Source of the DNA: Streptomyces sp. ICBB 8177
GTDB lineage: Bacteria > Actinomycetota > Actinomycetes > Streptomycetales > Streptomycetaceae
Assembly (NCBI RefSeq): GCF_003144095.1
Contig: NZ_NSKH01000018.1
Span: forward strand, 932,743-996,742
DNA: 64,000 nucleotides
Direction: 5' to 3'
Shown here one piece after another: positions 1 through 64,000 of the stretch (position 1 is the stretch's first letter; every line of letters starts with the position of its first letter). The position numbers were made by a program, and so were the translations under genes. Under the pieces are notes generated by a model. The model ran no database searches. It saw nothing but the letters and a program-made list of their open reading frames with translations, and was not told the DNA's origin.

Positions 1-1
1 T

Positions 2-562
2 GAGGTGGCGGTGCGGCTGGATGTCGAGGTGCGCGGTGAGATCACGCAGCATGATGTGAAGGTCCTCGAACTGTCCACGCTCAAGGGCGTGTTCGAGGAC
101 GTGGTCGCCGAGACCGTCTCCTACGTCAACGCACCCCTGTTCGCCCGCGCCCGGGACGTCGAGGTGCGCTTCATGACGAGCAGTGAGTCCCCCGACCACC
201 GCAACCTGGTCACCGTACGCGGCACACTGGCGACCGGTGAGGAGGTCTCCGTCTCCGGGACGCTGGCCGGCAACCGCAACCGCCCGAAGATCGTCGCCAT
301 CGGTGACTACGACGTGGACCTGGACATCACCGACCACATGGCGTTCCTGCGCTACGAGGACATGCCCGGTGTCATCGGCACCGTCGGCCGGGTCCTGGGC
401 GAGGCCGGGATCAACATCGCGGGCATGCAGGTCGCCCGGGCCACCGAGGGCGGCGAGGCGCTGGTGGCGCTGACCATCGACAGCGAGGTCGCCCCGCATC
501 TGATCACGGAGATCGCCGGGGAGATCGGCGCCACCTCGGCCCGCTTCGTCAGCCTGGCCTGA
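2..562 (+). CDS. serA: D-3-phosphoglycerate dehydrogenase, C-terminal part (partial)
   Basis: This is the 3' end of a gene that begins before the window. The 186 visible residues hold the intervening (ASB-like) domain and a C-terminal ACT domain. The ACT part runs from about MAFLRYEDMPGVIGTVG through GINIAGMQVAR to the end and has the usual ligand-binding D-x-PG-V-I-G turn. The enzyme oxidises 3-phosphoglycerate to 3-phosphohydroxypyruvate, the first step of serine synthesis, in the cytoplasm; the ACT domain commonly gives serine feedback. The catalytic NAD-binding half is not in the window. The reading frame is open to base 2, so no start can be given. A strong inverted repeat follows the stop. 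The family call is firm because of the ACT sequence and the domain pair typical of the long actinobacterial SerA. Confidence 0.9.
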   Translation, partial: EVAVRLDVEVRGEITQHDVKVLELSTLKGVFEDVVAETVSYVNAPLFARARDVEVRFMTSSESPDHRNLVTVRGTLATGEEVSVSGTLAGNRNRPKIVAIGDYDVDLDITDHMAFLRYEDMPGVIGTVGRVLGEAGINIAGMQVARATEGGEALVALTIDSEVAPHLITEIAGEIGATSARFVSLA

Positions 563-591
563 CAGCGGGCGGCACCACGGGCTCGAACGGA

Positions 592-639
592 GCCGGGGCC
601 GCGGTGTGACGGGAGACGCCGGCACACCGCGGCCCCGGC
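592..639. terminator. Long GC-rich inverted repeat between convergent genes
   Basis: Arms at 592-608 (GCCGGGGCCGCGGTGTG) and 623-639 are perfectly complementary over 17 bases with a 14-base loop. It lies between the convergent serA and ogt genes, so it can serve transcription from both sides. There is no T-run, which is common for streptomycete terminators. Confidence 0.75.
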
Positions 640-712
640 CGCTGGGGGAACGGGCGCACGCGCCCGGGCGCACCGCAGGCTGTCACAGGACCGGCCGCCG
701 GCGGACCGACCG

Positions 713-1255
713 TCAGAAGACCAGGGCCTGCTGCTGCGCGCCGGACGGCGCGAGGGCGCGTTCGTGCTCCAGCAGGGCGCGCTTGCGCTCCAGGCCGCCG
801 CCGTAGCCGGTCAGGCTGCCGTCGGAGCCGACGACGCGGTGGCAGGGGACGATGACGCCCACCGGGTTCTTGCCGTTCGCCAGGCCGACGGCACGGGACG
901 CCGACGGCCGGCCGATGTGGTGGGCGAGTTCGCCGTACGTCCAGGTCTCGCCGTACGGGATCTCGCGCAGTGCCGTCCACACGCGCTGCTGGAAGGCGGT
1001 GCCGCGCAGCATCAGCGGCAGGTCGAAGGTGTCGCGGTGGCCCGCGAAGTACTCGCGGAGCTGGTCGCGGGTGACGGCGAAGACCGGGTGGTCGTCGGCG
1101 TCCAGGCGCGGGCCGAAGGTCGCCTGCTCGGGGCGGTGCCGCTGGTCGACCATGTAGAGGCCGACCAGGTGCTCGCCCTGCGCGACGAGGGTGAGGGGGT
1201 CGTAGGGACTGTCGATGACGGTGTGCACGCGCTCACCGGCGCCAACGGCGCTCAT
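713..1255 (-). CDS. ogt: Methylated-DNA-protein-cysteine S-methyltransferase
   Basis: A 180-residue O6-alkylguanine-DNA alkyltransferase. It transfers the alkyl group from O6-alkylguanine in DNA to its own cysteine and is inactivated in the process. The active-site motif PCHRV is present around residue 139, preceded by the helix-turn-helix that reads RGTAFQQRVWTALREIPYGE and by GRPSASRAVG, as expected for the family; length is normal. The N-terminal 90 residues form the variable domain. It lies 48 bases downstream of the Ada/AlkA gene on the same strand, so the two probably form one alkylation-damage operon. The ATG start at 1255 is the first plausible one. The biochemical call is firm; whether it is called ogt or ada2 in a given genome is convention. 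Confidence 0.93.
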   Translation of the reverse strand: MSAVGAGERVHTVIDSPYDPLTLVAQGEHLVGLYMVDQRHRPEQATFGPRLDADDHPVFAVTRDQLREYFAGHRDTFDLPLMLRGTAFQQRVWTALREIPYGETWTYGELAHHIGRPSASRAVGLANGKNPVGVIVPCHRVVGSDGSLTGYGGGLERKRALLEHERALAPSGAQQQALVF

Positions 1256-1303
1256 GGTGTTCTCCTTGCCTGCCTTGTTCGCGGTGTGGTCCGCCGGTGC
1301 GCC

Positions 1304-2827
1304 TCAGGTCGCGGTGGCGGCCGCGGTGGCCCGGGCGGGGGCGGGCGGCGCGGCGACGACGTCGGCGGTCGGCATGTGGTTGATGGGGTGGTCGCCGGTG
1401 GCCCACAGGTGCTGCACGGCGTACGCGCGCCACGGGCGCCAGGACGCGCTGTGCCGGGTGAGCGCCACGGGCGTGGTGGGCAGGCCCAGCGCGCCGGCGG
1501 CGAGCTTGACGCCCAGGTCGGTGGCGGTGAACGCGTCCGGGTCGGCCAGCGCGCGCATCGCGATGGTCTCCACCGTCCACGGGCCGATCCCGGGCAGCGC
1601 GGCCAGGTCGGCGCGGGTCCTCTGCCAGTCGGAGCCCGGGCTCAGGTCGAGGTCGCCGCGGGCCAGCGCGCCGATCAGGCCGTTCAGCGCGGCCTGCCGC
1701 TTCTTCGGGAACGCGACGGTCGCCGGGTCCAGCTCCGCCAGGTCGGCGGGCTCGGGGAACAGGTGGGTCAGACCGCCGCCGGGGTCGGTGACGGGCGTGC
1801 CGTGCGCGGTGACCAGCCGGGCGGCGTGGGTGCGGGCGGCGGCCGTGGAGACCTGCTGGCCGAGCATGGCGCGGATGGCGAACTCGGGGCCGTCCACGGT
1901 GTGCGGGACGCGGCGGCCGGGATTCTTGCGGACCAGCGGCTCCAGCACCGGGTCGGCGCCCAACTGCTCGTCCACCGCGTCCGGGTCGGCGTCCAGGTCC
2001 AGCATCCAGCGGCAGCGGTTGATCGCCGTGGTCAGGTCGCGCAGGTCGGAGACGGTCATCCGGCAGTCGATGTACGCGGCCGGGGTGGGCCGCAGCTCCA
2101 CGATGCCGTGGCCGTGCGGCAGCCGCAGGGTGCGCCGGAACGCGCCGGAACGCCACTCCTCGACGCCGGGCACCGAGGTGGCGACCAGGTGGCCGAAGAG
2201 GTTGTCCGGGCACAGCGGCTGGCGGTACGGGAGCCGCAGCGCCAGGCTTCCCGCGGCCGCCTGCGGCTGGCTGCGGCGGCGCAGCTCGGTCGGGGGCAGC
2301 CCGAAGACCATGAGTACGGTGTCGTTGAACGAGCGGATCGAGGAGAACCCGGCGGCGAAGGCCACCTCGGCCATCGGCAGCGTGCTGGTCTCGATCAGCA
2401 GCCGCGCGGCCTGCGCCCGCTGGGCCCTGGCCAGGGCGAGCGGACCGGCGCCCAGCTCGGCGCGCAGCTGGCGCTCGACCTGCCGGGTGCTGTAGCCGAG
2501 GCGGGCGGCCAGACCCGGCACGCCGTCCCGGTCGATGACGCCGTCCTTGATCAGCCGCATGGCCCGGGCGACCAGGTCGGCGCGCTCGTTCCACTCGGGG
2601 GAGCCGGGCGTGGCGTCCGGGCGGCAGCGCTTGCAGGCCCGGAACCCGGCCTGCTGGGCCGCGGCGGCGCTCGGGTAGAAGCTCATGTTGCGCGGCTTGG
2701 GGGGTACGACCGGGCAGCTGGGGCGGCAGTAGATCCTGGTCGTCAGTACCGCGGTGAAGAACCACCCGTCGAACCGGGCGTCCTTGGACTGCACGGCCCG
2801 GACACATCGCTCGGTGTCTTCGTACAT
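1304..2827 (-). CDS. alkA: Ada-type regulator fused to AlkA DNA-3-methyladenine glycosylase
   Basis: A 507-residue three-part protein. Residues about 1-75 are an Ada N-terminal metal-binding domain with the four-cysteine set (RIYCRPSCP and FRACKRC); the first of these is the usual methyl-phosphotriester acceptor. Residues about 85-185 are an AraC-type helix-turn-helix (GYSTRQVERQL, FSSIRSFNDT). Residues about 195-500 are an AlkA N-terminal domain plus HhH-GPD glycosylase, with the hairpin LPGIGPWTVETIAMRAL and the catalytic Asp in ATDLGVKL. The fusion senses methylation damage, activates transcription and excises 3-methyladenine-type bases. This Ada-AlkA fusion is known in actinobacteria. It heads an apparent two-gene operon with ogt, probably under its own positive control; the region upstream of 2827 should carry the promoter. 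Confidence 0.92.
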   Translation of the reverse strand: MYEDTERCVRAVQSKDARFDGWFFTAVLTTRIYCRPSCPVVPPKPRNMSFYPSAAAAQQAGFRACKRCRPDATPGSPEWNERADLVARAMRLIKDGVIDRDGVPGLAARLGYSTRQVERQLRAELGAGPLALARAQRAQAARLLIETSTLPMAEVAFAAGFSSIRSFNDTVLMVFGLPPTELRRRSQPQAAAGSLALRLPYRQPLCPDNLFGHLVATSVPGVEEWRSGAFRRTLRLPHGHGIVELRPTPAAYIDCRMTVSDLRDLTTAINRCRWMLDLDADPDAVDEQLGADPVLEPLVRKNPGRRVPHTVDGPEFAIRAMLGQQVSTAAARTHAARLVTAHGTPVTDPGGGLTHLFPEPADLAELDPATVAFPKKRQAALNGLIGALARGDLDLSPGSDWQRTRADLAALPGIGPWTVETIAMRALADPDAFTATDLGVKLAAGALGLPTTPVALTRHSASWRPWRAYAVQHLWATGDHPINHMPTADVVAAPPAPARATAAATAT

Positions 2828-2993
2828 GTCTCCAGGATGCGGCCCCGGAGCCCGGTCGGCTGGCGGAATTCCGACATCACCCTTACGAGCCGCCCTGCCG
2901 CGGGCGCCCGCGGAGGCCGCCTTCCCGTGCCCCGCCCGCGAGCCGCCCGCACGACCGGCCCGCCCGAACCGCCGCCGTCAGCCCAGGCCGCCG

Positions 2994-3911
2994 TCAGCCC
3001 AGGCCGGGGTCGCGGGCGACGCAGTCGTGGCAGAAGGCGGCGAAGGCGGCGGCGCGCCGGGTCGGCGTGGCCCCGGCGGGCCTGGCCAGCACCACGGGCA
3101 GCGGCACGACCTCGTCGCTGATCGGCCGGACGGTGACCTCGCGGCCCTCGTAGCTGTAGTCGAGTGCGGGTCGCTGGATGAGCAGCGAGTAGCCGAAGCC
3201 GCGGGCGACGAGACTGCGGACCATCTCGAAGCTGCGGGTGCGGTGCCGTACGCGCGGTGAGACCCCGGCGCCGACGAGGACCTCGGTGAAGTACCGCATG
3301 CTGGGCGGGACGTCGAGCATGATCATGTCCTGGTCGGCGAGGTCGCGCAGTCGCACCGTGGAGCGGCGCGCCAGCGCGTGGTCCCGGGGGAGCAGTACGT
3401 GCGGCTCGGTCGCGTAGAGCACCTCGTGGGCGATGCCGGGCTGGATGTCGACGCCGTAGAGCACGGCCACCTCGCAGCGCCCGTCGAGGAGTTGGTGCTG
3501 GAGGTCGACGAGTGAGCCCTCGACGAAGTCGACCCGGACCCGGGGGTGGGCGCGCTGGAACTCCTCCAGCAGTCCGGGCAGCAGGAACGGCGCGATGGTG
3601 GTGAAGCAGCCGACCAGCAGGTCCCCGGCCGGGGTCTGCCCGACGTCGCGCAGGCCCGCCTGCAACTCGTCGGTGCGGGCCAGCAGGGTGCGGGCCTGGG
3701 GGAGCAGCACGCGTCCCGCCTCGGTGAGGGTGAGCCCCTTGGACTTGGAGCGCAGCAGCAACTGGACGCCCAACTGCCGCTCCAGTTCGGCGATGCCGAG
3801 GGAGACCGCGGCCTGCGAGACGAACAGCTGGCGCGCGGCCCCGGTCATCGTCCCGGTCTGCGCGGCGACCACGAAGTAGTCCAGCTGGCGCAGGCTGATC
3901 CGGTCGGTCAT
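2994..3911 (-). CDS. LysR-family transcriptional regulator
   Basis: A 305-residue LysR-type regulator. Residues about 1-65 form the winged helix-turn-helix (LRQLDYFVVAAQTGTMTGAA, then RQLFVSQAAVSLGIAELE); residues about 90-290 are the periplasmic-binding-like effector domain. Length is typical. It is transcribed away from the cytochrome P450 gene with a 92-base AT-rich gap between the two starts, the classic LysR arrangement in which the regulator controls both itself and the divergent target. The effector is unknown. ATG at 3911 is the only good start, since the helix-turn-helix begins within ten residues of it. Confidence 0.9.
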   Translation of the reverse strand: MTDRISLRQLDYFVVAAQTGTMTGAARQLFVSQAAVSLGIAELERQLGVQLLLRSKSKGLTLTEAGRVLLPQARTLLARTDELQAGLRDVGQTPAGDLLVGCFTTIAPFLLPGLLEEFQRAHPRVRVDFVEGSLVDLQHQLLDGRCEVAVLYGVDIQPGIAHEVLYATEPHVLLPRDHALARRSTVRLRDLADQDMIMLDVPPSMRYFTEVLVGAGVSPRVRHRTRSFEMVRSLVARGFGYSLLIQRPALDYSYEGREVTVRPISDEVVPLPVVLARPAGATPTRRAAAFAAFCHDCVARDPGLG

Positions 3912-4003
3912 GAGCTCACTTTATAACGCGGATCATATTAATATCATTTCCAAAACCGGCCAGGAGAAAGAGACTTGGAGGACCGAGACGAGGAGGTTGC
4001 GTC
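3912..4003. promoter_or_regulatory. Divergent promoter and likely LysR operator
   Basis: The gap between the LysR and P450 genes is far more AT-rich than its surroundings. It contains the perfect palindrome ATATTAATAT at 3935-3944, inside the longer imperfect repeat ATCATATTAATATCAT. LysR sites are usually T-N11-A inverted repeats, so this is the best candidate. A purine-rich stretch (GACGAGGAGG) ahead of 4004 is the ribosome binding site of the P450. Confidence 0.55.
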
Positions 4004-5245
4004 ATGGCGATGACCGACATGACATCGTGCCCGGTCCATCAGTCTTTCGACCCGCTCGCGGAGCCCTATCTCGCGGACCCTTATCCGGACATGACCGCCG
4101 TACGCGAAGAGGTTCCCGCGTTCTACGCGCCCTCGATCGACATGTGGGTGATCACCCGCTATGACGATATCGAATCGGCCTTCAAGGATCCGGGCACCTT
4201 TTCCGCGGCCGTCGGTCAGCGCCCGGTCTTCCCGCTCACCGACGAGGCCCGCGCGATCATCGCCGGGGGGTTCCACGCCAGCCCGGTGATGTCCGACTGC
4301 GACCCGCCCAAGCACACCCGCATCCGGCGGCACAACCTCAAGGGGTTCTCCGCCCGCCGGGTCTCCGTGCTGGAGCCCAAGGTGTGGGCGAAGGCCACGC
4401 AGCTGGTGGACGACATCCGCCCGGGCCGGGTGGACCTGGTCCCCGCTCTGACCTACCCGCTGCCCGCCTACATGATCTTCACCTTCATCGGCTTCCCCGA
4501 TGAGGACATGGACATGCTCAAGAGCTGGTGCGGCAACCGCATCGCCTTCAGCTGGGGCCGCCCCAGCCCCGAGGAGCAGCGCGAGATCGCCACCAACATG
4601 GTCCACTACTGGCGCTACTGCGAGGAGTTCGTCGCCAAGCGGGCCGCCGACCCGGTCGACGACTTCACCAGCGACCTGATCCGCATCCACCGCGAGGACC
4701 CCGAGGCGATCAGCCTGGAGGAGATCACCAACGTCGCCTACGGGCTCAGCTTCGCCGGCCACGAGACGACCACCAACTTCACCGGCAACGCCATCCGCCA
4801 GCTGCTGAGCCACCGCGAGCAGTGGGACGCCCTGTGCGCCGACCGCTCGCTGGTTACGGCCGCCGTCGAGGAGACCCTGCGCTACGACAGCAGCATCATC
4901 GCCTGGCGGCGCATCACCACCCGCCCGGTCACCGTCGGCGGAGTGGAGATCCCCGCGGACGCCAAGATCCTGCTGCTGCTCGGTGCCGCCAACCGCGACC
5001 CCAAGTACTTCTCCGCGCCCGAGGACTACGACATCATGCGCGGCGACGTCCGCGCGCACCTGGCCTTCGGCAAGGGCATCCACTACTGCATCGGCGCCGC
5101 CCTGGCCCGCATGGAGGCCCGCATCGCCCTCGACCTGCTGGCCCAGCGGGCGCCCGGCATGCGGCTGGTGGAGGACCAGGAGCTGACCTTCCCGGCCAAC
5201 GTCTCCTTCCGTGGCCCCAAGCACCTGCTCGTCGACTGGCCCTAG
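4004..5245 (+). CDS. Cytochrome P450
   Basis: A 413-residue soluble bacterial class I P450, of normal length. The oxygen-activating I-helix motif AGHETT is at residues 251-256, the K-helix ExxR is in VEETLRYDSS, and the heme-binding loop is FGKGIHYCIGAALAR with the axial cysteine at about residue 362. It should monooxygenate a small lipophilic or carrier-bound substrate using electrons from a ferredoxin and ferredoxin reductase; neither is encoded next to it. Neighbours are a divergent LysR regulator and a convergent thioesterase, which fits a biosynthetic or catabolic side pathway. A clear ribosome binding site precedes ATG 4004. The substrate cannot be named from sequence. Confidence 0.93.
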   Translation: MAMTDMTSCPVHQSFDPLAEPYLADPYPDMTAVREEVPAFYAPSIDMWVITRYDDIESAFKDPGTFSAAVGQRPVFPLTDEARAIIAGGFHASPVMSDCDPPKHTRIRRHNLKGFSARRVSVLEPKVWAKATQLVDDIRPGRVDLVPALTYPLPAYMIFTFIGFPDEDMDMLKSWCGNRIAFSWGRPSPEEQREIATNMVHYWRYCEEFVAKRAADPVDDFTSDLIRIHREDPEAISLEEITNVAYGLSFAGHETTTNFTGNAIRQLLSHREQWDALCADRSLVTAAVEETLRYDSSIIAWRRITTRPVTVGGVEIPADAKILLLLGAANRDPKYFSAPEDYDIMRGDVRAHLAFGKGIHYCIGAALARMEARIALDLLAQRAPGMRLVEDQELTFPANVSFRGPKHLLVDWP

Positions 5246-5345
5246 CCGCCCACGGACCCGGTGCGCCGTCCTCCGCTGCACCGCGCGGGACGGCGCACCG
5301 GCACGCGACCACGCCGCCGCCAACACGCCTGCCGCGCGCCCTCGT

Positions 5346-6158
5346 TCAGCGTTCGGCGACCAGCAGCGTCTGCACCACCCGCCCGCAGTCCCCGGCCGCG
5401 TCGTCCAGCGTGCCCGAGGCCAGGCCCGAGCCGTCCGGGCTCGCCGCCGTCGCGGCGCGCAGGCAGAACCACTCGCCGACCGGCTCGCGGTGCAGGGCGA
5501 GCGTGACGTCGGTGTTGATCACCAGGCGGCGGTGGTGGTCGAGTTCGAAGGCGACCGCCCACGTGCTGTCCGCCACCGTCAGCGCGCGGGTCAGCGGCGT
5601 GTCGTCCTCACCGGCCACCAGCGGGACGCGCTGGCGCACCCAGGCGGTGCCGGGCCCGAGCGTGTCGAACCCCCCGCCCGGCTCGAAGCGCCACTCCATC
5701 GCCGAGACATAGCCGTCCAGGTGCGCGCCGGCCATGGTGTGAAGCGGCTGGGGGCCCGGCAGCTCGGGCGGCGGGGCCAGCGGGCGCAGCGCCGGGGTGT
5801 CGCCGGGCGCGGCCGCGATCCGCCAGGCCCGCGCGTACATCACCGGCCGTCCCTGCGCGCTCAGTTCGCCCTCCAGAAGTTCGGCCCGCCCGCCCGAGCG
5901 CACGGTCCGCACCGCCACCTGAACGTCACCGACCGGCACCGGGCGCGGCAGCTCCAGCGTGACCCGCGCGATCCGGAATCCGGGCCGGGGCTCGTGCCGC
6001 TCCAGCGCCCGGCCCAGCAGCGCCGAGGGCGGACCGGCGTGCTGGGCCTTCGGGCTCCACGGTCCCGCCGTCGCGGCGGTACTCTCGTAGCGCCCGCCGC
6101 CCAGGTCCCGGTAGAAGAAATCCGAAGCGGAATCCGGGCCCGCGGAATTGTTTGTCAT
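5346..6158 (-). CDS. TesB-like acyl-CoA thioesterase (double hotdog)
   Basis: A 270-residue protein with two hotdog-type halves. The N-terminal half contains WSPKAQHAGPPSALLGRALE and the strand ARVTLELPRPVPVGDVQV; the second half contains FDTLGPGTAWVRQRVPLVAGE and LVINTDVTLALHREPVGEW. This pattern fits the TesB-like acyl-CoA thioesterase family often annotated as thioesterase family protein. It would hydrolyse an acyl-CoA or related thioester. It is convergent with the P450 and divergent from the GlxA-type regulator, so it shares a promoter region with the latter (6159-6270). No signal peptide or membrane segment is visible. The fold call is good; substrate is unknown. Confidence 0.75.
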   Translation of the reverse strand: MTNNSAGPDSASDFFYRDLGGGRYESTAATAGPWSPKAQHAGPPSALLGRALERHEPRPGFRIARVTLELPRPVPVGDVQVAVRTVRSGGRAELLEGELSAQGRPVMYARAWRIAAAPGDTPALRPLAPPPELPGPQPLHTMAGAHLDGYVSAMEWRFEPGGGFDTLGPGTAWVRQRVPLVAGEDDTPLTRALTVADSTWAVAFELDHHRRLVINTDVTLALHREPVGEWFCLRAATAASPDGSGLASGTLDDAAGDCGRVVQTLLVAER

Positions 6159-6270
6159 AGCCGCCGTCCTCGCCGTATCAATTGGATGGGATAACTCGTC
6201 GGCACTGCGCCGCGATTCCTAAAAAGCATCACCGTTGACCGTGTCCGCCTCTCAAGGACAGGATGTAGTC

Positions 6271-7347
6271 ATGCCCGAAACGGACATGCCCCGAACCGTC
6301 GCCGTCGCGATCTCGGACGGAATTCCGATCTTGGAGGTGGCCGCGCCGTGTGAGGTGTTCGGTGTCAACCGGGTCGATCTGGCCGATCCCTGGTACGACT
6401 TCATGGTGTGCGGTTCCGACTCCGCCCGGTTCGGCGGCTGGTTCCGTCCCGAGGGCGCGCGTTCCCTGGACGAACTCGCCACCGCGCACACCGTGATCAT
6501 CCCCGCCTGCCGTGACGTCGCGGAGGAGCCGCCGGCCGAGCTGGTCGAGGCGGTGCGCGCGGCGCACGACGCGGGGGCGCGCATCGTGTCGATCTGCACC
6601 GGCTCGTTCGTGCTGGCCGCCGCCGGTCTGCTGGACGGCCGCCGGGCCACCACGCACTGGATCCACGCCGACCTGCTGGCCGCCCGCTACCCCGGCGTCA
6701 CGGTCGACGCCGACGTGCTGTACGTGGACGAGGGCGACGTCCTGACCTCCGCGGGCAAGTCGGCCGGGATCGACCTGTGCCTGCACCTGGTGCGGCTCGA
6801 CCACGGCGCCGCGGTCGCCAACGCCCTCGCGAGACGCCTGGTGATGCCACCGCACCGGGACGGCGGGCAGGCGCAGTTCGTGGCGCCGCCCGCGGTCAGC
6901 GGCCAGGACCACCCGCTGGCCGACCTGCTGCCGTGGGTGACGGCCCGGCTGGACGAGCCGATGACGGTGGTGGACCTGGCGCGGCGGGCCAACATGAGCA
7001 CCCGCACCCTCAGCCGCCACTTCAATGCGGTGACCGGCAAGACCCCGTTGCAGTGGCTGCTGTCGCAGCGGATCAACCAGGCCCAGGAACTGCTGGAGAC
7101 CACCGACCAGAGCATCGAGCAGATCGCCGCCCAGACCGGGATGGGCACCGCGGGCACGCTGCGGCGCCACTTCAACCGGATGGTGGGCGTCTCGCCCGAC
7201 ACCTACCGGCGCACCTTCAAGGCCGAGCCCCTGGTGCCGGAGGCGGAGGACGAACCGGCCGATGGGGAGGCCGAGTTCGCCCGGCGCTCCGGCGGCCGCG
7301 CCGAACTGCTCGCCCGGCGGCGTCCGCTGGAACTGATCTGCCACTGA
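6271..7347 (+). CDS. GlxA-family transcriptional regulator (DJ-1/PfpI plus AraC HTH)
   Basis: With the ATG at 6271 this is a 358-residue protein. Residues about 8-170 form a DJ-1/PfpI class-I amidotransferase-like domain with the nucleophile-elbow-like SICTGSFVLAAAGLLDG; residues about 220-320 form an AraC-type DNA-binding domain (VDLARRANMSTRTLSRHF and TGMGTAGTLRRHF). Such GlxA-like proteins are transcriptional regulators, some of which act on secondary metabolism in streptomycetes. The purine-rich AAGGACAGG before 6271 favours this start over a TTG at 6235. It is divergent from the thioesterase. Its ligand is unknown. Confidence 0.88.
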   Translation: MPETDMPRTVAVAISDGIPILEVAAPCEVFGVNRVDLADPWYDFMVCGSDSARFGGWFRPEGARSLDELATAHTVIIPACRDVAEEPPAELVEAVRAAHDAGARIVSICTGSFVLAAAGLLDGRRATTHWIHADLLAARYPGVTVDADVLYVDEGDVLTSAGKSAGIDLCLHLVRLDHGAAVANALARRLVMPPHRDGGQAQFVAPPAVSGQDHPLADLLPWVTARLDEPMTVVDLARRANMSTRTLSRHFNAVTGKTPLQWLLSQRINQAQELLETTDQSIEQIAAQTGMGTAGTLRRHFNRMVGVSPDTYRRTFKAEPLVPEAEDEPADGEAEFARRSGGRAELLARRRPLELICH

Positions 7348-7442
7348 CCGACGGCACCCCGGCGCGGAAGCCCGCCACCGTGCCGCCCGCGACGCGCCGC
7401 CGCACCGGCCGTGACCGGTGCGGCGGCGCGTGCGACGGCCGT

Positions 7443-8729
7443 TCACGCGGGGAGCGACGCCCCGGACGGCGCCGCGGCGCGGACCGCCGCGGCCCTGGTC
7501 GTCCAGGCCAGCGTCAGCGCCGCCAGCACGGCGACCCCCAGCAGCACCGCGGGCGCCGGGACCACCGAGCCGATGGCGGCCAGCGGGTAGGACGCCATCA
7601 TGCCCACGTAGGTGACGGCCTGATAGGTCGCGGTGAGCCCGGCCAGGTGCTCGGGGGAGGCCAGCTGCTGGACCTGGGTGAGCCCGTAGAACTGGCAGCA
7701 GCCGTACCCGGACCCCAGCACGAGGGAGGCCACCAGCACCAGCGCGGGCTGGTGGAGCCAGGCGGCGAGCGCGGCCACCAGCATGCCGCCCACCACGATC
7801 GCCAGCGCCCAGCCGAGCAGCCGGGGCGTCGGCGGGGTGTGCAGCCTGCGGGCGAGTGGCTGGACGAAGATGCCCGCTCCCGCGTTCGCGACGACGACCA
7901 GGGCGCTGAACATCAGGGGATCGCCCGCGATCTGATGGGCCACCAGCCCCGGCAGGTAGCCCACGGCCACCGCGACGGCGATGAACACCCAGGGCGCCAG
8001 CGGCAGGACCACGGTGACGAAGCGCCGCTCACGCACCTCGTGGAGGCGCAGGTTGCGCAGGAAGCTGGTGCCGGGGGAGGGGGTCAGGGTCTCCGGCACG
8101 GTGAGCAGGCAGGCGAACGCGGCGGCGCAGATCAGCAGGTGCGGCAGGTACGCGATCACGGTGGGGTCCGGGGCCCACTGGGCCAGCACGCCCGCGACGA
8201 GCGGACCGAGGCCGAAGCCGATGCCCATCGACACCGTCAGCCGCCGCGGGCCGTGGTCGGCGTCGCCGGAGGAGGCCGACAGCTCCTTGATCCAGGCACC
8301 GCCGCAACTGAAGCCCGCGCCGCTCGCCATGCCGGACACCAGGCGTCCGGCGAGCGTGAAGCCGAGCCCGTTCGCGCCGACGATCAGCAGCACGGTGCCC
8401 AGCACCGACAGCACGACCGTGGGCAGCATGACCTTGCGGCGGCCGAACCGGTCGGAGCAGGGCCCGCCGAACATCAGCCCGGGGATCAGGCCGATCACGT
8501 ACGGCACGAAGGTCGCCTGCACGGTGGTGGCGGACAGGTGGAGCCGGGCCTGGTAGAGCAGCAGCAGCGGGGTGAACTGCTGGGCGCCCCAGCCGATCGC
8601 CACCACCGGTACGGCGGCCCGCAGCCAGGCGCGGCCCGGGCGGGGGACCGCCGCGGGGACGGCCGGCCCCCGCTCGGCCCGGGGGGTCACCGGGCTGCTC
8701 GCAATGCGTGTGTTCTCGTTCACGGCCAC
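7443..8729 (-). CDS. Major facilitator superfamily transporter
   Basis: A 428-residue integral membrane protein with about twelve hydrophobic segments. The MFS loop 2-3 signature is seen as GPCSDRFGRRKVM around residue 90, and an early segment reads AIGWGAQQFTPLLLLYQ. The cytoplasmic N-terminus (about 35 residues) is rich in Pro and Arg. It most resembles drug or metabolite exporters of the DHA type, but substrate and direction cannot be inferred from sequence. It is convergent with the GlxA-like regulator and divergent from the XRE-type regulator, with 231 bases between the latter two starts. With a second MFS gene at 10067 it gives this small block two putative exporters. Confidence 0.87.
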   Translation of the reverse strand: MAVNENTRIASSPVTPRAERGPAVPAAVPRPGRAWLRAAVPVVAIGWGAQQFTPLLLLYQARLHLSATTVQATFVPYVIGLIPGLMFGGPCSDRFGRRKVMLPTVVLSVLGTVLLIVGANGLGFTLAGRLVSGMASGAGFSCGGAWIKELSASSGDADHGPRRLTVSMGIGFGLGPLVAGVLAQWAPDPTVIAYLPHLLICAAAFACLLTVPETLTPSPGTSFLRNLRLHEVRERRFVTVVLPLAPWVFIAVAVAVGYLPGLVAHQIAGDPLMFSALVVVANAGAGIFVQPLARRLHTPPTPRLLGWALAIVVGGMLVAALAAWLHQPALVLVASLVLGSGYGCCQFYGLTQVQQLASPEHLAGLTATYQAVTYVGMMASYPLAAIGSVVPAPAVLLGVAVLAALTLAWTTRAAAVRAAAPSGASLPA

Positions 8730-8960
8730 GATCGTGCGCCAGGCGGGGGTGCGATCACGAGTGTCGGAAACGACAACATGCGTGCAGTTTCGGGCATGCC
8801 TCGCGTGGTCACGGGAGCCCGGCGGGACGGCCGCGCAACTGGCGGCCGACCGAGTGCAGGATCGTTATTGCCAAGGTCGGCCGCCATGTTGTTGGGTGTC
8901 CCGGACGCCTTCCCCTTTCCCGCGGTCAGTTGGTGCGGAACAACCGGATGAGGTATCTCC

Positions 8961-9812
8961 ATGAGTTCACCGTCCCCGCGGCCCACGGACGGTGCCAGGC
9001 ACCGACTGGGCGTCCGCATGCGGGAACTACGGGATCACGCCGATCTCAGCGTCGAAGCTTTGGCCGTAGCTTCGGGAATTAGCCCGATGGAAATCAGCCA
9101 GATCGAAGCGGGCCGTCGTGTGCCCACCCGCCAGGAGATCGCCGCCTGGTGCGCGTGGACCCGTGCCGAGCAGCAGACGGAGAGCCTGATCGCGGCGGTC
9201 GCCCACCTCGACCGGGCGCCTTCGGCGAAGCCTGGTCCGGACGCGCCCGCCTCGGAGGGAGGCTTCTTCATGCGGAACGAGGAAAGCGGTCATCTGCGGG
9301 TCTACGAGCACAAGTTCATCCCGTCGCTCCTTCAGACCGACGCCTATGCCCGGGCGCATTTGACGAAGATCCTCAGCTGGCGTGGCGCGATGGACTCCTT
9401 CGAATCCGCGATCCGTGAACTGGAGTCACTCCAGAGGCAGTTGCGGGAAAACTGGCGGCGATACACCTTTCTCGTCGACGAACTCGCGCTCTACACCAAG
9501 GTCTGCGCCACCGGCGACATGGCCGCCCAACTCGCCCACCTGGATTACGTGGCCACCCTGCCCAACGTCGAACTGGGCGTCGTGCCGTCCGACGCCGAGC
9601 CGGCCGTCTGGCCCTCCGCGAGCTTCTGGCTGCACGAGACGCACGTACGCGTCGACGCCCTGACCGGCGAGCGCCAGCGGGTCGTCGACTCGCGCCAGGT
9701 CGCCGAGTACCACCGGGCCTTCCACGCCGTCGCGGTCTGCGCGGCCTACGGCGCGACCGCCCGCGGGCTCATCGTGATGGCCGCCGAGTACTGGGACCAG
9801 CTGACCGACTGA
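8961..9812 (+). CDS. XRE-family HTH regulator with DUF5753 domain
   Basis: A 283-residue protein. Residues about 15-75 are a helix-turn-helix of the XRE type (RMRELRDHADLSVEALAVAS, then ISPMEISQIEAGRRVPT). Residues about 90-275 match the DUF5753 domain by its conserved VYEHKFIPSLLQTDAYARA segment and the terminal RGLIVMAAEYWDQLTD. These regulators are abundant in streptomycetes and are usually followed by a small DUF397 protein with which they act; here no DUF397 gene follows, and the next gene is an MFS exporter 254 bases away. The start ATG 8961 is chosen because the HTH follows soon after. DNA target unknown. Confidence 0.88.
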   Translation: MSSPSPRPTDGARHRLGVRMRELRDHADLSVEALAVASGISPMEISQIEAGRRVPTRQEIAAWCAWTRAEQQTESLIAAVAHLDRAPSAKPGPDAPASEGGFFMRNEESGHLRVYEHKFIPSLLQTDAYARAHLTKILSWRGAMDSFESAIRELESLQRQLRENWRRYTFLVDELALYTKVCATGDMAAQLAHLDYVATLPNVELGVVPSDAEPAVWPSASFWLHETHVRVDALTGERQRVVDSRQVAEYHRAFHAVAVCAAYGATARGLIVMAAEYWDQLTD

Positions 9813-10066
9813 CCGGGCACCGGCCGACGGACCGACCGGCCGCCGGAAGGGCGCGGAGGTCGAGAGTCGGCAGGTGGGCCGATCAACCGACCGTCCGACC
9901 GCGGCCCGGCGTGTCGCCGCGTCCCCGTGCCCGCGCGACGAGGTCACTGGCAGGTTCGCGACGTCATCGTCGCCAGACAGACGTCGGATTCCTGCCGGAC
10001 TCCCGCCCCCGTGTGCTGCTGGACTGATCCCACAGTCACCGAGCGCCCAGCACAGGACGGGAAACC

Positions 10067-11284
10067 ATGTCCACAGCCACCACACCTGTCGTCGGCGGTA
10101 CGACGCGCACCACACGTTCGCCCCTGACCGGCTGGCTCGCCGTGGTCTCCGTGATGATGGGCATCTTCGCCATCGTCACCACCGAGATCCTGCCGATCGG
10201 ACTGCTGACCTCGGTCGGCGCCAGCTTCCGCATCTCCGACGGCACCGCGGGCCTGATGATGACCATGCCCGGGTTCCTGGCCGCCGTCTCCGCCCCCACC
10301 CTCACCGTCGCCACGGCCCGCGTCGACCGCCGCGTGATGCTCTGCGCCTTCATGGGACTGCTGGCCCTGGCCAACTTCCTCGCCGCCCTCGCCCCCGGCT
10401 ACTGGCTCGTGCTGGTCTCCCGGGTCATGGTCGGCATCACCATCGGCGGCTTCTGGTCGATCGGCGCCGGGCTCGCCGAGCGGTTCGTCCCCGCCGCGTC
10501 CGTCGCCCGCGCCACCTCCGTGATCTTCTCCGCGGTGCCGCTCGGCTCGGTCCTGGGCGTTCCCGTCGGCACGCTCATCGGCAACGTCGCGGGCTGGCGC
10601 ACCGCCTTCCTGGTCATGGGCGTCTTCACGGTCGCCGTGCTCGCCGCGATCCTCGCCGTCGTCCCCGCGCTGCCGCCGCGGCAGACCACCCGGCTCAGCG
10701 TGCTGCGCGGAATGCTGCGCGGCGTCAACACCCGCTTCGCGCTGCTGCTCACCTTCCTCGTCGTCATCGCCCACTTCGGCACGTACACCTACGTCAGCCC
10801 GTTCCTCCAGGAGGTCACGCACGTCAGCCCCGGCATGATCACCGTGTTCCTGCTGGTCTACGGTGCGGCGGGCATCGCGGGCAACTTCGCCGGCGGCGCG
10901 GTCGTCGCCCGCCGCCCGCACCTGGTCCTCGCCACCGCGGCGGCCATGCTGGCGGCGGCCACCCTGCTGCTGCCGGTGCTCGGCCGCTGGGACGCGGGCG
11001 CCATCGCCCTGCTGATCGTGTGGGGCGTGGCCTACGGCGCGGTCCCGGTCTGCTCGCAGACCTGGTTCGTCAAGTCCGCGCCCGAGCACCCCGAGGCGGC
11101 GTCCGTGCTGTTCACCGCCTCGTTCCAGGCGACCATCTCGATCGGCGCGCTGGTCGGCGGCGTCATCGTCGACCGCACCTCGCCGTCCACCGTGCTGGAG
11201 CTCGGCGGCGTCGTCGCCCTGCTGACGGTGGCCGCGGTCCGGGCGCACCTGGCCCGCCGCCACGCCTTCCCCGGCCAGGAGTGA
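10067..11284 (+). CDS. MFS transporter (DHA1-like efflux protein)
   Basis: A 405-residue membrane protein with twelve predicted segments. It has the AraJ/YdhP-like start LAVVSVMMGIFAIVTTEILPIGLL and the later FSAVPLGSVLGVPVGTLIG motif, both typical of DHA1 sugar or drug efflux proteins. It probably exports a small molecule by proton antiport. It lies 68 bases upstream of the asparagine synthetase gene on the same strand, so the two are likely co-transcribed, and an amide-bearing or amino-acid-derived compound is one possible cargo; that is inference. ATG 10067 is the first methionine and precedes a short soluble N-terminus (about 20 residues). Confidence 0.86.
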   Translation: MSTATTPVVGGTTRTTRSPLTGWLAVVSVMMGIFAIVTTEILPIGLLTSVGASFRISDGTAGLMMTMPGFLAAVSAPTLTVATARVDRRVMLCAFMGLLALANFLAALAPGYWLVLVSRVMVGITIGGFWSIGAGLAERFVPAASVARATSVIFSAVPLGSVLGVPVGTLIGNVAGWRTAFLVMGVFTVAVLAAILAVVPALPPRQTTRLSVLRGMLRGVNTRFALLLTFLVVIAHFGTYTYVSPFLQEVTHVSPGMITVFLLVYGAAGIAGNFAGGAVVARRPHLVLATAAAMLAAATLLLPVLGRWDAGAIALLIVWGVAYGAVPVCSQTWFVKSAPEHPEAASVLFTASFQATISIGALVGGVIVDRTSPSTVLELGGVVALLTVAAVRAHLARRHAFPGQE

Positions 11285-11352
11285 CCGCGGCCCGCCCGGG
11301 CCCGTACTCCGGCCGCAGATCCCCAGGACACAGCCATCAAGGAGGACATGAC

Positions 11353-13203
11353 ATGTGCGGAATCGTCGGGTGGGTGGACTTCGAACGCGACCTCGGCCTG
11401 GAAGCCGACGTCATACGGGCCATGACCGACACCATGGCCTGCCGCGGCCCGGACGACGAGGGCACCTGGACCGGCCGGCACGCCGCGGTCGGCCACCGCA
11501 GGCTCTCCGTCATCGACCTGGAGGGCGGCCGCCAGCCGATGAGTGCCGAGGAGGACGGCCGCCTGTTAGCCGTCCTCACTTTCAGCGGTGAGATCTACAA
11601 CTATCGCGAGCTGCGCGCCGAGTTGATCTCGCGCGGCCAGACCTTCCGCACCCGCAGCGACACCGAGGTGGTGCTGCGCGCCTACCTGGAGTGGGGCGAG
11701 TCGTTCGTCGACCGGCTCAACGGGATGTTCGCCTTCGGCCTGTGGGACGCGCGCCGCGAGCAACTGCTGCTGGTCCGCGACCGGATGGGCGTCAAGCCGC
11801 TCTACTACTACCCCACCCCGCACGGCGTCCTGTTCGGCTCCGAGCCCAAGGCGATCCTCGCCAACCGCGAGGTCCCGCGCCGCATCGGCCTCGACGGCCT
11901 GCGCGAGCTGCTCGACATGACCAAGACCCCGGAGCACGCCCTGTTCACCGGCATGAAGGAGGTGCGCCCGGGACACCTGGTCACCGTCCGCCGCGAGGGC
12001 CTTGCCAAGCGCCGCTACTGGGCGCTGGAGGCCAGGGAGCACACCGACAGCCTGGACGTCACCGTGCGCACCGTGCGGGAGCTGCTGGAGGACACCGTCT
12101 CGCGCCAGCTGATCTCCGACGTGCCGCTGTGCAGCCTGCTGTCCGGCGGCCTGGACTCCTCCGCCGTCACCGCGCTGGCCGCCAAGGCGCTGGCCGGGCG
12201 GGGGGCCGGGCCGGTGCGGTCGTTCTCCGTCGACTTCGTGGGCGCCGCCGACAACTTCGTGCCCGACCCGCTGCGCGCCACCCCCGACGCGCCCTTCGTC
12301 CGCGACCTCGTCCGGCACGTCGCCGCCGACCACCACGAGATCCTCCTCGACAGCGACGACCTGAGCGACCCGATGGTGCGCGCCGCCGTCCTCGGCGCGA
12401 CCGACCTGCCGCCGGTCTGGTACGGCGACCTGTGGCCCTCGCTCTACCTGCTCTTCCAGGCCGTACGCGCCCACTCCACGGTCGCGCTGTCCGGCGAGTC
12501 GGCCGACGAACTGTTCGGCGGCTACAGCTGGTTCCACGACCCGGAGGTGCTCACCGCCGAGACCTTCCCGTGGCTGACGAGCACCCCCGGCCCGTTCTAC
12601 GACGGCACCCCGCTCTTCGACGACGGCCTGCTGCGGACCCTCGACCTCCCCGGCACCCGCCGGGCCCGCTACCACGAGGCGATCGCCGAGGTGCCGGTGC
12701 TGCCGGGGGAGACCGGCCTGGAGAAGCGGATGCGGGAGATCGGCTACCTCAACCTCACCCGCTTCCTCAACACCCTGCTCGACCGCAAGGACCGCATGAG
12801 CATGGCCGTCGGCCTGGAGGTGCGGGTGCCGTTCTGCGACCACCGGCTCGTCGAGTACGTCTTCAACACCCCCTGGGCGATGAAGACCTTCGACGGCCGG
12901 GAGAAGAGCCTGCTGCGCGCCGCCACCCGCGACCTGCTGCCCACCTCGATCGTGGAACGCGTCAAGGCGCCCTACCCCAGCACCCAGGACTCCGGCTACG
13001 AGAAGAACCTCCACGCCCGCCTCGCCGAACTCGCCGCCAACCCCGACGCGCCCGTCCGCCCCCTGCTCGACATGGCCAAGGTGCGGCGCCGCCTGGAGAG
13101 CCCGGTCAGCGAGAACAGCACCCAGATCACCCGCATCGACCTGGAGGTCCCGCTGTGGGTGAACGCCTGGCTCGACCGGTACGAGGTCACCGTCGAGGAC
13201 TGA
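11353..13203 (+). CDS. asnB: Asparagine synthetase (glutamine-hydrolysing), with a TTA codon
   Basis: A 616-residue class II glutamine amidotransferase. The N-terminal nucleophile is in MCGIVGW (Cys2 becomes Cys1 after methionine removal) and the glutaminase domain continues with ACRGPDDEG, GHRRLSVIDLEGGRQPM and FSGEIYNYRELR. The synthetase half has the pyrophosphate loop LLSGGLDSSAVTAL and SGESADELFGGY. It would amidate aspartate or a related carboxylate using ATP and glutamine. Ribosome binding site AAGGAGG lies 7 bases before ATG 11353. Codon 72, at 11566-11568, is TTA, the codon read only by the bldA tRNA in streptomycetes, so translation may be tied to development. It ends the accessory block; a perfect GC hairpin follows. 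A biosynthetic rather than housekeeping role is inferred from neighbours. Confidence 0.93.
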   Translation: MCGIVGWVDFERDLGLEADVIRAMTDTMACRGPDDEGTWTGRHAAVGHRRLSVIDLEGGRQPMSAEEDGRLLAVLTFSGEIYNYRELRAELISRGQTFRTRSDTEVVLRAYLEWGESFVDRLNGMFAFGLWDARREQLLLVRDRMGVKPLYYYPTPHGVLFGSEPKAILANREVPRRIGLDGLRELLDMTKTPEHALFTGMKEVRPGHLVTVRREGLAKRRYWALEAREHTDSLDVTVRTVRELLEDTVSRQLISDVPLCSLLSGGLDSSAVTALAAKALAGRGAGPVRSFSVDFVGAADNFVPDPLRATPDAPFVRDLVRHVAADHHEILLDSDDLSDPMVRAAVLGATDLPPVWYGDLWPSLYLLFQAVRAHSTVALSGESADELFGGYSWFHDPEVLTAETFPWLTSTPGPFYDGTPLFDDGLLRTLDLPGTRRARYHEAIAEVPVLPGETGLEKRMREIGYLNLTRFLNTLLDRKDRMSMAVGLEVRVPFCDHRLVEYVFNTPWAMKTFDGREKSLLRAATRDLLPTSIVERVKAPYPSTQDSGYEKNLHARLAELAANPDAPVRPLLDMAKVRRRLESPVSENSTQITRIDLEVPLWVNAWLDRYEVTVED

Positions 13204-13208
13204 CCCCC

Positions 13209-13228
13209 GCCGCCGGCTCCCCGGCGGC
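13209..13228 (+). terminator. Hairpin after asnB
   Basis: GCCGCCGG at 13209-13216 and CCGGCGGC at 13221-13228 are perfectly complementary around a CTCC loop, six bases after the asnB stop. No T-run follows. Confidence 0.65.
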
Positions 13229-13354
13229 CTGAACCGAGGGCGGTCCGCCCGTCCGCCACCCGCTCCCGCCCCCGCGCTGTTCCCCCGGCAGCCGGGGGCG
13301 GGCCCCTTTCCCCGCCGCCGAGGCCGCGCCTGGTGGGCCCGCGGCCGGACCGCG

Positions 13355-13360
13355 TAACCT
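13355..13360 (+). promoter_or_regulatory. Putative -10 box for the DUF2344/rne transcript
   Basis: TAACCT matches the streptomycete TANNNT -10 pattern and sits about 60 bases before the likely start of the DUF2344 gene. No good -35 hexamer is seen at the usual distance. Confidence 0.35.
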
Positions 13361-13420
13361 GGAGTACGCAGTGAGGGGCCCGCTCAGGGCCCACGACACG
13401 TACAAAGGGACTGAACGACA

Positions 13421-14242
13421 CTGGGCAAGCGACAGCCCGAAGGGCCGCCTCCGGCACCGGCGGTGCAGCGCATCCGTCTGCGCTACACCAAACGGGGACG
13501 CCTTCGGTTCACCAGCCACCGCGACTTCCAGCGCGCTTTCGAGCGGGCGCTGCGCCGCGCCGAGGTGCCGATGGCCTACTCGGCGGGCTTCACCCCGCAC
13601 CCCAAGGTCTCCTACGCCAACGCCGCACCCACCGGCGTCGGCAGCGAGGCCGAGTACCTGGAGATCGCGCTGACCGAGCCCCGCGACCCGCAGCGGCTGC
13701 GGGCCCTGCTCGACGAATCGCTGCCTGACGGCCTCGACGTGACGGACGCCGTGGAGGCGCGCACCTCCGGTCTGGCCGACCGGCTGGAGGCGTCGGTGTG
13801 GCAGCTGCGGCTCGACGGGGTCGACCCTGCCGAGGCCCGCCGCGCGGCCGACGCGTTCCTCGCCGCCGAGGCGGTGGAGGTGCGCCGCACGACCAAGAAC
13901 GGCGTGCGCGCCTTCGACGCGCGCGGCGCCGTGGTCAGCCTCACCGAGGTGTCGCCGGACGGTGCCGATGGGCCCGGGCAGGCGGCCTGTGCGATACTGC
14001 GGCTGGTTGTTCGGCATCTGACACCCGCCGTACGACCCGACGACGTCCTGTCCGGCCTCCGTGCGACGGCCGACCTCGCGCCGCCGGTCCCCGCAGCGGT
14101 GACCAGGCTGGCGCAGGGGCCGCTCGACGAGGAGTCCGGCACGGTGACCGATCCGTTGTCGCCAGACCGCGACGCTGCCTTGGCCGCCTCACCCACGGCC
14201 GCCGGGCTGCCCGTCGCGACGGTGCCGGCCGGTTCCGCGTAG
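13421..14242 (+). CDS. TIGR03936/DUF2344 family protein (radical SAM-associated), probable CTG start
   Basis: Recognised by IRLRYTKRGRLRFTSHRDFQRAFERALRR and YSAGFTPHPKVSYANA in the first part and the conserved C-terminal AILRLVVRHLTPAVRPDDVLSGLR in segments. This is the DUF2344 family, usually encoded close to a B12-binding radical SAM protein and to rne; the biochemical role is not established. The first canonical start is GTG 13463, but codons 13421-13462 read GKRQPEGPPPAPA in frame and AAAGGGA at 13404-13410 is well spaced from CTG 13421, so I extend the gene to that CTG (273 residues; 259 from the GTG). The C-terminal 40 residues are Ala/Pro-rich and probably disordered. RNase E follows on the same strand after 217 bases. 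No radical SAM partner gene is in the window. Confidence 0.8.
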   Translation: MGKRQPEGPPPAPAVQRIRLRYTKRGRLRFTSHRDFQRAFERALRRAEVPMAYSAGFTPHPKVSYANAAPTGVGSEAEYLEIALTEPRDPQRLRALLDESLPDGLDVTDAVEARTSGLADRLEASVWQLRLDGVDPAEARRAADAFLAAEAVEVRRTTKNGVRAFDARGAVVSLTEVSPDGADGPGQAACAILRLVVRHLTPAVRPDDVLSGLRATADLAPPVPAAVTRLAQGPLDEESGTVTDPLSPDRDAALAASPTAAGLPVATVPAGSA

Positions 14243-14459
14243 GACACGTCGTCGACGCGTCACCGACGACCGGGAGCCACCCGGGTCCGGGGACGCGCTG
14301 ACCAGGAGACTTTCGCCTGACCCGGACATCAACGGGCCCGGCGAGCGAGACGACAGCTCCCGTGTGGCGCCCGCGCCCCGGGCGGCGGAACCGTGAAGCA
14401 GCGGGACCGCCGCCGGAACCGAGCGCGGCGCCCGGGAGCGTGACGGGAGACATGCCCGC

Positions 14460-17400
14460 ATGCTCGACAACGAGCCAGGCAACGAGGCGCCCGAGGCGCC
14501 CACCAGCGAAGACACCGCCGCCGCGACCAGCGGCAGCACCCCGCCGCGGCGCAGGCGGCGAGCCGCCTCGCGTCCGGCGGGACCGCCGGCCCAGGCCGCG
14601 GGGAACCAGGACGTGACGGCGCAGGACGCGCCCGCCGCGGACGCCCCGGCTTCCGAGCCCCCGGCCGCTGCCGCCGCCCCGGCCGAGGAGGCCGCCCCGG
14701 CGGCCAGGACCACGCGGCGCCGCGCCACCCGCAAGGCCACCGCGCCCGCCGGGTCCCCCACGGCCGCCGAGACCGCCGTCCCCGACGCACCGGCCACGCC
14801 CGCCGAACCGGCGAAGACGGCCGAGCCCACCGCCGAGGCCGAGCCCGCCGCCGAGGCGCCCGCGCCGCGCACCCGCCGTCGGGCGACCCGCAAGTCCGCG
14901 TCGCCCGCGCCCGCGCAGGAAGCGGCCGCGCAGGCGGCACCCGAGGCGCCCGCCGAGCAGGCCCCCGCCGCCGAGGCCGCCGCGCCCGCGCCGGAGGAGA
15001 AGCCGCAGCGCGCCCGCCGTACCCGTAAGAAGGCCGCCGCCGCGCCTGTCCAGGACGACTCGCGCCGCCTCAAGCCCGGCGCGCTGGCGCCCAAGGACGA
15101 CCACGCCGCCGCCCCGGTGACCGCGCAGGACGAGCCGCGGGCCGAGGACGAAGAGGCCGAGGAGACCGAGGAGGCCGCGCGCACCGCCGCGGCCCCCGCC
15201 ACCGAGCCCAAGGCCAAGGCCGGGCGCAGGACCAGGACCAAGGCGGCACCTGAGGCCGAGACGGCACCCGAGGCCGAGGCGGCGCCGGAACCGGCCGCCG
15301 AGCCGGAGTCCGAGCCCGCCCCCGCCCGCTCCCGTCGCCGCGCGGTCCGCCCGCCGACCGCGGTCTTCCAGGCCCCCGTCTTCGTCGCCCCCGAGGAGCG
15401 TCCCGCCGCGCCCGGCAGCGACCGGAGCCAGAACGAGGCCGACGACGACGAGGCCGAGGGCGCCGGCCGTCGCCGCCGCCGTCGCCGCAACGCCCCGGCC
15501 GAGGAGACCCCCGCCGAGGAGACGCGCGCCGAGGCGCCGGACACCGCGTCCGGTGAGGCCGCCGAGAGCGCCGACGAGCAGGACCAGCACGACGAGCACG
15601 ACGACCACGACGAGCACGGGGACCGCCCGTCCCGTCGTCGGCGCCGGGGCGGCCGTCGCCGTCGCCGGGGCGAGTCCGGCGAGGGTGACGAGGCCCAGGG
15701 CGCCGAGGACGAGCACGACGAGCAGGACCACGAGCACGAGGCGGAGCACGCCGACGGCGCCGAGCACGACGACGAGGGCGACGAGCACACGGACGAGGGC
15801 GGCTCCAGCAGCAGCCGTCGTCGCCGTCGCCGTCGCCGCCGCAGCGGTGACTCCGCGTCCGACGCGGGCGGCGAGACGGGCGCGGACGACCCGGAGCGCA
15901 CGGTCGTCAAGATCCGCGAGCCGCGCAAGAAGACCGAGCCGTCCGACGAGGTGCAGTCCATCAAGGGCTCCACCCGCCTGGAGGCGAAGAAGCAGCGCCG
16001 TCGCGAGGGCCGCGAGCAGGGCCGCCGCCGGGTGCCGATCATCACCGAGGCCGAGTTCCTGGCCCGCCGTGAGGCCGTCGAACGCGTCATGGTGGTCCGC
16101 GAGAACGGCGAGCGCACCCAGATCGGCGTCCTGGAGGACGGCGTCCTGGTCGAGCACTTCGTCAACAAGGAGCAGGCCACCTCCTACGTCGGCAACGTCT
16201 ACCTGGGCAAGGTGCAGAACGTCCTGCCGTCGATGGAGGCCGCCTTCGTCGACATCGGCAAGGGCCGCAACGCCGTGCTCTACGCGGGCGAGGTCAACTT
16301 CGAGGCGCTCGGCCTCTCGGGCGGCCCGCGCCGCATCGAGACCGCGCTGAAGTCCGGCCAGCCCGTGCTGGTCCAGGTCACCAAGGACCCGATCGGCCAC
16401 AAGGGCGCCCGGCTCACCAGCCAGGTCTCGCTGCCCGGCCGCTACCTGGTCTACGTGCCCGAGGGCTCGATGACCGGCATCAGCCGCAAGCTGCCCGACA
16501 CCGAGCGGGCCCGCCTGAAGCAGATCCTCAAGAAGATCGTCCCCGAGGACGCCGGCGTCATCGTGCGCACCGCCGCCGAGGGTGCGAGCGAGGAGGAGCT
16601 GGCCCGCGACGTCCAGCGGCTCCAGGCGCAGTGGGAGGACATCCAGAAGAAGGCCAAGACCGGCAACGCGCCGACCCTGCTGTACGGCGAGCCGGACATG
16701 ACCGTGCGCGTGGTGCGCGACATCTTCAACGAGGACTTCTCCAAGGTCATCGTCAGCGGCGAGACCGCGTGGGAGACCGTCCACGGCTACGTCTCGCACG
16801 TCGCGCCCGACCTGACCGACCGCCTCCAGAAGTGGACGTCCGACGTCGACGTCTTCGCCACGTACCGGATCGACGAGCAGCTGCTGAAGGCGCTGGACCG
16901 CAAGGTGTGGCTGCCGTCCGGCGGTTCGCTGGTGATCGACCGCACCGAGGCGATGGTCGTGGTCGACGTCAACACCGGCAAGTTCACCGGCCAGGGCGGC
17001 AACCTGGAGGAGACCGTCACCAGGAACAACCTGGAGGCGGCCGAGGAGATCGTGCGCCAGCTGCGGCTGCGCGACCTCGGCGGCATCATCGTGGTCGACT
17101 TCATCGACATGGTGCTGGAGTCCAACCGCGACCTGGTGATGCGGCGTCTGCTGGAGTGCCTGGGCCGGGACCGCACCAAGCACCAGGTCGCCGAGGTGAC
17201 CTCGCTGGGACTGGTGCAGATGACCCGCAAGCGGGTCGGCCAGGGCCTGCTGGAGTCGTTCTCCGAGACCTGCGTGCACTGCAACGGCCGCGGCGTCATC
17301 GTCCACATGGACCAGACGACCACCAACGGCGGCGGTGGCGGCGGCAAGCGCAAGAAGAAGGGCCGCGGCGGCGCCGACTCCGCACCGGAGCAGCCGGTGG

Positions 17401-18197
17401 AGGGCAGCGCGATCGCCGTCAAGGACGTCACCGACACGCTGGAGGCGTTCGAGGAGCCGCAGGCCCCGGAAGCGGTCGCCGAGGAGGCCGAGGAGGCCGC
17501 CGAGGAGTGGTTCGGCAGCGCGGCCGAGGCGGAGGCCGCGGCCACCGCGACCCGGCGCGGCCGCAGCCGTCGCCGTGCGACCCGCGCCGCGAGCGCGCCC
17601 GCGGGGCCGCCGCCGAGCTCGGACGTCGAGCCGGAGATCGTCGTCGCGCCGCCCGCCGAGCCGCAGGCCGCCCCGGTCGCGGAACCGGTCGCCGAGGCCC
17701 AGCCGGAGACCGCGCCCGAGCCCGCCCCGGCGCGTCCGCGCCGCCGCGCCACCCGCAAGGCCAGCTCGCCCGCGGGAGCGCCGGCGCAGGCCGCGGAGGC
17801 GGAGATCGTGGTGGCGCCCTCGACGCCGGAGCCGGCGGCCCAGGCCGAGCCGGTCGCCGCGCCCGAGCCGGAGACCGCGCCCGCGCCGGAGCCCGAGCCG
17901 GTGCGTCCGCGCCGCCGTGCCACCCGTAAGGCGTCGGCGCCCGCGGGCCCGCCGCCCGCCGCGGAGGGCGACGCCGCGGTGGTCGTGGTGCCCGCGACCG
18001 CCGCACAGGAGGCGCAGCCGGAGGCGGAGGCCCCGAAGAAGCGCGCGCCGCGCAAGACGGCGGCGAAGAAGACGGCGGCCAAGAAGACCACGACCGCCGC
18101 CAAGAAGACCGCGGCCAAGAAGACGGCCGCGAAGAAGACGACGAAGAAGGCCGCCGCCAAGAAGACGGCGACCGCCCCGGAGTCGTCCGACGAGTAG
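14460..18197 (+). CDS. rne: Ribonuclease E/G (RNase ES type) with long disordered arms
   Basis: A 1245-residue endoribonuclease for mRNA decay and rRNA/tRNA processing. The catalytic core lies in the middle, about residues 525-950: S1-like segment GNVYLGKVQNVLPSMEAAFVD near 577, DNase I-like metal site with VVDVNTGKFTG near 835, IIVVDFIDM, and the zinc-link cysteines CVHCNGRG near 937. Around it are very long Ala/Pro/Glu/Arg-rich arms. The N-arm carries acidic and histidine-rich tracts; the C-arm has repeated RRRATRKAS-PAG units and a lysine/alanine tail (KKTAAKK repeats). A core in the middle is the known layout of Streptomyces RNase ES, where the arms recruit PNPase and RNA. ATG 14460 follows GGGAG. 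A terminator hairpin follows the stop. Confidence 0.93.
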   Translation: MLDNEPGNEAPEAPTSEDTAAATSGSTPPRRRRRAASRPAGPPAQAAGNQDVTAQDAPAADAPASEPPAAAAAPAEEAAPAARTTRRRATRKATAPAGSPTAAETAVPDAPATPAEPAKTAEPTAEAEPAAEAPAPRTRRRATRKSASPAPAQEAAAQAAPEAPAEQAPAAEAAAPAPEEKPQRARRTRKKAAAAPVQDDSRRLKPGALAPKDDHAAAPVTAQDEPRAEDEEAEETEEAARTAAAPATEPKAKAGRRTRTKAAPEAETAPEAEAAPEPAAEPESEPAPARSRRRAVRPPTAVFQAPVFVAPEERPAAPGSDRSQNEADDDEAEGAGRRRRRRRNAPAEETPAEETRAEAPDTASGEAAESADEQDQHDEHDDHDEHGDRPSRRRRRGGRRRRRGESGEGDEAQGAEDEHDEQDHEHEAEHADGAEHDDEGDEHTDEGGSSSSRRRRRRRRRSGDSASDAGGETGADDPERTVVKIREPRKKTEPSDEVQSIKGSTRLEAKKQRRREGREQGRRRVPIITEAEFLARREAVERVMVVRENGERTQIGVLEDGVLVEHFVNKEQATSYVGNVYLGKVQNVLPSMEAAFVDIGKGRNAVLYAGEVNFEALGLSGGPRRIETALKSGQPVLVQVTKDPIGHKGARLTSQVSLPGRYLVYVPEGSMTGISRKLPDTERARLKQILKKIVPEDAGVIVRTAAEGASEEELARDVQRLQAQWEDIQKKAKTGNAPTLLYGEPDMTVRVVRDIFNEDFSKVIVSGETAWETVHGYVSHVAPDLTDRLQKWTSDVDVFATYRIDEQLLKALDRKVWLPSGGSLVIDRTEAMVVVDVNTGKFTGQGGNLEETVTRNNLEAAEEIVRQLRLRDLGGIIVVDFIDMVLESNRDLVMRRLLECLGRDRTKHQVAEVTSLGLVQMTRKRVGQGLLESFSETCVHCNGRGVIVHMDQTTTNGGGGGGKRKKKGRGGADSAPEQPVEGSAIAVKDVTDTLEAFEEPQAPEAVAEEAEEAAEEWFGSAAEAEAAATATRRGRSRRRATRAASAPAGPPPSSDVEPEIVVAPPAEPQAAPVAEPVAEAQPETAPEPAPARPRRRATRKASSPAGAPAQAAEAEIVVAPSTPEPAAQAEPVAAPEPETAPAPEPEPVRPRRRATRKASAPAGPPPAAEGDAAVVVVPATAAQEAQPEAEAPKKRAPRKTAAKKTAAKKTTTAAKKTAAKKTAAKKTTKKAAAKKTATAPESSDE

Positions 18198-18208
18198 GCA
18201 CCACGCGT

Positions 18209-18249
18209 GAAGGGCCGCGGCGTCCCCGGGAGGGGTGTCGCGGCCCTTT
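18209..18249 (+). terminator. rne terminator
   Basis: AGGGCCGCG (18211-18219) pairs with CGCGGCCCT (18239-18247), with a 19-base loop and a TTTC end, 12 bases after the rne stop. Confidence 0.8.
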
Positions 18250-18408
18250 CGGCGTCCGAGGGGCGGACGGGGGGCCGGACCGACGGCGAGCGGCCCGGCG
18301 GGGACGGCCGCCGCCCGGCGCCGTGCGGCGGGCCGCCCACGCGGACGGCGAGCGCCCTCGCAGACCAGTCGAACGCGGCCCGGCCGCGCGTGGCTGGTGC
18401 GCGCAGTA

Positions 18409-18600
18409 CCGCAGTGCCCGGAGGCGCGCCGCACCGCAGTGCCCGGGTGGTGCGCGTCGCGCCCGCAGTGCCCGGGGGTCCGCGCAGTACCGCAGTGCCC
18501 GGGGGTCCGCGCAGCACCGCAGTGCCCGGGGGTCCGCGCAGCACCGCAGTGCCCGGGGTGCGCGCAGCGCCCGCAGCTCCCGGGTGGTGCGCCTCGCGCG
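18409..18600. repeat. 27-base tandem repeats ahead of rplU
   Basis: Units beginning CCGCAGTGCCCGGGGGTCC recur at 18463, 18490, 18517, 18544 and (diverged) 18571, exactly 27 bases apart; looser copies begin at 18409 and 18434. The three central units are almost identical. The period is a multiple of three, so all frames show nine-residue peptide repeats, but no frame has an initiation signal. No spacers separate the units, so it is not a CRISPR array. Confidence 0.85.
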
Positions 18601-18832
18601 CGCAGTGTCCGGCGGCGCCTCCCGCGTGCCCAGTGCCCCGGCAGGGCCCAGCGCGCCTTCGGCGCTTGCTGTGGCGCAGCGCCCGCCGGTGCCCGCCGTG
18701 TCCATCCGCGCCCACCCGCTCAGGGGACCGCTTCGCAAGGGGGCGCGGGAGCCGGCTCGCGCGCCGCGCCGCCCGCCCCGACTCCGCCTTCCCGTACTCC
18801 CCGTGGGCCCGCGCAGGGCCCGCGGAGCCGGT

Positions 18833-18861
18833 TTGACCCATCCGGGGCGGCCCCGTAACCT
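18833..18861 (+). promoter_or_regulatory. Promoter for rplU-rpmA-obgE
   Basis: TTGACC at 18833-18838 and TAACCT at 18856-18861 are separated by 17 bases, a textbook vegetative-sigma arrangement. It would give a leader of about 130 bases before rplU. Confidence 0.75.
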
Positions 18862-19000
18862 TGACCTTCGGCGTTTCTGCGCCCGCTCCTGAGCGAATCC
18901 CTCCCGGCCCGCCGGGAGAGGCCCCTCACCCTTCGCGGCCCGTGCCGCACGAGTGGCTGGCATCAGGGGTGCCATTTCGAGCGAAGAGAGTGAGATCCGC

Positions 19001-19321
19001 GTGTACGCAATCGTGCGCAGCGGTGGCCGCCAGCACAAGGTCGCTGTCGGTGACATCGTTGAGGTTGACAAGCTTTCCACCAGCAAGGTGGGCGACACGG
19101 TCGAGCTCTCGACCCTGCTCGTCGTCGACGGCGACTCGGTCACCAGCGACCCGTGGGTCCTGGCCGGCGTGAAGGTCCAGGCCGAGGTCGTGGACCACCA
19201 CAAGGGTGCCAAGATCGACATCCTGCGGTACAAGAACAAGACCGGTTACCGCCGCCGTCAGGGCCACCGCCAGCAGTACACGGCGCTGAAGATCACCGGT
19301 ATCCCCACGGCTGCGAAGTAA
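19001..19321 (+). CDS. rplU: 50S ribosomal protein L21
   Basis: With GTG 19001 the protein is 106 residues, the usual L21 length, and begins [18 protein letters not shown], the normal L21 N-terminus; an upstream frame extension to 18953 is not needed. The C-terminal part holds [21 protein letters not shown], the expected 23S rRNA-binding region. L21 is a structural protein of the large subunit. It heads the conserved rplU-rpmA-obgE group, with L27 beginning 14 bases after its stop. The purine-rich AAGAGAGTGAG serves as the ribosome binding site. Confidence 0.97.
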
Positions 19322-19335
19322 GGGACTGAGAAGAG

Positions 19336-19593
19336 ATGGCACACAAGAAGGGCGCATCGTCCACCCGGAACGGTCGCGACTCCAACGCTCAGCGGCTCGG
19401 CGTCAAGCGCTTCGGCGGCCAGGCCGTCAACGCCGGTGAGATCCTGGTCCGCCAGCGCGGCACCCACTTCCACCCCGGCGTCAACGTCGGCCGTGGCAAG
19501 GACGACACGCTGTTCGCCCTCGCCGCCGGTGCGGTCGAGTTCGGCACCGCGCGCGGCCGCAAGGTCGTGAACATCGTTCCCGTCGCCGGCTGA
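19336..19593 (+). CDS. rpmA: 50S ribosomal protein L27
   Basis: An 85-residue L27. It starts [20 protein letters not shown], the standard N-terminus that reaches toward the peptidyl-transferase centre, with no cleavable extension of the firmicute kind. Further conserved parts are [20 protein letters not shown] and [11 protein letters not shown]. It is part of the large ribosomal subunit and is co-transcribed with rplU, which ends 14 bases upstream. The next gene, obgE, follows after 142 bases; a transcript through all three is likely. ATG 19336 is unambiguous because homology begins at once. Confidence 0.98.
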
Positions 19594-19735
19594 CCGGCCC
19601 CAGCGGAACGACACACAGCACCACGCCGAGGGCGGACGCCGTTTCCCGTAGCCCGGGAAGCGGGTCCGCCCTCAGCACGTTGTACGGGCAGACCCGCACG
19701 GCGAACCACCCTGTACGCATCTGGAGGCATCCGTC

Positions 19736-21172
19736 ATGACCACCTTCGTGGACCGCGTCGAACTGCACGTCGCCGCGGGTAACGGAGGCCACGGCTGCGC
19801 CTCCGTGCACCGGGAGAAGTTCAAGCCGCTCGGCGGCCCGGACGGCGGCAACGGCGGCCGCGGCGGCGACGTGATCCTCGTCGTCGACGCCGGTGTCACC
19901 ACGCTGCTCGACTACCACCACTCGCCGCACCGCAAGGCCACCAACGGCAAGCCGGGCGAGGGCGGTCACCGCTCCGGCGCCGACGGCCGCGACCTGATCC
20001 TGCCCGTCCCCGACGGCACCGTCGTCCAGGACCGCCGGGGCAACGTGCTCGCCGACCTCGTCGGCCACGGCACCTCGTTCGTCGCCGCCCAGGGCGGTCG
20101 CGGGGGCCTGGGCAACGCGGCGCTCGCCTCCGCCCGCCGCAAGGCCCCCGGCTTCGCGCTGCTGGGTGAGCCCGGCCAGAGCGGCGACATCGTGCTGGAG
20201 CTGAAGACCGTCGCCGACGTGGCGCTGGTCGGCTACCCGAGCGCGGGCAAGTCCTCGCTGATCTCGGTGCTGTCCGCCGCCAAGCCGAAGATCGCGGACT
20301 ACCCGTTCACCACGCTGGTCCCCAACCTCGGTGTGGTGACCGCGGGTTCGACCGTCTACACCATCGCCGACGTGCCCGGTCTGATCCCCGGGGCCAGCCA
20401 GGGCAAGGGCCTGGGCCTGGAGTTCCTGCGGCACGTCGAGCGCTGCTCGGTGCTGGTGCACGTGCTGGACACCGCCACCCTGGAGTCCGACCGCGACCCG
20501 GCCACCGACCTGGAGGTCATCGAGGCCGAGCTGCGCGAGTACGGCGCGGGCCTCGCCGACCGCCCGCGCGTCGTCGTGCTCAACAAGGTGGACGTGCCGG
20601 ACGGCCAGGACCTCGCCGACCTCGTGCGCCCCGACCTGGAGGCGCGCGGCTACCGCGTCTTCGAGGTCTCCGCGGTCTCCCACCAGGGCCTCAAGGAGCT
20701 GTCCTACGCCCTCGCCGGCATCGTCGCCGAGGCCCGCGCCGCCCAGCCCGAGCCGGAGGCCACCCGCATCGTCATCCGCCCGAAGGCGGTCGACGACGCG
20801 GGCTTCACCGTCACCCACGAGGACGGCTTCTACCGGGTGCGCGGCGAGAAGCCGGAACGCTGGGTCCGACAGACCGACTTCGCCAACGACGAGGCCGTCG
20901 GCTACCTCGCCGACCGCCTCAACCGCCTCGGCGTCGAGGAGGAGCTGGTCAAGGCCGGCGCCCGGGCCGGCGACGAGGTCGTCATCGGCGCCGAGGACGA
21001 CGCGGTCGTCTTCGACTGGGAGCCGACGATGGCGGCCGGCGCCGAGATGCTGGGCCGCCGCGGCGAGGACCACCGCTTCGAGGCGCCGCGCCCGGCCGCC
21101 CAGCGCCGCAAGGACCGGCAGGCCGAGCGGGACGACGCGCAGCGCGAGTTCGACGAGTTCGGCCCGTTCTGA
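19736..21172 (+). CDS. obgE: Obg-type GTPase
   Basis: A 478-residue GTPase tied to ribosome assembly and, in streptomycetes, to differentiation. Residues 1-158 are the glycine-rich Obg fold ([32 protein letters not shown]). The G domain has P-loop [12 protein letters not shown], switch [13 protein letters not shown]3 DVPGLI and G4 NKVD. Residues about 340-425 form the C-terminal OCT domain typical of Gram-positive Obg proteins ([18 protein letters not shown], ending VVFDWEPT). A charged tail of about 40 residues follows. GGAGG lies eight bases before ATG 19736. Position after L21 and L27 is the standard order. Confidence 0.97.
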
Positions 21173-21280
21173 GGGCGGCGGACGGGCCCGGCCGCCGGCG
21201 GTCCGCCTGACGGTGCGCGCGGGCGCGCCCCGGCCCGGTTCCCGTAGATTGCGCGGGAGTACGTCACGAGGACTTGTGGG

Positions 21281-22429
21281 GTGGACGCGGTGGCAGGGCA
21301 GCACGGGGACGGACGGGCGGTGCGCGAGGAGGTCACGAGCGCCCGCCGGGTCGTCGTCAAGATCGGGTCGTCGTCGCTGACGACCGCGTCCGGCGGCCTG
21401 GACGCCGACCGGGTGGACGCCCTGGTGGACGTGCTGGTCACCGCCCGCGAGGCCAAGGAGGTCGTGCTGGTCTCCTCCGGTGCCATCGCGGCCGGGCTGG
21501 CGCCGCTGGGCCTGGAGCGGCGCCCCCGGGACCTGGCCCGGCAGCAGGCCGCCGCCAGCGTCGGCCAGGGCCTGCTGGTCGCCCGCTACACCGCCTCGTT
21601 CGCCCGGCACGGGGTGCGGGTCGGGCAGGTACTGCTCACCACCGACGACGTCAGCCGCCGCGCCCACTACCGCAACGCCTACCGCACGCTGGACAAGCTG
21701 CTGGCGATGGGCGCGCTGCCGGTCGTCAACGAGAACGACACGGTGGCCACCGACGAGATCCGCTTCGGCGACAACGACCGGCTGGCGGCCCTGGTCGCCC
21801 ACCTGGTCCACGCCGACCTGCTGGTGCTGCTGTCGGACGTCGACGGCCTCTACGACGGCGACCCGCGCAAGCCGGGCACCCGGCGGATCGAGGAGGTCGC
21901 CGGGACCGCGGACCTGGAGGGCGTGGAGATCGGCAGCGCGGGCCGGGCGGGGGTCGGCACCGGCGGCATGGTGACGAAGGTGGAGGCGGCGGGCATCGCC
22001 ACCGCCGCGGGCATCCCCGTCGTGCTGACCTCCGCCACGCACGCGGCCGACGCGCTCGCCGGGCGGGTCACCGGGACCCTCTTCCACCGCACCGGCAAGC
22101 GCTCGGCGGACCGGCTGCTGTGGCTGGCGCACGCCTCCACCCCGCGCGGCGCGCTGCGGCTGGACGCGGGCGCGGTGCGGGCGGTCACCGAACGCCGCAC
22201 CTCGCTGCTGCCGGCCGGGCTGACCGGCGTCGAGGGCCAGTTCGCCGCGGGCGACCCGGTGGACCTGGTGGACGAGGACGGCGTCACCGTGGCGCGGGGG
22301 CTGGTCAACTTCGACGCGCGGGAACTACCCCGGCTGCTCGGGCGTTCAACTCGTGAGCTGGCCGCCGAGTTGGGCCCCGCCTACGAGCGTGAGGTCGTGC
22401 ACCGTGACGACCTGGTCGTACTGCGCTGA
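21281..22429 (+). CDS. proB: Glutamate 5-kinase
   Basis: A 382-residue enzyme that phosphorylates glutamate at the gamma carboxylate, the first step of proline synthesis. The amino-acid kinase domain (residues about 20-265) shows VVVKIGSSSLTT, VLVSSGAIAAGL, PVVNENDTVATDEIRFGDND and the GTGGMVTKVEAA motif. Residues about 285-370 are a C-terminal PUA domain (RGALRLDAGAVRAVTERRTS). GTG 21281 gives a slightly long N-terminus; GTG 21290 is an alternative. Obg lies upstream after 108 bases, with a possible -10 box TAGATT near 21246. The partner proA is about 3 kb downstream rather than adjacent, separated by four other genes. Confidence 0.96.
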   Translation: MDAVAGQHGDGRAVREEVTSARRVVVKIGSSSLTTASGGLDADRVDALVDVLVTAREAKEVVLVSSGAIAAGLAPLGLERRPRDLARQQAAASVGQGLLVARYTASFARHGVRVGQVLLTTDDVSRRAHYRNAYRTLDKLLAMGALPVVNENDTVATDEIRFGDNDRLAALVAHLVHADLLVLLSDVDGLYDGDPRKPGTRRIEEVAGTADLEGVEIGSAGRAGVGTGGMVTKVEAAGIATAAGIPVVLTSATHAADALAGRVTGTLFHRTGKRSADRLLWLAHASTPRGALRLDAGAVRAVTERRTSLLPAGLTGVEGQFAAGDPVDLVDEDGVTVARGLVNFDARELPRLLGRSTRELAAELGPAYEREVVHRDDLVVLR

Positions 22430-22733
22430 CCGGCCCGTCCGCGGTCCGGCGTGCCCCAGCGGTGTACGGGGGTGGCGGCCGGGGCGCGGGTGAGTGGACG
22501 TGTCGGTGATCCGGGGGCTTCTTGGTGAAAACCGCCCCGCGGCCCGTCCAGGACTGGTCAACTTTGATGCGGGGAGAGAGAACCGACAGCGGTGCCGGGC
22601 TTGCGCGGCACCGCACCACGACCCGCTTCCACGGCGAGCGGGGACCGCATACAGGAGGCCGCCGGTGAGACGAGGGCGCCCAGGGGCGTCGCCCCGAGGA
22701 ACGGCCGGGCGGACACTGACCAGCGTCGGGGAC
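22430..22733. other. Intergenic region after proB
   Basis: 304 bases with no supportable gene. An open frame runs through it into the next gene, but its composition is unlike coding sequence and the conserved part begins only after 22734. Bases 22551-22575 echo the end of proB (see findings). Confidence 0.5.
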
Positions 22734-23135
22734 ATGCCTGTGGGCCAATCCGTACCGGATCGCGGGCCGCAGCCGGGGGCCGGCGAGCGCGAGGCCTCCC
22801 GGCTCTGGCACGTCACCTTGAACCTCTCCGGAGCCGAGGCACCGCTGCCCGAGGTCAAAAGGGCGCTCGAACAACTGGCGCACGACCACCCGTTCCTGCT
22901 CACCAGCCGGTACGCCGCCGACCACGCGGAGATCCGGTACTGGGAGGAGGCGCGCGACCTGCACGACGCGGCGGCGATAGCGCTGCGCCTGTGGGGCGAG
23001 CACAAGGCCACCGCCAAGCTGCCCCCGTGGGAGATCGTCGGCCTGGAGGTCATCGACCGCGAGACCTACCACCTGCGCGTCTCCGAGGGCTACGGCCCAC
23101 CCCCGGCGACCCCGGTGGGCGTGCACCCCTACTGA
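22734..23135 (+). CDS. Conserved hypothetical protein following proB
   Basis: From ATG 22734 this is a 133-residue soluble protein of unknown function. After a short polar N-terminus it reads SRLWHVTLNLSGAEAPLPEV, then KRALEQLAHDHPFLLTSRY, AEIRYWEEARDLHDAAAIAL and VIDRETYHLRVSEGY, a compact alpha/beta pattern without membrane segments or signal peptide. I recall a small protein of this kind between proB and proA in streptomycetes, but cannot confirm this here. The frame is open further upstream to 22494, but that extension is Arg/Pro-rich and unlikely to be translated. CGGGGAC precedes the ATG. No function is proposed. Confidence 0.7.
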   Translation: MPVGQSVPDRGPQPGAGEREASRLWHVTLNLSGAEAPLPEVKRALEQLAHDHPFLLTSRYAADHAEIRYWEEARDLHDAAAIALRLWGEHKATAKLPPWEIVGLEVIDRETYHLRVSEGYGPPPATPVGVHPY

Positions 23136-23213
23136 CCGCTCCGCCCGGCCGGGCCTTCCGCGCACTCACTAGAATCCGAGGTGGGGCGGGCCCGGTGGCA
23201 GGACGGAGAGCAC

Positions 23214-23843
23214 ATGGCGCAGCAGGCGCGGGCGGTCAGGACGCGGCGGAGCATTCTGGAGGCCGCCGCCTCGGTCTTCGAGGAACTGGGCTACGAGGGC
23301 ACCTCGACCACGGAGATCCTGGCGCGCAGCGGCCTGACGCGGGGCGCCCTCTACCACCACTTCCCGGGGAAGCGGGCGCTCGCGGACGCGCTGATGGAGT
23401 TGCAGGAGGAGGCGCTGATCCTGCCGGACAACCCGGTGCGGCTCCAGGCGCTGATCGACCTGACCTTGATGTTCGCCGAGAGGCTGCGCAGCGACGTCGT
23501 GCTGCGGGCGGTGGTGCGGCTGACCGTGGAGAAGGGCTCCTACCAGACGGGGCAGAACTACCGCGGTGCCATGGTGGCAGCCTCGACCCTGCTGTCGCAG
23601 GCGCTGGAGGGTGGCGAGCTGCTGCCCACGGTGGATCCCGACGAGCTGGCCTTCCTGCTCCAGGGAATCTTCACCGGCACCCAGATCCTGTCCCAGGCCG
23701 TCAACGACCGGGCGGACCTGCCGCAGCGGATCTCCGTGATGTGGCGACTGCTGCTGCCGTCCATCGCCCATCCGCGGTTCCTGCCCGGTCTCAGCATCGA
23801 CCCGGACCGGGGGCGCACGCTGCTGGAGTCGCAGCCGGCCTGA
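23214..23843 (+). CDS. TetR-family regulator of the butyrolactone-receptor (ScbR/ArpA) type
   Basis: A 209-residue TetR protein from ATG 23214. The DNA-binding domain begins AVRTRRSILEAAASVFEELG and continues YEGTSTTEILARSGLTRGALYHHFPGK in pieces, a pattern close to gamma-butyrolactone receptors such as ScbR. The ligand domain has GGELLPTVDPDELAFLLQG and FTGTQILSQAV. It probably represses nearby genes until a small diffusible ligand binds. GTG 23181, six bases after a TAGAAT -10-like box, is an alternative leaderless start; ATG 23214 has GGAG before it. It converges with a clear paralog (23791-24444), overlapping it by 53 bases. No afsA/scbA synthase gene is present. Confidence 0.82.
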   Translation: MAQQARAVRTRRSILEAAASVFEELGYEGTSTTEILARSGLTRGALYHHFPGKRALADALMELQEEALILPDNPVRLQALIDLTLMFAERLRSDVVLRAVVRLTVEKGSYQTGQNYRGAMVAASTLLSQALEGGELLPTVDPDELAFLLQGIFTGTQILSQAVNDRADLPQRISVMWRLLLPSIAHPRFLPGLSIDPDRGRTLLESQPA

Positions 23844-24444
23844 GGCCGTGGCGGGGTGAGGTGTCCAGGTGGGGGATGAGGGTGGGCACGGCGATGCCGG
23901 GCAGCAGGCTCTTCCACAGGAACGACACGCGATCCAGGAGGTCGGTGCGGCCGCCGGCCGCCTCGGAGAGGATCTGCAGGCCCGTGAAGAGCCCGACGAC
24001 CAGCCGGGTGACTTCCTCGGGGTTCACGTGCGGCAGCAGTTCGCCGCCGTCGCGGGCCTCCTCCAGCAGCCGCAGGGTCACCGCGTGCGAGCCCAGGTAC
24101 GGAGTCGCACGCGGCTTGCGGTAGACCGCCTGCTCGACGGCGAGGCGGACCGCGCCGCGCATCATCGGGTCGTGGCGCAGCATGTCGGCGAAGGACATGC
24201 TCAGGTCGATCGCCGCCTGGAGCCTGAATCCGTCCTCGCGAGGCACCAGTGCCTCGTCCTGCACGGCGATCACCGCGTCGGCGATGGCCTCCTTCGAAGG
24301 GAAATGCCGGTAGACGGCGGTGCGGGGGACTCCGCTGCACTCGACGATCTCGCTGATGGTGACCAGCTCGTAGCCCGCCCGCCCGAAGAGCAGTCCCGCG
24401 GCCCGCAGGATGCGCTCTCGCGTGTCGGGCCCGATCGTCTCCAC
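23791..24444 (-). CDS. TetR-family regulator, paralog of the convergent butyrolactone-receptor-like gene
   Basis: From GTG 24444 this is 217 residues. The HTH reads GPDTRERILRAAGLLFGRAG, then VTISEIVECSGVPRTAVYRHF. The ligand domain aligns closely with the convergent neighbour: both contain RLQA-IDL, GGELLP-V-P-E, and FTG-QILS at equal spacing, so they are paralogs. GGGAAGG stands seven bases before the GTG. It is divergent from the short-chain dehydrogenase with 117 bases between starts, so it is the likely direct regulator of that gene. Receptor and pseudo-receptor pairs of this family are known in streptomycete signalling, which is the basis for the inferred role. Confidence 0.82.
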   Translation of the reverse strand: METIGPDTRERILRAAGLLFGRAGYELVTISEIVECSGVPRTAVYRHFPSKEAIADAVIAVQDEALVPREDGFRLQAAIDLSMSFADMLRHDPMMRGAVRLAVEQAVYRKPRATPYLGSHAVTLRLLEEARDGGELLPHVNPEEVTRLVVGLFTGLQILSEAAGGRTDLLDRVSFLWKSLLPGIAVPTLIPHLDTSPRHGLRPAATPAACAPGPGRC

Positions 24445-24561
24445 GCGCCGCCCTTCCCGGATCGTGACCACTGTACGTGACGACGTATTACGTAGGATCC
24501 TAGTAGCGTCGCGCGCCGCCTGGACCGAGGTCGCGCGAGCGGAACTCGCGGGGAGGGGAAC
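24445..24561. promoter_or_regulatory. Divergent promoter region with palindrome, TetR gene and dehydrogenase
   Basis: This 117-base gap holds the perfect ten-base palindrome TAGGATCCTA at 24493-24502 and, just before it, the looser inverted repeat TACGT-N11-ACGTA (24474-24494). Both are AT-richer than the surroundings and lie where the two divergent promoters should overlap, so they are candidate operators for one or both TetR proteins. Confidence 0.5.
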
Positions 24562-25347
24562 GTGGTGGACCTTCAGCTGTCGGAACGCACGGCGCTGGTG
24601 ACGGGCGGCAGCAGGGGGATCGGCCTGGCCATCGTGCGCGCGCTGGTGCGCGAGGGGGCGCGGGTGGTCGCGGCGGCCCGCACGATCACCCCGGAGCTGA
24701 AGGCGTCCGGCGCCGTCCCGGTCGCCGTGGACCTCACCTCCGCCGACGGTTGCGAACGCCTCGTGGACGACGCCCTCGGCGCCCTCGGAGGCCTGGACGT
24801 GCTGGTCAACAACGCCGGAGGCGGCGACACCTACGCCACGGACGGCTTCCTCGCCACGGACGACGAGGTGTGGCGGCGCTCCTGGGAACTCAACTTCTTC
24901 GCGCCGGTCCGCATGGTCCGGGCCGCGCTGCCCGCCCTCATGGAGCGCCGCGGCACGGTGATCAACATCTCCTCGGTCGGCGCCCACATGCCGGGGCGGG
25001 GCCCGGTCGACTACAGCACCGCCAAGGCGGCTCTGGGCGCGCTGGGCAAGGCGCTGAGCGAGGAGTTCGGCCCGCACGGCGTCCGGGTCAACACCGTCAC
25101 GCCCGGCCCCACCCGCACCGGCCTGTACGAGGACCCCGACGGCTACGCGGCCCGCAGGGCCCGGCAGCGCGGCGTCCCGCACGCCGACTACCTGGCGCGG
25201 GTGCCGCAGGGGATGGGCATGACCAGCGGCCGGCTCGTCGAGCCCGAGGAGGTCGCCGACCTGGTCGCCTTCCTCGCCTCCGGCCGCGCGTCGAGCGTGA
25301 TGGGCGCGGACTACGTGATCGACGGGGGAGCGCTCAAGGCGCTGTGA
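24562..25347 (+). CDS. Short-chain dehydrogenase/reductase
   Basis: A 261-residue classical SDR. The cofactor loop is TGGSRGIG near residue 15, followed by NNAGG, and the active site has [24 protein letters not shown], with catalytic Ser, Tyr and Lys in the usual spacing. The C-terminus [15 protein letters not shown] is standard. It would reduce or oxidise a ketone/alcohol with NAD(P)H. GTG 24562 is the first start; GTG 24565 has better spacing from GGGAGGGG. Because it is divergent from a butyrolactone-receptor-like gene, a role in making or changing a signal ligand, like the reductases of known butyrolactone loci, is possible but only inferred. Confidence 0.9.
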
Positions 25348-25415
25348 CCGCCGAGCGCCGCCGGGGATTCGTCCCGGTATGTGGGATGCGGCGTGGAGAG
25401 CTGGGCGCGGATCAG

Positions 25416-25421
25416 TACCCT
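25416..25421 (+). promoter_or_regulatory. -10 box of a leaderless proA transcript
   Basis: TACCCT ends six bases before the proA ATG at 25428, so transcription should start at or within a base of the start codon. No ribosome binding site is seen between them. Confidence 0.55.
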
Positions 25422-25427
25422 TCGGGC

Positions 25428-26699
25428 ATGACCACCACCGCATCGTCCCCCGTCATCGACACCGCACGCCGCGCGAAGGCGGCCGCCGCCGTGCTCGCGC
25501 CGCAGCCGCGGGCCGCGCGGGACGGCGCGCTGCTCGCCATCGCCGACGCCCTCGAAGCCCGTACCGCCGAGATCGTCGCCGCCAACGCCGAGGACGTCGG
25601 CAAGGCTCGCGCGGCCGGCACCGGTGAGGCCGTCGTGGACCGCCTCACCCTGACGGCCGAGCGCGTCGCGGCCATCGCCGCCGACGTGCGGGACGTGGTG
25701 GCGCTGCCCGACCCGGTCGGCGAGGTGGTGCGCGGCTCGACGCTGCCCAACGGGCTGGAGCTGCGCCAGATCAGGGTGCCGCTCGGCGTGGTCGGCATCG
25801 TCTACGAGGCCCGGCCCAACGTCACCGTGGACGCCGCCGCCCTGTGCCTGAAGTCCGGCAACGCGGTCCTGCTGCGCGGCTCCTCCTCCGCCTACGCCTC
25901 CAACACCGCGCTGGTGGGCGTCCTGCGGGACGCCGTGGAGTCCGCGGGCCTGCCGGCCGACGTCGTGCAGCTCGTTCCCGGGGAGAGCCGGGAGTCGGTC
26001 AAGGAGCTGATGCGGGCGCGCGGCCTGGTCGACGTGCTCATCCCGCGCGGCGGTGCCTCGCTGATCCGCACGGTCGTCGAGGAGTCCACCGTCCCCGTCA
26101 TCGAGACCGGCGTCGGCAACTGCCACGTCTACGTCGACGAGCACGCCGACCTGGAGATGGCGGCGCGCGTCCTGGTCAACGCCAAGGCCTCCCGCCCCAG
26201 CGTCTGCAACGCCGCCGAGACCGTCCTGGTGCACGCGGCGGTCGCCGACGCCTTCCTGCCCCGCGCGCTGTCCGCGCTGGCCGAGGCCGGCGTCACCGTG
26301 CACGGCGACGAGGCGTGGCAGCGGGCCGGCGAGCAGGCGGGCCGCCCGGTCGTGGCCGCCACCGACGACGACTGGGCCGCCGAGTACCTGTCGTACGACA
26401 TCGCGGCGGCCGTCGTGCCGTCGCTGGACGCCGCGGTCGAACACATCCGCCGCTGGTCCTCCGGCCACACCGAGGCGATCATCACCCGCGACCAGGGCGC
26501 CGCCCGCCGTTTCACCTCCCTGGTGGACTCCACCGCGGTCATGGTGAACGCCTCCACCCGCTTCACCGACGGCGGCGCCTTCGGATTCGGCGCCGAGATC
26601 GGCATCTCCACCCAGAAGCTGCACGCCCGCGGCCCGATGGGGCTGCCGGAGCTGACCTCCACCAAGTACGTGGTCACCGGCGACGGCCACGTCCGCTGA
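25428..26699 (+). CDS. proA: Gamma-glutamyl phosphate reductase
   Basis: A 423-residue enzyme that reduces gamma-glutamyl phosphate to glutamate semialdehyde with NADPH, the second step of proline synthesis. Recognised by [26 protein letters not shown] in pieces, the catalytic region [17 protein letters not shown] with the active Cys, and [21 protein letters not shown] at the end. Length is normal. ATG 25428 is preceded by no ribosome binding site but by a -10 box at 25416-25421, suggesting a leaderless message. In this window it is separated from proB by a small conserved gene and the TetR/TetR/SDR group. Confidence 0.96.
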
Positions 26700-26776
26700 T
26701 CCGGGCCGCCGACCGGGCCGTCCCACATTCCGGCACTCCCTGCCCAAGGCACCGCCCGCGGGCTTACCCTGGACGG

Positions 26777-27385
26777 GTGTCTGAGGATGTGGGCGGTAAG
26801 CCGTTCCCGGACGGTGACGACCACGGAGACGCGGGCGACGCGTTCGCATCCGTGGTCCTTGACGAGGCCTTCGTGGAGGCCGCGGTCTTCCACGAACCCA
26901 GCGCGGGCGAGCGCATGCTCGCCGCCGCCCAGGCGAGGGCGGAGGCGGAGGCCACCCGGGCGAGGGTCGGCGGCGCCGACGACGACGGCCCGGACGACGA
27001 CCCCCGGTACTACGAGGGCACCTACGGGCCGGGCGAGTACGACGCCTTCGCCGCCGAGCACGGCCGCTTCGGCGTCTACCGCCAGCGCCACATCTACGGC
27101 ACGCCGGCCCGCTGGCACCGCACCGTCGCGTGGGTGCTGGCGCTCGTGATGGGCGTCGGCGTGGTCTCGCTGGCCTTCGCCGCGGTCTACCGCACCGGTG
27201 GCCAGGGCCGCCAGCCCGCCCCGCCGCCCGCCACCGGCCGCGCGGACCTGCCCCGGGCCACCACCCGCCCGACCGCCGCGACCACCGCGGGGCCGCTGCT
27301 GACCGGGGGCGGCGCGCCGGTCGGCACCGGCTCGCCCACCGGCGGCGCCCCGCCCACCGGGGCGGCCACCGGGGCGACCCGCTGA
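26777..27385 (+). CDS. Single-pass membrane protein of unknown function, first of a tandem pair
   Basis: From GTG 26777 this is a 202-residue protein. The first 115 residues are acidic and cytoplasmic by prediction, with ASVVLDEAFVEAAVFHEPSA near residue 25 and a tyrosine/glycine stretch PRYYEGTYGPGEYDAFAAEHG. One transmembrane helix follows (VAWVLALVMGVGVVSLAFAAV), then a Pro/Thr/Gly-rich outer tail of about 65 residues. No catalytic motif is seen. TACCCT lies six bases before the GTG, so the message is probably leaderless. The gene downstream at 27478 shares the VxDExFVxAA motif and the same topology, so the two are probably related by duplication or bind a common partner. Function unknown. 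Confidence 0.7.
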   Translation: MSEDVGGKPFPDGDDHGDAGDAFASVVLDEAFVEAAVFHEPSAGERMLAAAQARAEAEATRARVGGADDDGPDDDPRYYEGTYGPGEYDAFAAEHGRFGVYRQRHIYGTPARWHRTVAWVLALVMGVGVVSLAFAAVYRTGGQGRQPAPPPATGRADLPRATTRPTAATTAGPLLTGGGAPVGTGSPTGGAPPTGAATGATR

Positions 27386-27477
27386 GGGGCCGCTTGCGGC
27401 TCTTGGGATGACTGCCTTTCAGGACTACTTGCGGCACGGGACGTTCAGCCCGCGGGGCGGAGACCTACTCTTGTCGT

Positions 27478-28581
27478 ATGACCGGGCGTGGAGACCCCCC
27501 GGAGGGGACGCCCCAGGGCCTTCCGGGAGGCGGTGACGACGAGTACGGAGCCATCGTGTTCGATGAGTCGTTCGTTCGTGCTGCCCGGATACGGGAGTTC
27601 TCCGCCCGCGAGCGGCTGGCCGGCGCGACCCGGGCGACCCGGCCCCGGCACCCGTGGGGTACCGGCGGAGCCCGCCCGCAGGCGTACGTCCTGGTCCTGC
27701 TGATCGCCCTCGCCTTCGGCAGCGCGATCTACCTGGGGGTGCGCCACCACTACCGGCCCGCCGCGCCGCCCGCCGCCGCTCCGCTGCGCATCACCCTGGT
27801 GCCGCTCGTCCCCCCGGGACCGGTGCCCGCCGCGAGCGCCGACCCGCTCTACGCCGCCGACGACGTGGCCCACTACCCGATCGGCCTCCAGGGCGTCTCC
27901 CTCCCGGCGGCCCACCGCACCGCGCACTTCACGGCCGGCCAGGTCGGCGAGGCGCTCGGCCTCACCCAGGAGTACCTGGTCGCCTCCTCGCTGGACGAGG
28001 CCGCGCTGACCGGCGGCGACGTGCGCGAGGTGCGCGACCTGCTCGATCAGGGGCAGCTCACCCAGTTCGACCACAGCCTGGCCAGCCCCGCCGACGACGG
28101 GCGTCACGCGGCGACCGGCTGGCTGGTGCGCTTCGATCCCGCCCGCTACCAACTGGCCGACCCCGGCATCCGCGTGCGCGGCACGGTCAGCTACGCCGAG
28201 CGGGACGGCGGCGCGGGACTGGAGGTCGACACCGACCACACGCTGGTCTACCGGATCCGCGCCGCGGGCACCTCCGCCGACCGCCCGGCCTCGCTGTTCA
28301 CCGTGCGGCGCAGACTGAGCCTGTACTTCGACCGGGACGACCTGGCGGACCATCAGCTCCAGCTGCGGCAGGCCGCCGTCGAGGCCGGGCCGCTGACCTG
28401 TGCGGGCGACCCGTCCGGCTACTTCCGGCCGCTGCTGGCCGGACAGAGCGCCGCCACCGGCTCCGGCACCGATCCGTACGACCGTGCCGAGCCGATGGCG
28501 GCGGGCTGCGGAGCCCTCAGCCCTGGTCCGAGTCCGGCTCCGGGCCGGAGCCGGGACCGGAGCGCGCCCCCGAGCCGGTGA
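27478..28581 (+). CDS. Single-pass membrane protein of unknown function, second of a tandem pair
   Basis: A 367-residue protein. After a disordered start it has AIVFDESFVRAARIREFSARER, alike in position and pattern to the upstream neighbour. A transmembrane helix follows at about residues 68-85 (AYVLVLLIALAFGSAIYLGV). The outer domain of about 250 residues has PIGLQGVSLPAAHRTAHFTA, EALGLTQEYLVASSLDEAAL and a C-terminal SLYFDRDDL region; the end is Pro/Ser/Arg-rich. TACTCT lies six bases before ATG 27478, again suggesting a leaderless message. Its last 65 bases overlap the convergent M48 protease gene. I do not recognise the outer domain; no function is offered. Confidence 0.75.
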   Translation: MTGRGDPPEGTPQGLPGGGDDEYGAIVFDESFVRAARIREFSARERLAGATRATRPRHPWGTGGARPQAYVLVLLIALAFGSAIYLGVRHHYRPAAPPAAAPLRITLVPLVPPGPVPAASADPLYAADDVAHYPIGLQGVSLPAAHRTAHFTAGQVGEALGLTQEYLVASSLDEAALTGGDVREVRDLLDQGQLTQFDHSLASPADDGRHAATGWLVRFDPARYQLADPGIRVRGTVSYAERDGGAGLEVDTDHTLVYRIRAAGTSADRPASLFTVRRRLSLYFDRDDLADHQLQLRQAAVEAGPLTCAGDPSGYFRPLLAGQSAATGSGTDPYDRAEPMAAGCGALSPGPSPAPGRSRDRSAPPSR

Positions 28582-29629
28582 ACCGGTCGCGCAGCTTGCC
28601 GCCGATGTCCCCGGCGCCGGTCGATATGTCCCGGATCAAGCCCATCAGCGGGTCCTTGCTGCTCTTGACCGAATCGGCGTAGTGGTTGGCCGACTCCTTG
28701 AAGGACTCGTACACCGAGGTGTCCTTGTCCTCCTCGCGGCGCGGGTAGTGGCCGTCCATGATCCGCTGGTAGTCCCGGCTGGCCGCCCACTTGCGCAGCT
28801 CGGCCGCCCGGACCGTGGTGAAGGGGTGGGTGCGCGGCAGCACGTTGAGGATCTTCAGCACCGAGTCGCGCAGGTCGCCGCCCGCCTCGTACTCGTCGGC
28901 CTGCTTGAGGAACTCGTCCACGTTCATCTCGTGCAGGTGGTTGCCGCCCGCCAGCTTCATCAGGCCGCGCATGGACGCCTGGAGGTCCTGGCCGACCAGC
29001 AGCCCGGCCCGGTCCGCCGACAGCTCCGACTTGCGGAACCACTCGCGCAGCGCGGTGACGATCGCCATGATCGCGACGTTGCCCAGCGGGATCCACGCCA
29101 CGCGCAGCGCCAGGCTGGTCAGGAAGAGCAGCACCGTGCGGTAGACCGAGTGGCCGGACAGCGCGTGGCCCACCTCGTGGCCGACGACCGCGCGCATCTC
29201 CTCCTCGTCCAGCAGCTCCACCAGGCCCGTGGTGACCACGATGATCGGCTCGTCCAGGCCGATGCACATCGCGTTGGGCTGCGGGTCCTGGTTGACGTAC
29301 ATCGGCGGGACCTTCTCCAGGTCCAGGATGTAGCAGGCGTCGCGCAGCATGTCGTTCAGGTGCGGGAACTGCCTCTCGCCCACCCGCACCGAGTCCGACA
29401 GGAACAGCAGCCGCAGCGAACGCTCGGGCAGCAGTCCGCTGAGCGCCTTGAACACGGTGTCGAAGCCGCTCAGCTTGCGCAGCGCCACCAGCGCCGAGCG
29501 GTCCGCCGGATGCTCGTAGGCGCGTGAGGAGATACCGGGGAAGCGCCTGCGGCTGCGGCTGGGCACGGTCCCGCCGGGCGTCCCGGTGCCGGACTCGCCG
29601 GCGCCACCTGATTCGTTCGGCACGGTCAT
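28517..29629 (-). CDS. M48-family zinc metallopeptidase
   Basis: A 370-residue peptidase of the HtpX/Ste24 class. The zinc motif is VVGHEVGHALSGH near residue 155, with the third ligand in KSELSADRAGL. Hydrophobic stretches around the motif (VLLFLTSLALRVAWIPLGNVA) suggest membrane attachment with the active site facing the cytoplasm. The N-terminal part contains NAMCIGLDEPIIVVTTGLVEL, typical of the family; the C-terminal 110 residues are charged and variable. Members degrade or process membrane proteins under stress. It converges with, and overlaps by 65 bases, the membrane protein gene at 27478, and is divergent from a tiny membrane protein gene. No signal peptide is visible. Confidence 0.92.
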   Translation of the reverse strand: MTVPNESGGAGESGTGTPGGTVPSRSRRRFPGISSRAYEHPADRSALVALRKLSGFDTVFKALSGLLPERSLRLLFLSDSVRVGERQFPHLNDMLRDACYILDLEKVPPMYVNQDPQPNAMCIGLDEPIIVVTTGLVELLDEEEMRAVVGHEVGHALSGHSVYRTVLLFLTSLALRVAWIPLGNVAIMAIVTALREWFRKSELSADRAGLLVGQDLQASMRGLMKLAGGNHLHEMNVDEFLKQADEYEAGGDLRDSVLKILNVLPRTHPFTTVRAAELRKWAASRDYQRIMDGHYPRREEDKDTSVYESFKESANHYADSVKSSKDPLMGLIRDISTGAGDIGGKLRDRFTGSGARSGPGSGPEPDSDQG

Positions 29630-29719
29630 TGGGCCTCAATCCCTTGATAGCCGGTGCGTGCTCGTCCCCCGTACCACCCCACCTTAGGGCCCGGCACCGA
29701 CAGGGCTACGCTGAACGGC

Positions 29720-29878
29720 ATGCACAACCCCGTGACGCACGACCCCACCACACTGCTGGCCGTGGCCTCCGACTCGGCAGGCCCCGGCTGGCTGCTGCGC
29801 ACCGTGATCGTCGTGTCGGTGCTCGGTGCCGCCTTCCTCGCCTGGTTCCTCCTGCGCGGTTACGGCGACAGGGACTGA
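29720..29878 (+). CDS. 52-residue single-pass membrane protein
   Basis: MHNPVTHDPTTLLAVASD, then one transmembrane helix (WLLRTVIVVSVLGAAFLAWF) and a short positive end (LLRGYGDRD). TACGCT at 29707-29712 lies seven bases before the ATG, fitting a leaderless message. There is no ribosome binding site. It stands upstream of another tiny membrane protein and nadD on the same strand, and divergent from the M48 protease. Small proteins of this kind are easily missed; the match of start signal and clean hydrophobic segment supports a real gene. Function unknown. Confidence 0.65.
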   Translation: MHNPVTHDPTTLLAVASDSAGPGWLLRTVIVVSVLGAAFLAWFLLRGYGDRD

Positions 29879-30079
29879 CCGGACGCGGACTGACGGGCGG
29901 TTACCTGGGCGAACCGCTCCCGATTCGCTTCTGTTGACGCTCGATCTCGTACTGCTCGTACTGGACGTACACAGTCAGGACGCGCGGGACCTGCGTAGGG
30001 TTCCGCGTGCCCACGGACGTACCATGTGCCACGAGTTCCAGACGGACGAGTCCTCCGACCGCAAGGGGTCCAGCCGACC

Positions 30080-30226
30080 ATGACCGCACACATCCCAGCA
30101 GCTGTGGCAGCGCTCGCCGAGGGTGGCCAGCACAACAGCCTGAACCCGATCCTGACCGGTGGCGGCGCGCTGTTCGCGCTCCTGTTCCTGCTGTGGATCG
30201 TCACCCGGTTCAACCGGGACCGCTGA
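30080..30226 (+). CDS. 48-residue single-pass membrane protein
   Basis: [20 protein letters not shown], then a helix ([21 protein letters not shown]) ending in NRDR. AAGGGG stands about ten bases before ATG 30080. The plan (short N-terminus, one helix, positive C-terminus) mirrors the protein at 29720, and both lie just upstream of nadD in the same direction. It may be co-transcribed with nadD, whose ATG is 50 bases downstream. No domain is recognised and no function is proposed. Confidence 0.65.
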
Positions 30227-30275
30227 CCCCGGGCCGGCCCCGGCTCCCGCCGGACGCCAAGTAGGGTGTGCTCGC

Positions 30276-30935
30276 ATGGGAGAGCAGGCAGCGTCCGGGC
30301 GCCCCTCCGGACTGATCGTGGTCGACGACGGAGGGGCCGGGCCGGTGAAGAGACGACTCGGTGTGATGGGCGGCACGTTCGACCCGGTGCACCACGGGCA
30401 CCTGGTGGCCGCGAGTGAGGTCGCGAGCCTCTTCCACCTCGACGAGGTGGTCTTCGTCCCCACCGGTCAGCCCTGGCAGAAGGAACACCAGCGGGTCTCC
30501 CCGGCGGAGGACCGCTATCTCATGACGGTCATCGCGACCGCGTCCAACCCGCAGTTCTCGGTCAGCCGCACCGACATCGACCGCGGCGGCCGCACCTACA
30601 CCCTCGACACGCTGCGGGATCTGCGCGCCCAGTACGGCGACGTGGACCTCTTCTTCATCACCGGCGCGGACGCGCTCTCCCAGATCTTCTCCTGGCGGGA
30701 CGCCGAGGAACTCTTCTCGATGGCGCATTTCATCGGAGTGACCCGCCCGGGGCACACTCTGTCGGACCCCGGGATCCCCGACGGCGGAGTGTCCCTCGTC
30801 GAGATCCCGGCCCTGGCCATCTCCTCGTCCGACTGCCGGCAGCGGGTGGCCCGGGGCGAACCGGTCTGGTACCTGGTGCCGGACGGCGTGGTGCGCTACA
30901 TCAACAAACGGAAGCTGTACCGGGACGCCGGATAG
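30276..30935 (+). CDS. nadD: Nicotinate-nucleotide adenylyltransferase
   Basis: A 219-residue nucleotidyltransferase that joins nicotinate mononucleotide and ATP to give deamido-NAD. The HxGH motif is in [18 protein letters not shown], the second conserved site is [13 protein letters not shown], and the C-terminus [15 protein letters not shown] is typical. The N-terminal 23 residues before the Rossmann strand are extra; GTG 30345 would give the usual shorter form, but TAGGGT at 30262-30267 is eight bases before ATG 30276 and supports the longer one. Downstream genes (LCP protein, rsfS, phosphatase) follow in the same direction, the usual actinobacterial nadD-rsfS grouping. Confidence 0.95.
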
Positions 30936-30972
30936 CCTGCGGGCGGCAGTCGTGCGATCGGGAGGGGCACTG

Positions 30973-32811
30973 GTGAGTGATCAGGAGCAGTACGGCCAGG
31001 AGCCCTACCGGGGCCGCGACCCGTACGCCCCGTACTCGCCCGGCTACCCGCAGCCTCAGCCGCAGGACCACGAAGGCCAGGACGGCTACGAGGGATACGA
31101 CCCGTACGCCGACCAGGTCCCGCCCGGGCAGCAGCAGTACGCGCAGCAGCAACAGCAGCAGTACGCACAGCAAGAGCAGTACGCACAACACCAGCAATAC
31201 GGCGGTCAGTCCTACCCCGGCCCGGCGGCCCAGGGCTACCCGGAGCAGTCCCAGGGCCAGGGCTACGGAGCCCAGGGCCACACCCCGTACCCGAACCAGG
31301 GGTACGGGGGCCAGGGCTACGCGGAACAGGGCTACGCCGGCCAGGACTACGCGGGCCAGGGCTACCCGGAGCAGGGGTACGCCGGTCAGCGGCATCCCGT
31401 CCAGCCGCATCCCGGCCAGGGCTACGGGCCGGAGCAGGGCCACCCGGAGCAGGAGCACCCCGCCGCCCAGCCCTCCGCCGCCGTGCCCCAGCAGCGCTCA
31501 CCCGGGCCGGGGCCCGCCGAAGCGGAATCCGGGCCGCCCTCCGGCGCGCAGGGAACGCAAGGGGACTTCCACACCGAGGAGTTCGCCTTCGTCGAGGAGG
31601 AGGACGAGCAGGCCGAGGACGTCATCGACTGGCTGAAGTTCTCCGAGTCCCGCACCGAGCGGCGCGACGAACGCAAGCGCCGGGGCCGCCATCGGGTCGT
31701 GCTGCTGGTCGTGGTGCTCGCGCTGGCCCTGGCGGGCGGCGTCGGCTACCTGTGGCAGTCGGGCAGGCTGCCGGGGCTGGGCGCGGGCCGGGGCACGGCA
31801 GCCGCCGCGGGCGCCCAGAAGCGCGACGTGATCGTGGTGCACCTGCGCGAGGTCGACAGCGACGACAGCTCCACCGCGCTGCTGGTGGGCAACGAGACCA
31901 CCGGCGAGGGCACCACCGTGCTGCTCCCCAACTCGCTGACCCTCAGCCCCGACGCGGGGACCACCACGCTGGCCAAGTCCGTGGTGGACGACGGCGCGGC
32001 GCCCACCCGTGACGGGCTCGACACCCTGCTGGGCGCCGACATCCAGGGCACCTGGCGGCTGGACACGCCGTACCTGGAGATCCTTGTGGACGCCGTCGGC
32101 GGCATCACGCTGGACGCGGACGCCACCGTCGCCTCCGGCGGCAAGACGCTGGTCACCGCGGGCAAGGGCCAGGAACTCGACGGCCAGGCCGCGGTCGCCT
32201 ACGCCACCTACCGGGCGCCCGGCGAGCCGCAGTCCCAGCAGCTCGCCCGGTTCGGGCAGGTCATGCAGGCGGTGCTGACGAAGATGCCGGCCACCGCCTC
32301 CGCCGCCACCAAGATCGTCAACACCCTGGGCGCGATCCCCGACCCCTCGCTGTCCAACGCCCAACTCGGCGCGACCCTGGCCCAGTTGGCGCAGCAGGCG
32401 CAGGGCGGCCACTACCGCACCACCATGCTGCCCGTGCGGAGCGACGGCACCCTCAGCGAGCAGGCCACCGACGACGTGGTGAAGAACGTGCTGGGCGGCG
32501 CCGTGAAGAACGCCGACCCCAGCGGCATCCCCACGGTCGCGGTGCGCAACGCGACCGGCAGCGCCAAGTCGGGCGACGCCGCCCAGGTGCAGGTCGTCAA
32601 CTCCGGCTACACCTACGTCAGTGGCGGCACCGCCGCGCCGCAGAGCCGCTCCCAGGTGCTGTACGGCTCGACCGCGCAGAAGGCGGCGGCGGGCGAGCTG
32701 GCCAAGACGCTGGGGCTGTCCGCCTCCGAGGTCCGCCAGGGCCAGGGCGCGGCGAACGCGCAGATCACGGTGGTGCTCGGCGCGGACTACCACCCGGCGG
32801 CCGGTTCGTAG
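30973..32811 (+). CDS. LCP-like / LytR_C cell-envelope protein with Gln/Tyr/Gly-rich N-terminus
   Basis: A 612-residue membrane protein. Residues 1-170 are low-complexity, with runs of QQQYAQ and GYxxQGY repeats, followed by an acidic stretch. One transmembrane helix lies at about 240-258 (VVLLVVVLALALAGGVGYLW). The outer part resembles a LytR-CpsA-Psr domain (about 280-430; LDGQAAVAYATYRAP, DTLLGADIQG) and ends with a LytR_C domain (about 520-605; PTVAVRNATG, ANAQITVVLGADYHPAAGS). The canonical LCP arginines are not seen: the PRDT position reads LPNS and the YARxR position reads YATYR. GGAGGG precedes GTG 30973. It may bind rather than ligate cell-wall polymers; that is inference. Confidence 0.82.
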   Translation: MSDQEQYGQEPYRGRDPYAPYSPGYPQPQPQDHEGQDGYEGYDPYADQVPPGQQQYAQQQQQQYAQQEQYAQHQQYGGQSYPGPAAQGYPEQSQGQGYGAQGHTPYPNQGYGGQGYAEQGYAGQDYAGQGYPEQGYAGQRHPVQPHPGQGYGPEQGHPEQEHPAAQPSAAVPQQRSPGPGPAEAESGPPSGAQGTQGDFHTEEFAFVEEEDEQAEDVIDWLKFSESRTERRDERKRRGRHRVVLLVVVLALALAGGVGYLWQSGRLPGLGAGRGTAAAAGAQKRDVIVVHLREVDSDDSSTALLVGNETTGEGTTVLLPNSLTLSPDAGTTTLAKSVVDDGAAPTRDGLDTLLGADIQGTWRLDTPYLEILVDAVGGITLDADATVASGGKTLVTAGKGQELDGQAAVAYATYRAPGEPQSQQLARFGQVMQAVLTKMPATASAATKIVNTLGAIPDPSLSNAQLGATLAQLAQQAQGGHYRTTMLPVRSDGTLSEQATDDVVKNVLGGAVKNADPSGIPTVAVRNATGSAKSGDAAQVQVVNSGYTYVSGGTAAPQSRSQVLYGSTAQKAAAGELAKTLGLSASEVRQGQGAANAQITVVLGADYHPAAGS

Positions 32812-32870
32812 CCGGGCCGCCGCACGGCGGGGCCCGTCGCCGGGCGCGGCGCCGGCCCGGCGAGATCAGG

Positions 32871-32930
32871 TGACATGTCCGCCATAGAAAGATGACATGT
32901 CCGCCGTAGAAAACGGCGGCGGACATGTCA
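32871..32930. repeat. Direct and inverted copies of TGACATGTCCGCC ahead of rsfS
   Basis: TGACATGTCCGCC occurs at 32871-32883 and again at 32893-32905, both followed by (A/G)TAGAAA, and its reverse complement is at 32918-32930. Copies two and three form a 14-base perfect stem with a ten-base loop; copy one can compete for the same partner. Each core GACATGTC is itself an eight-base palindrome. It could be a tandem operator, an RNA switch or a small mobile repeat. Confidence 0.8.
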
Positions 32931-32983
32931 CCGGGACGTGAGACCCTGGTGGGGTACCCGTACCCGACCGGAAAGCACACCCT

Positions 32984-33418
32984 GTGACCGCCACGGACCG
33001 CTCCATCGAGCTGATCAGCACCGCCGCCCAGGCAGCGGCCGACAAGCTCGCGCACGACATCATCGCGTACGACGTCAGCGACGTGCTGTCGATCACGGAC
33101 GCGTTCCTGCTGGCCTCCGCGCCCAACGACCGGCAGGTCAAGGCCATCGTCGACGAGGTCGAGGAGCGGCTGAACAAGGAACTCGGCGCCAAGCCGGTGC
33201 GCCGCGAGGGCGAGCGCGACGGCCGCTGGGTCCTGCTGGACTACGTCGACATCGTCGTCCACGTCCAGCACGCCGAGGAGCGCGTCTTCTACGCGCTGGA
33301 GCGGCTGTGGAAGGACTGCCCGGAGATCGAGCTGCCCAAGGACGCGGTGGAGACCCGCGGCAAGGCGGCCGAGTACGCCCGCGAGCGGGACGCCCAGCCG
33401 GACGGGGAGACGAACTGA
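32984..33418 (+). CDS. rsfS: Ribosomal silencing factor RsfS
   Basis: A 144-residue RsfS/Iojap protein. It binds ribosomal protein L14 and keeps the ribosomal subunits apart when nutrients are scarce. Conserved parts are AAQAAADKLAHDIIAYDVSD, DAFLLASAPNDRQVKAIVDE and WVLLDYVDIVVHVQ, the last being the hallmark of the family; length is normal with a short acidic tail. GTG 32984 is chosen because homology starts a few residues later. The stop overlaps the CTG start of the phosphatase gene, indicating translational coupling. The repeat at 32871-32930 lies directly upstream. Confidence 0.96.
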   Translation: MTATDRSIELISTAAQAAADKLAHDIIAYDVSDVLSITDAFLLASAPNDRQVKAIVDEVEERLNKELGAKPVRREGERDGRWVLLDYVDIVVHVQHAEERVFYALERLWKDCPEIELPKDAVETRGKAAEYARERDAQPDGETN

Positions 33419-34092
33419 GCGCCCCGGCCGCGTCCGGCGGCGCCGCACCCCAGGCCGGACGGGGACGCCGCATCGTCCTGTGGCGGCACGGCCAGACCGC
33501 CTGGAACCTGGAGCGCCGCTTCCAGGGCACCACGGACATCCCGCTCACCGAGACCGGTGTGGCCCAGGCACGGCGGGCCGCCCGGCTGCTGGCCGCGCTC
33601 GGCCCGGACGCGCTCGTCTCCTCCGACCTGGAGCGCGCCCGCCACACCGCCGCCGAGCTGACCGCCGTCACCGGCCTGGAGCCCACGTACTACGAGGGCC
33701 TGCGGGAGACCTACGCGGGCGTCTGGCAGGGCCTGACCAACGGCGAGATCATGGCCCGCTACGGCGAGCAGTACGCGGCCTGGAAGCGCGGCGAGCCGGT
33801 CCGGCGCGGCGGCGGCGAGCTGGAGACCGAGGTCGCCGACCGGGCGGCCCCCATCGTGCTGCGCGAGGTCGAGAAGCTGCCGGAGGACGGCACGCTGGTC
33901 GTCGTCAGCCACGGCGGCGCGATCCGCACCACGATCGGCCGCATCCTGGGCCTCGCCCCGTCGTCCTGGGAGTCGCTCGGCGGGCTGTCGAACTGCTGCT
34001 GGTCGGTCCTGGGCGAGGGCGTGCGCGGCTGGCGCCTGCTGGAGCACAACGCGGGCACCCTGCCCGAGCCGGTGCTCGGCGACGACGCCTGA
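33415..34092 (+). CDS. Histidine phosphatase family protein, CTG start coupled to rsfS
   Basis: A 225-residue phosphoglycerate-mutase-like phosphatase. The phospho-histidine motif is LWRHGQTAWNLERRFQG, and the second histidine is in VVVSHGGAIRTTIGR. The substrate could be a sugar phosphate or nucleotide; members next to rsfS in actinobacteria are annotated variously. No ATG, GTG or TTG occurs in frame between the rsfS stop and the RHG motif, and none lies close upstream, whereas CTG 33415 overlaps the rsfS stop (CTGA) and follows GGGGA at good distance. I therefore place the start there. The gene is followed by a tRNA-Ala. Confidence 0.9.
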   Translation: MSAPAASGGAAPQAGRGRRIVLWRHGQTAWNLERRFQGTTDIPLTETGVAQARRAARLLAALGPDALVSSDLERARHTAAELTAVTGLEPTYYEGLRETYAGVWQGLTNGEIMARYGEQYAAWKRGEPVRRGGGELETEVADRAAPIVLREVEKLPEDGTLVVVSHGGAIRTTIGRILGLAPSSWESLGGLSNCCWSVLGEGVRGWRLLEHNAGTLPEPVLGDDA

Positions 34093-34186
34093 GGGCGGTC
34101 CCCGGGAGCGGATTTCGTATCCGGGCAGGTCACACGCTAAGCTCTAGGTGTTCCGAACGAGCGGCGAGTACGCGAGCGGGAACAGC

Positions 34187-34259
34187 GGGGCTATAGCTCA
34201 GTTGGTAGAGCGCCTGCATGGCATGCAGGAGGTCAGGAGTTCAATTCTCCTTAGCTCCA
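34187..34259 (+). tRNA. tRNA-Ala (anticodon GGC)
   Basis: The 73-base gene folds as a cloverleaf. The acceptor stem GGGGCTA pairs with TAGCTCC and includes the G3:U70 pair that defines alanine tRNAs; discriminator base is A. The anticodon arm is CCTGC-ATGGCAT-GCAGG with anticodon GGC; the T arm is AGGAG-TTCAATT-CTCCT. CCA is not encoded. A TAAGCT -10-like box is at 34138-34143. Confidence 0.96.
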
Positions 34260-34313
34260 CGAAGGCGAGAGGCGAGGCGTGGCCGCGTAGAAGCGCGGAC
34301 CGCCTCGCCTTCG
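34260..34313 (+). terminator. Hairpin after tRNA-Ala
   Basis: CGAAGGCGAG (34260-34269) is complementary to CTCGCCTTCG (34304-34313), directly after the tRNA. Confidence 0.65.
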
Positions 34314-34435
34314 TCGTCTCTCCGTACACCTGGTCTGCGGGCTTGCGGGCGCTTCGCCCCCCGCGTCGCCGTGGCGTTCGGCTTCGTCCGCCCCAACTGG
34401 GCGCGGCTGCCCAGGCGTCGGCGGGCGGGGAAGCG

Positions 34436-35794
34436 CTAGGCGTCCGCCGCGTACATGTAGTCGCCGGTCCGCGCGGAGAGATGCGCACCGCCGCCGAGCG
34501 GGCGGCCCGGGGGCCTGCGCAGGGCCCGTACCGCCTGCACCCCGGTCAGTGCCAGGAAGGCCAGCCCGACCGCCGGGTAGGCGGCGGACAGCAGCATCTG
34601 CCCCGCGTTCTGACGCAGTTCGGGGCGCCCAGGGCCGTGCGGCACCGCCCAGATCAGGTAGCTGCAGAACACCAGCCCGGCCGCCCCCGCGCCGATCCGC
34701 CACCGCAACTCGCCGCGCCGCAACGCCTCCGAGGCCAGCAGCAGCACCATCGGCACGCACCACACCCAGTGGTGCGACCAGGAGATCGGGCTCACCAGCA
34801 GCGCGGTCGCGGCGCAGGCGCAGGCGGCCCAGGCCGAGCCGGACGGCAGCCGGTCGCCCGCCAGTGCCGCCGCGACGGCCACGGCGAGCCCGAGCAGGCC
34901 GATCGCGGCGGCCGACAGCAGCCAGGAACGGCCGGGGTCGGTGGAGTGCAGGACGCGGGCGATGACGCCGCGCACCGACTGGTTGGCGGTGTCCTCGACG
35001 TGGCCGACGCGATTGGCCTCGAAGATCATCCGGGTCCAGAAGCTGTGCGAGTCGCGCGGCAGCACGAGCGCGGCCGTGCCCGCGGTGACGGCGAACGCGG
35101 TGGCCGCCACCACCGCCCGGCGCAGCGCGGGGTTCCACACCCGCCGCCCCGCGCGCAGCCCGCGCCAGCCCTGGACGACGCCGACCAGCGCGAGGAAGAC
35201 CGCGAACAGTGCCGGCGTCAGCTTGATCCCCGCGGCCACGCCGATGCCGATACCGGCCCAGCGGTGCCCGGAGCGCCGGGTCAGGTCCCACAGCACCAGG
35301 ACCGCGAGCAGCAGGTTGATCTGCCCGTAGCGCAGCGTCGTCCACACCGGTTCGCACCACACGGCGCCCGCGGAGACGGCGAAGGTGGCCGCCGCGTGCG
35401 GCATCCGATGCGGCCGACCGACCAGCCGCAGCGACAGGTGGACGACGACGAGCAGCAGGGCGAGGTTGGCGGCGGTGGCGGCGGCGCGCATCGCGGGCAC
35501 GCCGAGCCAGGTCAGCGGCGTGAAGATCATGGCGCCGAAGGGCGGGTAGGTGGTCGGCAGCTTGGCCCGCGTGGCCACCATCGCGTAGAGGTCACCGCCG
35601 GTCCTGATGGTCCAGCCCTCGGCGCGGTAGACCATGAGGTCGATCATGGAGACGTGGGCGGCCCGCTGCGCGATCCAGAAGCCGGTGAACGACACCAGGC
35701 ACGCGACCGCCGCCACCACGGTCGGCCGCCTTGCCACCGCTCCCCGTACCCCGCCTGTCGGCCTGCCTTCGGCGATGGGTTGCGACGCGGTCAC
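34436..35794 (-). CDS. GT87-type (DUF2029) polyprenol-linked glycosyltransferase, integral membrane
   Basis: From GTG 35794 (CCAGGAG eight bases before it) this is a 452-residue protein with about ten to twelve membrane segments. The first luminal loop has SMIDLMVYRAEGW, whose Asp is the likely catalytic residue of the GT-C fold, and TTYPPFGAMIFTPLTWLG; later segments include VSPISWSHHWVWCVPMVLLL, typical of actinobacterial alpha-mannosyltransferases of this family. It would transfer a sugar, perhaps mannose, from a polyprenyl phosphate donor to an envelope glycan or lipid. A longer frame reaches 35911, but the early residues are Arg/Gly-rich. It lies on the opposite strand between two tRNA-Ala genes. 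Confidence 0.82.
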   Translation of the reverse strand: MTASQPIAEGRPTGGVRGAVARRPTVVAAVACLVSFTGFWIAQRAAHVSMIDLMVYRAEGWTIRTGGDLYAMVATRAKLPTTYPPFGAMIFTPLTWLGVPAMRAAATAANLALLLVVVHLSLRLVGRPHRMPHAAATFAVSAGAVWCEPVWTTLRYGQINLLLAVLVLWDLTRRSGHRWAGIGIGVAAGIKLTPALFAVFLALVGVVQGWRGLRAGRRVWNPALRRAVVAATAFAVTAGTAALVLPRDSHSFWTRMIFEANRVGHVEDTANQSVRGVIARVLHSTDPGRSWLLSAAAIGLLGLAVAVAAALAGDRLPSGSAWAACACAATALLVSPISWSHHWVWCVPMVLLLASEALRRGELRWRIGAGAAGLVFCSYLIWAVPHGPGRPELRQNAGQMLLSAAYPAVGLAFLALTGVQAVRALRRPPGRPLGGGAHLSARTGDYMYAADA

Positions 35795-35914
35795 GGCGGC
35801 GGCTCCTGGGTCGACGGACACAGCCTCCTGACAGTACCCCGACCCACCCGCAACAGCAGCCCGTCCCACCGGCCCCGCCCGCCGCTTCCGGGCCCGAGCC
35901 CGTCCCCCCAATGG

Positions 35915-35945
35915 ATTTGGCGAAAGGCCCCCCGGTCCGTGTAAT
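35915..35945 (+). promoter_or_regulatory. Promoter of the second tRNA-Ala
   Basis: TTGGCG (35915-35920) and TAATGT (35940-35945) are 19 bases apart, about 40 bases before the mature tRNA end, a usual layout for a stable-RNA promoter. Confidence 0.5.
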
Positions 35946-35985
35946 GTTTACCCAGTCGCCGGGCCCGCCCGGCCGACGAAGACCT

Positions 35986-36058
35986 GGGGCTATAGCTCAG
36001 CTGGTAGAGCACTTGCATGGCATGCAAGGGGTCAGGGGTTCAAATCCCCTTAGCTCCA
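35986..36058 (+). tRNA. tRNA-Ala (anticodon GGC), second copy
   Basis: A 73-base alanine tRNA with the same acceptor stem and G3:U70 as the copy at 34187, and anticodon arm CTTGC-ATGGCAT-GCAAG, anticodon GGC. It differs in the anticodon stem and T arm (GGGGT-TCAAATC-CCC region), so the two are not identical. CCA is not encoded. Confidence 0.96.
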
Positions 36059-36477
36059 CTTCCAGGACCCTTGTGATCTGCGGAAACGCGGTTCGCAGGG
36101 GTCTTTTTGTCAGCCCTCCGTGTTGACGCAGGGTCGCTGGGCCTGGGCCGCAAGGGTCTGGCGGAGGGATCGCCCGCCTGTGCTTCTCCGGGGGCAACGT
36201 GTGTGGGGCGACCGCTGGAGAAGCGTTCGTTGCCGGGCGAAGTCCTGGCGGGCCGGGCAACGAGTCCATCACTGGGCGATGGCTCCGCCTCCTCACCCCG
36301 GAAGAGGCCGCGAGGTCCATGGCGGCGCTCGCACGCGATGCCGCCCTCAGCCGCCAGGCGTTCGCGCACGTGGCTCAAGTCAGCAGTGGAGGGTGGGCGG
36401 AGCCAGTCGCTGAAACGCGAAGCCGCAGAGCTGCTTCGGGCCGAAGAGCAGGCGCGCCGCTTGCCGGGGCGGGGCCG
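36059..36477. other. Gap after tRNA-Ala, no firm gene
   Basis: Apart from the terminator at its left end, this 419-base stretch holds no gene I can support. A frame at about 36284-36400 reads like coding sequence for a short while (RLLTPEEAARSMAALARD), but has no ribosome binding site or sensible C-terminus; it could be a remnant of an element once inserted at the tRNA. Confidence 0.4.
36066..36108 (+). terminator. T-run terminator after tRNA-Ala
   Basis: GACCC and CTGCG on the left pair with GGGTC and CGCAG on the right, with a bulge on the left arm, and TTTTT follows at 36104-36108. One of the few classical T-run terminators in the window. Confidence 0.75.
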
Positions 36478-36729
36478 TCAGCGCGCTCCGCGTCCGTAGC
36501 GGCGCTCGAAGCGTTCGACGCGTCCCGCGGTGTCCAGGACGCGTTGGGTGCCGGTGTAGAAGGGGTGGCTCGCGCAGGAGATCTCGACGTCGATCACCGG
36601 GTAGGTGTTGCCGTCCTCCCACTCGACGGTCTTGTCGCTGGTCGCCGTCGAACGCGTCAGGAACGCGTAGTCGGCGGTCCGGTCGCGGAAGACGACCGGG
36701 CGGTACTCGGGGTGGATGCCAGGCTTCAT
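36478..36729 (-). CDS. rpmE2: 50S ribosomal protein L31 type B (zinc-independent)
   Basis: An 83-residue L31 starting [20 protein letters not shown] and containing [10 protein letters not shown] near the middle. It lacks the CxxC pairs of the zinc-binding type, so it is the alternative form made under zinc limitation and able to replace zinc-loaded L31. It is divergent from the L28/S14 genes with a Zur-box-like sequence between them (36822-36836), as expected for Zur control. GGCGATCC-rich sequence precedes the ATG on its strand; the start is fixed by homology. Confidence 0.95.
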
Positions 36730-36821
36730 GGGATCGCCTCTCCTGCGGGGATGTCGGTGAGCGCCGGGCCGGGGGACCGGACGCGCCTCGTCGTGCGTGG
36801 TGTCTCCACTCTACAGGGAAG

Positions 36822-36836
36822 TGGTTGTCATTTTCA
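36822..36836. promoter_or_regulatory. Zur-box-like operator
   Basis: TGGTTGTCATTTTCA, read on the other strand TGAAAATGACAACCA, has one half identical to the TGAAAATGA half of actinobacterial Zur sites. It lies between the divergent zinc-independent ribosomal protein genes and covers the likely -35 (TTGTCA, 36825-36830) of the rightward promoter, whose -10 is TACGGT at 36846-36851. The second half is degenerate. Confidence 0.6.
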
Positions 36837-36898
36837 TTAAGCTGGTACGGTGAGGTCCTGACGACCGGCCATCACTCATGCCCCGTTGGAGGGTCACC

Positions 36899-37135
36899 GT
36901 GTCAGCACAGTGCCAACTCACCGGCCGCAAGCCCGGGTTCGGCAACGCCGTCTCCCACTCGCACCGCCGCAGCAAGCGCCGCTTCGACCCCAACATCCAG
37001 CGCAAGCGCTACTGGCTGCCCAGCGAGGGCCGCCACGTCCGGCTCACGCTCAGCGCCAAGGGCATCAAGACGGTCGACGCCATCGGTGTCGAGGCGGCCG
37101 TCGCACGCATCCGCGCCAGGGGAGGCGACGTCTGA
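36899..37135 (+). CDS. rpmB2: 50S ribosomal protein L28, zinc-independent paralog
   Basis: From GTG 36899, with GGAGGG five bases before it, this is a 78-residue L28: [53 protein letters not shown]. Only one cysteine is present near the N-terminus, so the zinc-binding CxxC sets are missing, marking it as the zinc-independent version. It replaces the zinc-loaded L28 in zinc starvation. It is first in a rightward run and its stop overlaps the ATG of rpsN2 by one base (TGATG), so translation is coupled. Confidence 0.94.
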
Positions 37136-37440
37136 TGGCGAAGAAGAGCAAGATCGCGAAGAACGACAAGCGCCGCGCCGTCGTCGCCCGCTACGCCGAG
37201 CGCCGCGCCGAACTCAAGGCCGTCATCGCCGCCCCGCACTCCACCGACGAGGAGCGTGACGCGGCGCAGCGCGAACTGCGGCGTCAGCCCCGCGACGCCA
37301 GCGCCACCCGGGTGCGCAACCGCGACGCCGTCGACGGCCGCCCCCGCGGTCATCTGCGCGCCTTCGGCATCTCCCGCATCCGCCTGCGGGAGATGGCGCA
37401 CGCGGGCCAGCTGCCCGGCGTCCGCAAGAGCAGTTGGTGA
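37135..37440 (+). CDS. rpsN2: 30S ribosomal protein S14, zinc-independent (long) form
   Basis: A 101-residue S14 with [20 protein letters not shown], a 40-residue helical insert, and the conserved end [31 protein letters not shown]. It is the long type without the CxxC-x12-CxxC zinc knuckle, which substitutes for the zinc-binding S14 when Zur repression is lifted. ATG 37135 overlaps the stop of rpmB2. The following gene is separated by 72 bases and encodes a cysteine-rich protein. Confidence 0.95.
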
Positions 37441-37512
37441 CGGGGCCGCTGAACCGGCGGCTGGCGCACGGATGGCGGCTGAGCGGTTCGCGCGTCCCGG
37501 GAGGTGGTCTCG

Positions 37513-37923
37513 TTGCGTAGGGAAGCGGATGAACTCCGCCCGAACGGACGGCCGTTCACCCTGGTCGTCTGCCGGACCGGGTGTGACGGCCCCGCGGCAG
37601 CCGAGGTCATGGACGAGTTCAGGACCGCGGTACGCGGGTGTCCGCACGGGGTGCTGGTCGCGAGCGGGTGTCTGGGCTCCGTGCTGCGCTGTGACGCGGG
37701 CACTGCGCACGGGTCCGGCGGTCGGGGCGTGTTCGCCGTGGTCCAGCCGTGCGACGCGGACCGCGGCCCGACCAGCCCGGCCATCGGACTGGGCCCCGTC
37801 CCCGACCGCGCGGGCGCCTCGGTGGTGTGCCGATGGCTCAAGGCCGGCTGCCCGGACGACGGGAGCCTTCCGGCGGAGCTGCGCCCAGGACCGCCACCGC
37901 GAACGGTGGCACACCTGAACTGA
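37513..37923 (+). CDS. Cysteine-rich conserved protein in the Zur block (possible 2Fe-2S/thioredoxin-like fold)
   Basis: From TTG 37513 (GGGAGG nine bases upstream) this is 136 residues with eight cysteines: 20, 24, 43, 53, 60, 80, 106 and 113. The order FTLVVCRTGC, RGCPHGVLVASGCLGSVLRC, VFAVVQPCD, SVVCRWLKAGC recalls the thioredoxin-like 2Fe-2S ferredoxins, in which a first Cys pair and an SGCLG turn bind the cluster, but the match is partial. Its place between zinc-independent ribosomal protein genes makes metal binding or zinc sparing plausible. GTG 37504 is an alternative start with no room for a ribosome binding site. Reaction unknown. Confidence 0.65.
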   Translation: MRREADELRPNGRPFTLVVCRTGCDGPAAAEVMDEFRTAVRGCPHGVLVASGCLGSVLRCDAGTAHGSGGRGVFAVVQPCDADRGPTSPAIGLGPVPDRAGASVVCRWLKAGCPDDGSLPAELRPGPPPRTVAHLN

Positions 37924-38073
37924 TGGGCCCAACCCTCAACCCCCCCAACCCCCCAACCGATCGCCGGAGTGGCACGACTGCTGTAGCGGCCCCCGGCGGC
38001 GCGTCCGCACATCCGGTCGGCCTCACCGCCCGGCCAACCGTTGTTCTCATCCCATCCCCCGGAAAGGCCCCCG

Positions 38074-38244
38074 ATGGCAGTCCCGAAGCGCAAGACGTCC
38101 CGCAGCAACACGCGTCACCGCCGCGCCCAGTGGAAGGCGACGGCACCCGCGCTGGTGCCCGTCACGGTCGACGGCAGCACGTACCTCGTGCCGCAGCGGC
38201 TGAAGAAGGCCTACGAACGCGGCCTCCTGCGCCCGGAGGGCTGA
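38074..38244 (+). CDS. rpmF2: 50S ribosomal protein L32, zinc-independent paralog
   Basis: A 56-residue L32 starting [20 protein letters not shown], the invariant N-terminus, and ending [19 protein letters not shown]. The zinc cysteines seen in the metal-binding type are absent. GGAAAGG lies ten bases before ATG 38074; the N-terminal homology fixes the start. It is the fourth zinc-independent ribosomal protein gene of the block. The remnant of a COG0523 GTPase begins six bases after its stop. Confidence 0.94.
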
Positions 38245-38249
38245 CGCGG

Positions 38250-38462
38250 ATGCCGTACGACCGCCTGCCGGTGAATGTGCTCTCGGGGTTCCTGGGAGCG
38301 GGCAGGACCACGCGGCTCGACCATGTCCTGGCCAACCGCGAGCAGTCGCGCGAGCACACCGGCCTCACCCGTCCCGCCCACGCCAGCATCCGCGTCCGTG
38401 GCACGCGGACCGGGACGTCGCTGATCCACGCCGTCGAAGCCTCGGAACCCGTCGCGGCCTGA
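38250..38462 (+). pseudogene. Decayed COG0523 (CobW/YciC-like) metallochaperone GTPase, N-terminal remnant
   Basis: An open frame of 70 residues beginning [21 protein letters not shown], with [10 protein letters not shown]. This is the N-terminal Walker A region of COG0523 GTPases (normally SGFLGAGKTTLL-HVL-N, about 350-400 residues), but the essential P-loop lysine is arginine and the similarity ends after ANREQ. The remaining 35 residues are unrelated and end at a stop; no G2-G4 motifs, zinc motif or C-terminal domain follow. Full-length relatives are Zur-controlled zinc metallochaperones and are often found with rpmB2/rpsN2/rpmF2, so this is probably a broken member of the same operon. GGAGGG precedes the ATG. 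Confidence 0.75.
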
Positions 38463-38470
38463 CCTCGGGC

Positions 38471-38502
38471 GGGAGGGGCGGATCCTCGCGGCCGCCCCTC
38501 CC
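38471..38502 (+). terminator. Terminator of the Zur block
   Basis: GGGAGGGGCGG (38471-38481) pairs perfectly with CCGCCCCTCCC (38492-38502), eight bases after the stop of the COG0523 remnant. Confidence 0.75.
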
Positions 38503-38668
38503 CATCCGCTCGCCGCGGGCGACGGGCCGTCACCAGCCATACGGGCTAGCCGGTGTGGGCCCAACGCGGGAGCGGGAGGTTTGGGATGGGGGAACGGAGG
38601 CAAGCCAGCAGAGATGCTGGCGGTCCACCCTTGCCCGCCAGGTCGCCGACCCGCGTTCAGGAGAAGCG

Positions 38669-40387
38669 ATGTCGCAGCTCGATGAGGACCGCCGCCGGCA
38701 GGCTGACGACGGGCAGGACAATCCGCGCGTGGTGTCGGGGACGAGGCTCAGGAACTACCTGACGACCACCGATCACAAGACGATCGGCAGCATGTACCTG
38801 GTGACCTCGTTCGGCTTCTTCCTCGTGGCCGGAATCCTGGCCATGCTGATGCGAGCGGAACTCGCGCGCCCCGGGCTGCAGATCGTCACCGAGGAGCAGT
38901 ACAACCAGCTGTTCACCATCCACGGCACGATCATGATGCTGCTGTTCGCCACCCCGACGTTCGCGGGCTTCGCCAACGCGGTGATGCCCTTGCAGATCGG
39001 CGCCCCCGACGTGGCGTTCCCGCGGCTGAACGCCGTGACCTACTGGCTCTTCCTGTTCGGAGGGCTGATGGTCGTCTCCGGATTCCTGGTGCCCGGCGGC
39101 GCGGCGTCCTTCGGGTGGTTCGCCTACGCGCCGCTCAACAGCGCCGTCCACACTCCCGGCGCCGGCGGCGACCTGTGGACGATGGGCCTGGTCACCGCGG
39201 GGCTGTCCACCACGCTGGGGTCGGTGAACTTCATCGCCACCATCGTGTGCCTGCGGGCACCGGGGATGACGATGTTCCGGATGCCGATCTTCACCTGGAA
39301 CATCCTGTTCACCTCGATCCTGGCGCTGCTGGCGTTCCCGGTGCTCACCGCCGCGTTGCTGGCCCTGGAGGCGGACCGCAAGTTCGGCGCGCACGTCTAC
39401 GACCCCGCCAACGGCGGGGCGATCCTGTGGCAGCACCTGTTCTGGTTCTTCGGCCACCCCGAGGTCTACATCGTGGCCCTGCCGTTCTTCGGTGTGATCA
39501 CGGAGATCATTCCGGTCTTCAGCCGCAAGCCGACCTTCGGATACGTCGGAATGGTCAGCGCGACGATCGCCATCACCATGCTGTCGGCGACCGTGTGGGC
39601 GCACCACATGTTCGCCACCGGGATGGTGCTGCTGCCGTTCTTCTCGCTGATGTCGTTCCTGATCGCCGTGCCGACCGGGGTGAAGTTCTTCAACTGGATC
39701 GGCACCATGTGGCACGGCACCCTGTCCTTCGAGACGCCGATGCTGTGGTCCATCGGCTTCCTGGTGACCTTTCTGCTGGGCGGGCTGAGCGGGGTGCTGC
39801 TCGCGTCACCGCCCCTGGACTTCCACGTCACCGACTCCTACTTCGTCGTCGCGCACCTGCACTACGTGCTGTTCGGCACGATCGTGTTCGCCACGTTCGC
39901 GGGGTTCTACTTCTGGTGGCCGAAGTGGACCGGGCGGATGCTGGACGAGCGGCTCGGGAAGATCCATTTCTGGACGCTGTTCGTCGGCTTCCAGACCACC
40001 TTCCTCGTCATGCACTGGCTGGGGGAGGCGGGCATGCCGCGGCGCTACGCCGACTACCTGGCGGCCGACGGCTTCACCACCCTCAACACGATCTCGTCCA
40101 TCGGCGCGTTCCTGCTCGGCATGTCCACCCTCCCCTTCCTGTACAACGTGTGGAAGACCGCGAAGTACGCGCCGAAGGTCGAGGTCGACGACCCCTGGGG
40201 CTTCGGACGGTCGCTGGAGTGGGCCACGTCCTGCCCCCCGCCGCGCCACAACTTCCACGCCCTGCCGCGCATCCGTTCCGACTCACCCGCCTTCGACCTG
40301 CATCACCCCGAGGTGCTGCACCTGAGGCCCGGGACGACGGGCACGGTCGTGCCGACCCCCGACACGATGGGAGAGCAGAGCGAATGA
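38669..40387 (+). CDS. ctaD: Cytochrome c oxidase subunit I, accessory copy
   Basis: A 572-residue aa3-type heme-copper oxidase subunit I with twelve membrane helices. Ligands are present: heme a His in [12 protein letters not shown], CuB His and cross-linked Tyr in [13 protein letters not shown], the His pair in VWAHHMF, and the heme a3/a His pair in [11 protein letters not shown]. It reduces oxygen to water and pumps protons. ATG 38669 follows AGGAGAAGC. The 3' end overlaps the subunit IV gene by ATGA. Subunits II and III are not encoded here, so it must borrow them or work with others; the main copy is presumably elsewhere in the chromosome. Confidence 0.95.
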
Positions 40388-40770
40388 AGGCCGAGGCGTA
40401 CCTGTTCGGCGGCGTCGCCGCCTTCTTCCTGGTCACCGACGTCATCTACACCTGGTTCGCCAAGGAGCCGGCCGGCACCGCCGCGCTGACCGTGTCGTTC
40501 CTGATGGCGACGATCATCTCGTTCTTCTTCGCCATGACCTACCGGCGCAAGGGCCGCAGGCCCGAGGACGTCCAGGACTCGGAGATCCGGGACCGCGCCG
40601 GGCCGCTGGACTTCTTCCCGCCGCACAGCGGCTACCCGCCGATGACCGGGCTGGGCTTCGCGCTCCTCGGTGTCGGGATCATCTACGGGCTCTGGCTGTT
40701 CCTCATCGCGCTCGGCATCCTGGCCGCGGGCGTCATCGGCATGGTCTTCGAGTTCAACGGGCACGACTGA
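40384..40770 (+). CDS. ctaF: Cytochrome c oxidase subunit IV (actinobacterial)
   Basis: A 128-residue protein with four membrane helices in two pairs: [40 protein letters not shown], then after a loop ([16 protein letters not shown]) two more. This is the small subunit IV found in actinobacterial aa3 oxidases and in the bc1-aa3 supercomplex. ATG 40384 overlaps the ctaD stop, so the two are co-translated. It is convergent with the cytochrome b gene that follows, and the pair presumably forms part of one accessory respiratory branch. Confidence 0.93.
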
Positions 40771-40866
40771 CCGCGAGCGCCCTGCCCGCCGACCGGGAAC
40801 CCCTGTCCGCGGACGGGCCCGTGCCGGCGGCCGGTCCTCGGCGGTCGCCCGCCGGTCGGGCCGGCG

Positions 40867-42498
40867 CTACTCGTCGGACTCGGCCACGGGTTCGGCGAGC
40901 CTGGCGGCGATCTCCCGCCGTTCGTCCTTCGTCACGGGCATCTGGACCGAGTCCCGGTAGTACCAGCCGCTGAGGAGCGCCCTCAGCCGCTCCCCGCGCG
41001 GGGCGTCGCCCGTGGGGCGGGGCAGGGGCCGGGGCACCTCCCGGACGACGAGCCGGTAGCGGTCCGCGGCCGAGACCGGGCGATGGCTCTCACCGAGCGC
41101 GCCCGAGACGTTCTGGCTGACCTTGCCGGTCTCGTGGCCCTCCGTCAGCAGCCGGCGGTCGTGGGCCTGCAACGCCAGGCAGATCCGCTTGGTGACGAGG
41201 AAGCCGATCACCGGTCCGACGATCACGGCGACCCGGAAGATCCACGTCAGCGCGTTGACCGACCACCGGAAGCTGTAAGCGATGACGTCGTTCCCGCCCG
41301 CCAGCAGCAACACCGCGTAGAAGACGATGGCGGCGACCCCCAGGCCCGTACGGGTAGGGCGGTCCCGGGGGCGGTCCAGCAGGTGATGCTCCGACAGGTC
41401 CCCGGTCACCCACTTCTCGAAGAACGGGTAGAGGTAGAGCACCAGGAACAGCACGGCCGGCAGGATCACCGCGGGGATCAGGACGTTCCACATGATCGTG
41501 TGGCCCGCCACGTTGTTCTCCGACGGCGGCATGATCCGCAGGGCGCCTTCGAGGAAGCCCACGTACCAGTCCGGCTGGGCGTCGGTGGCCGCCGTGTCGG
41601 GCACGTAGGGGCCGTAGTTCCAGATGGGGTTGATCTGCCCCACCGCCGCCAGGGCGGCCAGCACTCCGGAGACCATCAGGAACAAGCCGGTCGACTTCGC
41701 CATGAAGTGCGGGAACATCGGCTGGCCCACCACGTTGCGGTTGGTCTTCCCGCGTGCCGCCCACTGCGTGTGCTTGAGGTAGACCACCAGGACCAGGTGA
41801 GCGGCGATCAGCGCCACCAGCAGGCCGGGGACGAGGAGTACGTGGACGGCGTACAGCCGGGGGATGATCGCGTGCCCGGGGTAGGAGCCGCGCCACAGGA
41901 AGTAGGCCAGGTAGGTCCCGACGACGGGAATGGACAGCACGATGCTGTTCGCCGTGCGCAGGCCCGTACCCGACAGCAGGTCGTCGGGGAGGGAGTAGCC
42001 GCAGAAGCCCTCCAGCAGCGCCAGGAGGAAGAGCGTCACCCCGACGACCCAGTTGATCTCCCGGGGCCTGCGGAACGCCCCGGTGAAGAACACCCTCAAC
42101 ATGTGCACGCCGATGGCGGACACGAAGACCAGCGCGGCCCAGTGGTGCATCTGACGGATCAGCAGACCGCCGCGTACGTCGAAGCTGATGTCCAGGGTGG
42201 AGGAGTAGGCGTCGGTGACGACCAGGCCGCGCAGGGGCGCGTACGAACCGTGGTAGACCTGCTCGCTCATACTGGGCACGAAGAAGAGCGTCAGGTACAC
42301 ACCCGTCAGGAGCAGTACGGCGAAGCTGTAGAGGGCCAGTTCTCCCAGCAGGAAGGACCAGTGGTCGGGGAAGGCCTTGCGCAGCAGTTCCCGGCCCGCC
42401 TCGGCGGCCGGCAGCCGCCGGTCGAGTGCCTCGAACCCCGTGACCGCCTTCTCCCGTGCCTTCTCCTCGACCCTGGCCTTCTTCTGACGCCCCAGCAT
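40867..42498 (-). CDS. qcrB: Cytochrome b subunit of the bc1 complex, accessory copy
   Basis: From ATG 42498 this is 543 residues with about eight helices in the core and a C-terminal extension. Heme b ligands are seen in IRQMHHWAALVFVSAIGVHMLR and in AVHVLLVPGLLVALIAAHL; the quinol-site motif appears as MPPSENNVAGHT (PxxW/PEWY-like region) ahead of the second half. It would oxidise menaquinol in the cytochrome bc1 complex. QcrA (Rieske) and QcrC genes are absent here. It faces the ctaD-ctaF pair tail to tail, an unusual separation for a functional set. The longer frame to 42612 is Arg/Pro-rich and rejected. Confidence 0.93.
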   Translation of the reverse strand: MLGRQKKARVEEKAREKAVTGFEALDRRLPAAEAGRELLRKAFPDHWSFLLGELALYSFAVLLLTGVYLTLFFVPSMSEQVYHGSYAPLRGLVVTDAYSSTLDISFDVRGGLLIRQMHHWAALVFVSAIGVHMLRVFFTGAFRRPREINWVVGVTLFLLALLEGFCGYSLPDDLLSGTGLRTANSIVLSIPVVGTYLAYFLWRGSYPGHAIIPRLYAVHVLLVPGLLVALIAAHLVLVVYLKHTQWAARGKTNRNVVGQPMFPHFMAKSTGLFLMVSGVLAALAAVGQINPIWNYGPYVPDTAATDAQPDWYVGFLEGALRIMPPSENNVAGHTIMWNVLIPAVILPAVLFLVLYLYPFFEKWVTGDLSEHHLLDRPRDRPTRTGLGVAAIVFYAVLLLAGGNDVIAYSFRWSVNALTWIFRVAVIVGPVIGFLVTKRICLALQAHDRRLLTEGHETGKVSQNVSGALGESHRPVSAADRYRLVVREVPRPLPRPTGDAPRGERLRALLSGWYYRDSVQMPVTKDERREIAARLAEPVAESDE

Positions 42499-42645
42499 CC
42501 GCCACGCTCCCCATCCGCTTCCGTCGGCTGAGGAATGGGTAACCGGATCCGGCCGCCTCGAACCCGGCCGCGTCGGGCCGGGCGCACGCCACGCATGCGG
42601 GCCGGGGCGCACGGCACGGGGGCGGGCCGCGGCCCGCCGAACGTC

Positions 42646-43182
42646 TCACCAGCCGACGTCGGTCCCGCGCCGGCCCTCCGCGAGCGGCTCGTCCCCGGCC
42701 CGGGCGAAGGCCTGCAACGCCTCGATCAGTCCGCCGCGTTGGGTACGCGGCATGCCGGCGACGATGCGCGCGATCTCCGCACGGCGCCGTTCGGTCGCCT
42801 CGCCGACCACGCGGCGGCCCGCCTCGGTGAGGCTGATGAGGATCTCGCGCCGGTTGGCGGGGCTCGGCGCGCGGTCGAGCATGCCGGCGGTCGCCAGCCG
42901 GTCGACCATGCGCATCGCGGTGGAGGGGATCACGTCGAGGTGCTCGCCGAGCCGGGAGATGTTCATCGGGCCGCGGGTGTCCAGGACCACCAGCATGCGG
43001 AACTGCGGCAGGGTGAGCGTCTCCTCGACGGAGGCCAGGGAACGGGCGGACACCGCCACGAGCAGCCGGGAGGCGGTGAGGACGGCCGTGACGACCTCGT
43101 CGGCCGCGTCGTCGTGGGCCCCGCCGTCCTCGGGCTCGTCGGCGCGAGGGGGGCGGTCGGTGGTGGGCGCGCGCTTGGACAT
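42646..43182 (-). CDS. MarR-family transcriptional regulator
   Basis: A 178-residue winged-helix regulator. The body contains FRMLVVLDTRGPMNISRLGE, the recognition helix VIPSTAMRMVDRLATAGML and the wing SPANRREILISLTEAGRRVV, all typical of MarR proteins; length is slightly above usual because of polar ends. It is divergent from the ClC antiporter, and two inverted repeats (43247-43281) lie in the promoter between them, so it probably represses itself and the antiporter. The ligand is unknown, but acid or antimicrobial stress signals are common for the family. Confidence 0.9.
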   Translation of the reverse strand: MSKRAPTTDRPPRADEPEDGGAHDDAADEVVTAVLTASRLLVAVSARSLASVEETLTLPQFRMLVVLDTRGPMNISRLGEHLDVIPSTAMRMVDRLATAGMLDRAPSPANRREILISLTEAGRRVVGEATERRRAEIARIVAGMPRTQRGGLIEALQAFARAGDEPLAEGRRGTDVGW

Positions 43183-43246
43183 GCCCCCTTTCTACCCCGT
43201 CGCGCCGCCCGCCGGAGGACCCGCGGTCTCACGGATCGGACGGGTT

Positions 43247-43281
43247 TTGCACAGGGCAATGGTCGGTATTGCATAATGCAA
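43247..43281. promoter_or_regulatory. Doubled palindromic operator between MarR and ClC genes
   Basis: TTGCATAATGCAA at 43269-43281 is a perfect 6+1+6 palindrome; TTGCACAGGGCAA at 43247-43259 is an imperfect copy. Their centres are 22 bases apart, two helical turns, so two dimers could sit on one face. CATAAT (43272-43277) inside the first is a good -10 and ends six bases before the clcA ATG, so binding would block transcription directly. Confidence 0.7.
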
Positions 43282-43283
43282 AT

Positions 43284-45119
43284 ATGACGAACACCGCCGA
43301 TCCCGCCTCCCCGCCCGCGATACCCGCCGGTGCGCCACGCGTCCGCCGAGGGCTTCCCCAGGCCCTGACGGCGCTGCGCGAGGCGAAGGGCGGCTTGCTG
43401 GTCCTGGCGCTGGTGGTCGGCGCGGGCGCCGGTCTCGGCGCGATCGCGTTCCGCTGGCTGATCAAGACCTTCACCCTGCTGCTGTCCGGCCACGCGGACT
43501 ACTCCGCCGCCGGTCACGCGGCCAACCCGCACGTGCCGGGGCTCGGCCGGTGGTTCGTGCTGCTCGCGCCGGTGCTCGCGGGTCTGGTGTACGGGCCGCT
43601 GGTGCACCGGTTCGCCAAGGAGGCGCGGGGGCACGGTGTGCCCGAGGTGATGTTCGCGGTGGCCCGGCGCGGCGGCCGGATCGCGCCGCAGGTCGCGGTC
43701 GTGAAGTCGCTGGCGTCCGCGTTGTGCATCGGCGGCGGCGGGTCCGTCGGCCGGGAGGGGCCGATCGTGCAGATCGGCTCCGCGCTCGGCTCCACGCTGG
43801 GGCGGATCGTGCGGATCGCCGAGGACCGGATGCGGGTGCTGGTCGCGTGCGGCGCGGCCGGTGGGATCGCGGCCACCTTCAACGCCCCGCTGGCAGGCGT
43901 GTTCTTCGCGATGGAGCTGATCCTGCGGGACTTCACCGCCGAGTCCTTCGGCATTGTCGTGCTGGCGTCGGTCACCTCCTCGGTCATCGGCCGCGCCGCC
44001 TTCGGCAACACGCCCTTCCTCCACCTGCCGCCGTTCGCCGTGCACCACGTCTCGGAGTACCTGCTGTTCGCCGCTCTTGGGCTGCTGGCCGGTGCGGTGG
44101 GCGTCGGGTTCACCCGGATCCTGTACTGGGTGGAGGACGCCTGCGACTGGGCCTGGCGGGGGCCGGAGTGGGCGCGGCCCGCCGTGGGCGGGGTGCTGCT
44201 CGGCGTGCTGCTGCTGGTGCTGCCGCAGATGTACGGGGTCGGCTACCCGGTGCTGGAGAACGCGGTCAGCGGCAAGTACGTGATCGGCTTCCTGCTGGTG
44301 CTGCTGGTCGGCAAGATCGTGGCGACCAGTCTGACCATCGGCATCGGGGGCTCGGGCGGGGTGTTCGCGCCGTCCCTGTTCATGGGCGCGATGCTCGGCG
44401 CCGGCTACGGTGCCGCGTTGCAGCACCTCGCGCCGGGGATCGCGGGACCGGTGGGCGCGTACGGGCTGATCGGGATGGGCGCGGTGTTCGCCGGCGCGGC
44501 CCGGGCGCCGATCACCGCCGTGATCATCATGTTCGAGCTGACCGGTGAGTACTCGATCATCCTGCCGCTGATGGCCGCGATCGTGCTCGCCACGGGGGTG
44601 AGCCGCTGGCTGTCGAACGACACGATCTACACCCTGAAACTGCGCCGCCGGGGGATCGACCTCGACGAGCAGCCCGCGCACGCGCCGCTGGCCGGGGTCA
44701 CCGTCGAGGCGGTGATGGAGCCGGTCCCGCGTCCGCTGGCCGGTGCCATGCCGCTGGCGGACGCCGTGGACGCGCTGGTGCGCTCGCCGCACGGCGTGCT
44801 GCCCGTCGTCACCGACGGCGACACCTACCTGGGCACCGCCACCGCCAGAACGGCCGCCGAGACCCTCGCGGGCGAGACCGGCACGGCGGCGCCGGTGAGT
44901 TCGATCACCCACCTGCCCAAGCCGGTGGGTGCGGCGACCGACCTGTCCGACGCGCTGGACGCCCTCGTCACCGCGGACGGGGCCGGCCTGCCGGTGCTGG
45001 ACGAGACGGGCTCCCGGCTCATCGGCTGGGTCACCCACCAGAGCATCCTCACCGCGATGCACCGCGGCCCGGAGTCAGGAGCGGCGGCGCGGCCGAAGGC
45101 GGCACCGGACCCGGCATGA
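43284..45119 (+). CDS. clcA: ClC-type chloride/proton antiporter with CBS domains
   Basis: A 611-residue ClC protein. Selectivity-filter and gating motifs are present: GSVGREGPIVQIG with the gating Glu, and GIGGSGGVFAPSLFMGAMLG. About ten to twelve membrane helices cover residues 25-440. The C-terminus has two CBS-like units (SPHGVLPVVTDGDTYLGT and AGLPVLDETGSRLIGWVT), which often bind nucleotides. It exchanges chloride for protons and may serve acid resistance or charge balance. ATG 43284 is six bases from a -10 box, so the message is probably leaderless. It is divergent from, and probably repressed by, the MarR protein. Confidence 0.92.
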   Translation: MTNTADPASPPAIPAGAPRVRRGLPQALTALREAKGGLLVLALVVGAGAGLGAIAFRWLIKTFTLLLSGHADYSAAGHAANPHVPGLGRWFVLLAPVLAGLVYGPLVHRFAKEARGHGVPEVMFAVARRGGRIAPQVAVVKSLASALCIGGGGSVGREGPIVQIGSALGSTLGRIVRIAEDRMRVLVACGAAGGIAATFNAPLAGVFFAMELILRDFTAESFGIVVLASVTSSVIGRAAFGNTPFLHLPPFAVHHVSEYLLFAALGLLAGAVGVGFTRILYWVEDACDWAWRGPEWARPAVGGVLLGVLLLVLPQMYGVGYPVLENAVSGKYVIGFLLVLLVGKIVATSLTIGIGGSGGVFAPSLFMGAMLGAGYGAALQHLAPGIAGPVGAYGLIGMGAVFAGAARAPITAVIIMFELTGEYSIILPLMAAIVLATGVSRWLSNDTIYTLKLRRRGIDLDEQPAHAPLAGVTVEAVMEPVPRPLAGAMPLADAVDALVRSPHGVLPVVTDGDTYLGTATARTAAETLAGETGTAAPVSSITHLPKPVGAATDLSDALDALVTADGAGLPVLDETGSRLIGWVTHQSILTAMHRGPESGAAARPKAAPDPA

Positions 45120-45204
45120 CGCCGGGCGGCGCCAACGGCCGTGCGCGCGACCGGCGTTGCGCCGCGCGTCACGGCTGTGGTTCCGCCTCCGAACCCTTGC
45201 CCTG

Positions 45205-45220
45205 ATTGGTCTGCTCCAAT
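45205..45220. promoter_or_regulatory. Inverted repeat upstream of the GH64 glucanase
   Basis: ATTGG-TCTGCT-CCAAT is a 5+6+5 perfect inverted repeat in an AT-richer patch about 90 bases before the glucanase start. TGGTCTGCTCCA shares nine of twelve positions with the TGGTCTAGACCA pattern of DasR sites, too weak for a firm call, but it is a likely regulator site for a secreted hydrolase. Confidence 0.4.
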
Positions 45221-45310
45221 TAACGTCACGACCGCACAGAAGCCGGCAGAACCCATCCCCCCACCCCGTGTTCTGTCCCGATCCTCCCATCCCCCCTTAT
45301 GGAGGACTGC

Positions 45311-46981
45311 GTGGTCTCCCGACGTTCCTTCCTGACGGCGGCCGGCGCCACGGCGACCGCCGCCGCCCTGTCGCCCTTCTCCCCGCTGTCGCCCTTCACG
45401 CGCGGCGCGACCGCGGCCGGTGCCTCGCTGCCGGTGTCGCTCGTGAACAACTCCGACAGCGACACCGTCTACGCGTACATCAGCGGCTCGGACAGCAGCG
45501 GCTGGCCCGTCTTCGTCTCCGCGGACGGCACCGTCAACCGGCTGCCGAACCCCTCCTCGACGGTGACGCCCATCGCCGACTACTCCATACCGCTCGGTGC
45601 CTCCGGCTCGGCCGCCACCAAGGTGACGCTCACGGACTACGTCATCGGCGGCCGCGTCTGGTTCTCCGTCGGCCAGAAGATCCAGTTCTTCGTCAACCCC
45701 GGCTCCCCGCCCGGCCTCGTGCAGCCCGGGTTCGTCAGCTCCGACCCCAACTGGCAGACGCACTGGACGTTCTGCGAGTTCACGTACAACAGCGCCAACC
45801 TGTACGCGAACATCTCCTACGTCGACATGGTGACGCTGCCGGTCTCCATGGCCAGCACCGGCAGCGCGGGCAACCAGTCGGTCAGCCCGCTGCCCGACGG
45901 CGCGCTCGCCTCCATCGCCTCCGGCCTGAAGTCCCAGCACGCCTCCGACGGCGCCCCCTGGGACCAGCTGGTGGCCACCGACTCCTCCGGCGCGGTCCTG
46001 CGCGTCCTGGCGCCCAGCCACTCGCCGGTGGACTTCGGCGGCTACTGGGACGACTACCTCGACCAGGTCTGGAGCCACTACGCGAGCACCACGCTGACCG
46101 TCAACGGCCAGGGCAGCATCGGCTCCTACTCCGGCACCGTCCAGGGCGACGCCATCGTCTTCTCCGGCCTGAACGACGACGGGGTGCCGTTCACCAAGCC
46201 CAGCGCCGCCGACATCTTCGGCTGCGCCAGCGGGCCGCTGTACAACTCCGGCTCCGACGCGCGCGGCGCGGTCGCCGCCCGCCTCGCCGCCGCGCTCAAC
46301 CGCAGCACCCTGCTGGTGTCCGGCGGCGAGAACCAGCCCGACGGGATCACGCCCGCGCAGTACTACCAGAACGCGACCACCAACCACTACGCGCGGCTGG
46401 TCCACCAGTACGCCAGCATCGGCTACGCGTTCCCCTACGACGATGTCGGCCCCACCGGTGCCGCGCCCGTCGACGGCCACCTCCAGGACCCGGCGCCCAC
46501 CTCCTGGACGATCGCGCTCGGTTCAGGCGCCGGGGGCGGCGGCAACAATGGTGGCGGGGGAGGCGGGACGACCAGCGCCTACACCACCATCCAGGCAGAG
46601 TCGTACACCGCGCAGAGCGGCACCGGCACCGAGGCCTGCTCCGACTCCGGCGGCGGCTCCGACGTCGGCTGGATCTCGGCCGGCGACTGGCTCAAGTACG
46701 CGTCGGTGGACTTCGGTTCGAGCTCGCCGAACCAGTTCACCGCCCGCCTCGCCTCCGGAGCGGGCTCGGGGGTCAGCGGCGCGATACAGGTCCGCCTCGA
46801 CAGCACCACCGGCACGAAGATCGCGGAGATCGACTTCGCCAACAACGGCGGCTGGCAGTCCTGGCAGACCGTGCCCGCCAACATCGTGGCCCCGGCCACC
46901 GGCGTCCACGACCTCTACCTGGTGTTCGCGGGCAGCAGTTCGGACTTCGTGAACGTCAACTGGTTCGCGTTCACCCACTGA
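45311..46981 (+). CDS. Secreted GH64 endo-beta-1,3-glucanase with C-terminal CBM6
   Basis: From GTG 45311 (GGAGGAC just upstream) this is 556 residues. The N-terminus SRRSFLTAAGATATAAAL is a twin-arginine signal peptide. Residues about 40-400 fit the thaumatin-like GH64 family of laminaripentaose-producing glucanases (PVSLVNNSDSDTVYAYISG, WFSVGQKIQFFVNPG, PLPDGALASIASGLKSQ, YAFPYDDVG). A Gly/Asn linker (GGGGNNGGGGGG) joins a CBM6-type module at about 430-556 (IQAESYTAQSGTGTE, DVGWISAGDWLKYASVDFG). It would cut fungal or plant beta-1,3-glucan outside the cell. A hairpin terminator follows. Confidence 0.88.
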   Translation: MVSRRSFLTAAGATATAAALSPFSPLSPFTRGATAAGASLPVSLVNNSDSDTVYAYISGSDSSGWPVFVSADGTVNRLPNPSSTVTPIADYSIPLGASGSAATKVTLTDYVIGGRVWFSVGQKIQFFVNPGSPPGLVQPGFVSSDPNWQTHWTFCEFTYNSANLYANISYVDMVTLPVSMASTGSAGNQSVSPLPDGALASIASGLKSQHASDGAPWDQLVATDSSGAVLRVLAPSHSPVDFGGYWDDYLDQVWSHYASTTLTVNGQGSIGSYSGTVQGDAIVFSGLNDDGVPFTKPSAADIFGCASGPLYNSGSDARGAVAARLAAALNRSTLLVSGGENQPDGITPAQYYQNATTNHYARLVHQYASIGYAFPYDDVGPTGAAPVDGHLQDPAPTSWTIALGSGAGGGGNNGGGGGGTTSAYTTIQAESYTAQSGTGTEACSDSGGGSDVGWISAGDWLKYASVDFGSSSPNQFTARLASGAGSGVSGAIQVRLDSTTGTKIAEIDFANNGGWQSWQTVPANIVAPATGVHDLYLVFAGSSSDFVNVNWFAFTH

Positions 46982-47008
46982 TCCGTCCCCGCCGCCAGGG
47001 AACGGACC

Positions 47009-47040
47009 GGCGCCGGCGCCTCGTTCGGGGCACCGGCGCC
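47009..47040 (+). terminator. Terminator after the glucanase gene
   Basis: GGCGCCGGCGCC (47009-47020) pairs, with one mismatch, with GGCACCGGCGCC (47029-47040) around an eight-base loop; TT follows. Confidence 0.65.
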
Positions 47041-47182
47041 TTGGCGTGCGAACGCGAGCGGTCGGAACGTCGCTCAGGGCCCGCGCCTCGGGCGAGGGCG
47101 CCCAGGGGTGATGGCCGGCCAGGCAGGCGTCGAGGGACGGCGCGTCGGCGAGGTGGCCGCTGCCGGAGCGCGGCCGCGTCGG

Positions 47183-47494
47183 TCAGGCCTGGCCGGTCTC
47201 GAAGCGGGCGATCTTGTCACCCCGGACCTCGAAGCGCCAGGCGGTGCGCATGGAACCCCAGCGGCTGTTGGTGTAGTCGGCCACCAGCGAACGGCCGCCG
47301 TCCGACACCGATTCGACGTCCATCCGGCCGTCGCTGCCGAAGGCCTCGCTGTCGATCCACTGCCGCAGGTCGCGCTCGTCGCCGTCGTCGCTCATCGTCG
47401 CGTCGTCGGTGAGCAGGGCGAACAAGCCCTGCTGATCACCGGAGTCGAGGGCGTCGACGAACTTCGCCACGACCGGGTCCAACGCGTTGGTCAT
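47183..47494 (-). CDS. SnoaL/NTF2-like small protein
   Basis: A 103-residue protein reading MTNALDPVVAKFVDALDSGD, LFALLTDDATMSDDGDERDL and ending WRFEVRGDKIARFETGQA. The helix start, the DDATMSDDG turn and the terminal beta strands fit the SnoaL/NTF2 cone fold used by small enzymes and ligand binders. No catalytic residues can be assigned. GGGAG lies before the ATG. It is 88 bases downstream of the secreted SH3-like gene on the same strand; they may share a transcript. Function unknown. Confidence 0.65.
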   Translation of the reverse strand: MTNALDPVVAKFVDALDSGDQQGLFALLTDDATMSDDGDERDLRQWIDSEAFGSDGRMDVESVSDGGRSLVADYTNSRWGSMRTAWRFEVRGDKIARFETGQA

Positions 47495-47582
47495 CGAGTC
47501 TCCCGAAAGCGTCTGCCGGGGGAAGGGAGGCTGCCGACGGGCCCGGGTGCCGGGTGGGGCTCGTGCGCCCGGGCCCTCGCTG

Positions 47583-47984
47583 TCAGCCCAGCGGGCCCTG
47601 CTCGACCGAGGTCATCTCCTTCCAGGTCAGGCGGGGACGGGACGGGCAGAACGGCACCGTGCCGGTGTTGCGCACGTAGCGCGCGGCGACCCAGGCGACG
47701 CGGCCGTGAACGCGGTCGCGCAGCTGGTACCACAGGTCGTTGCCGTCGACCCGCTGGCCGTGGACCTTGCAGCGCAGGCCGACCTGGGCGTGGTACGGCA
47801 GGGCGCCGAGGCGGGCCGCGCTCGTGCTGGGCAGCTCCCGCTCGACGACCCCGCTGGGGCTGATCACCGTGCCGTACGGCTGCGGCGGGGCGGCGAGCGC
47901 CGGGGTCGCGGTCAGCAGGGAACCGGCTAGGGCCACCGTCGCCGTGGCGACCGCCGCGAACCGGCGGCTGGAAGTGAACGCCAT
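47583..47984 (-). CDS. Secreted SH3-like protein
   Basis: A 133-residue protein with a clear Sec signal peptide (RRFAAVATATVALAGSLL, cleavage after PALA-A). The mature part reads GTVISPSGVVERELPSTSAA, RLGALPYHAQVGLRCKVHGQ, DLWYQLRDRVHGRVAWVAAR, matching bacterial SH3 (SH3_3-type) domains, which bind peptidoglycan or other surface partners; two cysteines could form a disulfide. GAGGAGG precedes the ATG. A perfect palindrome lies 39 bases upstream of the start, a possible operator. Function is inferred only from fold. Confidence 0.8.
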   Translation of the reverse strand: MAFTSSRRFAAVATATVALAGSLLTATPALAAPPQPYGTVISPSGVVERELPSTSAARLGALPYHAQVGLRCKVHGQRVDGNDLWYQLRDRVHGRVAWVAARYVRNTGTVPFCPSRPRLTWKEMTSVEQGPLG

Positions 47985-48022
47985 CGAGAAGACCTCCTCT
48001 GGTGAGGAACAGGACGAGAGGT

Positions 48023-48038
48023 GTTGTCCTGGGACAAC
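48023..48038. promoter_or_regulatory. Perfect palindrome upstream of the SH3-like gene
   Basis: GTTGTCC-TG-GGACAAC has seven-base perfect arms. It lies between the gene at 47583-47984 (read leftward) and the end of the NuoF-like gene, where a promoter of the former is expected. Confidence 0.5.
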
Positions 48039-48200
48039 GCATCCTCAACGAGGCGCTACGACGGAGGTTGTGGCGATTCGCCCGGATGGCCCAGCGCCCG
48101 TGCGGGGCGTGCGCCGTGCGCGGTGGCCGCGTTCACCCCGGCGGCCACCGCGCACCGGGCAGCACGCCGCGCCGCCGGACCGCGCGCCCCCCTCACCGCG

Positions 48201-49706
48201 TCAGTGCTCCTCCAGCCGCAGCGCCAGCGCCGGGCAGCGGCGGATCGCGCGCAGCGCCTGGGTCTTCAGGTGGGCCGGCAGCGCCATGTTGGCCAGCGCC
48301 GGGTAGCCGTCCGGATCGAGCCTGATGACCTCCGGAAGGATGTCCGCGCACAGGCCGTGCCCGTCGCAGAGCGTCCAGTCGACCATCAACTGCTCGGTCG
48401 GCTCCTCGCGCGGCAGCGGCAGCACCCCGGTCACCGGGCGCCCGCAGCCGCCGCCCAGCACGTGCGCCGCCAGGTCGTCGGTGAAGACGGCGAGCGCGGA
48501 GCGCACGAAGCGGGAGGTGCCGTCCGGATGCGAGCAGGCACCGCGCCTGCGGACGGTCTGCGCGACCCGCCGCAACGCCTCCAGCGCGGCCTGCCCGCCG
48601 CCCCCGAGCACCTCCGACAGCGCGGCGGCGACGCTCGGCAGGCCCAGGCGGCACGGACCGCACTGGGCCGCCGACTCCGCCGCCAGCCACTGGGCGACCC
48701 GCAACGTCTCGCCCAGCGGGCACAGTTCGGGGGACAGCGGTGCCACCCCGCCCGCGCCGAGCGTCGCGCCGTGCGCGTTCATCCCGGCCCGGGACACCGC
48801 GGCGACCGACGCCGCGCTGGGGTCGAGCCAGCCGCCGTGGTAGCCGCCGACCAGCACCCCCTGCCCGATCCCCGAGCCGCAGGCGTGCAGCACGTAGCTG
48901 AGCGGCACCCCGCTGGGCACCTCGACCAGCATCGGACGCGGCACGGAACCGGTCACCGTCAGCAGTACCGTCCCGGGCTCCTCCGGCGTACCCGCGTGGG
49001 CGTAGCGGGCGGCGCCCAGGCGCGCGGCGACGGCGAGTTGGGCGTACGTCTCGGTGTTGGACAGCAGCGTGGGCAGGCCGTCGACGCCGGACTCGCTGGC
49101 GTGCGTGCGGCGGCCCGCTGGCAGCGGCACCTCGTCGTTGGCGCCGCGGATGATGGAACTGGCCTCGCCCGAAACGAAGCGCTCCGGCATGCGCAGCACC
49201 TGCGCCCGCAACGTGCGACCGCGCCGGTCGTCCAGGCCGCGTTCCTCCAACGCGGCCCGTACGGAGGCCTCCAGCGGGTCGCGGGTGACCGCGACGATCA
49301 GGCGTTCCGCGCCGAGGGCCTCGGCGACGAGCAGCGCGCCGTCCAGCACCAGGTGCGGCGACCGGGTCAGCAGCGCGGTGTCCTTGCGGCAGGCGGGCTC
49401 GCCCTCGCAGCCGTTGACGACGACGGCCGTACGGCACGAGCGCGCCCGCGCGGCGGTGGCCACCGCGCGCAGCTTGCGGGCGAACGGGAAGGCGGCGCCG
49501 CCGCGACCGCGCAGGTCGATCGACTCGGCGAGCGTCTCGACCTCGGCCGCCGGAAGCAGCGGCAGCGTGCCGTGCACGGAGTGGTGGGTGGCCAGGTCGA
49601 GCCGCGAGGCGATGTCGAACCCGGCGGTCAGCCGGGGCACTCCGAGGGTGTGCACGGCGAGCGGCGCGTCGGGCGGAGGGGTGGAGGTCCGTGCGGGCAG
49701 GTTCAC
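48201..49706 (-). CDS. NuoF-like NADH dehydrogenase flavoprotein with fused ferredoxin domain
   Basis: From GTG 49706 this is 501 residues. The FMN/NADH region resembles NuoF: RGRGGAAFPFARKLRAV near residue 65, GCEGEPACRKDTALL, and GEASSIIRG followed by GLPTLLSNTETYAQLA. An SLBB-like stretch follows (LVEVPSGVPLSYVLHACG). The iron-sulfur motif reads ESAAQCGPCRLG and GACSHPDG, so the first of the four NuoF N3 cysteines is Ala. The last 60 residues form a ferredoxin-like domain (LCDGHGLCADILPEV, RRCPALAL). It would take electrons from NADH (or supply them) and pass them through FMN and clusters to the heme-b membrane protein encoded just upstream, whose stop overlaps this start (GTGA). The overall pathway is unknown. 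Confidence 0.82.
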   Translation of the reverse strand: MNLPARTSTPPPDAPLAVHTLGVPRLTAGFDIASRLDLATHHSVHGTLPLLPAAEVETLAESIDLRGRGGAAFPFARKLRAVATAARARSCRTAVVVNGCEGEPACRKDTALLTRSPHLVLDGALLVAEALGAERLIVAVTRDPLEASVRAALEERGLDDRRGRTLRAQVLRMPERFVSGEASSIIRGANDEVPLPAGRRTHASESGVDGLPTLLSNTETYAQLAVAARLGAARYAHAGTPEEPGTVLLTVTGSVPRPMLVEVPSGVPLSYVLHACGSGIGQGVLVGGYHGGWLDPSAASVAAVSRAGMNAHGATLGAGGVAPLSPELCPLGETLRVAQWLAAESAAQCGPCRLGLPSVAAALSEVLGGGGQAALEALRRVAQTVRRRGACSHPDGTSRFVRSALAVFTDDLAAHVLGGGCGRPVTGVLPLPREEPTEQLMVDWTLCDGHGLCADILPEVIRLDPDGYPALANMALPAHLKTQALRAIRRCPALALRLEEH

Positions 49707-51460
49707 CGGTGGCCTTCGCTGTGGGGGAGGGGGTCGCTCGCGGGCGTGGCGGCGGAGGGCTGGTGCGTGGCGTCGCTCCACGGCTCGCCGCCGCGCGGGC
49801 CGGCGCCCGACGGGGCGCTCCAGGGCTCGCCCGGCCGGGGCCCGGCGCTCCACGGGTCGGCGTGGGCGGCGCGCGCGTCGGGAGCCTCCTGGGGTTCCGC
49901 GGTGTGGCCGAACGCCTGTGGCTCGTCGAGGCCGTAGGCGTGCCGGGTCTCGTGCGCCGGGGCGGGCTCGTGGACCCCGTACGGGTCCGTGGCGTAGGCG
50001 GAGGCGGGTGCCGGGTGAGGGGCGTGGCCGATGCCGGGGGCGGGAACCTCCGTCAGCCCCGTGCCGGGGAGGCTCTCCGCGCCGTGCGCGCCGTGAGCGC
50101 TGTGCGCGCCGTAGGCGCCCTGATCGGCGCCGAACGGGTCCGGGGCCGCGGGGGCGTGCGCCGCCCGGCCGAAGGAGCCTGCGGGCCCGCTGTACCCGGG
50201 GGCCTGGCCGGTCAGGTCGTCGGCGGCCGTGCGCGCGCCGGGTATGCCGCCGCCGGGTATGCCGCCGCCGAGCCCCGCACCGCCGGTCAGGCCGGAACCG
50301 AGTCCCGCCCCGGCTGACAGGCCCGCGCCCGCGGCCTGCCCGGCGTCCGGCGCGAGTCCCGTGCCCGCCGCGAGTCCCGCCGCCGCACCGGCCCTCGTTC
50401 CCCCGCCGCGCCCGCGGGCCCCGCGCCGCACTCCGCCCGCCGCGCGGCGTGCCCCCGCGCCCGCGCGATGGCGTACCGCCGCGAGCCCCCGCCCCGGGGC
50501 GCCCAGCCGGGACGGTCCCGCCGAACGTCCCGCGTCAGCGGTGCGGCAGACCGCGGGCCGGTCCATCACGGCGCCGTCGCGCACGTGCGTCCGCCAGCGG
50601 ACCACCAGCGCCACGCACACGCCGATGACGCACAGGATGTAGGAGGCGTTGACCCAGCCCGCCGCCGAGCGGCCCGCCTTGAGCCCGTGCAGCAGGCCGG
50701 TGAACCACGCCGGGTAGGCGCACGCGTGCAGCATCCGCCAGCGCCCGGCGTGCCCGCGTGCCGCGAACGCGCCGCGCAGCACTCCGGTGGCGACGGACAG
50801 GACCAGCAGGTAGCCGGCCACCACGCCGAGACCGATGAGGAACCGCTCGCGCCCTCCGCTGAACGGCACGAGAGCCGCCACGAGGGAGACGTGCGCCTCG
50901 CCGACCTTCACCGACACGTGCAGGATCAGGAAGCCGAACGCGGCCACGGCGGTGGCCCGGTGCAGCGCCTGCGTGGCGATGCGGTGGCGCGGGCCGAGCA
51001 GCGAGGTGCCGGTGCACATCAAGCCGTAGACGACCGTGGAGGTCAGCGAGACGAGGGTGAACACGCCCGCGCCGTAGTCGAGGAAGCGCCGCGGTCCCGA
51101 GCCCGTCGCCGGCACGAGGGCGAGCACCACGACGACGGCCGCGGTGACGGTGAGCAGCACGCCGGCGGGTATCCGGGAGGCGGCGGCCGGGCCGCCCGCG
51201 CCGGGCGTTCCGGCCGGCCCGAGCAGCCGGGCCGTCCACGGCGCGTACCGCTCCAGCGCTCTTAAGGGCGCAGTGGGGGAGTACCGCGAAGGCGGCGAGG
51301 AGGCCCCGGACTTCGTGGACGCCGACGGATTCGCGAACTGTGTGGACTTCACGAAAGAGGAGAACACCGCGAAAGCGGACCGCGGGGTGGATGTGGGGGA
51401 GGATGCGGACGAAGCGCGCCGCCGCCTGCCCCCGCCGCCGTGTTGAGGGTTGATGCGCAT
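49703..51460 (-). CDS. Ferric-reductase-like heme b membrane protein with long disordered tail
   Basis: A 585-residue protein. Six membrane helices lie between residues about 97 and 290. Histidines 167 (ALHRAT), 181 (LILHVSV), 245 (RMLHACAYP) and 258 (LLHGLKA) give the two His-x13-14-His pairs expected for two hemes of the ferric-reductase-like domain. Residues about 300-585 are Gly/Ala/Pro-rich and disordered, with GAGL repeats, GAHSAHGAHGAES and repeated EPWS units. It should carry electrons across the membrane to an unknown acceptor and is translationally coupled to the NuoF-like gene. CCGGAGA is eight bases before ATG 51460. No Rieske or c-type partner is seen. Confidence 0.82.
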   Translation of the reverse strand: MRINPQHGGGGRRRRASSASSPTSTPRSAFAVFSSFVKSTQFANPSASTKSGASSPPSRYSPTAPLRALERYAPWTARLLGPAGTPGAGGPAAASRIPAGVLLTVTAAVVVVLALVPATGSGPRRFLDYGAGVFTLVSLTSTVVYGLMCTGTSLLGPRHRIATQALHRATAVAAFGFLILHVSVKVGEAHVSLVAALVPFSGGRERFLIGLGVVAGYLLVLSVATGVLRGAFAARGHAGRWRMLHACAYPAWFTGLLHGLKAGRSAAGWVNASYILCVIGVCVALVVRWRTHVRDGAVMDRPAVCRTADAGRSAGPSRLGAPGRGLAAVRHRAGAGARRAAGGVRRGARGRGGGTRAGAAAGLAAGTGLAPDAGQAAGAGLSAGAGLGSGLTGGAGLGGGIPGGGIPGARTAADDLTGQAPGYSGPAGSFGRAAHAPAAPDPFGADQGAYGAHSAHGAHGAESLPGTGLTEVPAPGIGHAPHPAPASAYATDPYGVHEPAPAHETRHAYGLDEPQAFGHTAEPQEAPDARAAHADPWSAGPRPGEPWSAPSGAGPRGGEPWSDATHQPSAATPASDPLPHSEGHR

Positions 51461-51888
51461 GGTGGTTTTCTCCGGCAGCCGTTGGGGGATACGGGGGAGT
51501 TGATGGCTGACGCTAAGCCGCTACCGCAGGTATGGCACCAGGCTTGCCGCAACTGCGTTCGTGTGGGCCGTCACACTGCTAACGTCATGTCAATTGATGC
51601 TCTACGGAGCGGAGTTGACGTCCGTCGAACCGGGTGGCGGAACCTTTCCCCAGCGTCCTACCAGGGACCGTTCAGTACGGACGGGCCTGCGCCAACTTCT
51701 CAGCCATTACTTTCACTTGACCATTTCTTGAACGGATCATGTCCCTGACGTGGACAGATCAGCGACAGAGTTTCGCTTTGTGCGGAGGTACCTCACCGGT
51801 ATCCGGTGAACCCGCTCCGCGGTTCGCGACGCATCTCGACCAAGCGACGCGACGCATTTACGCGACGATCCGTTTCGCTGGGGGTTTC
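51461..51888. other. Divergent intergenic region ahead of the S53 peptidase
   Basis: 428 bases, AT-richer than average, with no gene. It includes the perfect palindrome TCAATTGA near 51590, and -35-like elements such as TTGACC near 51717. It must hold the promoters of both the flavocytochrome pair and the peptidase; I cannot assign them with confidence. Confidence 0.5.
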
Positions 51889-53901
51889 ATGAAGCTTGTC
51901 CGCTCTAGAACTCGCGCCGGACTGGCGGTGGCGGCAACCCTGCCGCTGGTCGCCGGCGCACTGGCGATGGGCATACCCAACGCCCAGGCCGACACGGCGC
52001 ACGGGCGCCAGGTGATCGCCAACACCAAGCCGTCCTGGGCCACGTCCAACGCCGACCACGGTACGGCCGCCGCCTCCACCAAGGTCGATCTGCGCGTCTA
52101 CCTGGCCGGTGACGCCAAGGGCCTCGCCGCCTACGCGCAAGCGGTCTCCGACCCCAGCTCGGCGAGCTACCACAAGTACCTGTCCGCCAAGCAGGCCCAG
52201 GCCCGCTTCGGCGCCACCAAGCAGCAGATCGCCGAGGTCACCGCCTGGCTGAAGTCGTCGGGCCTGAAGGTCACCGGCTCCAACCAGCACTACGTGTCGG
52301 TCTCCGGCGACCGGACGTCCGTCGAGAAGGCGTTCAACGTCCAGCTGCACAACTACTCGGTGGGCGGCCACGTCTACCACGCGCCGTCCGCCTCGGCCAC
52401 GGTGCCCGCCTCGCTGAACGGCGCCGTGCTGACCGTCACCGGTCTGAACAACGCCCCGGCCAAGGCCCAGACCGACGCCACCGTCGGCGCCGCCACCAAC
52501 GGCACGACCCCGGGCGCGTCCACCCCGGGCGACCAGCTGCCGCCGCCCTCCGCGGTGTTCAAGAACGCCGGTCCGTTCTCCACGTACTACGGCTCGAACA
52601 CCGACAACAAGCTGCCGTCCGCGTTCGGCTCCAAGGCGCCCTACGCGATCAAGGGCTACACCGGCAAGCAGCTGCGTGCCGCCTACGGCGCGGGCAAGTA
52701 CACCGGCAAGGGCGTGACGGTGGCGATCACCGACGCGTACGCCTCGCCGTACATCGCCCAGGACGCCGCCGAGTACGCCAAGCGCAACGGCGACGCCCCG
52801 TACAAGAAGGGCCAGCTGACCCAGGTCCTGCCCGGCAGCTACAACAGCACCGCGCCCAACCAGTGCGGCGCGGCCGGCTGGTACGGCGAGGAGACCCTGG
52901 ACGTCGAGGCGGTGCACGCGGTGGCCCCGGCCGCCGACATCACCTACGTCGGCGCGGCCTCCTGCAACGACCCGGACCTGCTCGACGCCCTGTCCAAGGT
53001 CGTCGACAGCCACCTGGCCGACATCGTCTCCAACTCCTGGAGCGACGTCGAGTCCAACGCCACCCCCGACTCGACGGCCGCCTACGACCAGGTCTTCGAG
53101 CAGGGCGCGGTCGAGGGCATCGGCTTCTACTTCTCCTCCGGTGACGACGGCGACTACGTCGCGGCCAGCGGCAAGAAGGACATCGGCGCCCCCTCCGACT
53201 CCCCGTGGGCCACCGCGGTCGGCGGCACCTCGCTCGCCGTCGGCAAGGGGAACACGTACGAGTGGGAGACCGGCTGGGGCACCGACAAGTCGGTGCTGTC
53301 GGCCGACGGCAAGTCCTGGACCGGCTTCCCCGGCACCTTCAGCTCCGGCGCGGGCGGCGGCACCAGCACCCTCTACAGCCAGCCGTTCTACCAGCGCGGC
53401 GTCGTGCCGACCTCGCTCAGCGAGGCCAACGGCACCAAGTCCCCGATGCGCGTCATCCCGGACATCTCCGCGGTCGCCGACCCGACCACCGGCTTCCTGG
53501 TCGGCCAGTCGCAGAGCTTCCCGGACAAGTCGATCAAGTACAGCGAGTACCGCATCGGCGGCACCTCGCTGGCCTGCCCGGTGACCGCCGCCGTCCAGGC
53601 GCTGGCCCAGCAGGCCCAGGGCGGCGTGCCGATCGGCTTCGCCAACCCGTCGATCTACGAGCGGTACGGCACGCCCGCGTTCCACGACGTGACCGACCAC
53701 CCGCTGGGTCAGGGCAAGGGCATCGCCGACGTCCGCGTCGACTTCGCCAACAGCATCGACGCCAGCGGCGGCCTGATCACCTCGCTGCGCACCCTCGGCA
53801 CCGACAGCTCGCTGCACGCCACCGTCGGCTACGACAACGTCACCGGCGTCGGCACCCCGGGTGCGGGCTACGTGAAGTCGTACGTCCCCGGCAAGCACTG
53901 A
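51889..53901 (+). CDS. Secreted S53 (sedolisin/kumamolisin-like) serine-carboxyl peptidase
   Basis: A 670-residue preproenzyme. Residues 1-35 are a Sec signal (RAGLAVAATLPLVAGALAMG, ending AQA-D). Residues about 40-200 are the pro-kumamolisin activation domain (YHKYLSAKQAQARFGATKQQ, VEKAFNVQLHNYSVGG). The catalytic domain has Glu334 and Asp338 in EETLDVEAVHAVAP, the oxyanion region SSGDDGDY and Ser560 in GGTSLACP. Sedolisins are acid-active peptidases that self-cleave their prodomain. The calcium site near the C-terminus seems present (VTGVGTPGAG). The start ATG 51889 has GGGGG before it. The gene is followed by the leuS leader. Confidence 0.93.
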   Translation: MKLVRSRTRAGLAVAATLPLVAGALAMGIPNAQADTAHGRQVIANTKPSWATSNADHGTAAASTKVDLRVYLAGDAKGLAAYAQAVSDPSSASYHKYLSAKQAQARFGATKQQIAEVTAWLKSSGLKVTGSNQHYVSVSGDRTSVEKAFNVQLHNYSVGGHVYHAPSASATVPASLNGAVLTVTGLNNAPAKAQTDATVGAATNGTTPGASTPGDQLPPPSAVFKNAGPFSTYYGSNTDNKLPSAFGSKAPYAIKGYTGKQLRAAYGAGKYTGKGVTVAITDAYASPYIAQDAAEYAKRNGDAPYKKGQLTQVLPGSYNSTAPNQCGAAGWYGEETLDVEAVHAVAPAADITYVGAASCNDPDLLDALSKVVDSHLADIVSNSWSDVESNATPDSTAAYDQVFEQGAVEGIGFYFSSGDDGDYVAASGKKDIGAPSDSPWATAVGGTSLAVGKGNTYEWETGWGTDKSVLSADGKSWTGFPGTFSSGAGGGTSTLYSQPFYQRGVVPTSLSEANGTKSPMRVIPDISAVADPTTGFLVGQSQSFPDKSIKYSEYRIGGTSLACPVTAAVQALAQQAQGGVPIGFANPSIYERYGTPAFHDVTDHPLGQGKGIADVRVDFANSIDASGGLITSLRTLGTDSSLHATVGYDNVTGVGTPGAGYVKSYVPGKH

Positions 53902-54026
53902 GCACCACCCGCGAAGCGGTACGCCGCACGCCGTGACGGCTCTTCCCGAGCGCCGGGACGGCACGCGGTGAACGTCGCACGGGGCCCGCACCGGACACTC
54001 CGGTGCGGGCCCTTGCGCGGCTGGGG

Positions 54027-54032
54027 TACCCT
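54027..54032 (+). promoter_or_regulatory. -10 box of the leuS leader transcript
   Basis: TACCCT ends seven bases before the leader peptide ATG at 54040, so the leader message appears leaderless. Confidence 0.55.
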
Positions 54033-54039
54033 GTGCCAC

Positions 54040-54078
54040 ATGCGTGCCGTACGCCTTCTGCTTACCGGGCCGCGCTGA
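54040..54078 (+). CDS. Leucine-rich leader peptide upstream of leuS
   Basis: A 12-residue frame MRAVRLLLTGPR with three adjacent leucine codons (CTT CTG CTT). It lies 134 bases upstream of leuS and is followed by a stem (CTGACC 54075-54080 with GGTCAG 54098-54103) that overlaps its stop codon, and then by a terminator-like hairpin. This is the layout of ribosome-mediated transcription attenuation, with stalling at leucine codons when charged tRNA-Leu is scarce letting transcription continue into leuS. Comparable leucine leaders have been described in actinobacteria. An antiterminator pairing is not obvious by eye, so the mechanism is inferred. Confidence 0.7.
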   Translation: MRAVRLLLTGPR

Positions 54079-54112
54079 CCCAAGGTATCCAGCACCAGGT
54101 CAGTCGCGGCGT

Positions 54113-54136
54113 CCCCTCCTGCGTGAGGGGATTTTT
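54113..54136 (+). terminator. Attenuator-like terminator in the leuS leader
   Basis: CCCCTC (54113-54118) pairs with GAGGGG (54125-54130) around CTGCGT, followed by ATTTTT. It stands between the leucine leader peptide and leuS. Confidence 0.75.
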
Positions 54137-54211
54137 CGTTTCCGGACGTTTCCGTAGGACCAGACGCGACCGGCCTGCGCCTGTCATGACATCGATGGAG
54201 CTTCGAGGGAC

Positions 54212-57091
54212 ATGAGCGAGACCACCTCCGCCGCAGAGGCGACCGCCCCCCACCGCTACACCGCTCAGCTGGCCGCGCGCATCGAGGCCGGCTGGCAGGA
54301 CCGCTGGGAGCGGGAAGGCACCTTCGAGGCGCCCAACCCGGGCGGCGGCGAACTGGGCGGCCCCGAGGACGTCACCTCGCGCCCCAAGAAGTTCATCATG
54401 GACATGTTCCCGTACCCCTCGGGCGCGGGGCTGCACGTCGGCCACCCGCTGGGCTACATCGCCACCGACGTCTTCGGCCGCTTCCAGCGCATGACCGGCC
54501 ACAACGTCCTGCACACCCTGGGCTTCGACGCGTTCGGCCTGCCCGCCGAGCAGTACGCGGTGCAGACCGGCACGCACCCACGGATCACCACCGAGGCCAA
54601 CATCACCACCATGCGCGCGCAGCTGCGCCGCCTGGGCCTGGCCCACGACAAGCGCCGCTCGATCGCCACGATCGACCCGGAGTACTACAAGTGGACCCAG
54701 TGGATCTTCCTGCAGATCTTCAACTCCTGGTACGACCCCGAGGCGCGCAGGGCCCGGCCCATCGCCGAGCTGGTCGAGCAGTTCACCTCCGGCGCCCGGC
54801 CCACCCCCGACGGCCGCCCCTGGGAGGCGCTGACCGCCGCCGAGCGCGCCGACGTCCTGGGTGAGTACCGGCTGGCCTACGCCTCCGAGTCGCCGGTCAA
54901 CTGGTGTCCCGGCCTGGGCACCGTGCTGGCCAACGAGGAGGTCACCGCGGACGGCCGCTCCGAGCGCGGCAACTTCCCGGTCTTCAAGGCCAAGCTGCGC
55001 CAGTGGATGATGCGCATCACCGCCTACGCCGACCGGCTGCTGGACGACCTGGACGCGCTGGACTGGCCCGAGGCGATCAAGCTGCAACAGCGCAACTGGA
55101 TCGGCCGCTCCGAAGGCGCCCGCATCGACTTCCCCGTCCACGTCACCGGTGACGGCGACGCGGCGATCACCGTCTTCACCACCCGCCAGGACACCCTGTT
55201 CGGCGCCACCTACATGGTGCTGGCCCCCGAGCACGACCTGGTCGACGCCATCGTCCCCGACGCCTGGCCGGAGGCCACCCACCCGGTGTGGACCGGCGGC
55301 CACGCCACGCCCGCGGAGGCCGTCGCCGCCTACCGCAAGCAGGCCGCCGCCAAGTCCGACGTCGAGCGGCAGGCCGAGGCGAAGGAGAAGACCGGCGTCT
55401 TCACCGGCGCGTTCGCGGTCAACCCGGTCAGCGGCGAACTGGTGCCGGTCTTCATCGCCGACTACGTGCTGATGGGCTACGGCACCGGCGCGATCATGGC
55501 CGTCCCCGCGCACGACTCGCGCGACTTCGCCTTCGCCCGCGCCTTCGAGCTGCCGATGCGCTGCGTCGTCGAGCCGTCCGACGGCCGCGGCCAGGACACC
55601 GCCGAGTGGCCCGACGCCTTCGACTCCCACGAGGCGCGCATCGTCAACTCCGCGTCCGGGACGATCTCGCTGGACGGCCTGACCGTTCCCGAGGCCAAGG
55701 CCGCCATGACCGCGTGGCTGACCGAACGCGGCATCGGCGAGGGCACCGTCAACTACCGCCTGCGCGACTGGCTGTTCAGCCGCCAGCGCTACTGGGGCGA
55801 GCCGTTCCCGGTCGTCTACGACGAGGACGGCGTGGCGCACGCGCTGCCGGAGTCGATGCTGCCGGTGCAGCTGCCCGAGGTCGAGGACTACAGTCCGCGC
55901 ACCTTCGACCCCGACGACGCCGACACCTCGCCGGAGACCCCGCTGTCGCGCAACGAGGACTGGGTCAACGTCACCCTGGACCTGGGCGACGGCCCCAAGC
56001 CGTACCGCCGCGAGACCAACACCATGCCCAACTGGGCCGGTTCCTGCTGGTACGAGCTGCGCTACCTGGACCCGCGCAACACCGAGGAGATGGTCGACCC
56101 GGCCGTCGAGGCGTACTGGATGGGCCCGCGCGAAGGCCAGCCGGCGGGTGGCGTCGACCTGTACATCGGCGGCGCCGAGCACGCCGTGCTGCACCTGCTG
56201 TACGCGCGCTTCTGGCACAAGGTGCTGCACGACCTGGGCCACGTCTCGTCGTACGAGCCGTTCCACAAGCTGTACAACCAGGGCATGATCCAGGCGTACG
56301 TCTACCGTGACGCCCGCGGCTTCCCGGTGCCGGCCGCCGAGGTCGTCGAGCGCGACGGGGAGTACTACTTCGAGGGCGAGCGGGTCCGGCGCGAGCTGGG
56401 CAAGATGGGCAAGTCCCTGAAGAACGCGGTCACCCCGGACGAGATCTGCGCGGAGTACGGCGCCGACACGCTGCGGCTGTACGAGATGGCGATGGGCCCG
56501 CTGGACGTCTCCCGCCCGTGGGACACCCGCGCGGTCGTCGGCTCGTACCGCTTCCTGCAGCGGCTGTGGCGCAACGTCGTCGACGAGGAGACCGGCGAGG
56601 TCACCGTCGTGGACGACGAGCCGTCCGAGGAGACCCTGCGCGCGCTGCACAAGGCGATCGACGGCATCCGCACGGACATGGCGAACCTGCGCTTCAACAC
56701 CGCGATCGCCAAGGCCACCGAGCTGAACAACCACGTCACCAAGCTGGAGCGGGTGCCGCGCACGGTCGCCGAGGCGATGGTGCTGCTGGTGGCCCCGCTG
56801 GCGCCGCACGTCGCCGAGGAGCTGTGGTCCCGGCTGGGCCACACCGGCTCGCTGGCCTACGCGCACTACCCGGTCGCCGACCCGGCGCTGGTCCAGGACG
56901 AGACGGTCACCTGCGTCGTGCAGGTCAAGGGCAAGGTCAAGGCCCGTCTGGAGGTGCCGCCCGGCATCGCCGAAGCGGAGCTGGAGGCGCTGGCGCTGGC
57001 CGACGAGGCGGTCGTCGCGGCGCTGGACGGCGCGGCCATCCGCAAGGTGATCGTCCGGGCGCCGAAGCTGGTGAACATCGTCCCGGCGTGA
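54212..57091 (+). CDS. leuS: Leucyl-tRNA synthetase
   Basis: A 959-residue class I synthetase that charges tRNA-Leu. The signature HIGH is HVGH in [17 protein letters not shown], and KMSKS is the variant KMGKS in GKMGKSLKN. The editing CP1 domain lies at about residues 250-420 ([20 protein letters not shown]), and a C-terminal domain ends [15 protein letters not shown]. Length is a little above that of E. coli LeuRS, as usual in actinobacteria. It is preceded by a leader peptide and terminator that suggest attenuation, and followed by a strong hairpin. ATG 54212 follows GAGGGAC. Confidence 0.97.
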
Positions 57092-57124
57092 GGATCTTCC
57101 CGTGATCCCTTAGGGGGTCGCTGG

Positions 57125-57166
57125 GGGCCGGCTGCGGGTCCGTACGGAACCCGCGGCCGGCCCTTT
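57125..57166 (+). terminator. leuS terminator
   Basis: GGGCCGGCTGCGGGT (57125-57139) pairs with ACCCGCGGCCGGCCC (57149-57163), with one G-U pair, a nine-base loop and TTT after it. Confidence 0.85.
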
Positions 57167-57274
57167 GCGTTTACGGTGAAGGGGCGGGTCCCGGCCGTCG
57201 GGCCGTCGTGGTCGCCGCACGCGGTCCGCCGGGGCCGTGCCCACCGAACGCCTTCAGCCGCCAGGGGAGCGCCC

Positions 57275-57865
57275 ATGGAAGCCGTCCTCATCGTGATCGT
57301 GCTGTTCCTCCTCACGCTCTTCGCGCTCGGGGTGGTCGCCACGGTCAAGACCGTGCGCGCGGTACGTCGCGGGGTCGAGCGCACCGGGGCCCAGGCGCGC
57401 CGCGTGGTCACCGAGACGACCCTGCGGGCCAAGCGCGCCCAGCCGGGCGCCTTCGGCGAGCTGGCCTCGATGCGGCTGAGCCTGCGGCAGTCGATCATCG
57501 GCACCCGGGAGGCGCTGGAGGGCTCCGTCGCGGACGACCCGTCGCTGAAGGAGGCGCTGGGCCTGCTGGAGCGGCTGCGCGAGCACGCCCACGCGCTCGA
57601 TGACGAGCTGCGGGCGCTGGAACGCGAACCGGACCGCGCCCGGGTCGGCGCCCGGCTGCCCGAGCTGCGTGAGCGCACCGAACGGGTCACGCACTCCGCC
57701 GACTCGCTGCGCTGGGCGGCGCAGGACCGCGCCCGGCAGTTCGCGGACGACGAACTCGCGGCGCTGGGCCGTCAGATCGAGCTGGAGGCGGGCGCCCTGC
57801 GGCACTGGGTCCCGGCGGAGGGAACGCGCGCGCTGAACGCGGAGGGGCCGGACGCGCGGCGCTGA
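57275..57865 (+). CDS. Single-pass membrane protein with helical cytoplasmic domain
   Basis: A 196-residue protein. A transmembrane helix begins at residue 2 (EAVLIVIVLFLLTLFALGVV), followed by a highly charged helical domain (VKTVRAVRRGVERTGAQARR, LERLREHAHALDDELRALER, RTERVTHSADSLRWAAQD) that looks coiled-coil. No enzyme motif. ATG 57275 has CAGGGGAG upstream. It sits between leuS and degV, a position that I believe is occupied by a similar small gene in other streptomycetes. Function unknown; by structure it could be a scaffold. Confidence 0.75.
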   Translation: MEAVLIVIVLFLLTLFALGVVATVKTVRAVRRGVERTGAQARRVVTETTLRAKRAQPGAFGELASMRLSLRQSIIGTREALEGSVADDPSLKEALGLLERLREHAHALDDELRALEREPDRARVGARLPELRERTERVTHSADSLRWAAQDRARQFADDELAALGRQIELEAGALRHWVPAEGTRALNAEGPDARR

Positions 57866-58052
57866 GCGCTCGGAAGCCGGGCGTGGAGGAGCGGCGGGGG
57901 GCGGGCGTGAGGGGCGGAGGCTTTCGGGGTCGGCGCCGTGATGCCGCGCCGCGATCGGGGTGGCCGTCGGGGCCGCCCGGGCGGAGCGGACCGGTCCGTT
58001 CGCGGGCGGGTACTACTGTCGGCCTCGGCCGTAGGCCGGTAATCTCGCGGCC

Positions 58053-58916
58053 ATGTCCGCCCATGTCGCGATCGTGACCGATTCCACGGCCTATCTGCCG
58101 CAGGAGGCGCTGACCCACCACCGCATCGCGGTCGTCCCGCTCACCGTGATCATCGGCGACGAGGCGCTGGAGGAGGGCACCGAGGTCTCGGCGCGTTCGG
58201 TCGCCACCGCGTTGCAGCGCAGGAAGCCGGTCAGCACCTCCCGCCCGAACCCGGAGGAGTTCGCCGCCGCCTACCGCGCGGCCGCCGCGACCGGGGCGGG
58301 AGCGATCGTGTCGCTGCACCTGTCCGCCGAGTTCTCCGGCACGTACGACGCGGCGTGCGCGGCCGCGGCCGGGGCCGAAGTCCCGGTGCGCGTGGTGGAC
58401 ACCGGGATGGTGGCGATGGCACTGGGCTTTCCCGTGCTGGCCGCCGCCGAGGCGGCGCAGGCGGGCGCGACGGTGGACGAGGTGGTGCGTGCCGCCGAAC
58501 GGCGGGCGGCGGACACCTCCGCGTACTTCTACGTCGACACCCTCGACTACCTGCGCCGGGGCGGCCGGATCGGGGCGGCGCAGGCGCTGCTCGGTTCGGC
58601 GCTCGCGGTCAAGCCGCTCCTCCAACTCGCCGACGGGCGGATCCAGTTGCTGGAGAAGGTGCGCACCGCGTCGCGGGCCGTCGCGCGGCTGGAGGAGATC
58701 GTGGCCGAACGGGCGGGCGTCAGCGGTCCGGGCGACGCGGCCAAGGTGGACATCGCCGTCCATCACCTCGCCGCGCCGGAACGCGCCGGGGCCCTGGCGG
58801 ACCGGCTGCGTGACCGGGTCCAGGGGCTGGGCGAGCTGCACGTCAGCGAGGTCGGCGCGGTGATCGGCGCGCACACGGGTCCGGGGTTGCTGGGGGCGGT
58901 CGTGTCGCGACGGTGA
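58053..58916 (+). CDS. DegV family fatty-acid-binding protein
   Basis: A 287-residue DegV protein. It begins VAIVTDSTAYLPQEALTHHR and has VSTSRPNPEEFAAAYRAAA, where the conserved TSxPxPxxF loop binds the fatty-acid carboxylate, then IVSLHLSAEFSGTYDAACAA, VDTGMVAMALGFPVL and YVDTLDYLRRGGRIG. It binds fatty acids and, as FakB, presents them to the FakA kinase for phosphorylation; no FakA is encoded nearby. TAATCT lies seven bases before ATG 58053, so the message is probably leaderless. Tandem repeats follow the stop. Confidence 0.94.
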   Translation: MSAHVAIVTDSTAYLPQEALTHHRIAVVPLTVIIGDEALEEGTEVSARSVATALQRRKPVSTSRPNPEEFAAAYRAAAATGAGAIVSLHLSAEFSGTYDAACAAAAGAEVPVRVVDTGMVAMALGFPVLAAAEAAQAGATVDEVVRAAERRAADTSAYFYVDTLDYLRRGGRIGAAQALLGSALAVKPLLQLADGRIQLLEKVRTASRAVARLEEIVAERAGVSGPGDAAKVDIAVHHLAAPERAGALADRLRDRVQGLGELHVSEVGAVIGAHTGPGLLGAVVSRR

Positions 58917-58928
58917 GGGCCGTCTGCC

Positions 58929-58995
58929 GTAAGGCTTCCCGGGTCCCCTCCTAAGGCTCGCCGGGTTCCCTCCGTAAGGCTCCCCGGGTTCCCTC
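58929..58995. repeat. Three tandem 22-23-base repeats between degV and comEA
   Basis: Three units of pattern (G/C)TAAGGCT-CCGGGT-CCCTC start at 58929, 58951 and 58974. They lie just after degV, in the promoter region of comEA. No hairpin is formed by single units. Confidence 0.75.
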
Positions 58996-59089
58996 GCGAG
59001 GGTGACGGAGTTGTCCACAACTCCCGCCTCGTCCACGGAAATCCACCGCCCGGACCGGGGTCGCGCGAACGCGCCTACGGTCAGTGTCC

Positions 59090-60208
59090 ATGGGAACGCA
59101 ATGGGCTACCGGCCTGGGGCTGGGGCAGGCCGGGGATCACACGGGACATTTCGCCGGAGCGGGACGAGGGGAGAGTGCGGGGTGGAGTGAGCACGGGGGG
59201 CGGAGCGAGCAGGCGGGACGGAGCGAGCGGGCGGGACGGGGGCAGAGTGCGGGGTGGAGTGAGCTCGCGGGGCGGGCTGACGGCGGCGCGCGGCGGGCGG
59301 AGGCGCTGTTCGGGCCGCCGGTAGGCGTACGGGGGCGGCGGGTCGCGGAGCGCGGTGAGGGCGCGGAGTGGACGGACCCGGGCAGTGGCTCGGTCGGCGG
59401 TGGCGTCGTCGGCGGTGGTGGTGTCGGAATCGGCGGTGGCGTCGGAACCGGCTCCGGAGGGGCGGCGGGCGCGCGGTGGCGAGTGAGGTGGCGCGAGGCC
59501 GTGTACGAACGGCTGCCGGTGTGGCTCCAGTTGAGATGCGGCATGGAACCGCGCACGGTCGCCGCCCTGGCCGGGGTGCTGGTGATCGCGGTCGCCTTCG
59601 GCGTGCACCACTTCTGGGCCGGCCGCCCGCGCGCGATCGCGGTGCCGCCCGTCACCCGGGCGGCCATGTCCACCGAGGACGCCACGTCCAGGCCGTCCGG
59701 TGGACCGCCCGACGTCGCGCGTGCCGCGACGCCGAGCGCCTCGGCGAGCGGTGCCGTGCTGGTCGTGGACGTCAGCGGCAAGGTCCGCAGGCCCGGCGTC
59801 CTGCGGCTGCCGCCCGGCTCCCGGGTGCTGGACGCGCTCACCGCCGCGGGAGGAGCGCTGCCCGGAGTCGACACCGGCACCGTCAACCTGGCCCGCCCGC
59901 TGGTGGACGGTGAGCAGATCGTGGTCGGCGGACCGCAGGCGGCGGCGCCCTCGGGCGGGGGGCAGCCAGGCGCGGCAGCCGGCGCCGCGGCTGCGGGGGC
60001 GCCGGGTGCCCCCGGCGGGCCGGTCAGCCTGGGCAGTGCGACGGAAGCGCAGCTGGACGCGCTCCCCGGCGTCGGTCCGGTGCTGGCGCAGCGCATCATC
60101 GACTACCGCAACCAGCACGGCGGCTTCACCTCCGTCAACCAGTTGCGCCAGGTGACCGGGGTCGGCGAACGCCGCTTCCAGGAACTCCAGCCGCTGGTAA
60201 GGCCATGA
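59090..60208 (+). CDS. comEA: ComEA-type DNA-binding competence protein
   Basis: A 372-residue protein from ATG 59090. Residues about 20-60 contain degenerate repeats (AGRSE(Q/R), SAGWSE) unlike typical ComEA; a Gly/Val-rich stretch follows. The single transmembrane helix lies at about 157-175 (VAALAGVLVIAVAFGVHHFW). The outer part has an SLBB domain (VLVVDVSGKVRRPGVLRLPP) and a C-terminal double helix-hairpin-helix (ATEAQLDALPGVGPVLAQRI, RQVTGVGERRFQELQPL) that binds double-stranded DNA during uptake. GTG 59084 is an alternative start. Its stop overlaps the comEC ATG. Whether the organism takes up DNA is not known. Confidence 0.9.
   Translation: MGTQWATGLGLGQAGDHTGHFAGAGRGESAGWSEHGGRSEQAGRSERAGRGQSAGWSELAGRADGGARRAEALFGPPVGVRGRRVAERGEGAEWTDPGSGSVGGGVVGGGGVGIGGGVGTGSGGAAGARWRVRWREAVYERLPVWLQLRCGMEPRTVAALAGVLVIAVAFGVHHFWAGRPRAIAVPPVTRAAMSTEDATSRPSGGPPDVARAATPSASASGAVLVVDVSGKVRRPGVLRLPPGSRVLDALTAAGGALPGVDTGTVNLARPLVDGEQIVVGGPQAAAPSGGGQPGAAAGAAAAGAPGAPGGPVSLGSATEAQLDALPGVGPVLAQRIIDYRNQHGGFTSVNQLRQVTGVGERRFQELQPLVRP
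59172..59264. repeat. Direct repeats inside the 5' part of comEA
   Basis: A 21-base sequence starting AGAGTGCGGGGTGGAGTG occurs exactly at 59172-59192 and 59244-59264, 72 bases apart and in frame. Between them are shorter copies of GGCGGGACGGAGCGAGC. They encode the Ser/Gly/Arg/Glu repeats of the ComEA N-terminus, so the region may vary in length by slippage. Confidence 0.8.
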
Positions 60209-62790
60209 GCACCGCGACGCGGCCCCGCGCGCCCGAGCCCGGTCGCCGGCCGCCGGGAGACGTGGGGCGCGGTGGTCACCCGGAGGCGAACGAACACGGC
60301 CCACACGCGACGGGCGAGCCCCATGACGCTCGGCCCGAGGCCCCGGCCGACCTGCGGCTGGTCGCGCCCGCGCTGGCCACCTGGCTCGCGGCAGCCGTGG
60401 CACTGACCGCCCCGGCCGGTGCGGTGGCACTGGCGACGGCGGGCTGCGTGACGGCCGGCCTGGTGCTGTGCCTCCTGCGGGTGCGCGGCGGGCGAGCCGG
60501 TCGGTCGGGGGCCGCGGTGCCGGGCCGGTTCGCTGCGGGGGCCCGCGGGGGAGTGTGCGGGCTCGTGGCGGCCACCCTGCTGTGCGCGGGCGCGGCGGCG
60601 GGGGTGGCCGGGCTGGACGCGGCCGGGTCGCGGCGCGGCCCGCTGCCGGCCCTGGCCGCTCGACACGGCCGTGCCACCGTGGAGTTGACACTCACCGGAG
60701 ATCCACGGCGGGGGCGTCCGAGGGTCCTGGGGACGAGTCAGGCGCCGCCCTCGGTCGTCGTCGAGGCGGAGGTGGACCGAGTCACCGAGGACGGCCGGAC
60801 CACCGCCGTGCGCACCCCGGTGCTGCTTGTCGTCGACTCCGGTCCGAGCACGGACCGGTGGCTGCGCCTGCTGCCCTCCACCCGTCTCACGTCGGCTGTG
60901 CGCGTGGCCCCGGTGACCGAGCCGGGTGACCGGACGGCCGCCGTGCTGCGCGCGACAGGGCCGCCGAAGGTGACCCGGCCGCCGACGGCCGTCCAGCGCG
61001 TCGCGGGAGCCCTGCGCGCGGACCTGAGGACCGCCACCGACCAACTGCCGCAGGACGCAAGGGCGTTGCTGCCCGGCCTGGTGGTCGGCGACACCTCGCG
61101 GGTGACCCCCGAGCTCCAGGATGCGTTCGAGGCCACCGATCTGGCGCACATCCTGGCGGTGAGCGGTTCCAACCTGACGATCCTGCTGGCCCTGCTGATC
61201 GGTCCGCCCGCGCTCGCCACCCGGGCCGAGCGCAAGGGCGTCGCCGCCCGGCTCGGGCTGCCGCTGCGGGCGACGGCGGTGCTGGGCGGGCTGCTGACCG
61301 TGGGGTTCGTGGTGCTGTGCCGCCCCGAACCCAGTGTGCTCAGAGCCGCCGCCTGCGGCCTGATCACCCTGCTGGCGATCGGCACGGGACGCCGCAGGGC
61401 GCTGCTGCCCGCGCTGGCGGCGGCGGTGACCGCCCTCGTCCTGTACGACCCGTGGCTGGCCCGCTCCTACGGTTTCGCGCTGTCGGCGCTGGCCACCGCC
61501 GCGTTGCTGGTGGTGGCGCCGGGATGGCGGGAGGCGCTGGTCCGGCGCCGGGTGCCGCACCATCTGGCGGAGGCGCTGGCGGCGGCAGCGGCGGCACAGG
61601 TGTGCTGCGCCCCGCTGGTCGTCGTGATCGCCGCGCACGTCAGCCTGGTGGCGATCCCGTGCAACCTGCTGGCGGAGCTGGCCGTGGCGCCGGCCACGGT
61701 GCTCGGTTTCGGTGCGCTGGCCGCCGCACCGCTGTCGATGGGGGCGGCCAAGGCGCTGGCGTGGCTGGCGGGCTGGCCCGCGGGGTGGGTGGCCGCGGTG
61801 GCGCGCCGGGGGGCGGAGCTGCCCGGCGCGGGCGTGGACTGGCCCGGTGGCTGGGTGGGCGGGCTGTCGCTGGCGGCGGTCACCTGCGCGGTGCTCCCCC
61901 TGGCCCGCGGCGCCTTGCGGCGTCCGTGGGCGTGCGGGGCACTCGTGGTGCTGCTGGTGGTCGCCGTGGCGCGTCCGGCGCCGCTCACCCGGCTGACCAC
62001 CGGCTGGCCGCCGCGGGACTGGAGACTGGCCGCCTGCGACGTCGGGCAGGGCGACGCGCTGGTGCTCAACGCGGGCGCCGGTTCCGCGGTCGTGGTGGAC
62101 GCGGGCCCCGACCCCGCGGCGGTCGGCGGATGCCTGCGCGACCTGGGCGTCGACGCGATCCCGTTGCTCGTGCTGACGCACTATCACGCCGATCACGTCT
62201 CCGGGCTGCCCGGTGTGCTGAGCGGCCGCCGGGTCGGCGCCATCGAGACCACCGGCCTCGAACTCCCCGCCCGGGAGGCGGCGTTCGTACGACGGCTGGC
62301 GGGCGCGGCGCACGTTCCGTTGCTGCGGGCGGTCGCGGGGGAGCGGCGCCGGATCGGGGACCTGTCGTGGCAGGTGCTGTGGCCGCCGGCGTCGGTCGAC
62401 GAACTGCCGGGGGACGACCCCAACGACGCCAGCGTCGCCATGCTGGTCAGGGCGGGCGGCCTAACCGTCATACTGCTGGGCGACCTGGAGCCCGACGCGC
62501 AGCGGGAGCTGCTGGCCCGCGACCCCGGCCTGCCCGAGGTGGACGTACTGAAAGTCGCCCACCACGGCTCGGCCTACCAGGACCCCGACCTGCTGCGCAG
62601 ACTCCGCCCCCGCCTGGCGCTGATCTCGGTGGGCGCGGGCAACACCTACGGGCACCCGGCGCCCCGCACGGTCACCGCCCTGAGAGCCGAGGGCGCCGTG
62701 GTCCTGCGCACCGACACCGACGGCCCGATCGCGGTGACCGGCGACCGGCCCGAGGACCTGAGGGTGATCACGGAGGGGAGGAACGCGTGA
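60205..62790 (+). CDS. comEC: ComEC/Rec2 family competence channel
   Basis: An 861-residue polytopic membrane protein. After about 50 polar residues and a first membrane cluster, the competence domain has LAHILAVSGSNLTILLALLIG and further helices to about residue 590. The C-terminal 260 residues are a metallo-beta-lactamase-like domain with DVGQGDALVLNAG and THYHADHVSGLPG (metal site near residue 656) and VLKVAHHGSAYQD, typical of full-length ComEC, which may have a nuclease role. It would form the DNA channel in uptake. ATG 60205 overlaps the comEA stop (ATGA). The downstream holA gene is the usual neighbour. Confidence 0.94.
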   Translation: MSTATRPRAPEPGRRPPGDVGRGGHPEANEHGPHATGEPHDARPEAPADLRLVAPALATWLAAAVALTAPAGAVALATAGCVTAGLVLCLLRVRGGRAGRSGAAVPGRFAAGARGGVCGLVAATLLCAGAAAGVAGLDAAGSRRGPLPALAARHGRATVELTLTGDPRRGRPRVLGTSQAPPSVVVEAEVDRVTEDGRTTAVRTPVLLVVDSGPSTDRWLRLLPSTRLTSAVRVAPVTEPGDRTAAVLRATGPPKVTRPPTAVQRVAGALRADLRTATDQLPQDARALLPGLVVGDTSRVTPELQDAFEATDLAHILAVSGSNLTILLALLIGPPALATRAERKGVAARLGLPLRATAVLGGLLTVGFVVLCRPEPSVLRAAACGLITLLAIGTGRRRALLPALAAAVTALVLYDPWLARSYGFALSALATAALLVVAPGWREALVRRRVPHHLAEALAAAAAAQVCCAPLVVVIAAHVSLVAIPCNLLAELAVAPATVLGFGALAAAPLSMGAAKALAWLAGWPAGWVAAVARRGAELPGAGVDWPGGWVGGLSLAAVTCAVLPLARGALRRPWACGALVVLLVVAVARPAPLTRLTTGWPPRDWRLAACDVGQGDALVLNAGAGSAVVVDAGPDPAAVGGCLRDLGVDAIPLLVLTHYHADHVSGLPGVLSGRRVGAIETTGLELPAREAAFVRRLAGAAHVPLLRAVAGERRRIGDLSWQVLWPPASVDELPGDDPNDASVAMLVRAGGLTVILLGDLEPDAQRELLARDPGLPEVDVLKVAHHGSAYQDPDLLRRLRPRLALISVGAGNTYGHPAPRTVTALRAEGAVVLRTDTDGPIAVTGDRPEDLRVITEGRNA

Positions 62791-62889
62791 CGCTCACAAC
62801 AACCTCGCGGCGCACCGCCCGCGCCCCCCGGGTCCCTCCGCCGCACCGCCGCCGGTCGCTCCGGAACCCGGGGCAGGCGGTGCGGCGGG

Positions 62890-63126
62890 TCATTCCTCCT
62901 CGTGCCAGCCGTCGTACTCGCAGGCCAGCGCGTCCAGGTCGGCGTGGGTCAGCGCGGATGCCGGGTCCTCGATGACGACCAGCCACTGGGCGTCCTCGGC
63001 GTCGTCATCGCCCGCCAGGGCCTCACGGACGACCTGGGGGTCGTCCTCCAGGTCGAACCGTTCCGCGGCGGCCTCGGCCGCGTCTCTCGCGGCGTCCCGG
63101 TCCGGCAGTACCAACAGATGTCTCAC
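62890..63126 (-). CDS. Small acidic conserved protein
   Basis: From GTG 63126 this is 78 residues: RHLLVLPDRDAARDAAEAAA, ERFDLEDDPQVVREALAGDD, AEDAQWLVVIEDPASALTHA, ending LACEYDGWHEEE. It is strongly acidic and predicted soluble, with alternating helix and strand. GTG 63135 is also possible. It lies alone on the minus strand between comEC and holA, and similar short acidic proteins next to holA occur in streptomycetes as far as I recall. No domain is recognised and no function is proposed. Confidence 0.65.
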   Translation of the reverse strand: MRHLLVLPDRDAARDAAEAAAERFDLEDDPQVVREALAGDDDAEDAQWLVVIEDPASALTHADLDALACEYDGWHEEE

Positions 63127-63225
63127 AGCGTTCACCTGCACATTCTGCGATACGCCTCCGGTGGACCGGCAGCCGGTCCCGGTCCCGGTCCCGGTTGTCA
63201 GTGCTCCGTGGGATGCTGGAGCGCG

Positions 63226-64000
63226 ATGGCGAAGAAGACTGCGACCGACGACCTGCTGGCCCCCGTCACCCTGGCGGTGGGGCAGGAAGACCTGCTGCTC
63301 GACCGCGCCGTGGCCGAGGTGGTGGCCGCCGCGCGCGCCGCCGACGCGGACACCGACGTGCGCGACCTCGCGCCCGAGGCCCTCCAGCCCGGCACGCTGG
63401 CCGAGTTGGTGAGCCCCTCGCTCTTCGCCGAGCGCAAGGTCATCGTCGTGCGCAACGCCCAGGACCTGTCGGCGGACACCATCAAGGACGTCAAGGCGTA
63501 CCTGGACGCCCCCGCCGAGGAGATCACCCTCGTCCTGCTGCACGCGGGCGGCGCCAAGGGCAAGGGCCTGCTGGACGCCGCCCGCAAGGCCGGGGCGCGC
63601 GAGGTGGCCTGCCCGAAGATGACCAAGCCCGCGGACCGACTCGCCTTCGTGCGAGCGGAGTTCCGCACCGCGGGCCGTTCCGCCACCCCGGAGGCGTGCC
63701 AGTCGCTGGTCGACGCGATCGGCAGCGACCTGCGCGAACTCGCCTCCGCCTGCTCCCAGCTCGCCGCCGACGTCGACGGCACGATCGACGACGCCGTGGT
63801 CGCCCGCTACTACACCGGCCGCGCCGAGGCCACCGGCTTCGAGGTGGCCGACCTCGCGGTCACCGGCCGGGCCGTCGATGCGCTGGAGCGGTTGCGCTGG
63901 GCGCTCGCGGTGGGCCAGCCGCTGCCGGGGATCACGTTCGCGCTGGCGTCCGGGGTCCGTGCCATCGGCAAGCTCGCCACCGCCCCGCGCGGCGCCCGCC
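63226..64000 (+). CDS. holA: DNA polymerase III subunit delta, N-terminal part (partial)
   Basis: The gene runs off the window end; 258 residues are visible of an expected 320-330. The start MAKKTATDDLLAPVTLAVGQ, the segment EDLLLDRAVAEVVAAARA, LFAERKVIVVRNAQDLSA and LRELASACSQLAADVDGT fit the delta subunit of the clamp loader, which opens the sliding clamp on DNA. GVRAIGKLATAPRGA near the end matches the conserved C-terminal clamp-loader fold. ATG 63226 is well placed. A position following comEC is the common order in streptomycetes. Confidence 0.93.
   Translation, partial: MAKKTATDDLLAPVTLAVGQEDLLLDRAVAEVVAAARAADADTDVRDLAPEALQPGTLAELVSPSLFAERKVIVVRNAQDLSADTIKDVKAYLDAPAEEITLVLLHAGGAKGKGLLDAARKAGAREVACPKMTKPADRLAFVRAEFRTAGRSATPEACQSLVDAIGSDLRELASACSQLAADVDGTIDDAVVARYYTGRAEATGFEVADLAVTGRAVDALERLRWALAVGQPLPGITFALASGVRAIGKLATAPRGAR

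Follow-up and report, generated by a model that had tools for sequence, protein, structure and literature searches.

A four-histidine membrane protein paired with a NuoF-like, ferredoxin-fused flavoprotein in Streptomyces: a candidate NADH-driven electron exporter

The window, that is, the whole stretch of 64,000 nucleotides that was analyzed, carries on its minus strand two overlapping genes, one for a ferric-reductase/MsrQ-like membrane protein and one for a NuoF-like flavoprotein with a ferredoxin domain at its C terminus (Table 1). The initial annotation had described the two proteins and the GTGA overlap of their genes. Both genes were confirmed by the open reading frames and the gene caller, and the overlap was exactly 4 bases in 52 of the 68 orthologous pairs in which it could be measured. 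The longest frame of the NuoF-like gene covers 48201..49853 (-) and would encode 550 aa; the gene caller chose the GTG at 49706 (501 aa). For the membrane gene, translation may begin either at 51460, which gives the longest frame, or at 51367.

Table 1 Features of the two-gene locus (positions of the window).
Feature	Position	Strand	Basis or remark
NuoF-like flavoprotein with C-terminal ferredoxin, 501 aa	48201..49706	(-)	Pfam, NCBIfam, model
Ferredoxin domain, CxxHGLC...CP, residues 437-501	48204..48398	(-)	Fer4_15, 46.0 bits
Cys391 (N3 ligand) to His393	48528..48536	(-)	C391 and H393 in 70/70
Cys352 codon, N3 ligand	48651..48653	(-)	C in 70/70
Cys349 codon, N3 ligand	48660..48662	(-)	C in 70/70
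Ala346 codon, first N3 cysteine in canonical NuoF	48669..48671	(-)	A 68, S 1, V 1 of 70
FMN/NADH-binding domain, Complex1_51K, residues 63-224	49035..49520	(-)	Pfam
GTGA overlap of both genes	49703..49706	(-)	NuoF-like GTG start over membrane-gene stop
Membrane protein gene, ferric-reductase/MsrQ-like	49703..51460	(-)	585 aa; alternative start 51367, 554 aa
C-terminal A/G/P-rich tail, about residues 291-585, predicted cytosolic	49706..50590	(-)	Composition, GC3
Transmembrane core holding all four conserved His	50576..51166	(-)	Six helices in model
His258 codon, predicted outer-heme ligand	50687..50689	(-)	Invariant 69/69
His245 codon, predicted inner-heme ligand	50726..50728	(-)	Invariant 69/69
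His181 codon, predicted outer-heme ligand	50918..50920	(-)	Invariant 69/69
His167 codon, predicted inner-heme ligand	50960..50962	(-)	Invariant 69/69; membrane side inferred from charges

The membrane protein had been described as ferric-reductase-like, with His pairs 167/181 and 245/258. These histidines were invariant in 69/69 type-1 membrane proteins and aligned as pairs on two helices, with spacings of 14 and 13 residues, and in a 24-row alignment they formed the sole columns with His in at least 8 rows. The match to PF01794 (Ferric_reduct, Pfam) was weak and below the cut-off (11.9 vs 28 bits). Among 13 orthologous membrane cores, 10 matched PF01794 at E ≤ 1 (best E 2.1e-4), and profile-profile alignment with hhalign connected the family to a sister family, A3, that is in part over the PF01794 cut-off (probability 99.6, E 7.1e-24). 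The AlphaFold model of the core had six helices (pLDDT 88.1, pTM 0.80). Its top structural matches were heme b proteins, i.e. STEAP2 (Z 13.4), SpNOX (13.2) and b6f (12.9), at a Z level of about 13 that unrelated helical bundles can also attain, a designed protein scoring 10.4 against the same model. A Foldseek search of the model against the PDB gave no match at E ≤ 0.001 (best 0.011, NOX5), the membrane profile had none at E ≤ 10 among sequences of solved structures, and phmmer with the full protein had none at E ≤ 1.

As in NADPH oxidases, STEAP proteins and ferric reductases, two His pairs lie in two helices, and the six-helix model resembles STEAP, SpNOX and NOX5. Unlike these proteins, the window protein has no fused FAD/NAD domain, and an iron-sulfur protein would donate the electrons. 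A NOX-like NADH oxidase producing extracellular superoxide would account for the structural resemblance to SpNOX and NOX5 and for the His spacing, which is that of NOX2; we nevertheless consider it very improbable, with NuoF and ferredoxin standing in place of the absent NOX FAD/NADPH domain and no oxygen chemistry seen.

The C-terminal tail of the membrane protein, put at almost 300 residues in the initial annotation, was recovered at that length. It consists of 23% A, 20% G and 12% P and has a coding-type codon bias (GC3 0.91). Tail length varied from 11 to 348 aa across 68 orthologues. The long tail of the window protein is probably a cytosolic leash rather than a catalytic part.

In the NuoF-like protein, Complex1_51K (95.4 bits), NADH_4Fe-4S (PF10589; 58.2 bits) and Fer4_15 (46.0 bits) were all over their Pfam cut-offs, in agreement with the earlier reading of a NuoF-like protein ending in a ferredoxin. 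The SLBB-like part of that reading was traceable at 23.2 bits but fell slightly below the cut-off of 27. The NuoF equivalog TIGR01959 (NCBIfam) scored 141.5 bits against a cut-off of 558.65. The predicted structure (pLDDT 91.9, pTM 0.87) has a NuoF fold, with 9mqx_B as top Foldseek match (E 1.7e-29), and GRGGA-x-FP, E101, E103, N217 and E219 are conserved. The alanine noted earlier at the first N3 ligand (ESAAQCGPC) is A346; cysteine was missing at this position in 70/70 type-1 orthologues and 12/12 related sequences, whereas the canonical NuoF encoded elsewhere in this genome retains it. Position 393 is His in 70/70 orthologues versus Leu in canonical NuoF. Whether His393 might replace the lost ligand of the altered N3 stays speculative, because a paralogue in the same genome (L008) lacks both the first Cys and that His. 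Cys329 was rejected as a compensating ligand, since canonical NuoF has it too.

The protein resembles NuoF of complex I and HydB-NfnB in its FMN/NADH and N3-region fold, and HydB-type proteins also have terminal ferredoxin domains. It differs from them in having three of the four N3 cysteines, no NuoE partner and a single CxxHxxC ferredoxin. The motif in the window, CDGHGLC...CP, fits CXXHXXC(X)nCP, and C447, H450, C453 and C491 were present in 70/70 sequences. By analogy, this single-cluster domain probably carries [3Fe-4S]: characterised CXXHXXC ferredoxins bind [3Fe-4S], with a potential of about -31 mV in M. tuberculosis, and serve P450s (PMC6237146). Such a potential would suit a carrier placed between NADH and heme b.

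Co-occurrence across the family, suggested as a check in the initial annotation, was strong. Both genes were found in the same 69 of 150 family genomes, counted at E ≤ 2.7e-46 for the membrane gene and E ≤ 1.3e-184 for NuoF, and 56 of the 69 were independent of the profiles, for whose building the other 13 had served. This count leaves out G049, in which both genes are fragmentary at contig ends, G159 and G071, which have NuoF fragments but lack a match to the membrane profile, and the weaker matches of type 2. The NuoF-like gene lay alongside in 69 of 77 membrane-gene loci; the other eight comprised 6 solo or decayed copies and 2 loci cut by contig ends. The distance matrices of the two genes correlated at 0.88, a value reached by 0 of 999 permutations. 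The S. coelicolor counterparts may be SCO2571-SCO2573, for which the literature search found one paper, on SCO2571 only; SCO0930 is a similarly tentative assignment. A single 997-aa frame at one locus (L048), comprising membrane protein, tail and NuoF, was rejected as a true fusion; it represents a frameshift, real or from assembly, because the codon bias shifts to another frame within the tail and returns where NuoF begins.

Two rearranged loci bear on the role of the ferredoxin. In genome G008 (L058), the family membrane protein is fused straight to a ferredoxin domain without NuoF, which makes the ferredoxin the likely heme donor. In the window's own genome, the NuoF-ferredoxin unit of L008 has no membrane partner and lies beside a Rieske oxygenase gene, so the ferredoxin could also serve soluble oxygenases. 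The latter arrangement, and the P450s served by CXXHXXC ferredoxins (PMC6237146), would suit a general NADH:ferredoxin reductase for P450/Rieske oxygenases with the membrane protein as a mere anchor. We regard this as distinctly unlikely, given that an anchor would not need the four heme-ligand histidines kept in 69/69 orthologues and that L058 joins ferredoxin to membrane protein without NuoF.

No other Nuo genes were recognized beside the window pair, as the initial annotation had stated; the canonical NuoF of this genome is on contig C22, with a NuoE-like and a NuoG-like neighbour. The presence of these canonical Nuo genes argues against an NADH:menaquinone oxidoreductase in which the membrane protein passes electrons to quinone as an alternative respiratory entry, as do the exported proteins that neighbour the pair in related clusters. 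We find this role quite unlikely, even with b6f and b561 folds among the structural matches and with quinone binding by MsrQ itself, as stated in PMC8238504. An assimilatory metal reductase, whose outer heme would reduce free or chelated Fe(III) or Cu(II) for uptake, is unlikely as well: STEAP metalloreductases are among the closest structural matches, and PMC8238504 associates ferrous iron transport with some of the MsrQ-like clusters, but no transporter, siderophore or iron-regulator genes were recognizable among the genes called next to the pair. Nor is an acceptor gene encoded next to it. Members of the window's branch have either the long cytosolic tail or DUF4142/DUF1996/Lipoprotein_15 neighbours, and in each of the two gene trees a single, modestly supported split (0.74 and 0.55) unites the 20 loci that have Lipoprotein_15/DUF1996.

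We consider it probable that the two genes together encode an NADH-driven exporter of electrons across the membrane. In favour of this are the co-conservation of the genes, the invariant histidines and ferredoxin motif, the NuoF fold, the ferredoxin fusion of L058, the NuoF genes that follow the membrane genes of the sister family, and the heme b proteins among the best structural matches. Against it are the PF01794 score below the cut-off, the lack of a Foldseek match at E ≤ 0.001 for the membrane model, the solo or decayed membrane-gene copies, the NuoF fragments of G159 and G071, the L008 unit and the lack of an acceptor gene beside the window pair. Binding of heme b, FMN and NADH is predicted, and the path that we infer, in its cofactors, order, direction and acceptor, would run as follows. 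NADH would reduce FMN in the NuoF-like domain, from which electrons would pass to the N3-like iron-sulfur site without the first cysteine and on to the C-terminal single-cluster ferredoxin. The ferredoxin would then dock on the membrane protein and reduce the cytosol-facing heme b (His167/His245), and the electrons would move to the outer heme b (His181/His258) and to an extracytosolic acceptor.

The initial annotation held that no established pathway uses this pair. That claim is not supported, as Meheust et al. (2021, PMC8238504) list MsrQ-like (PF01794) with NuoF-like (PF10589) proteins in 31 flavinylation gene clusters and propose NAD(P)H use. The window pair resembles those systems in that its membrane protein is of the PF01794 type and its partner is NuoF-like (PF10589). 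However, those systems are defined by ApbE or FMN_bind, and neither was found in 70/70 window-type loci (BLASTP with three reference proteins against called genes); furthermore, the pair's ferredoxin is fused to NuoF and its membrane protein is below the PF01794 cut-off. Hence, the combination is already known, and the novelty lies in a branch that lacks flavinylation and carries its ferredoxin as part of NuoF, of which no description was found in the literature searched, judged largely from search records. The same genome also has a classical cluster on contig C18, with a ferric reductase with FAD-binding domain (PF01794, 69.5 bits), FMN_bind (37.7 bits), ApbE and two-component genes, on a different contig from the window pair and with no gene in common.

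Sister (type-2) actinobacterial clusters were represented by 62 loci (L050-L057, L225-L278), a non-random sample fetched for a matching membrane or NuoF profile. They share with the window pair the order membrane - NuoF - ferredoxin, the same four His and the same missing N3 cysteine. In contrast to the window pair, ApbE is present in 52/62 membrane loci, the ferredoxin is a separate gene, and the membrane protein is without the N-terminal extra helix and in some cases has a C-terminal extracytosolic domain. NuoF followed the membrane gene in 59/62. Among the 34 loci fetched by membrane match alone (L225-L258), NuoF was next in 29 and not in 3, and in L238 and L244 the membrane gene was not called.

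We tentatively suggest, as a broader scheme that we hold to be doubtful, that Actinobacteria may have a distinct class of electron exporter in which NuoF with a reworked N3 (three Cys, possibly His393) and a [3Fe-4S] ferredoxin feed a membrane protein with two b hemes. In one branch the electrons would go to FMN attached to the final residue of a disordered peptide that is tethered to the membrane. The branch of the window pair, having lost flavinylation, would deliver them to DUF1996/DUF4142/Lipoprotein_15 envelope proteins or, in a leuS-linked form, directly to another acceptor, and its long tail would keep the NuoF-ferredoxin head on a leash.

Little is understood of how aerobic Gram-positive bacteria of the soil export electrons. 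If the exporter reading is true, about half of the sampled family genomes (69/150) possess a compact electron line from NADH to the envelope, one that ApbE, FMN_bind or PF01794 screens would overlook. A naturally altered N3 cluster would also become open to study in a simple two-gene system, and DUF1996, DUF4142 and Lipoprotein_15, all exported families without a known function, would gain testable partners.

In the sister clusters, the gene immediately before ApbE encodes a low-complexity protein with one helix. The extreme C terminus of this protein resembles the flavinylation motif, and no description of such a protein was found in the literature searched. These clusters suggest an unusual minimal ApbE substrate. 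A loose C-terminal pattern was shaped after the tails were seen; the strict pattern, which was not fitted to the tails seen except that Gly was permitted for Ala, was present in 33/55 one-helix proteins versus 9/597 controls.

Matches to the membrane profile (E <= 2.7e-46) were found in 69 of 150 genomes of the window's family, and matches to the NuoF profile (E <= 1.3e-184) in the same 69. The NuoF gene lay directly downstream on the same strand at 69 of 77 membrane-gene loci. The remaining eight comprised two cut by contig ends (G151, G011), one ferredoxin fusion (G008), one NuoF remnant (G042) and four solitary membrane genes (G094, G014, G157, G079). Co-conservation across Streptomycetaceae, which the initial annotation had proposed as a check, is thus strong. 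The distance matrices of both proteins correlated at 0.88 across loci (0/999 permutations as high), a value to which common species history contributes. At least 585 relatives were retrieved by a scan of named genomes, and among 80 of them 79 were titled Streptomyces.

Coordinates of the window pair and related loci
Feature	Location	Strand	Remark
Membrane gene	window 49703-51460	-	upstream partner of NuoF-like gene
NuoF-like gene	window 48201-49706	-	directly after membrane gene, GTGA overlap
Kumamolisin-type (S53-like) protease gene	window 51739-53901	+	divergent neighbour; assigned from Pro-kuma_activ domain
Membrane-ferredoxin fusion	L058 4815-5687	-	membrane protein of the same family running directly into ferredoxin, without NuoF
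DUF1996/DUF4142/Lipoprotein_15 setting	L059, L060, L062, L066, L068, L070, L071, L105-L115, L117, L118
Thioredoxin-like gene and six-helix protein	L222 9599-11082; L223 9735-11284		after pair
Gene upstream of ApbE (one-helix protein)	L050-L057, L225-L235, L239-L278
NuoF-like gene with ferredoxin	L008 6810-10374		no membrane partner; adjoins Rieske ring-hydroxylating oxygenase
Short membrane gene, NuoF-like gene, separate ferredoxin	L007 7505-9500		first His pair absent from membrane gene

In the membrane domains of ferric reductases and NOX, a pair of helices encloses two stacked heme b groups. The Ferric_reduct match of the window membrane protein was below the Pfam cut-off of 28 bits, and two orthologues from the window's branch (type-1, 70 loci) gave no match at cut-off in a scan in which three of four sister proteins reached or nearly reached it (32.4, 30.5 and 27.9 bits). 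These sister proteins come from actinobacterial clusters with the order ApbE, membrane gene, NuoF and separate ferredoxin. A profile of 13 orthologous cores aligned with a profile of eight sister proteins over 166 columns (probability 99.6, E 7.1e-24). The core as modelled by AlphaFold (pLDDT 88.1) shows six helices and aligned best with STEAP2 (Z 13.4, rmsd 4.2, 171 residues), followed by STEAP4, SpNOX, STEAP1 and cytochrome b6f; all five are heme b proteins, in a list where unrelated helical bundles also reached Z about 10. Foldseek with the same model gave no match at E <= 0.001. His167, His181, His245 and His258 were invariant in 69/69 sequences; judged by helix charges, His167 and His245 would lie on the cytosolic side and His181 and His258 outside.

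In NuoF, FMN at the NADH site hands electrons to the iron-sulfur cluster N3. In the window NuoF-like protein, Pfam matches above cut-off covered FMN/NADH and N3-region domains as well as a single-cluster ferredoxin, with an SLBB match slightly below, and the protein's model (pLDDT 91.9) resembles NuoF/HydB/NfnB structures (E down to 1.7e-29). Cys349, Cys352, Cys391 and His393 were invariant in 70/70 sequences, as were Cys447, His450, Cys453 and Cys491 of the ferredoxin. Position 346, where the initial annotation noted an Ala at the first N3 ligand, was Ala in 68, Ser in one and Val in one; the canonical NuoF of the same genome has Cys at the corresponding position. Twelve related proteins of NuoF-like type, taken from the sister clusters and from paralogues in the window's genome, also lack this Cys, hence its loss marks the whole group and not the window gene alone. 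Ferredoxins of the CXXHXXC(X)nCP type are described as holding [3Fe-4S], with potentials of about -31 mV in M. tuberculosis and -340 to +230 mV in other members (PMC6237146).

Electrons would thus pass from NADH to FMN, to the N3 site lacking its first Cys, to the ferredoxin, to the inner heme, to the outer heme and to an acceptor, the outward direction being suggested by the potentials. A fusion of membrane protein and ferredoxin without NuoF (L058; core identity 60.7%, ferredoxin 63.5%, Fer4_15 51.0 bits) suggests the ferredoxin as heme donor; its host genome G008 carries a normal pair as well.

Two genomic settings were apparent. Lipoprotein_15 and DUF1996 genes adjoined the pair at 20/70 type-1 loci, with DUF4142 at 19 of these and often a PucR-type regulator, and leuS was nearby at 38/70, including the window. 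The median tail of the membrane protein after its transmembrane core was 50 aa in the Lipoprotein_15 group (n=20) versus 228.5 in the leuS group (n=38; Mann-Whitney p 4e-9, relatedness of loci uncorrected), and both gene trees united the Lipoprotein_15 group in a single split (support 0.74 and 0.55). DUF1996 and DUF4142 also adjoined the pair at L219, L220, L221 and L224, four loci from two other families of the class. Away from leuS, therefore, the pair most often neighbours genes for exported proteins. This points to electron export, with DUF4142, DUF1996 and Lipoprotein_15 as candidate envelope acceptors. At L222 and L223, from the same two families, the pair was followed by a thioredoxin-like and a DsbD_TM-like gene (Pfam checked in L222, DsbD_TM match below cut-off), so that electrons may alternatively leave by reducing thiols on the outer side. 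A gene similar to the window's protease gene adjoined 15/70 type-1 loci.

Flavinylation clusters of MsrQ-like type are reported to number 1797 and to be widely conserved among Actinobacteria; a NuoF-like PF10589 protein occurs in 31, and NAD(P)H is proposed as donor (PMC8238504). The initial view that no known established pathway uses this pair is not supported in view of these 31 clusters, and the window's branch appears as a new form of that theme. Cytochromes of the MsrQ-like and DUF4405 types have been modelled within flavinylation systems (PMC11334425), in a text with 0 occurrences of NuoF. ApbE and FMN_bind were not found at any of the 70 type-1 loci by BLASTP with single references, which a very divergent copy could escape; the one FMN_bind/ApbE locus of the window's genome lies on another contig (C18), beside a ferric reductase of the classical type that carries an FAD-binding domain.

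At 62 sister-type membrane-gene loci, NuoF was next in 59, ApbE was present in 52, and no recognisable FMN_bind gene occurred within five genes. In these sister clusters, and not at the window pair, the gene directly upstream of ApbE encodes a short low-complexity protein that has a single N-terminal helix, an S/T/G/A/P-rich stretch and the C terminus [H/Q]-x-[T/S]-[S/T]-G-[G/A]-S. An upstream frame ended in [ST]G[AG][ST] at 33/55 ApbE genes versus 9/597 other genes of the same loci, and in a looser pattern, shaped after the tails were seen, at 44/55 versus 13/597. The described ApbE motif is D-x-x-[S/T]-G-A-[S/T], for which seven residues are enough and C-terminal tags work (PMC12052999); the C terminus of the one-helix protein resembles it, but the protein differs in having mostly His or Gln at the Asp place (21 and 10 of 44) and in that its motif is its very C-terminal end. 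It may be a carrier of the 'flavin on a string' kind that has no FMN_bind domain. ApbE proteins inspected by eye had no N-terminal helix.

Two own-genome paralogues were also seen. The setting of L008 suggests that NuoF plus ferredoxin may be a general NADH:ferredoxin reductase. The L007 neighbourhood contains a two-component pair and Ni-dependent hydrogenase genes.
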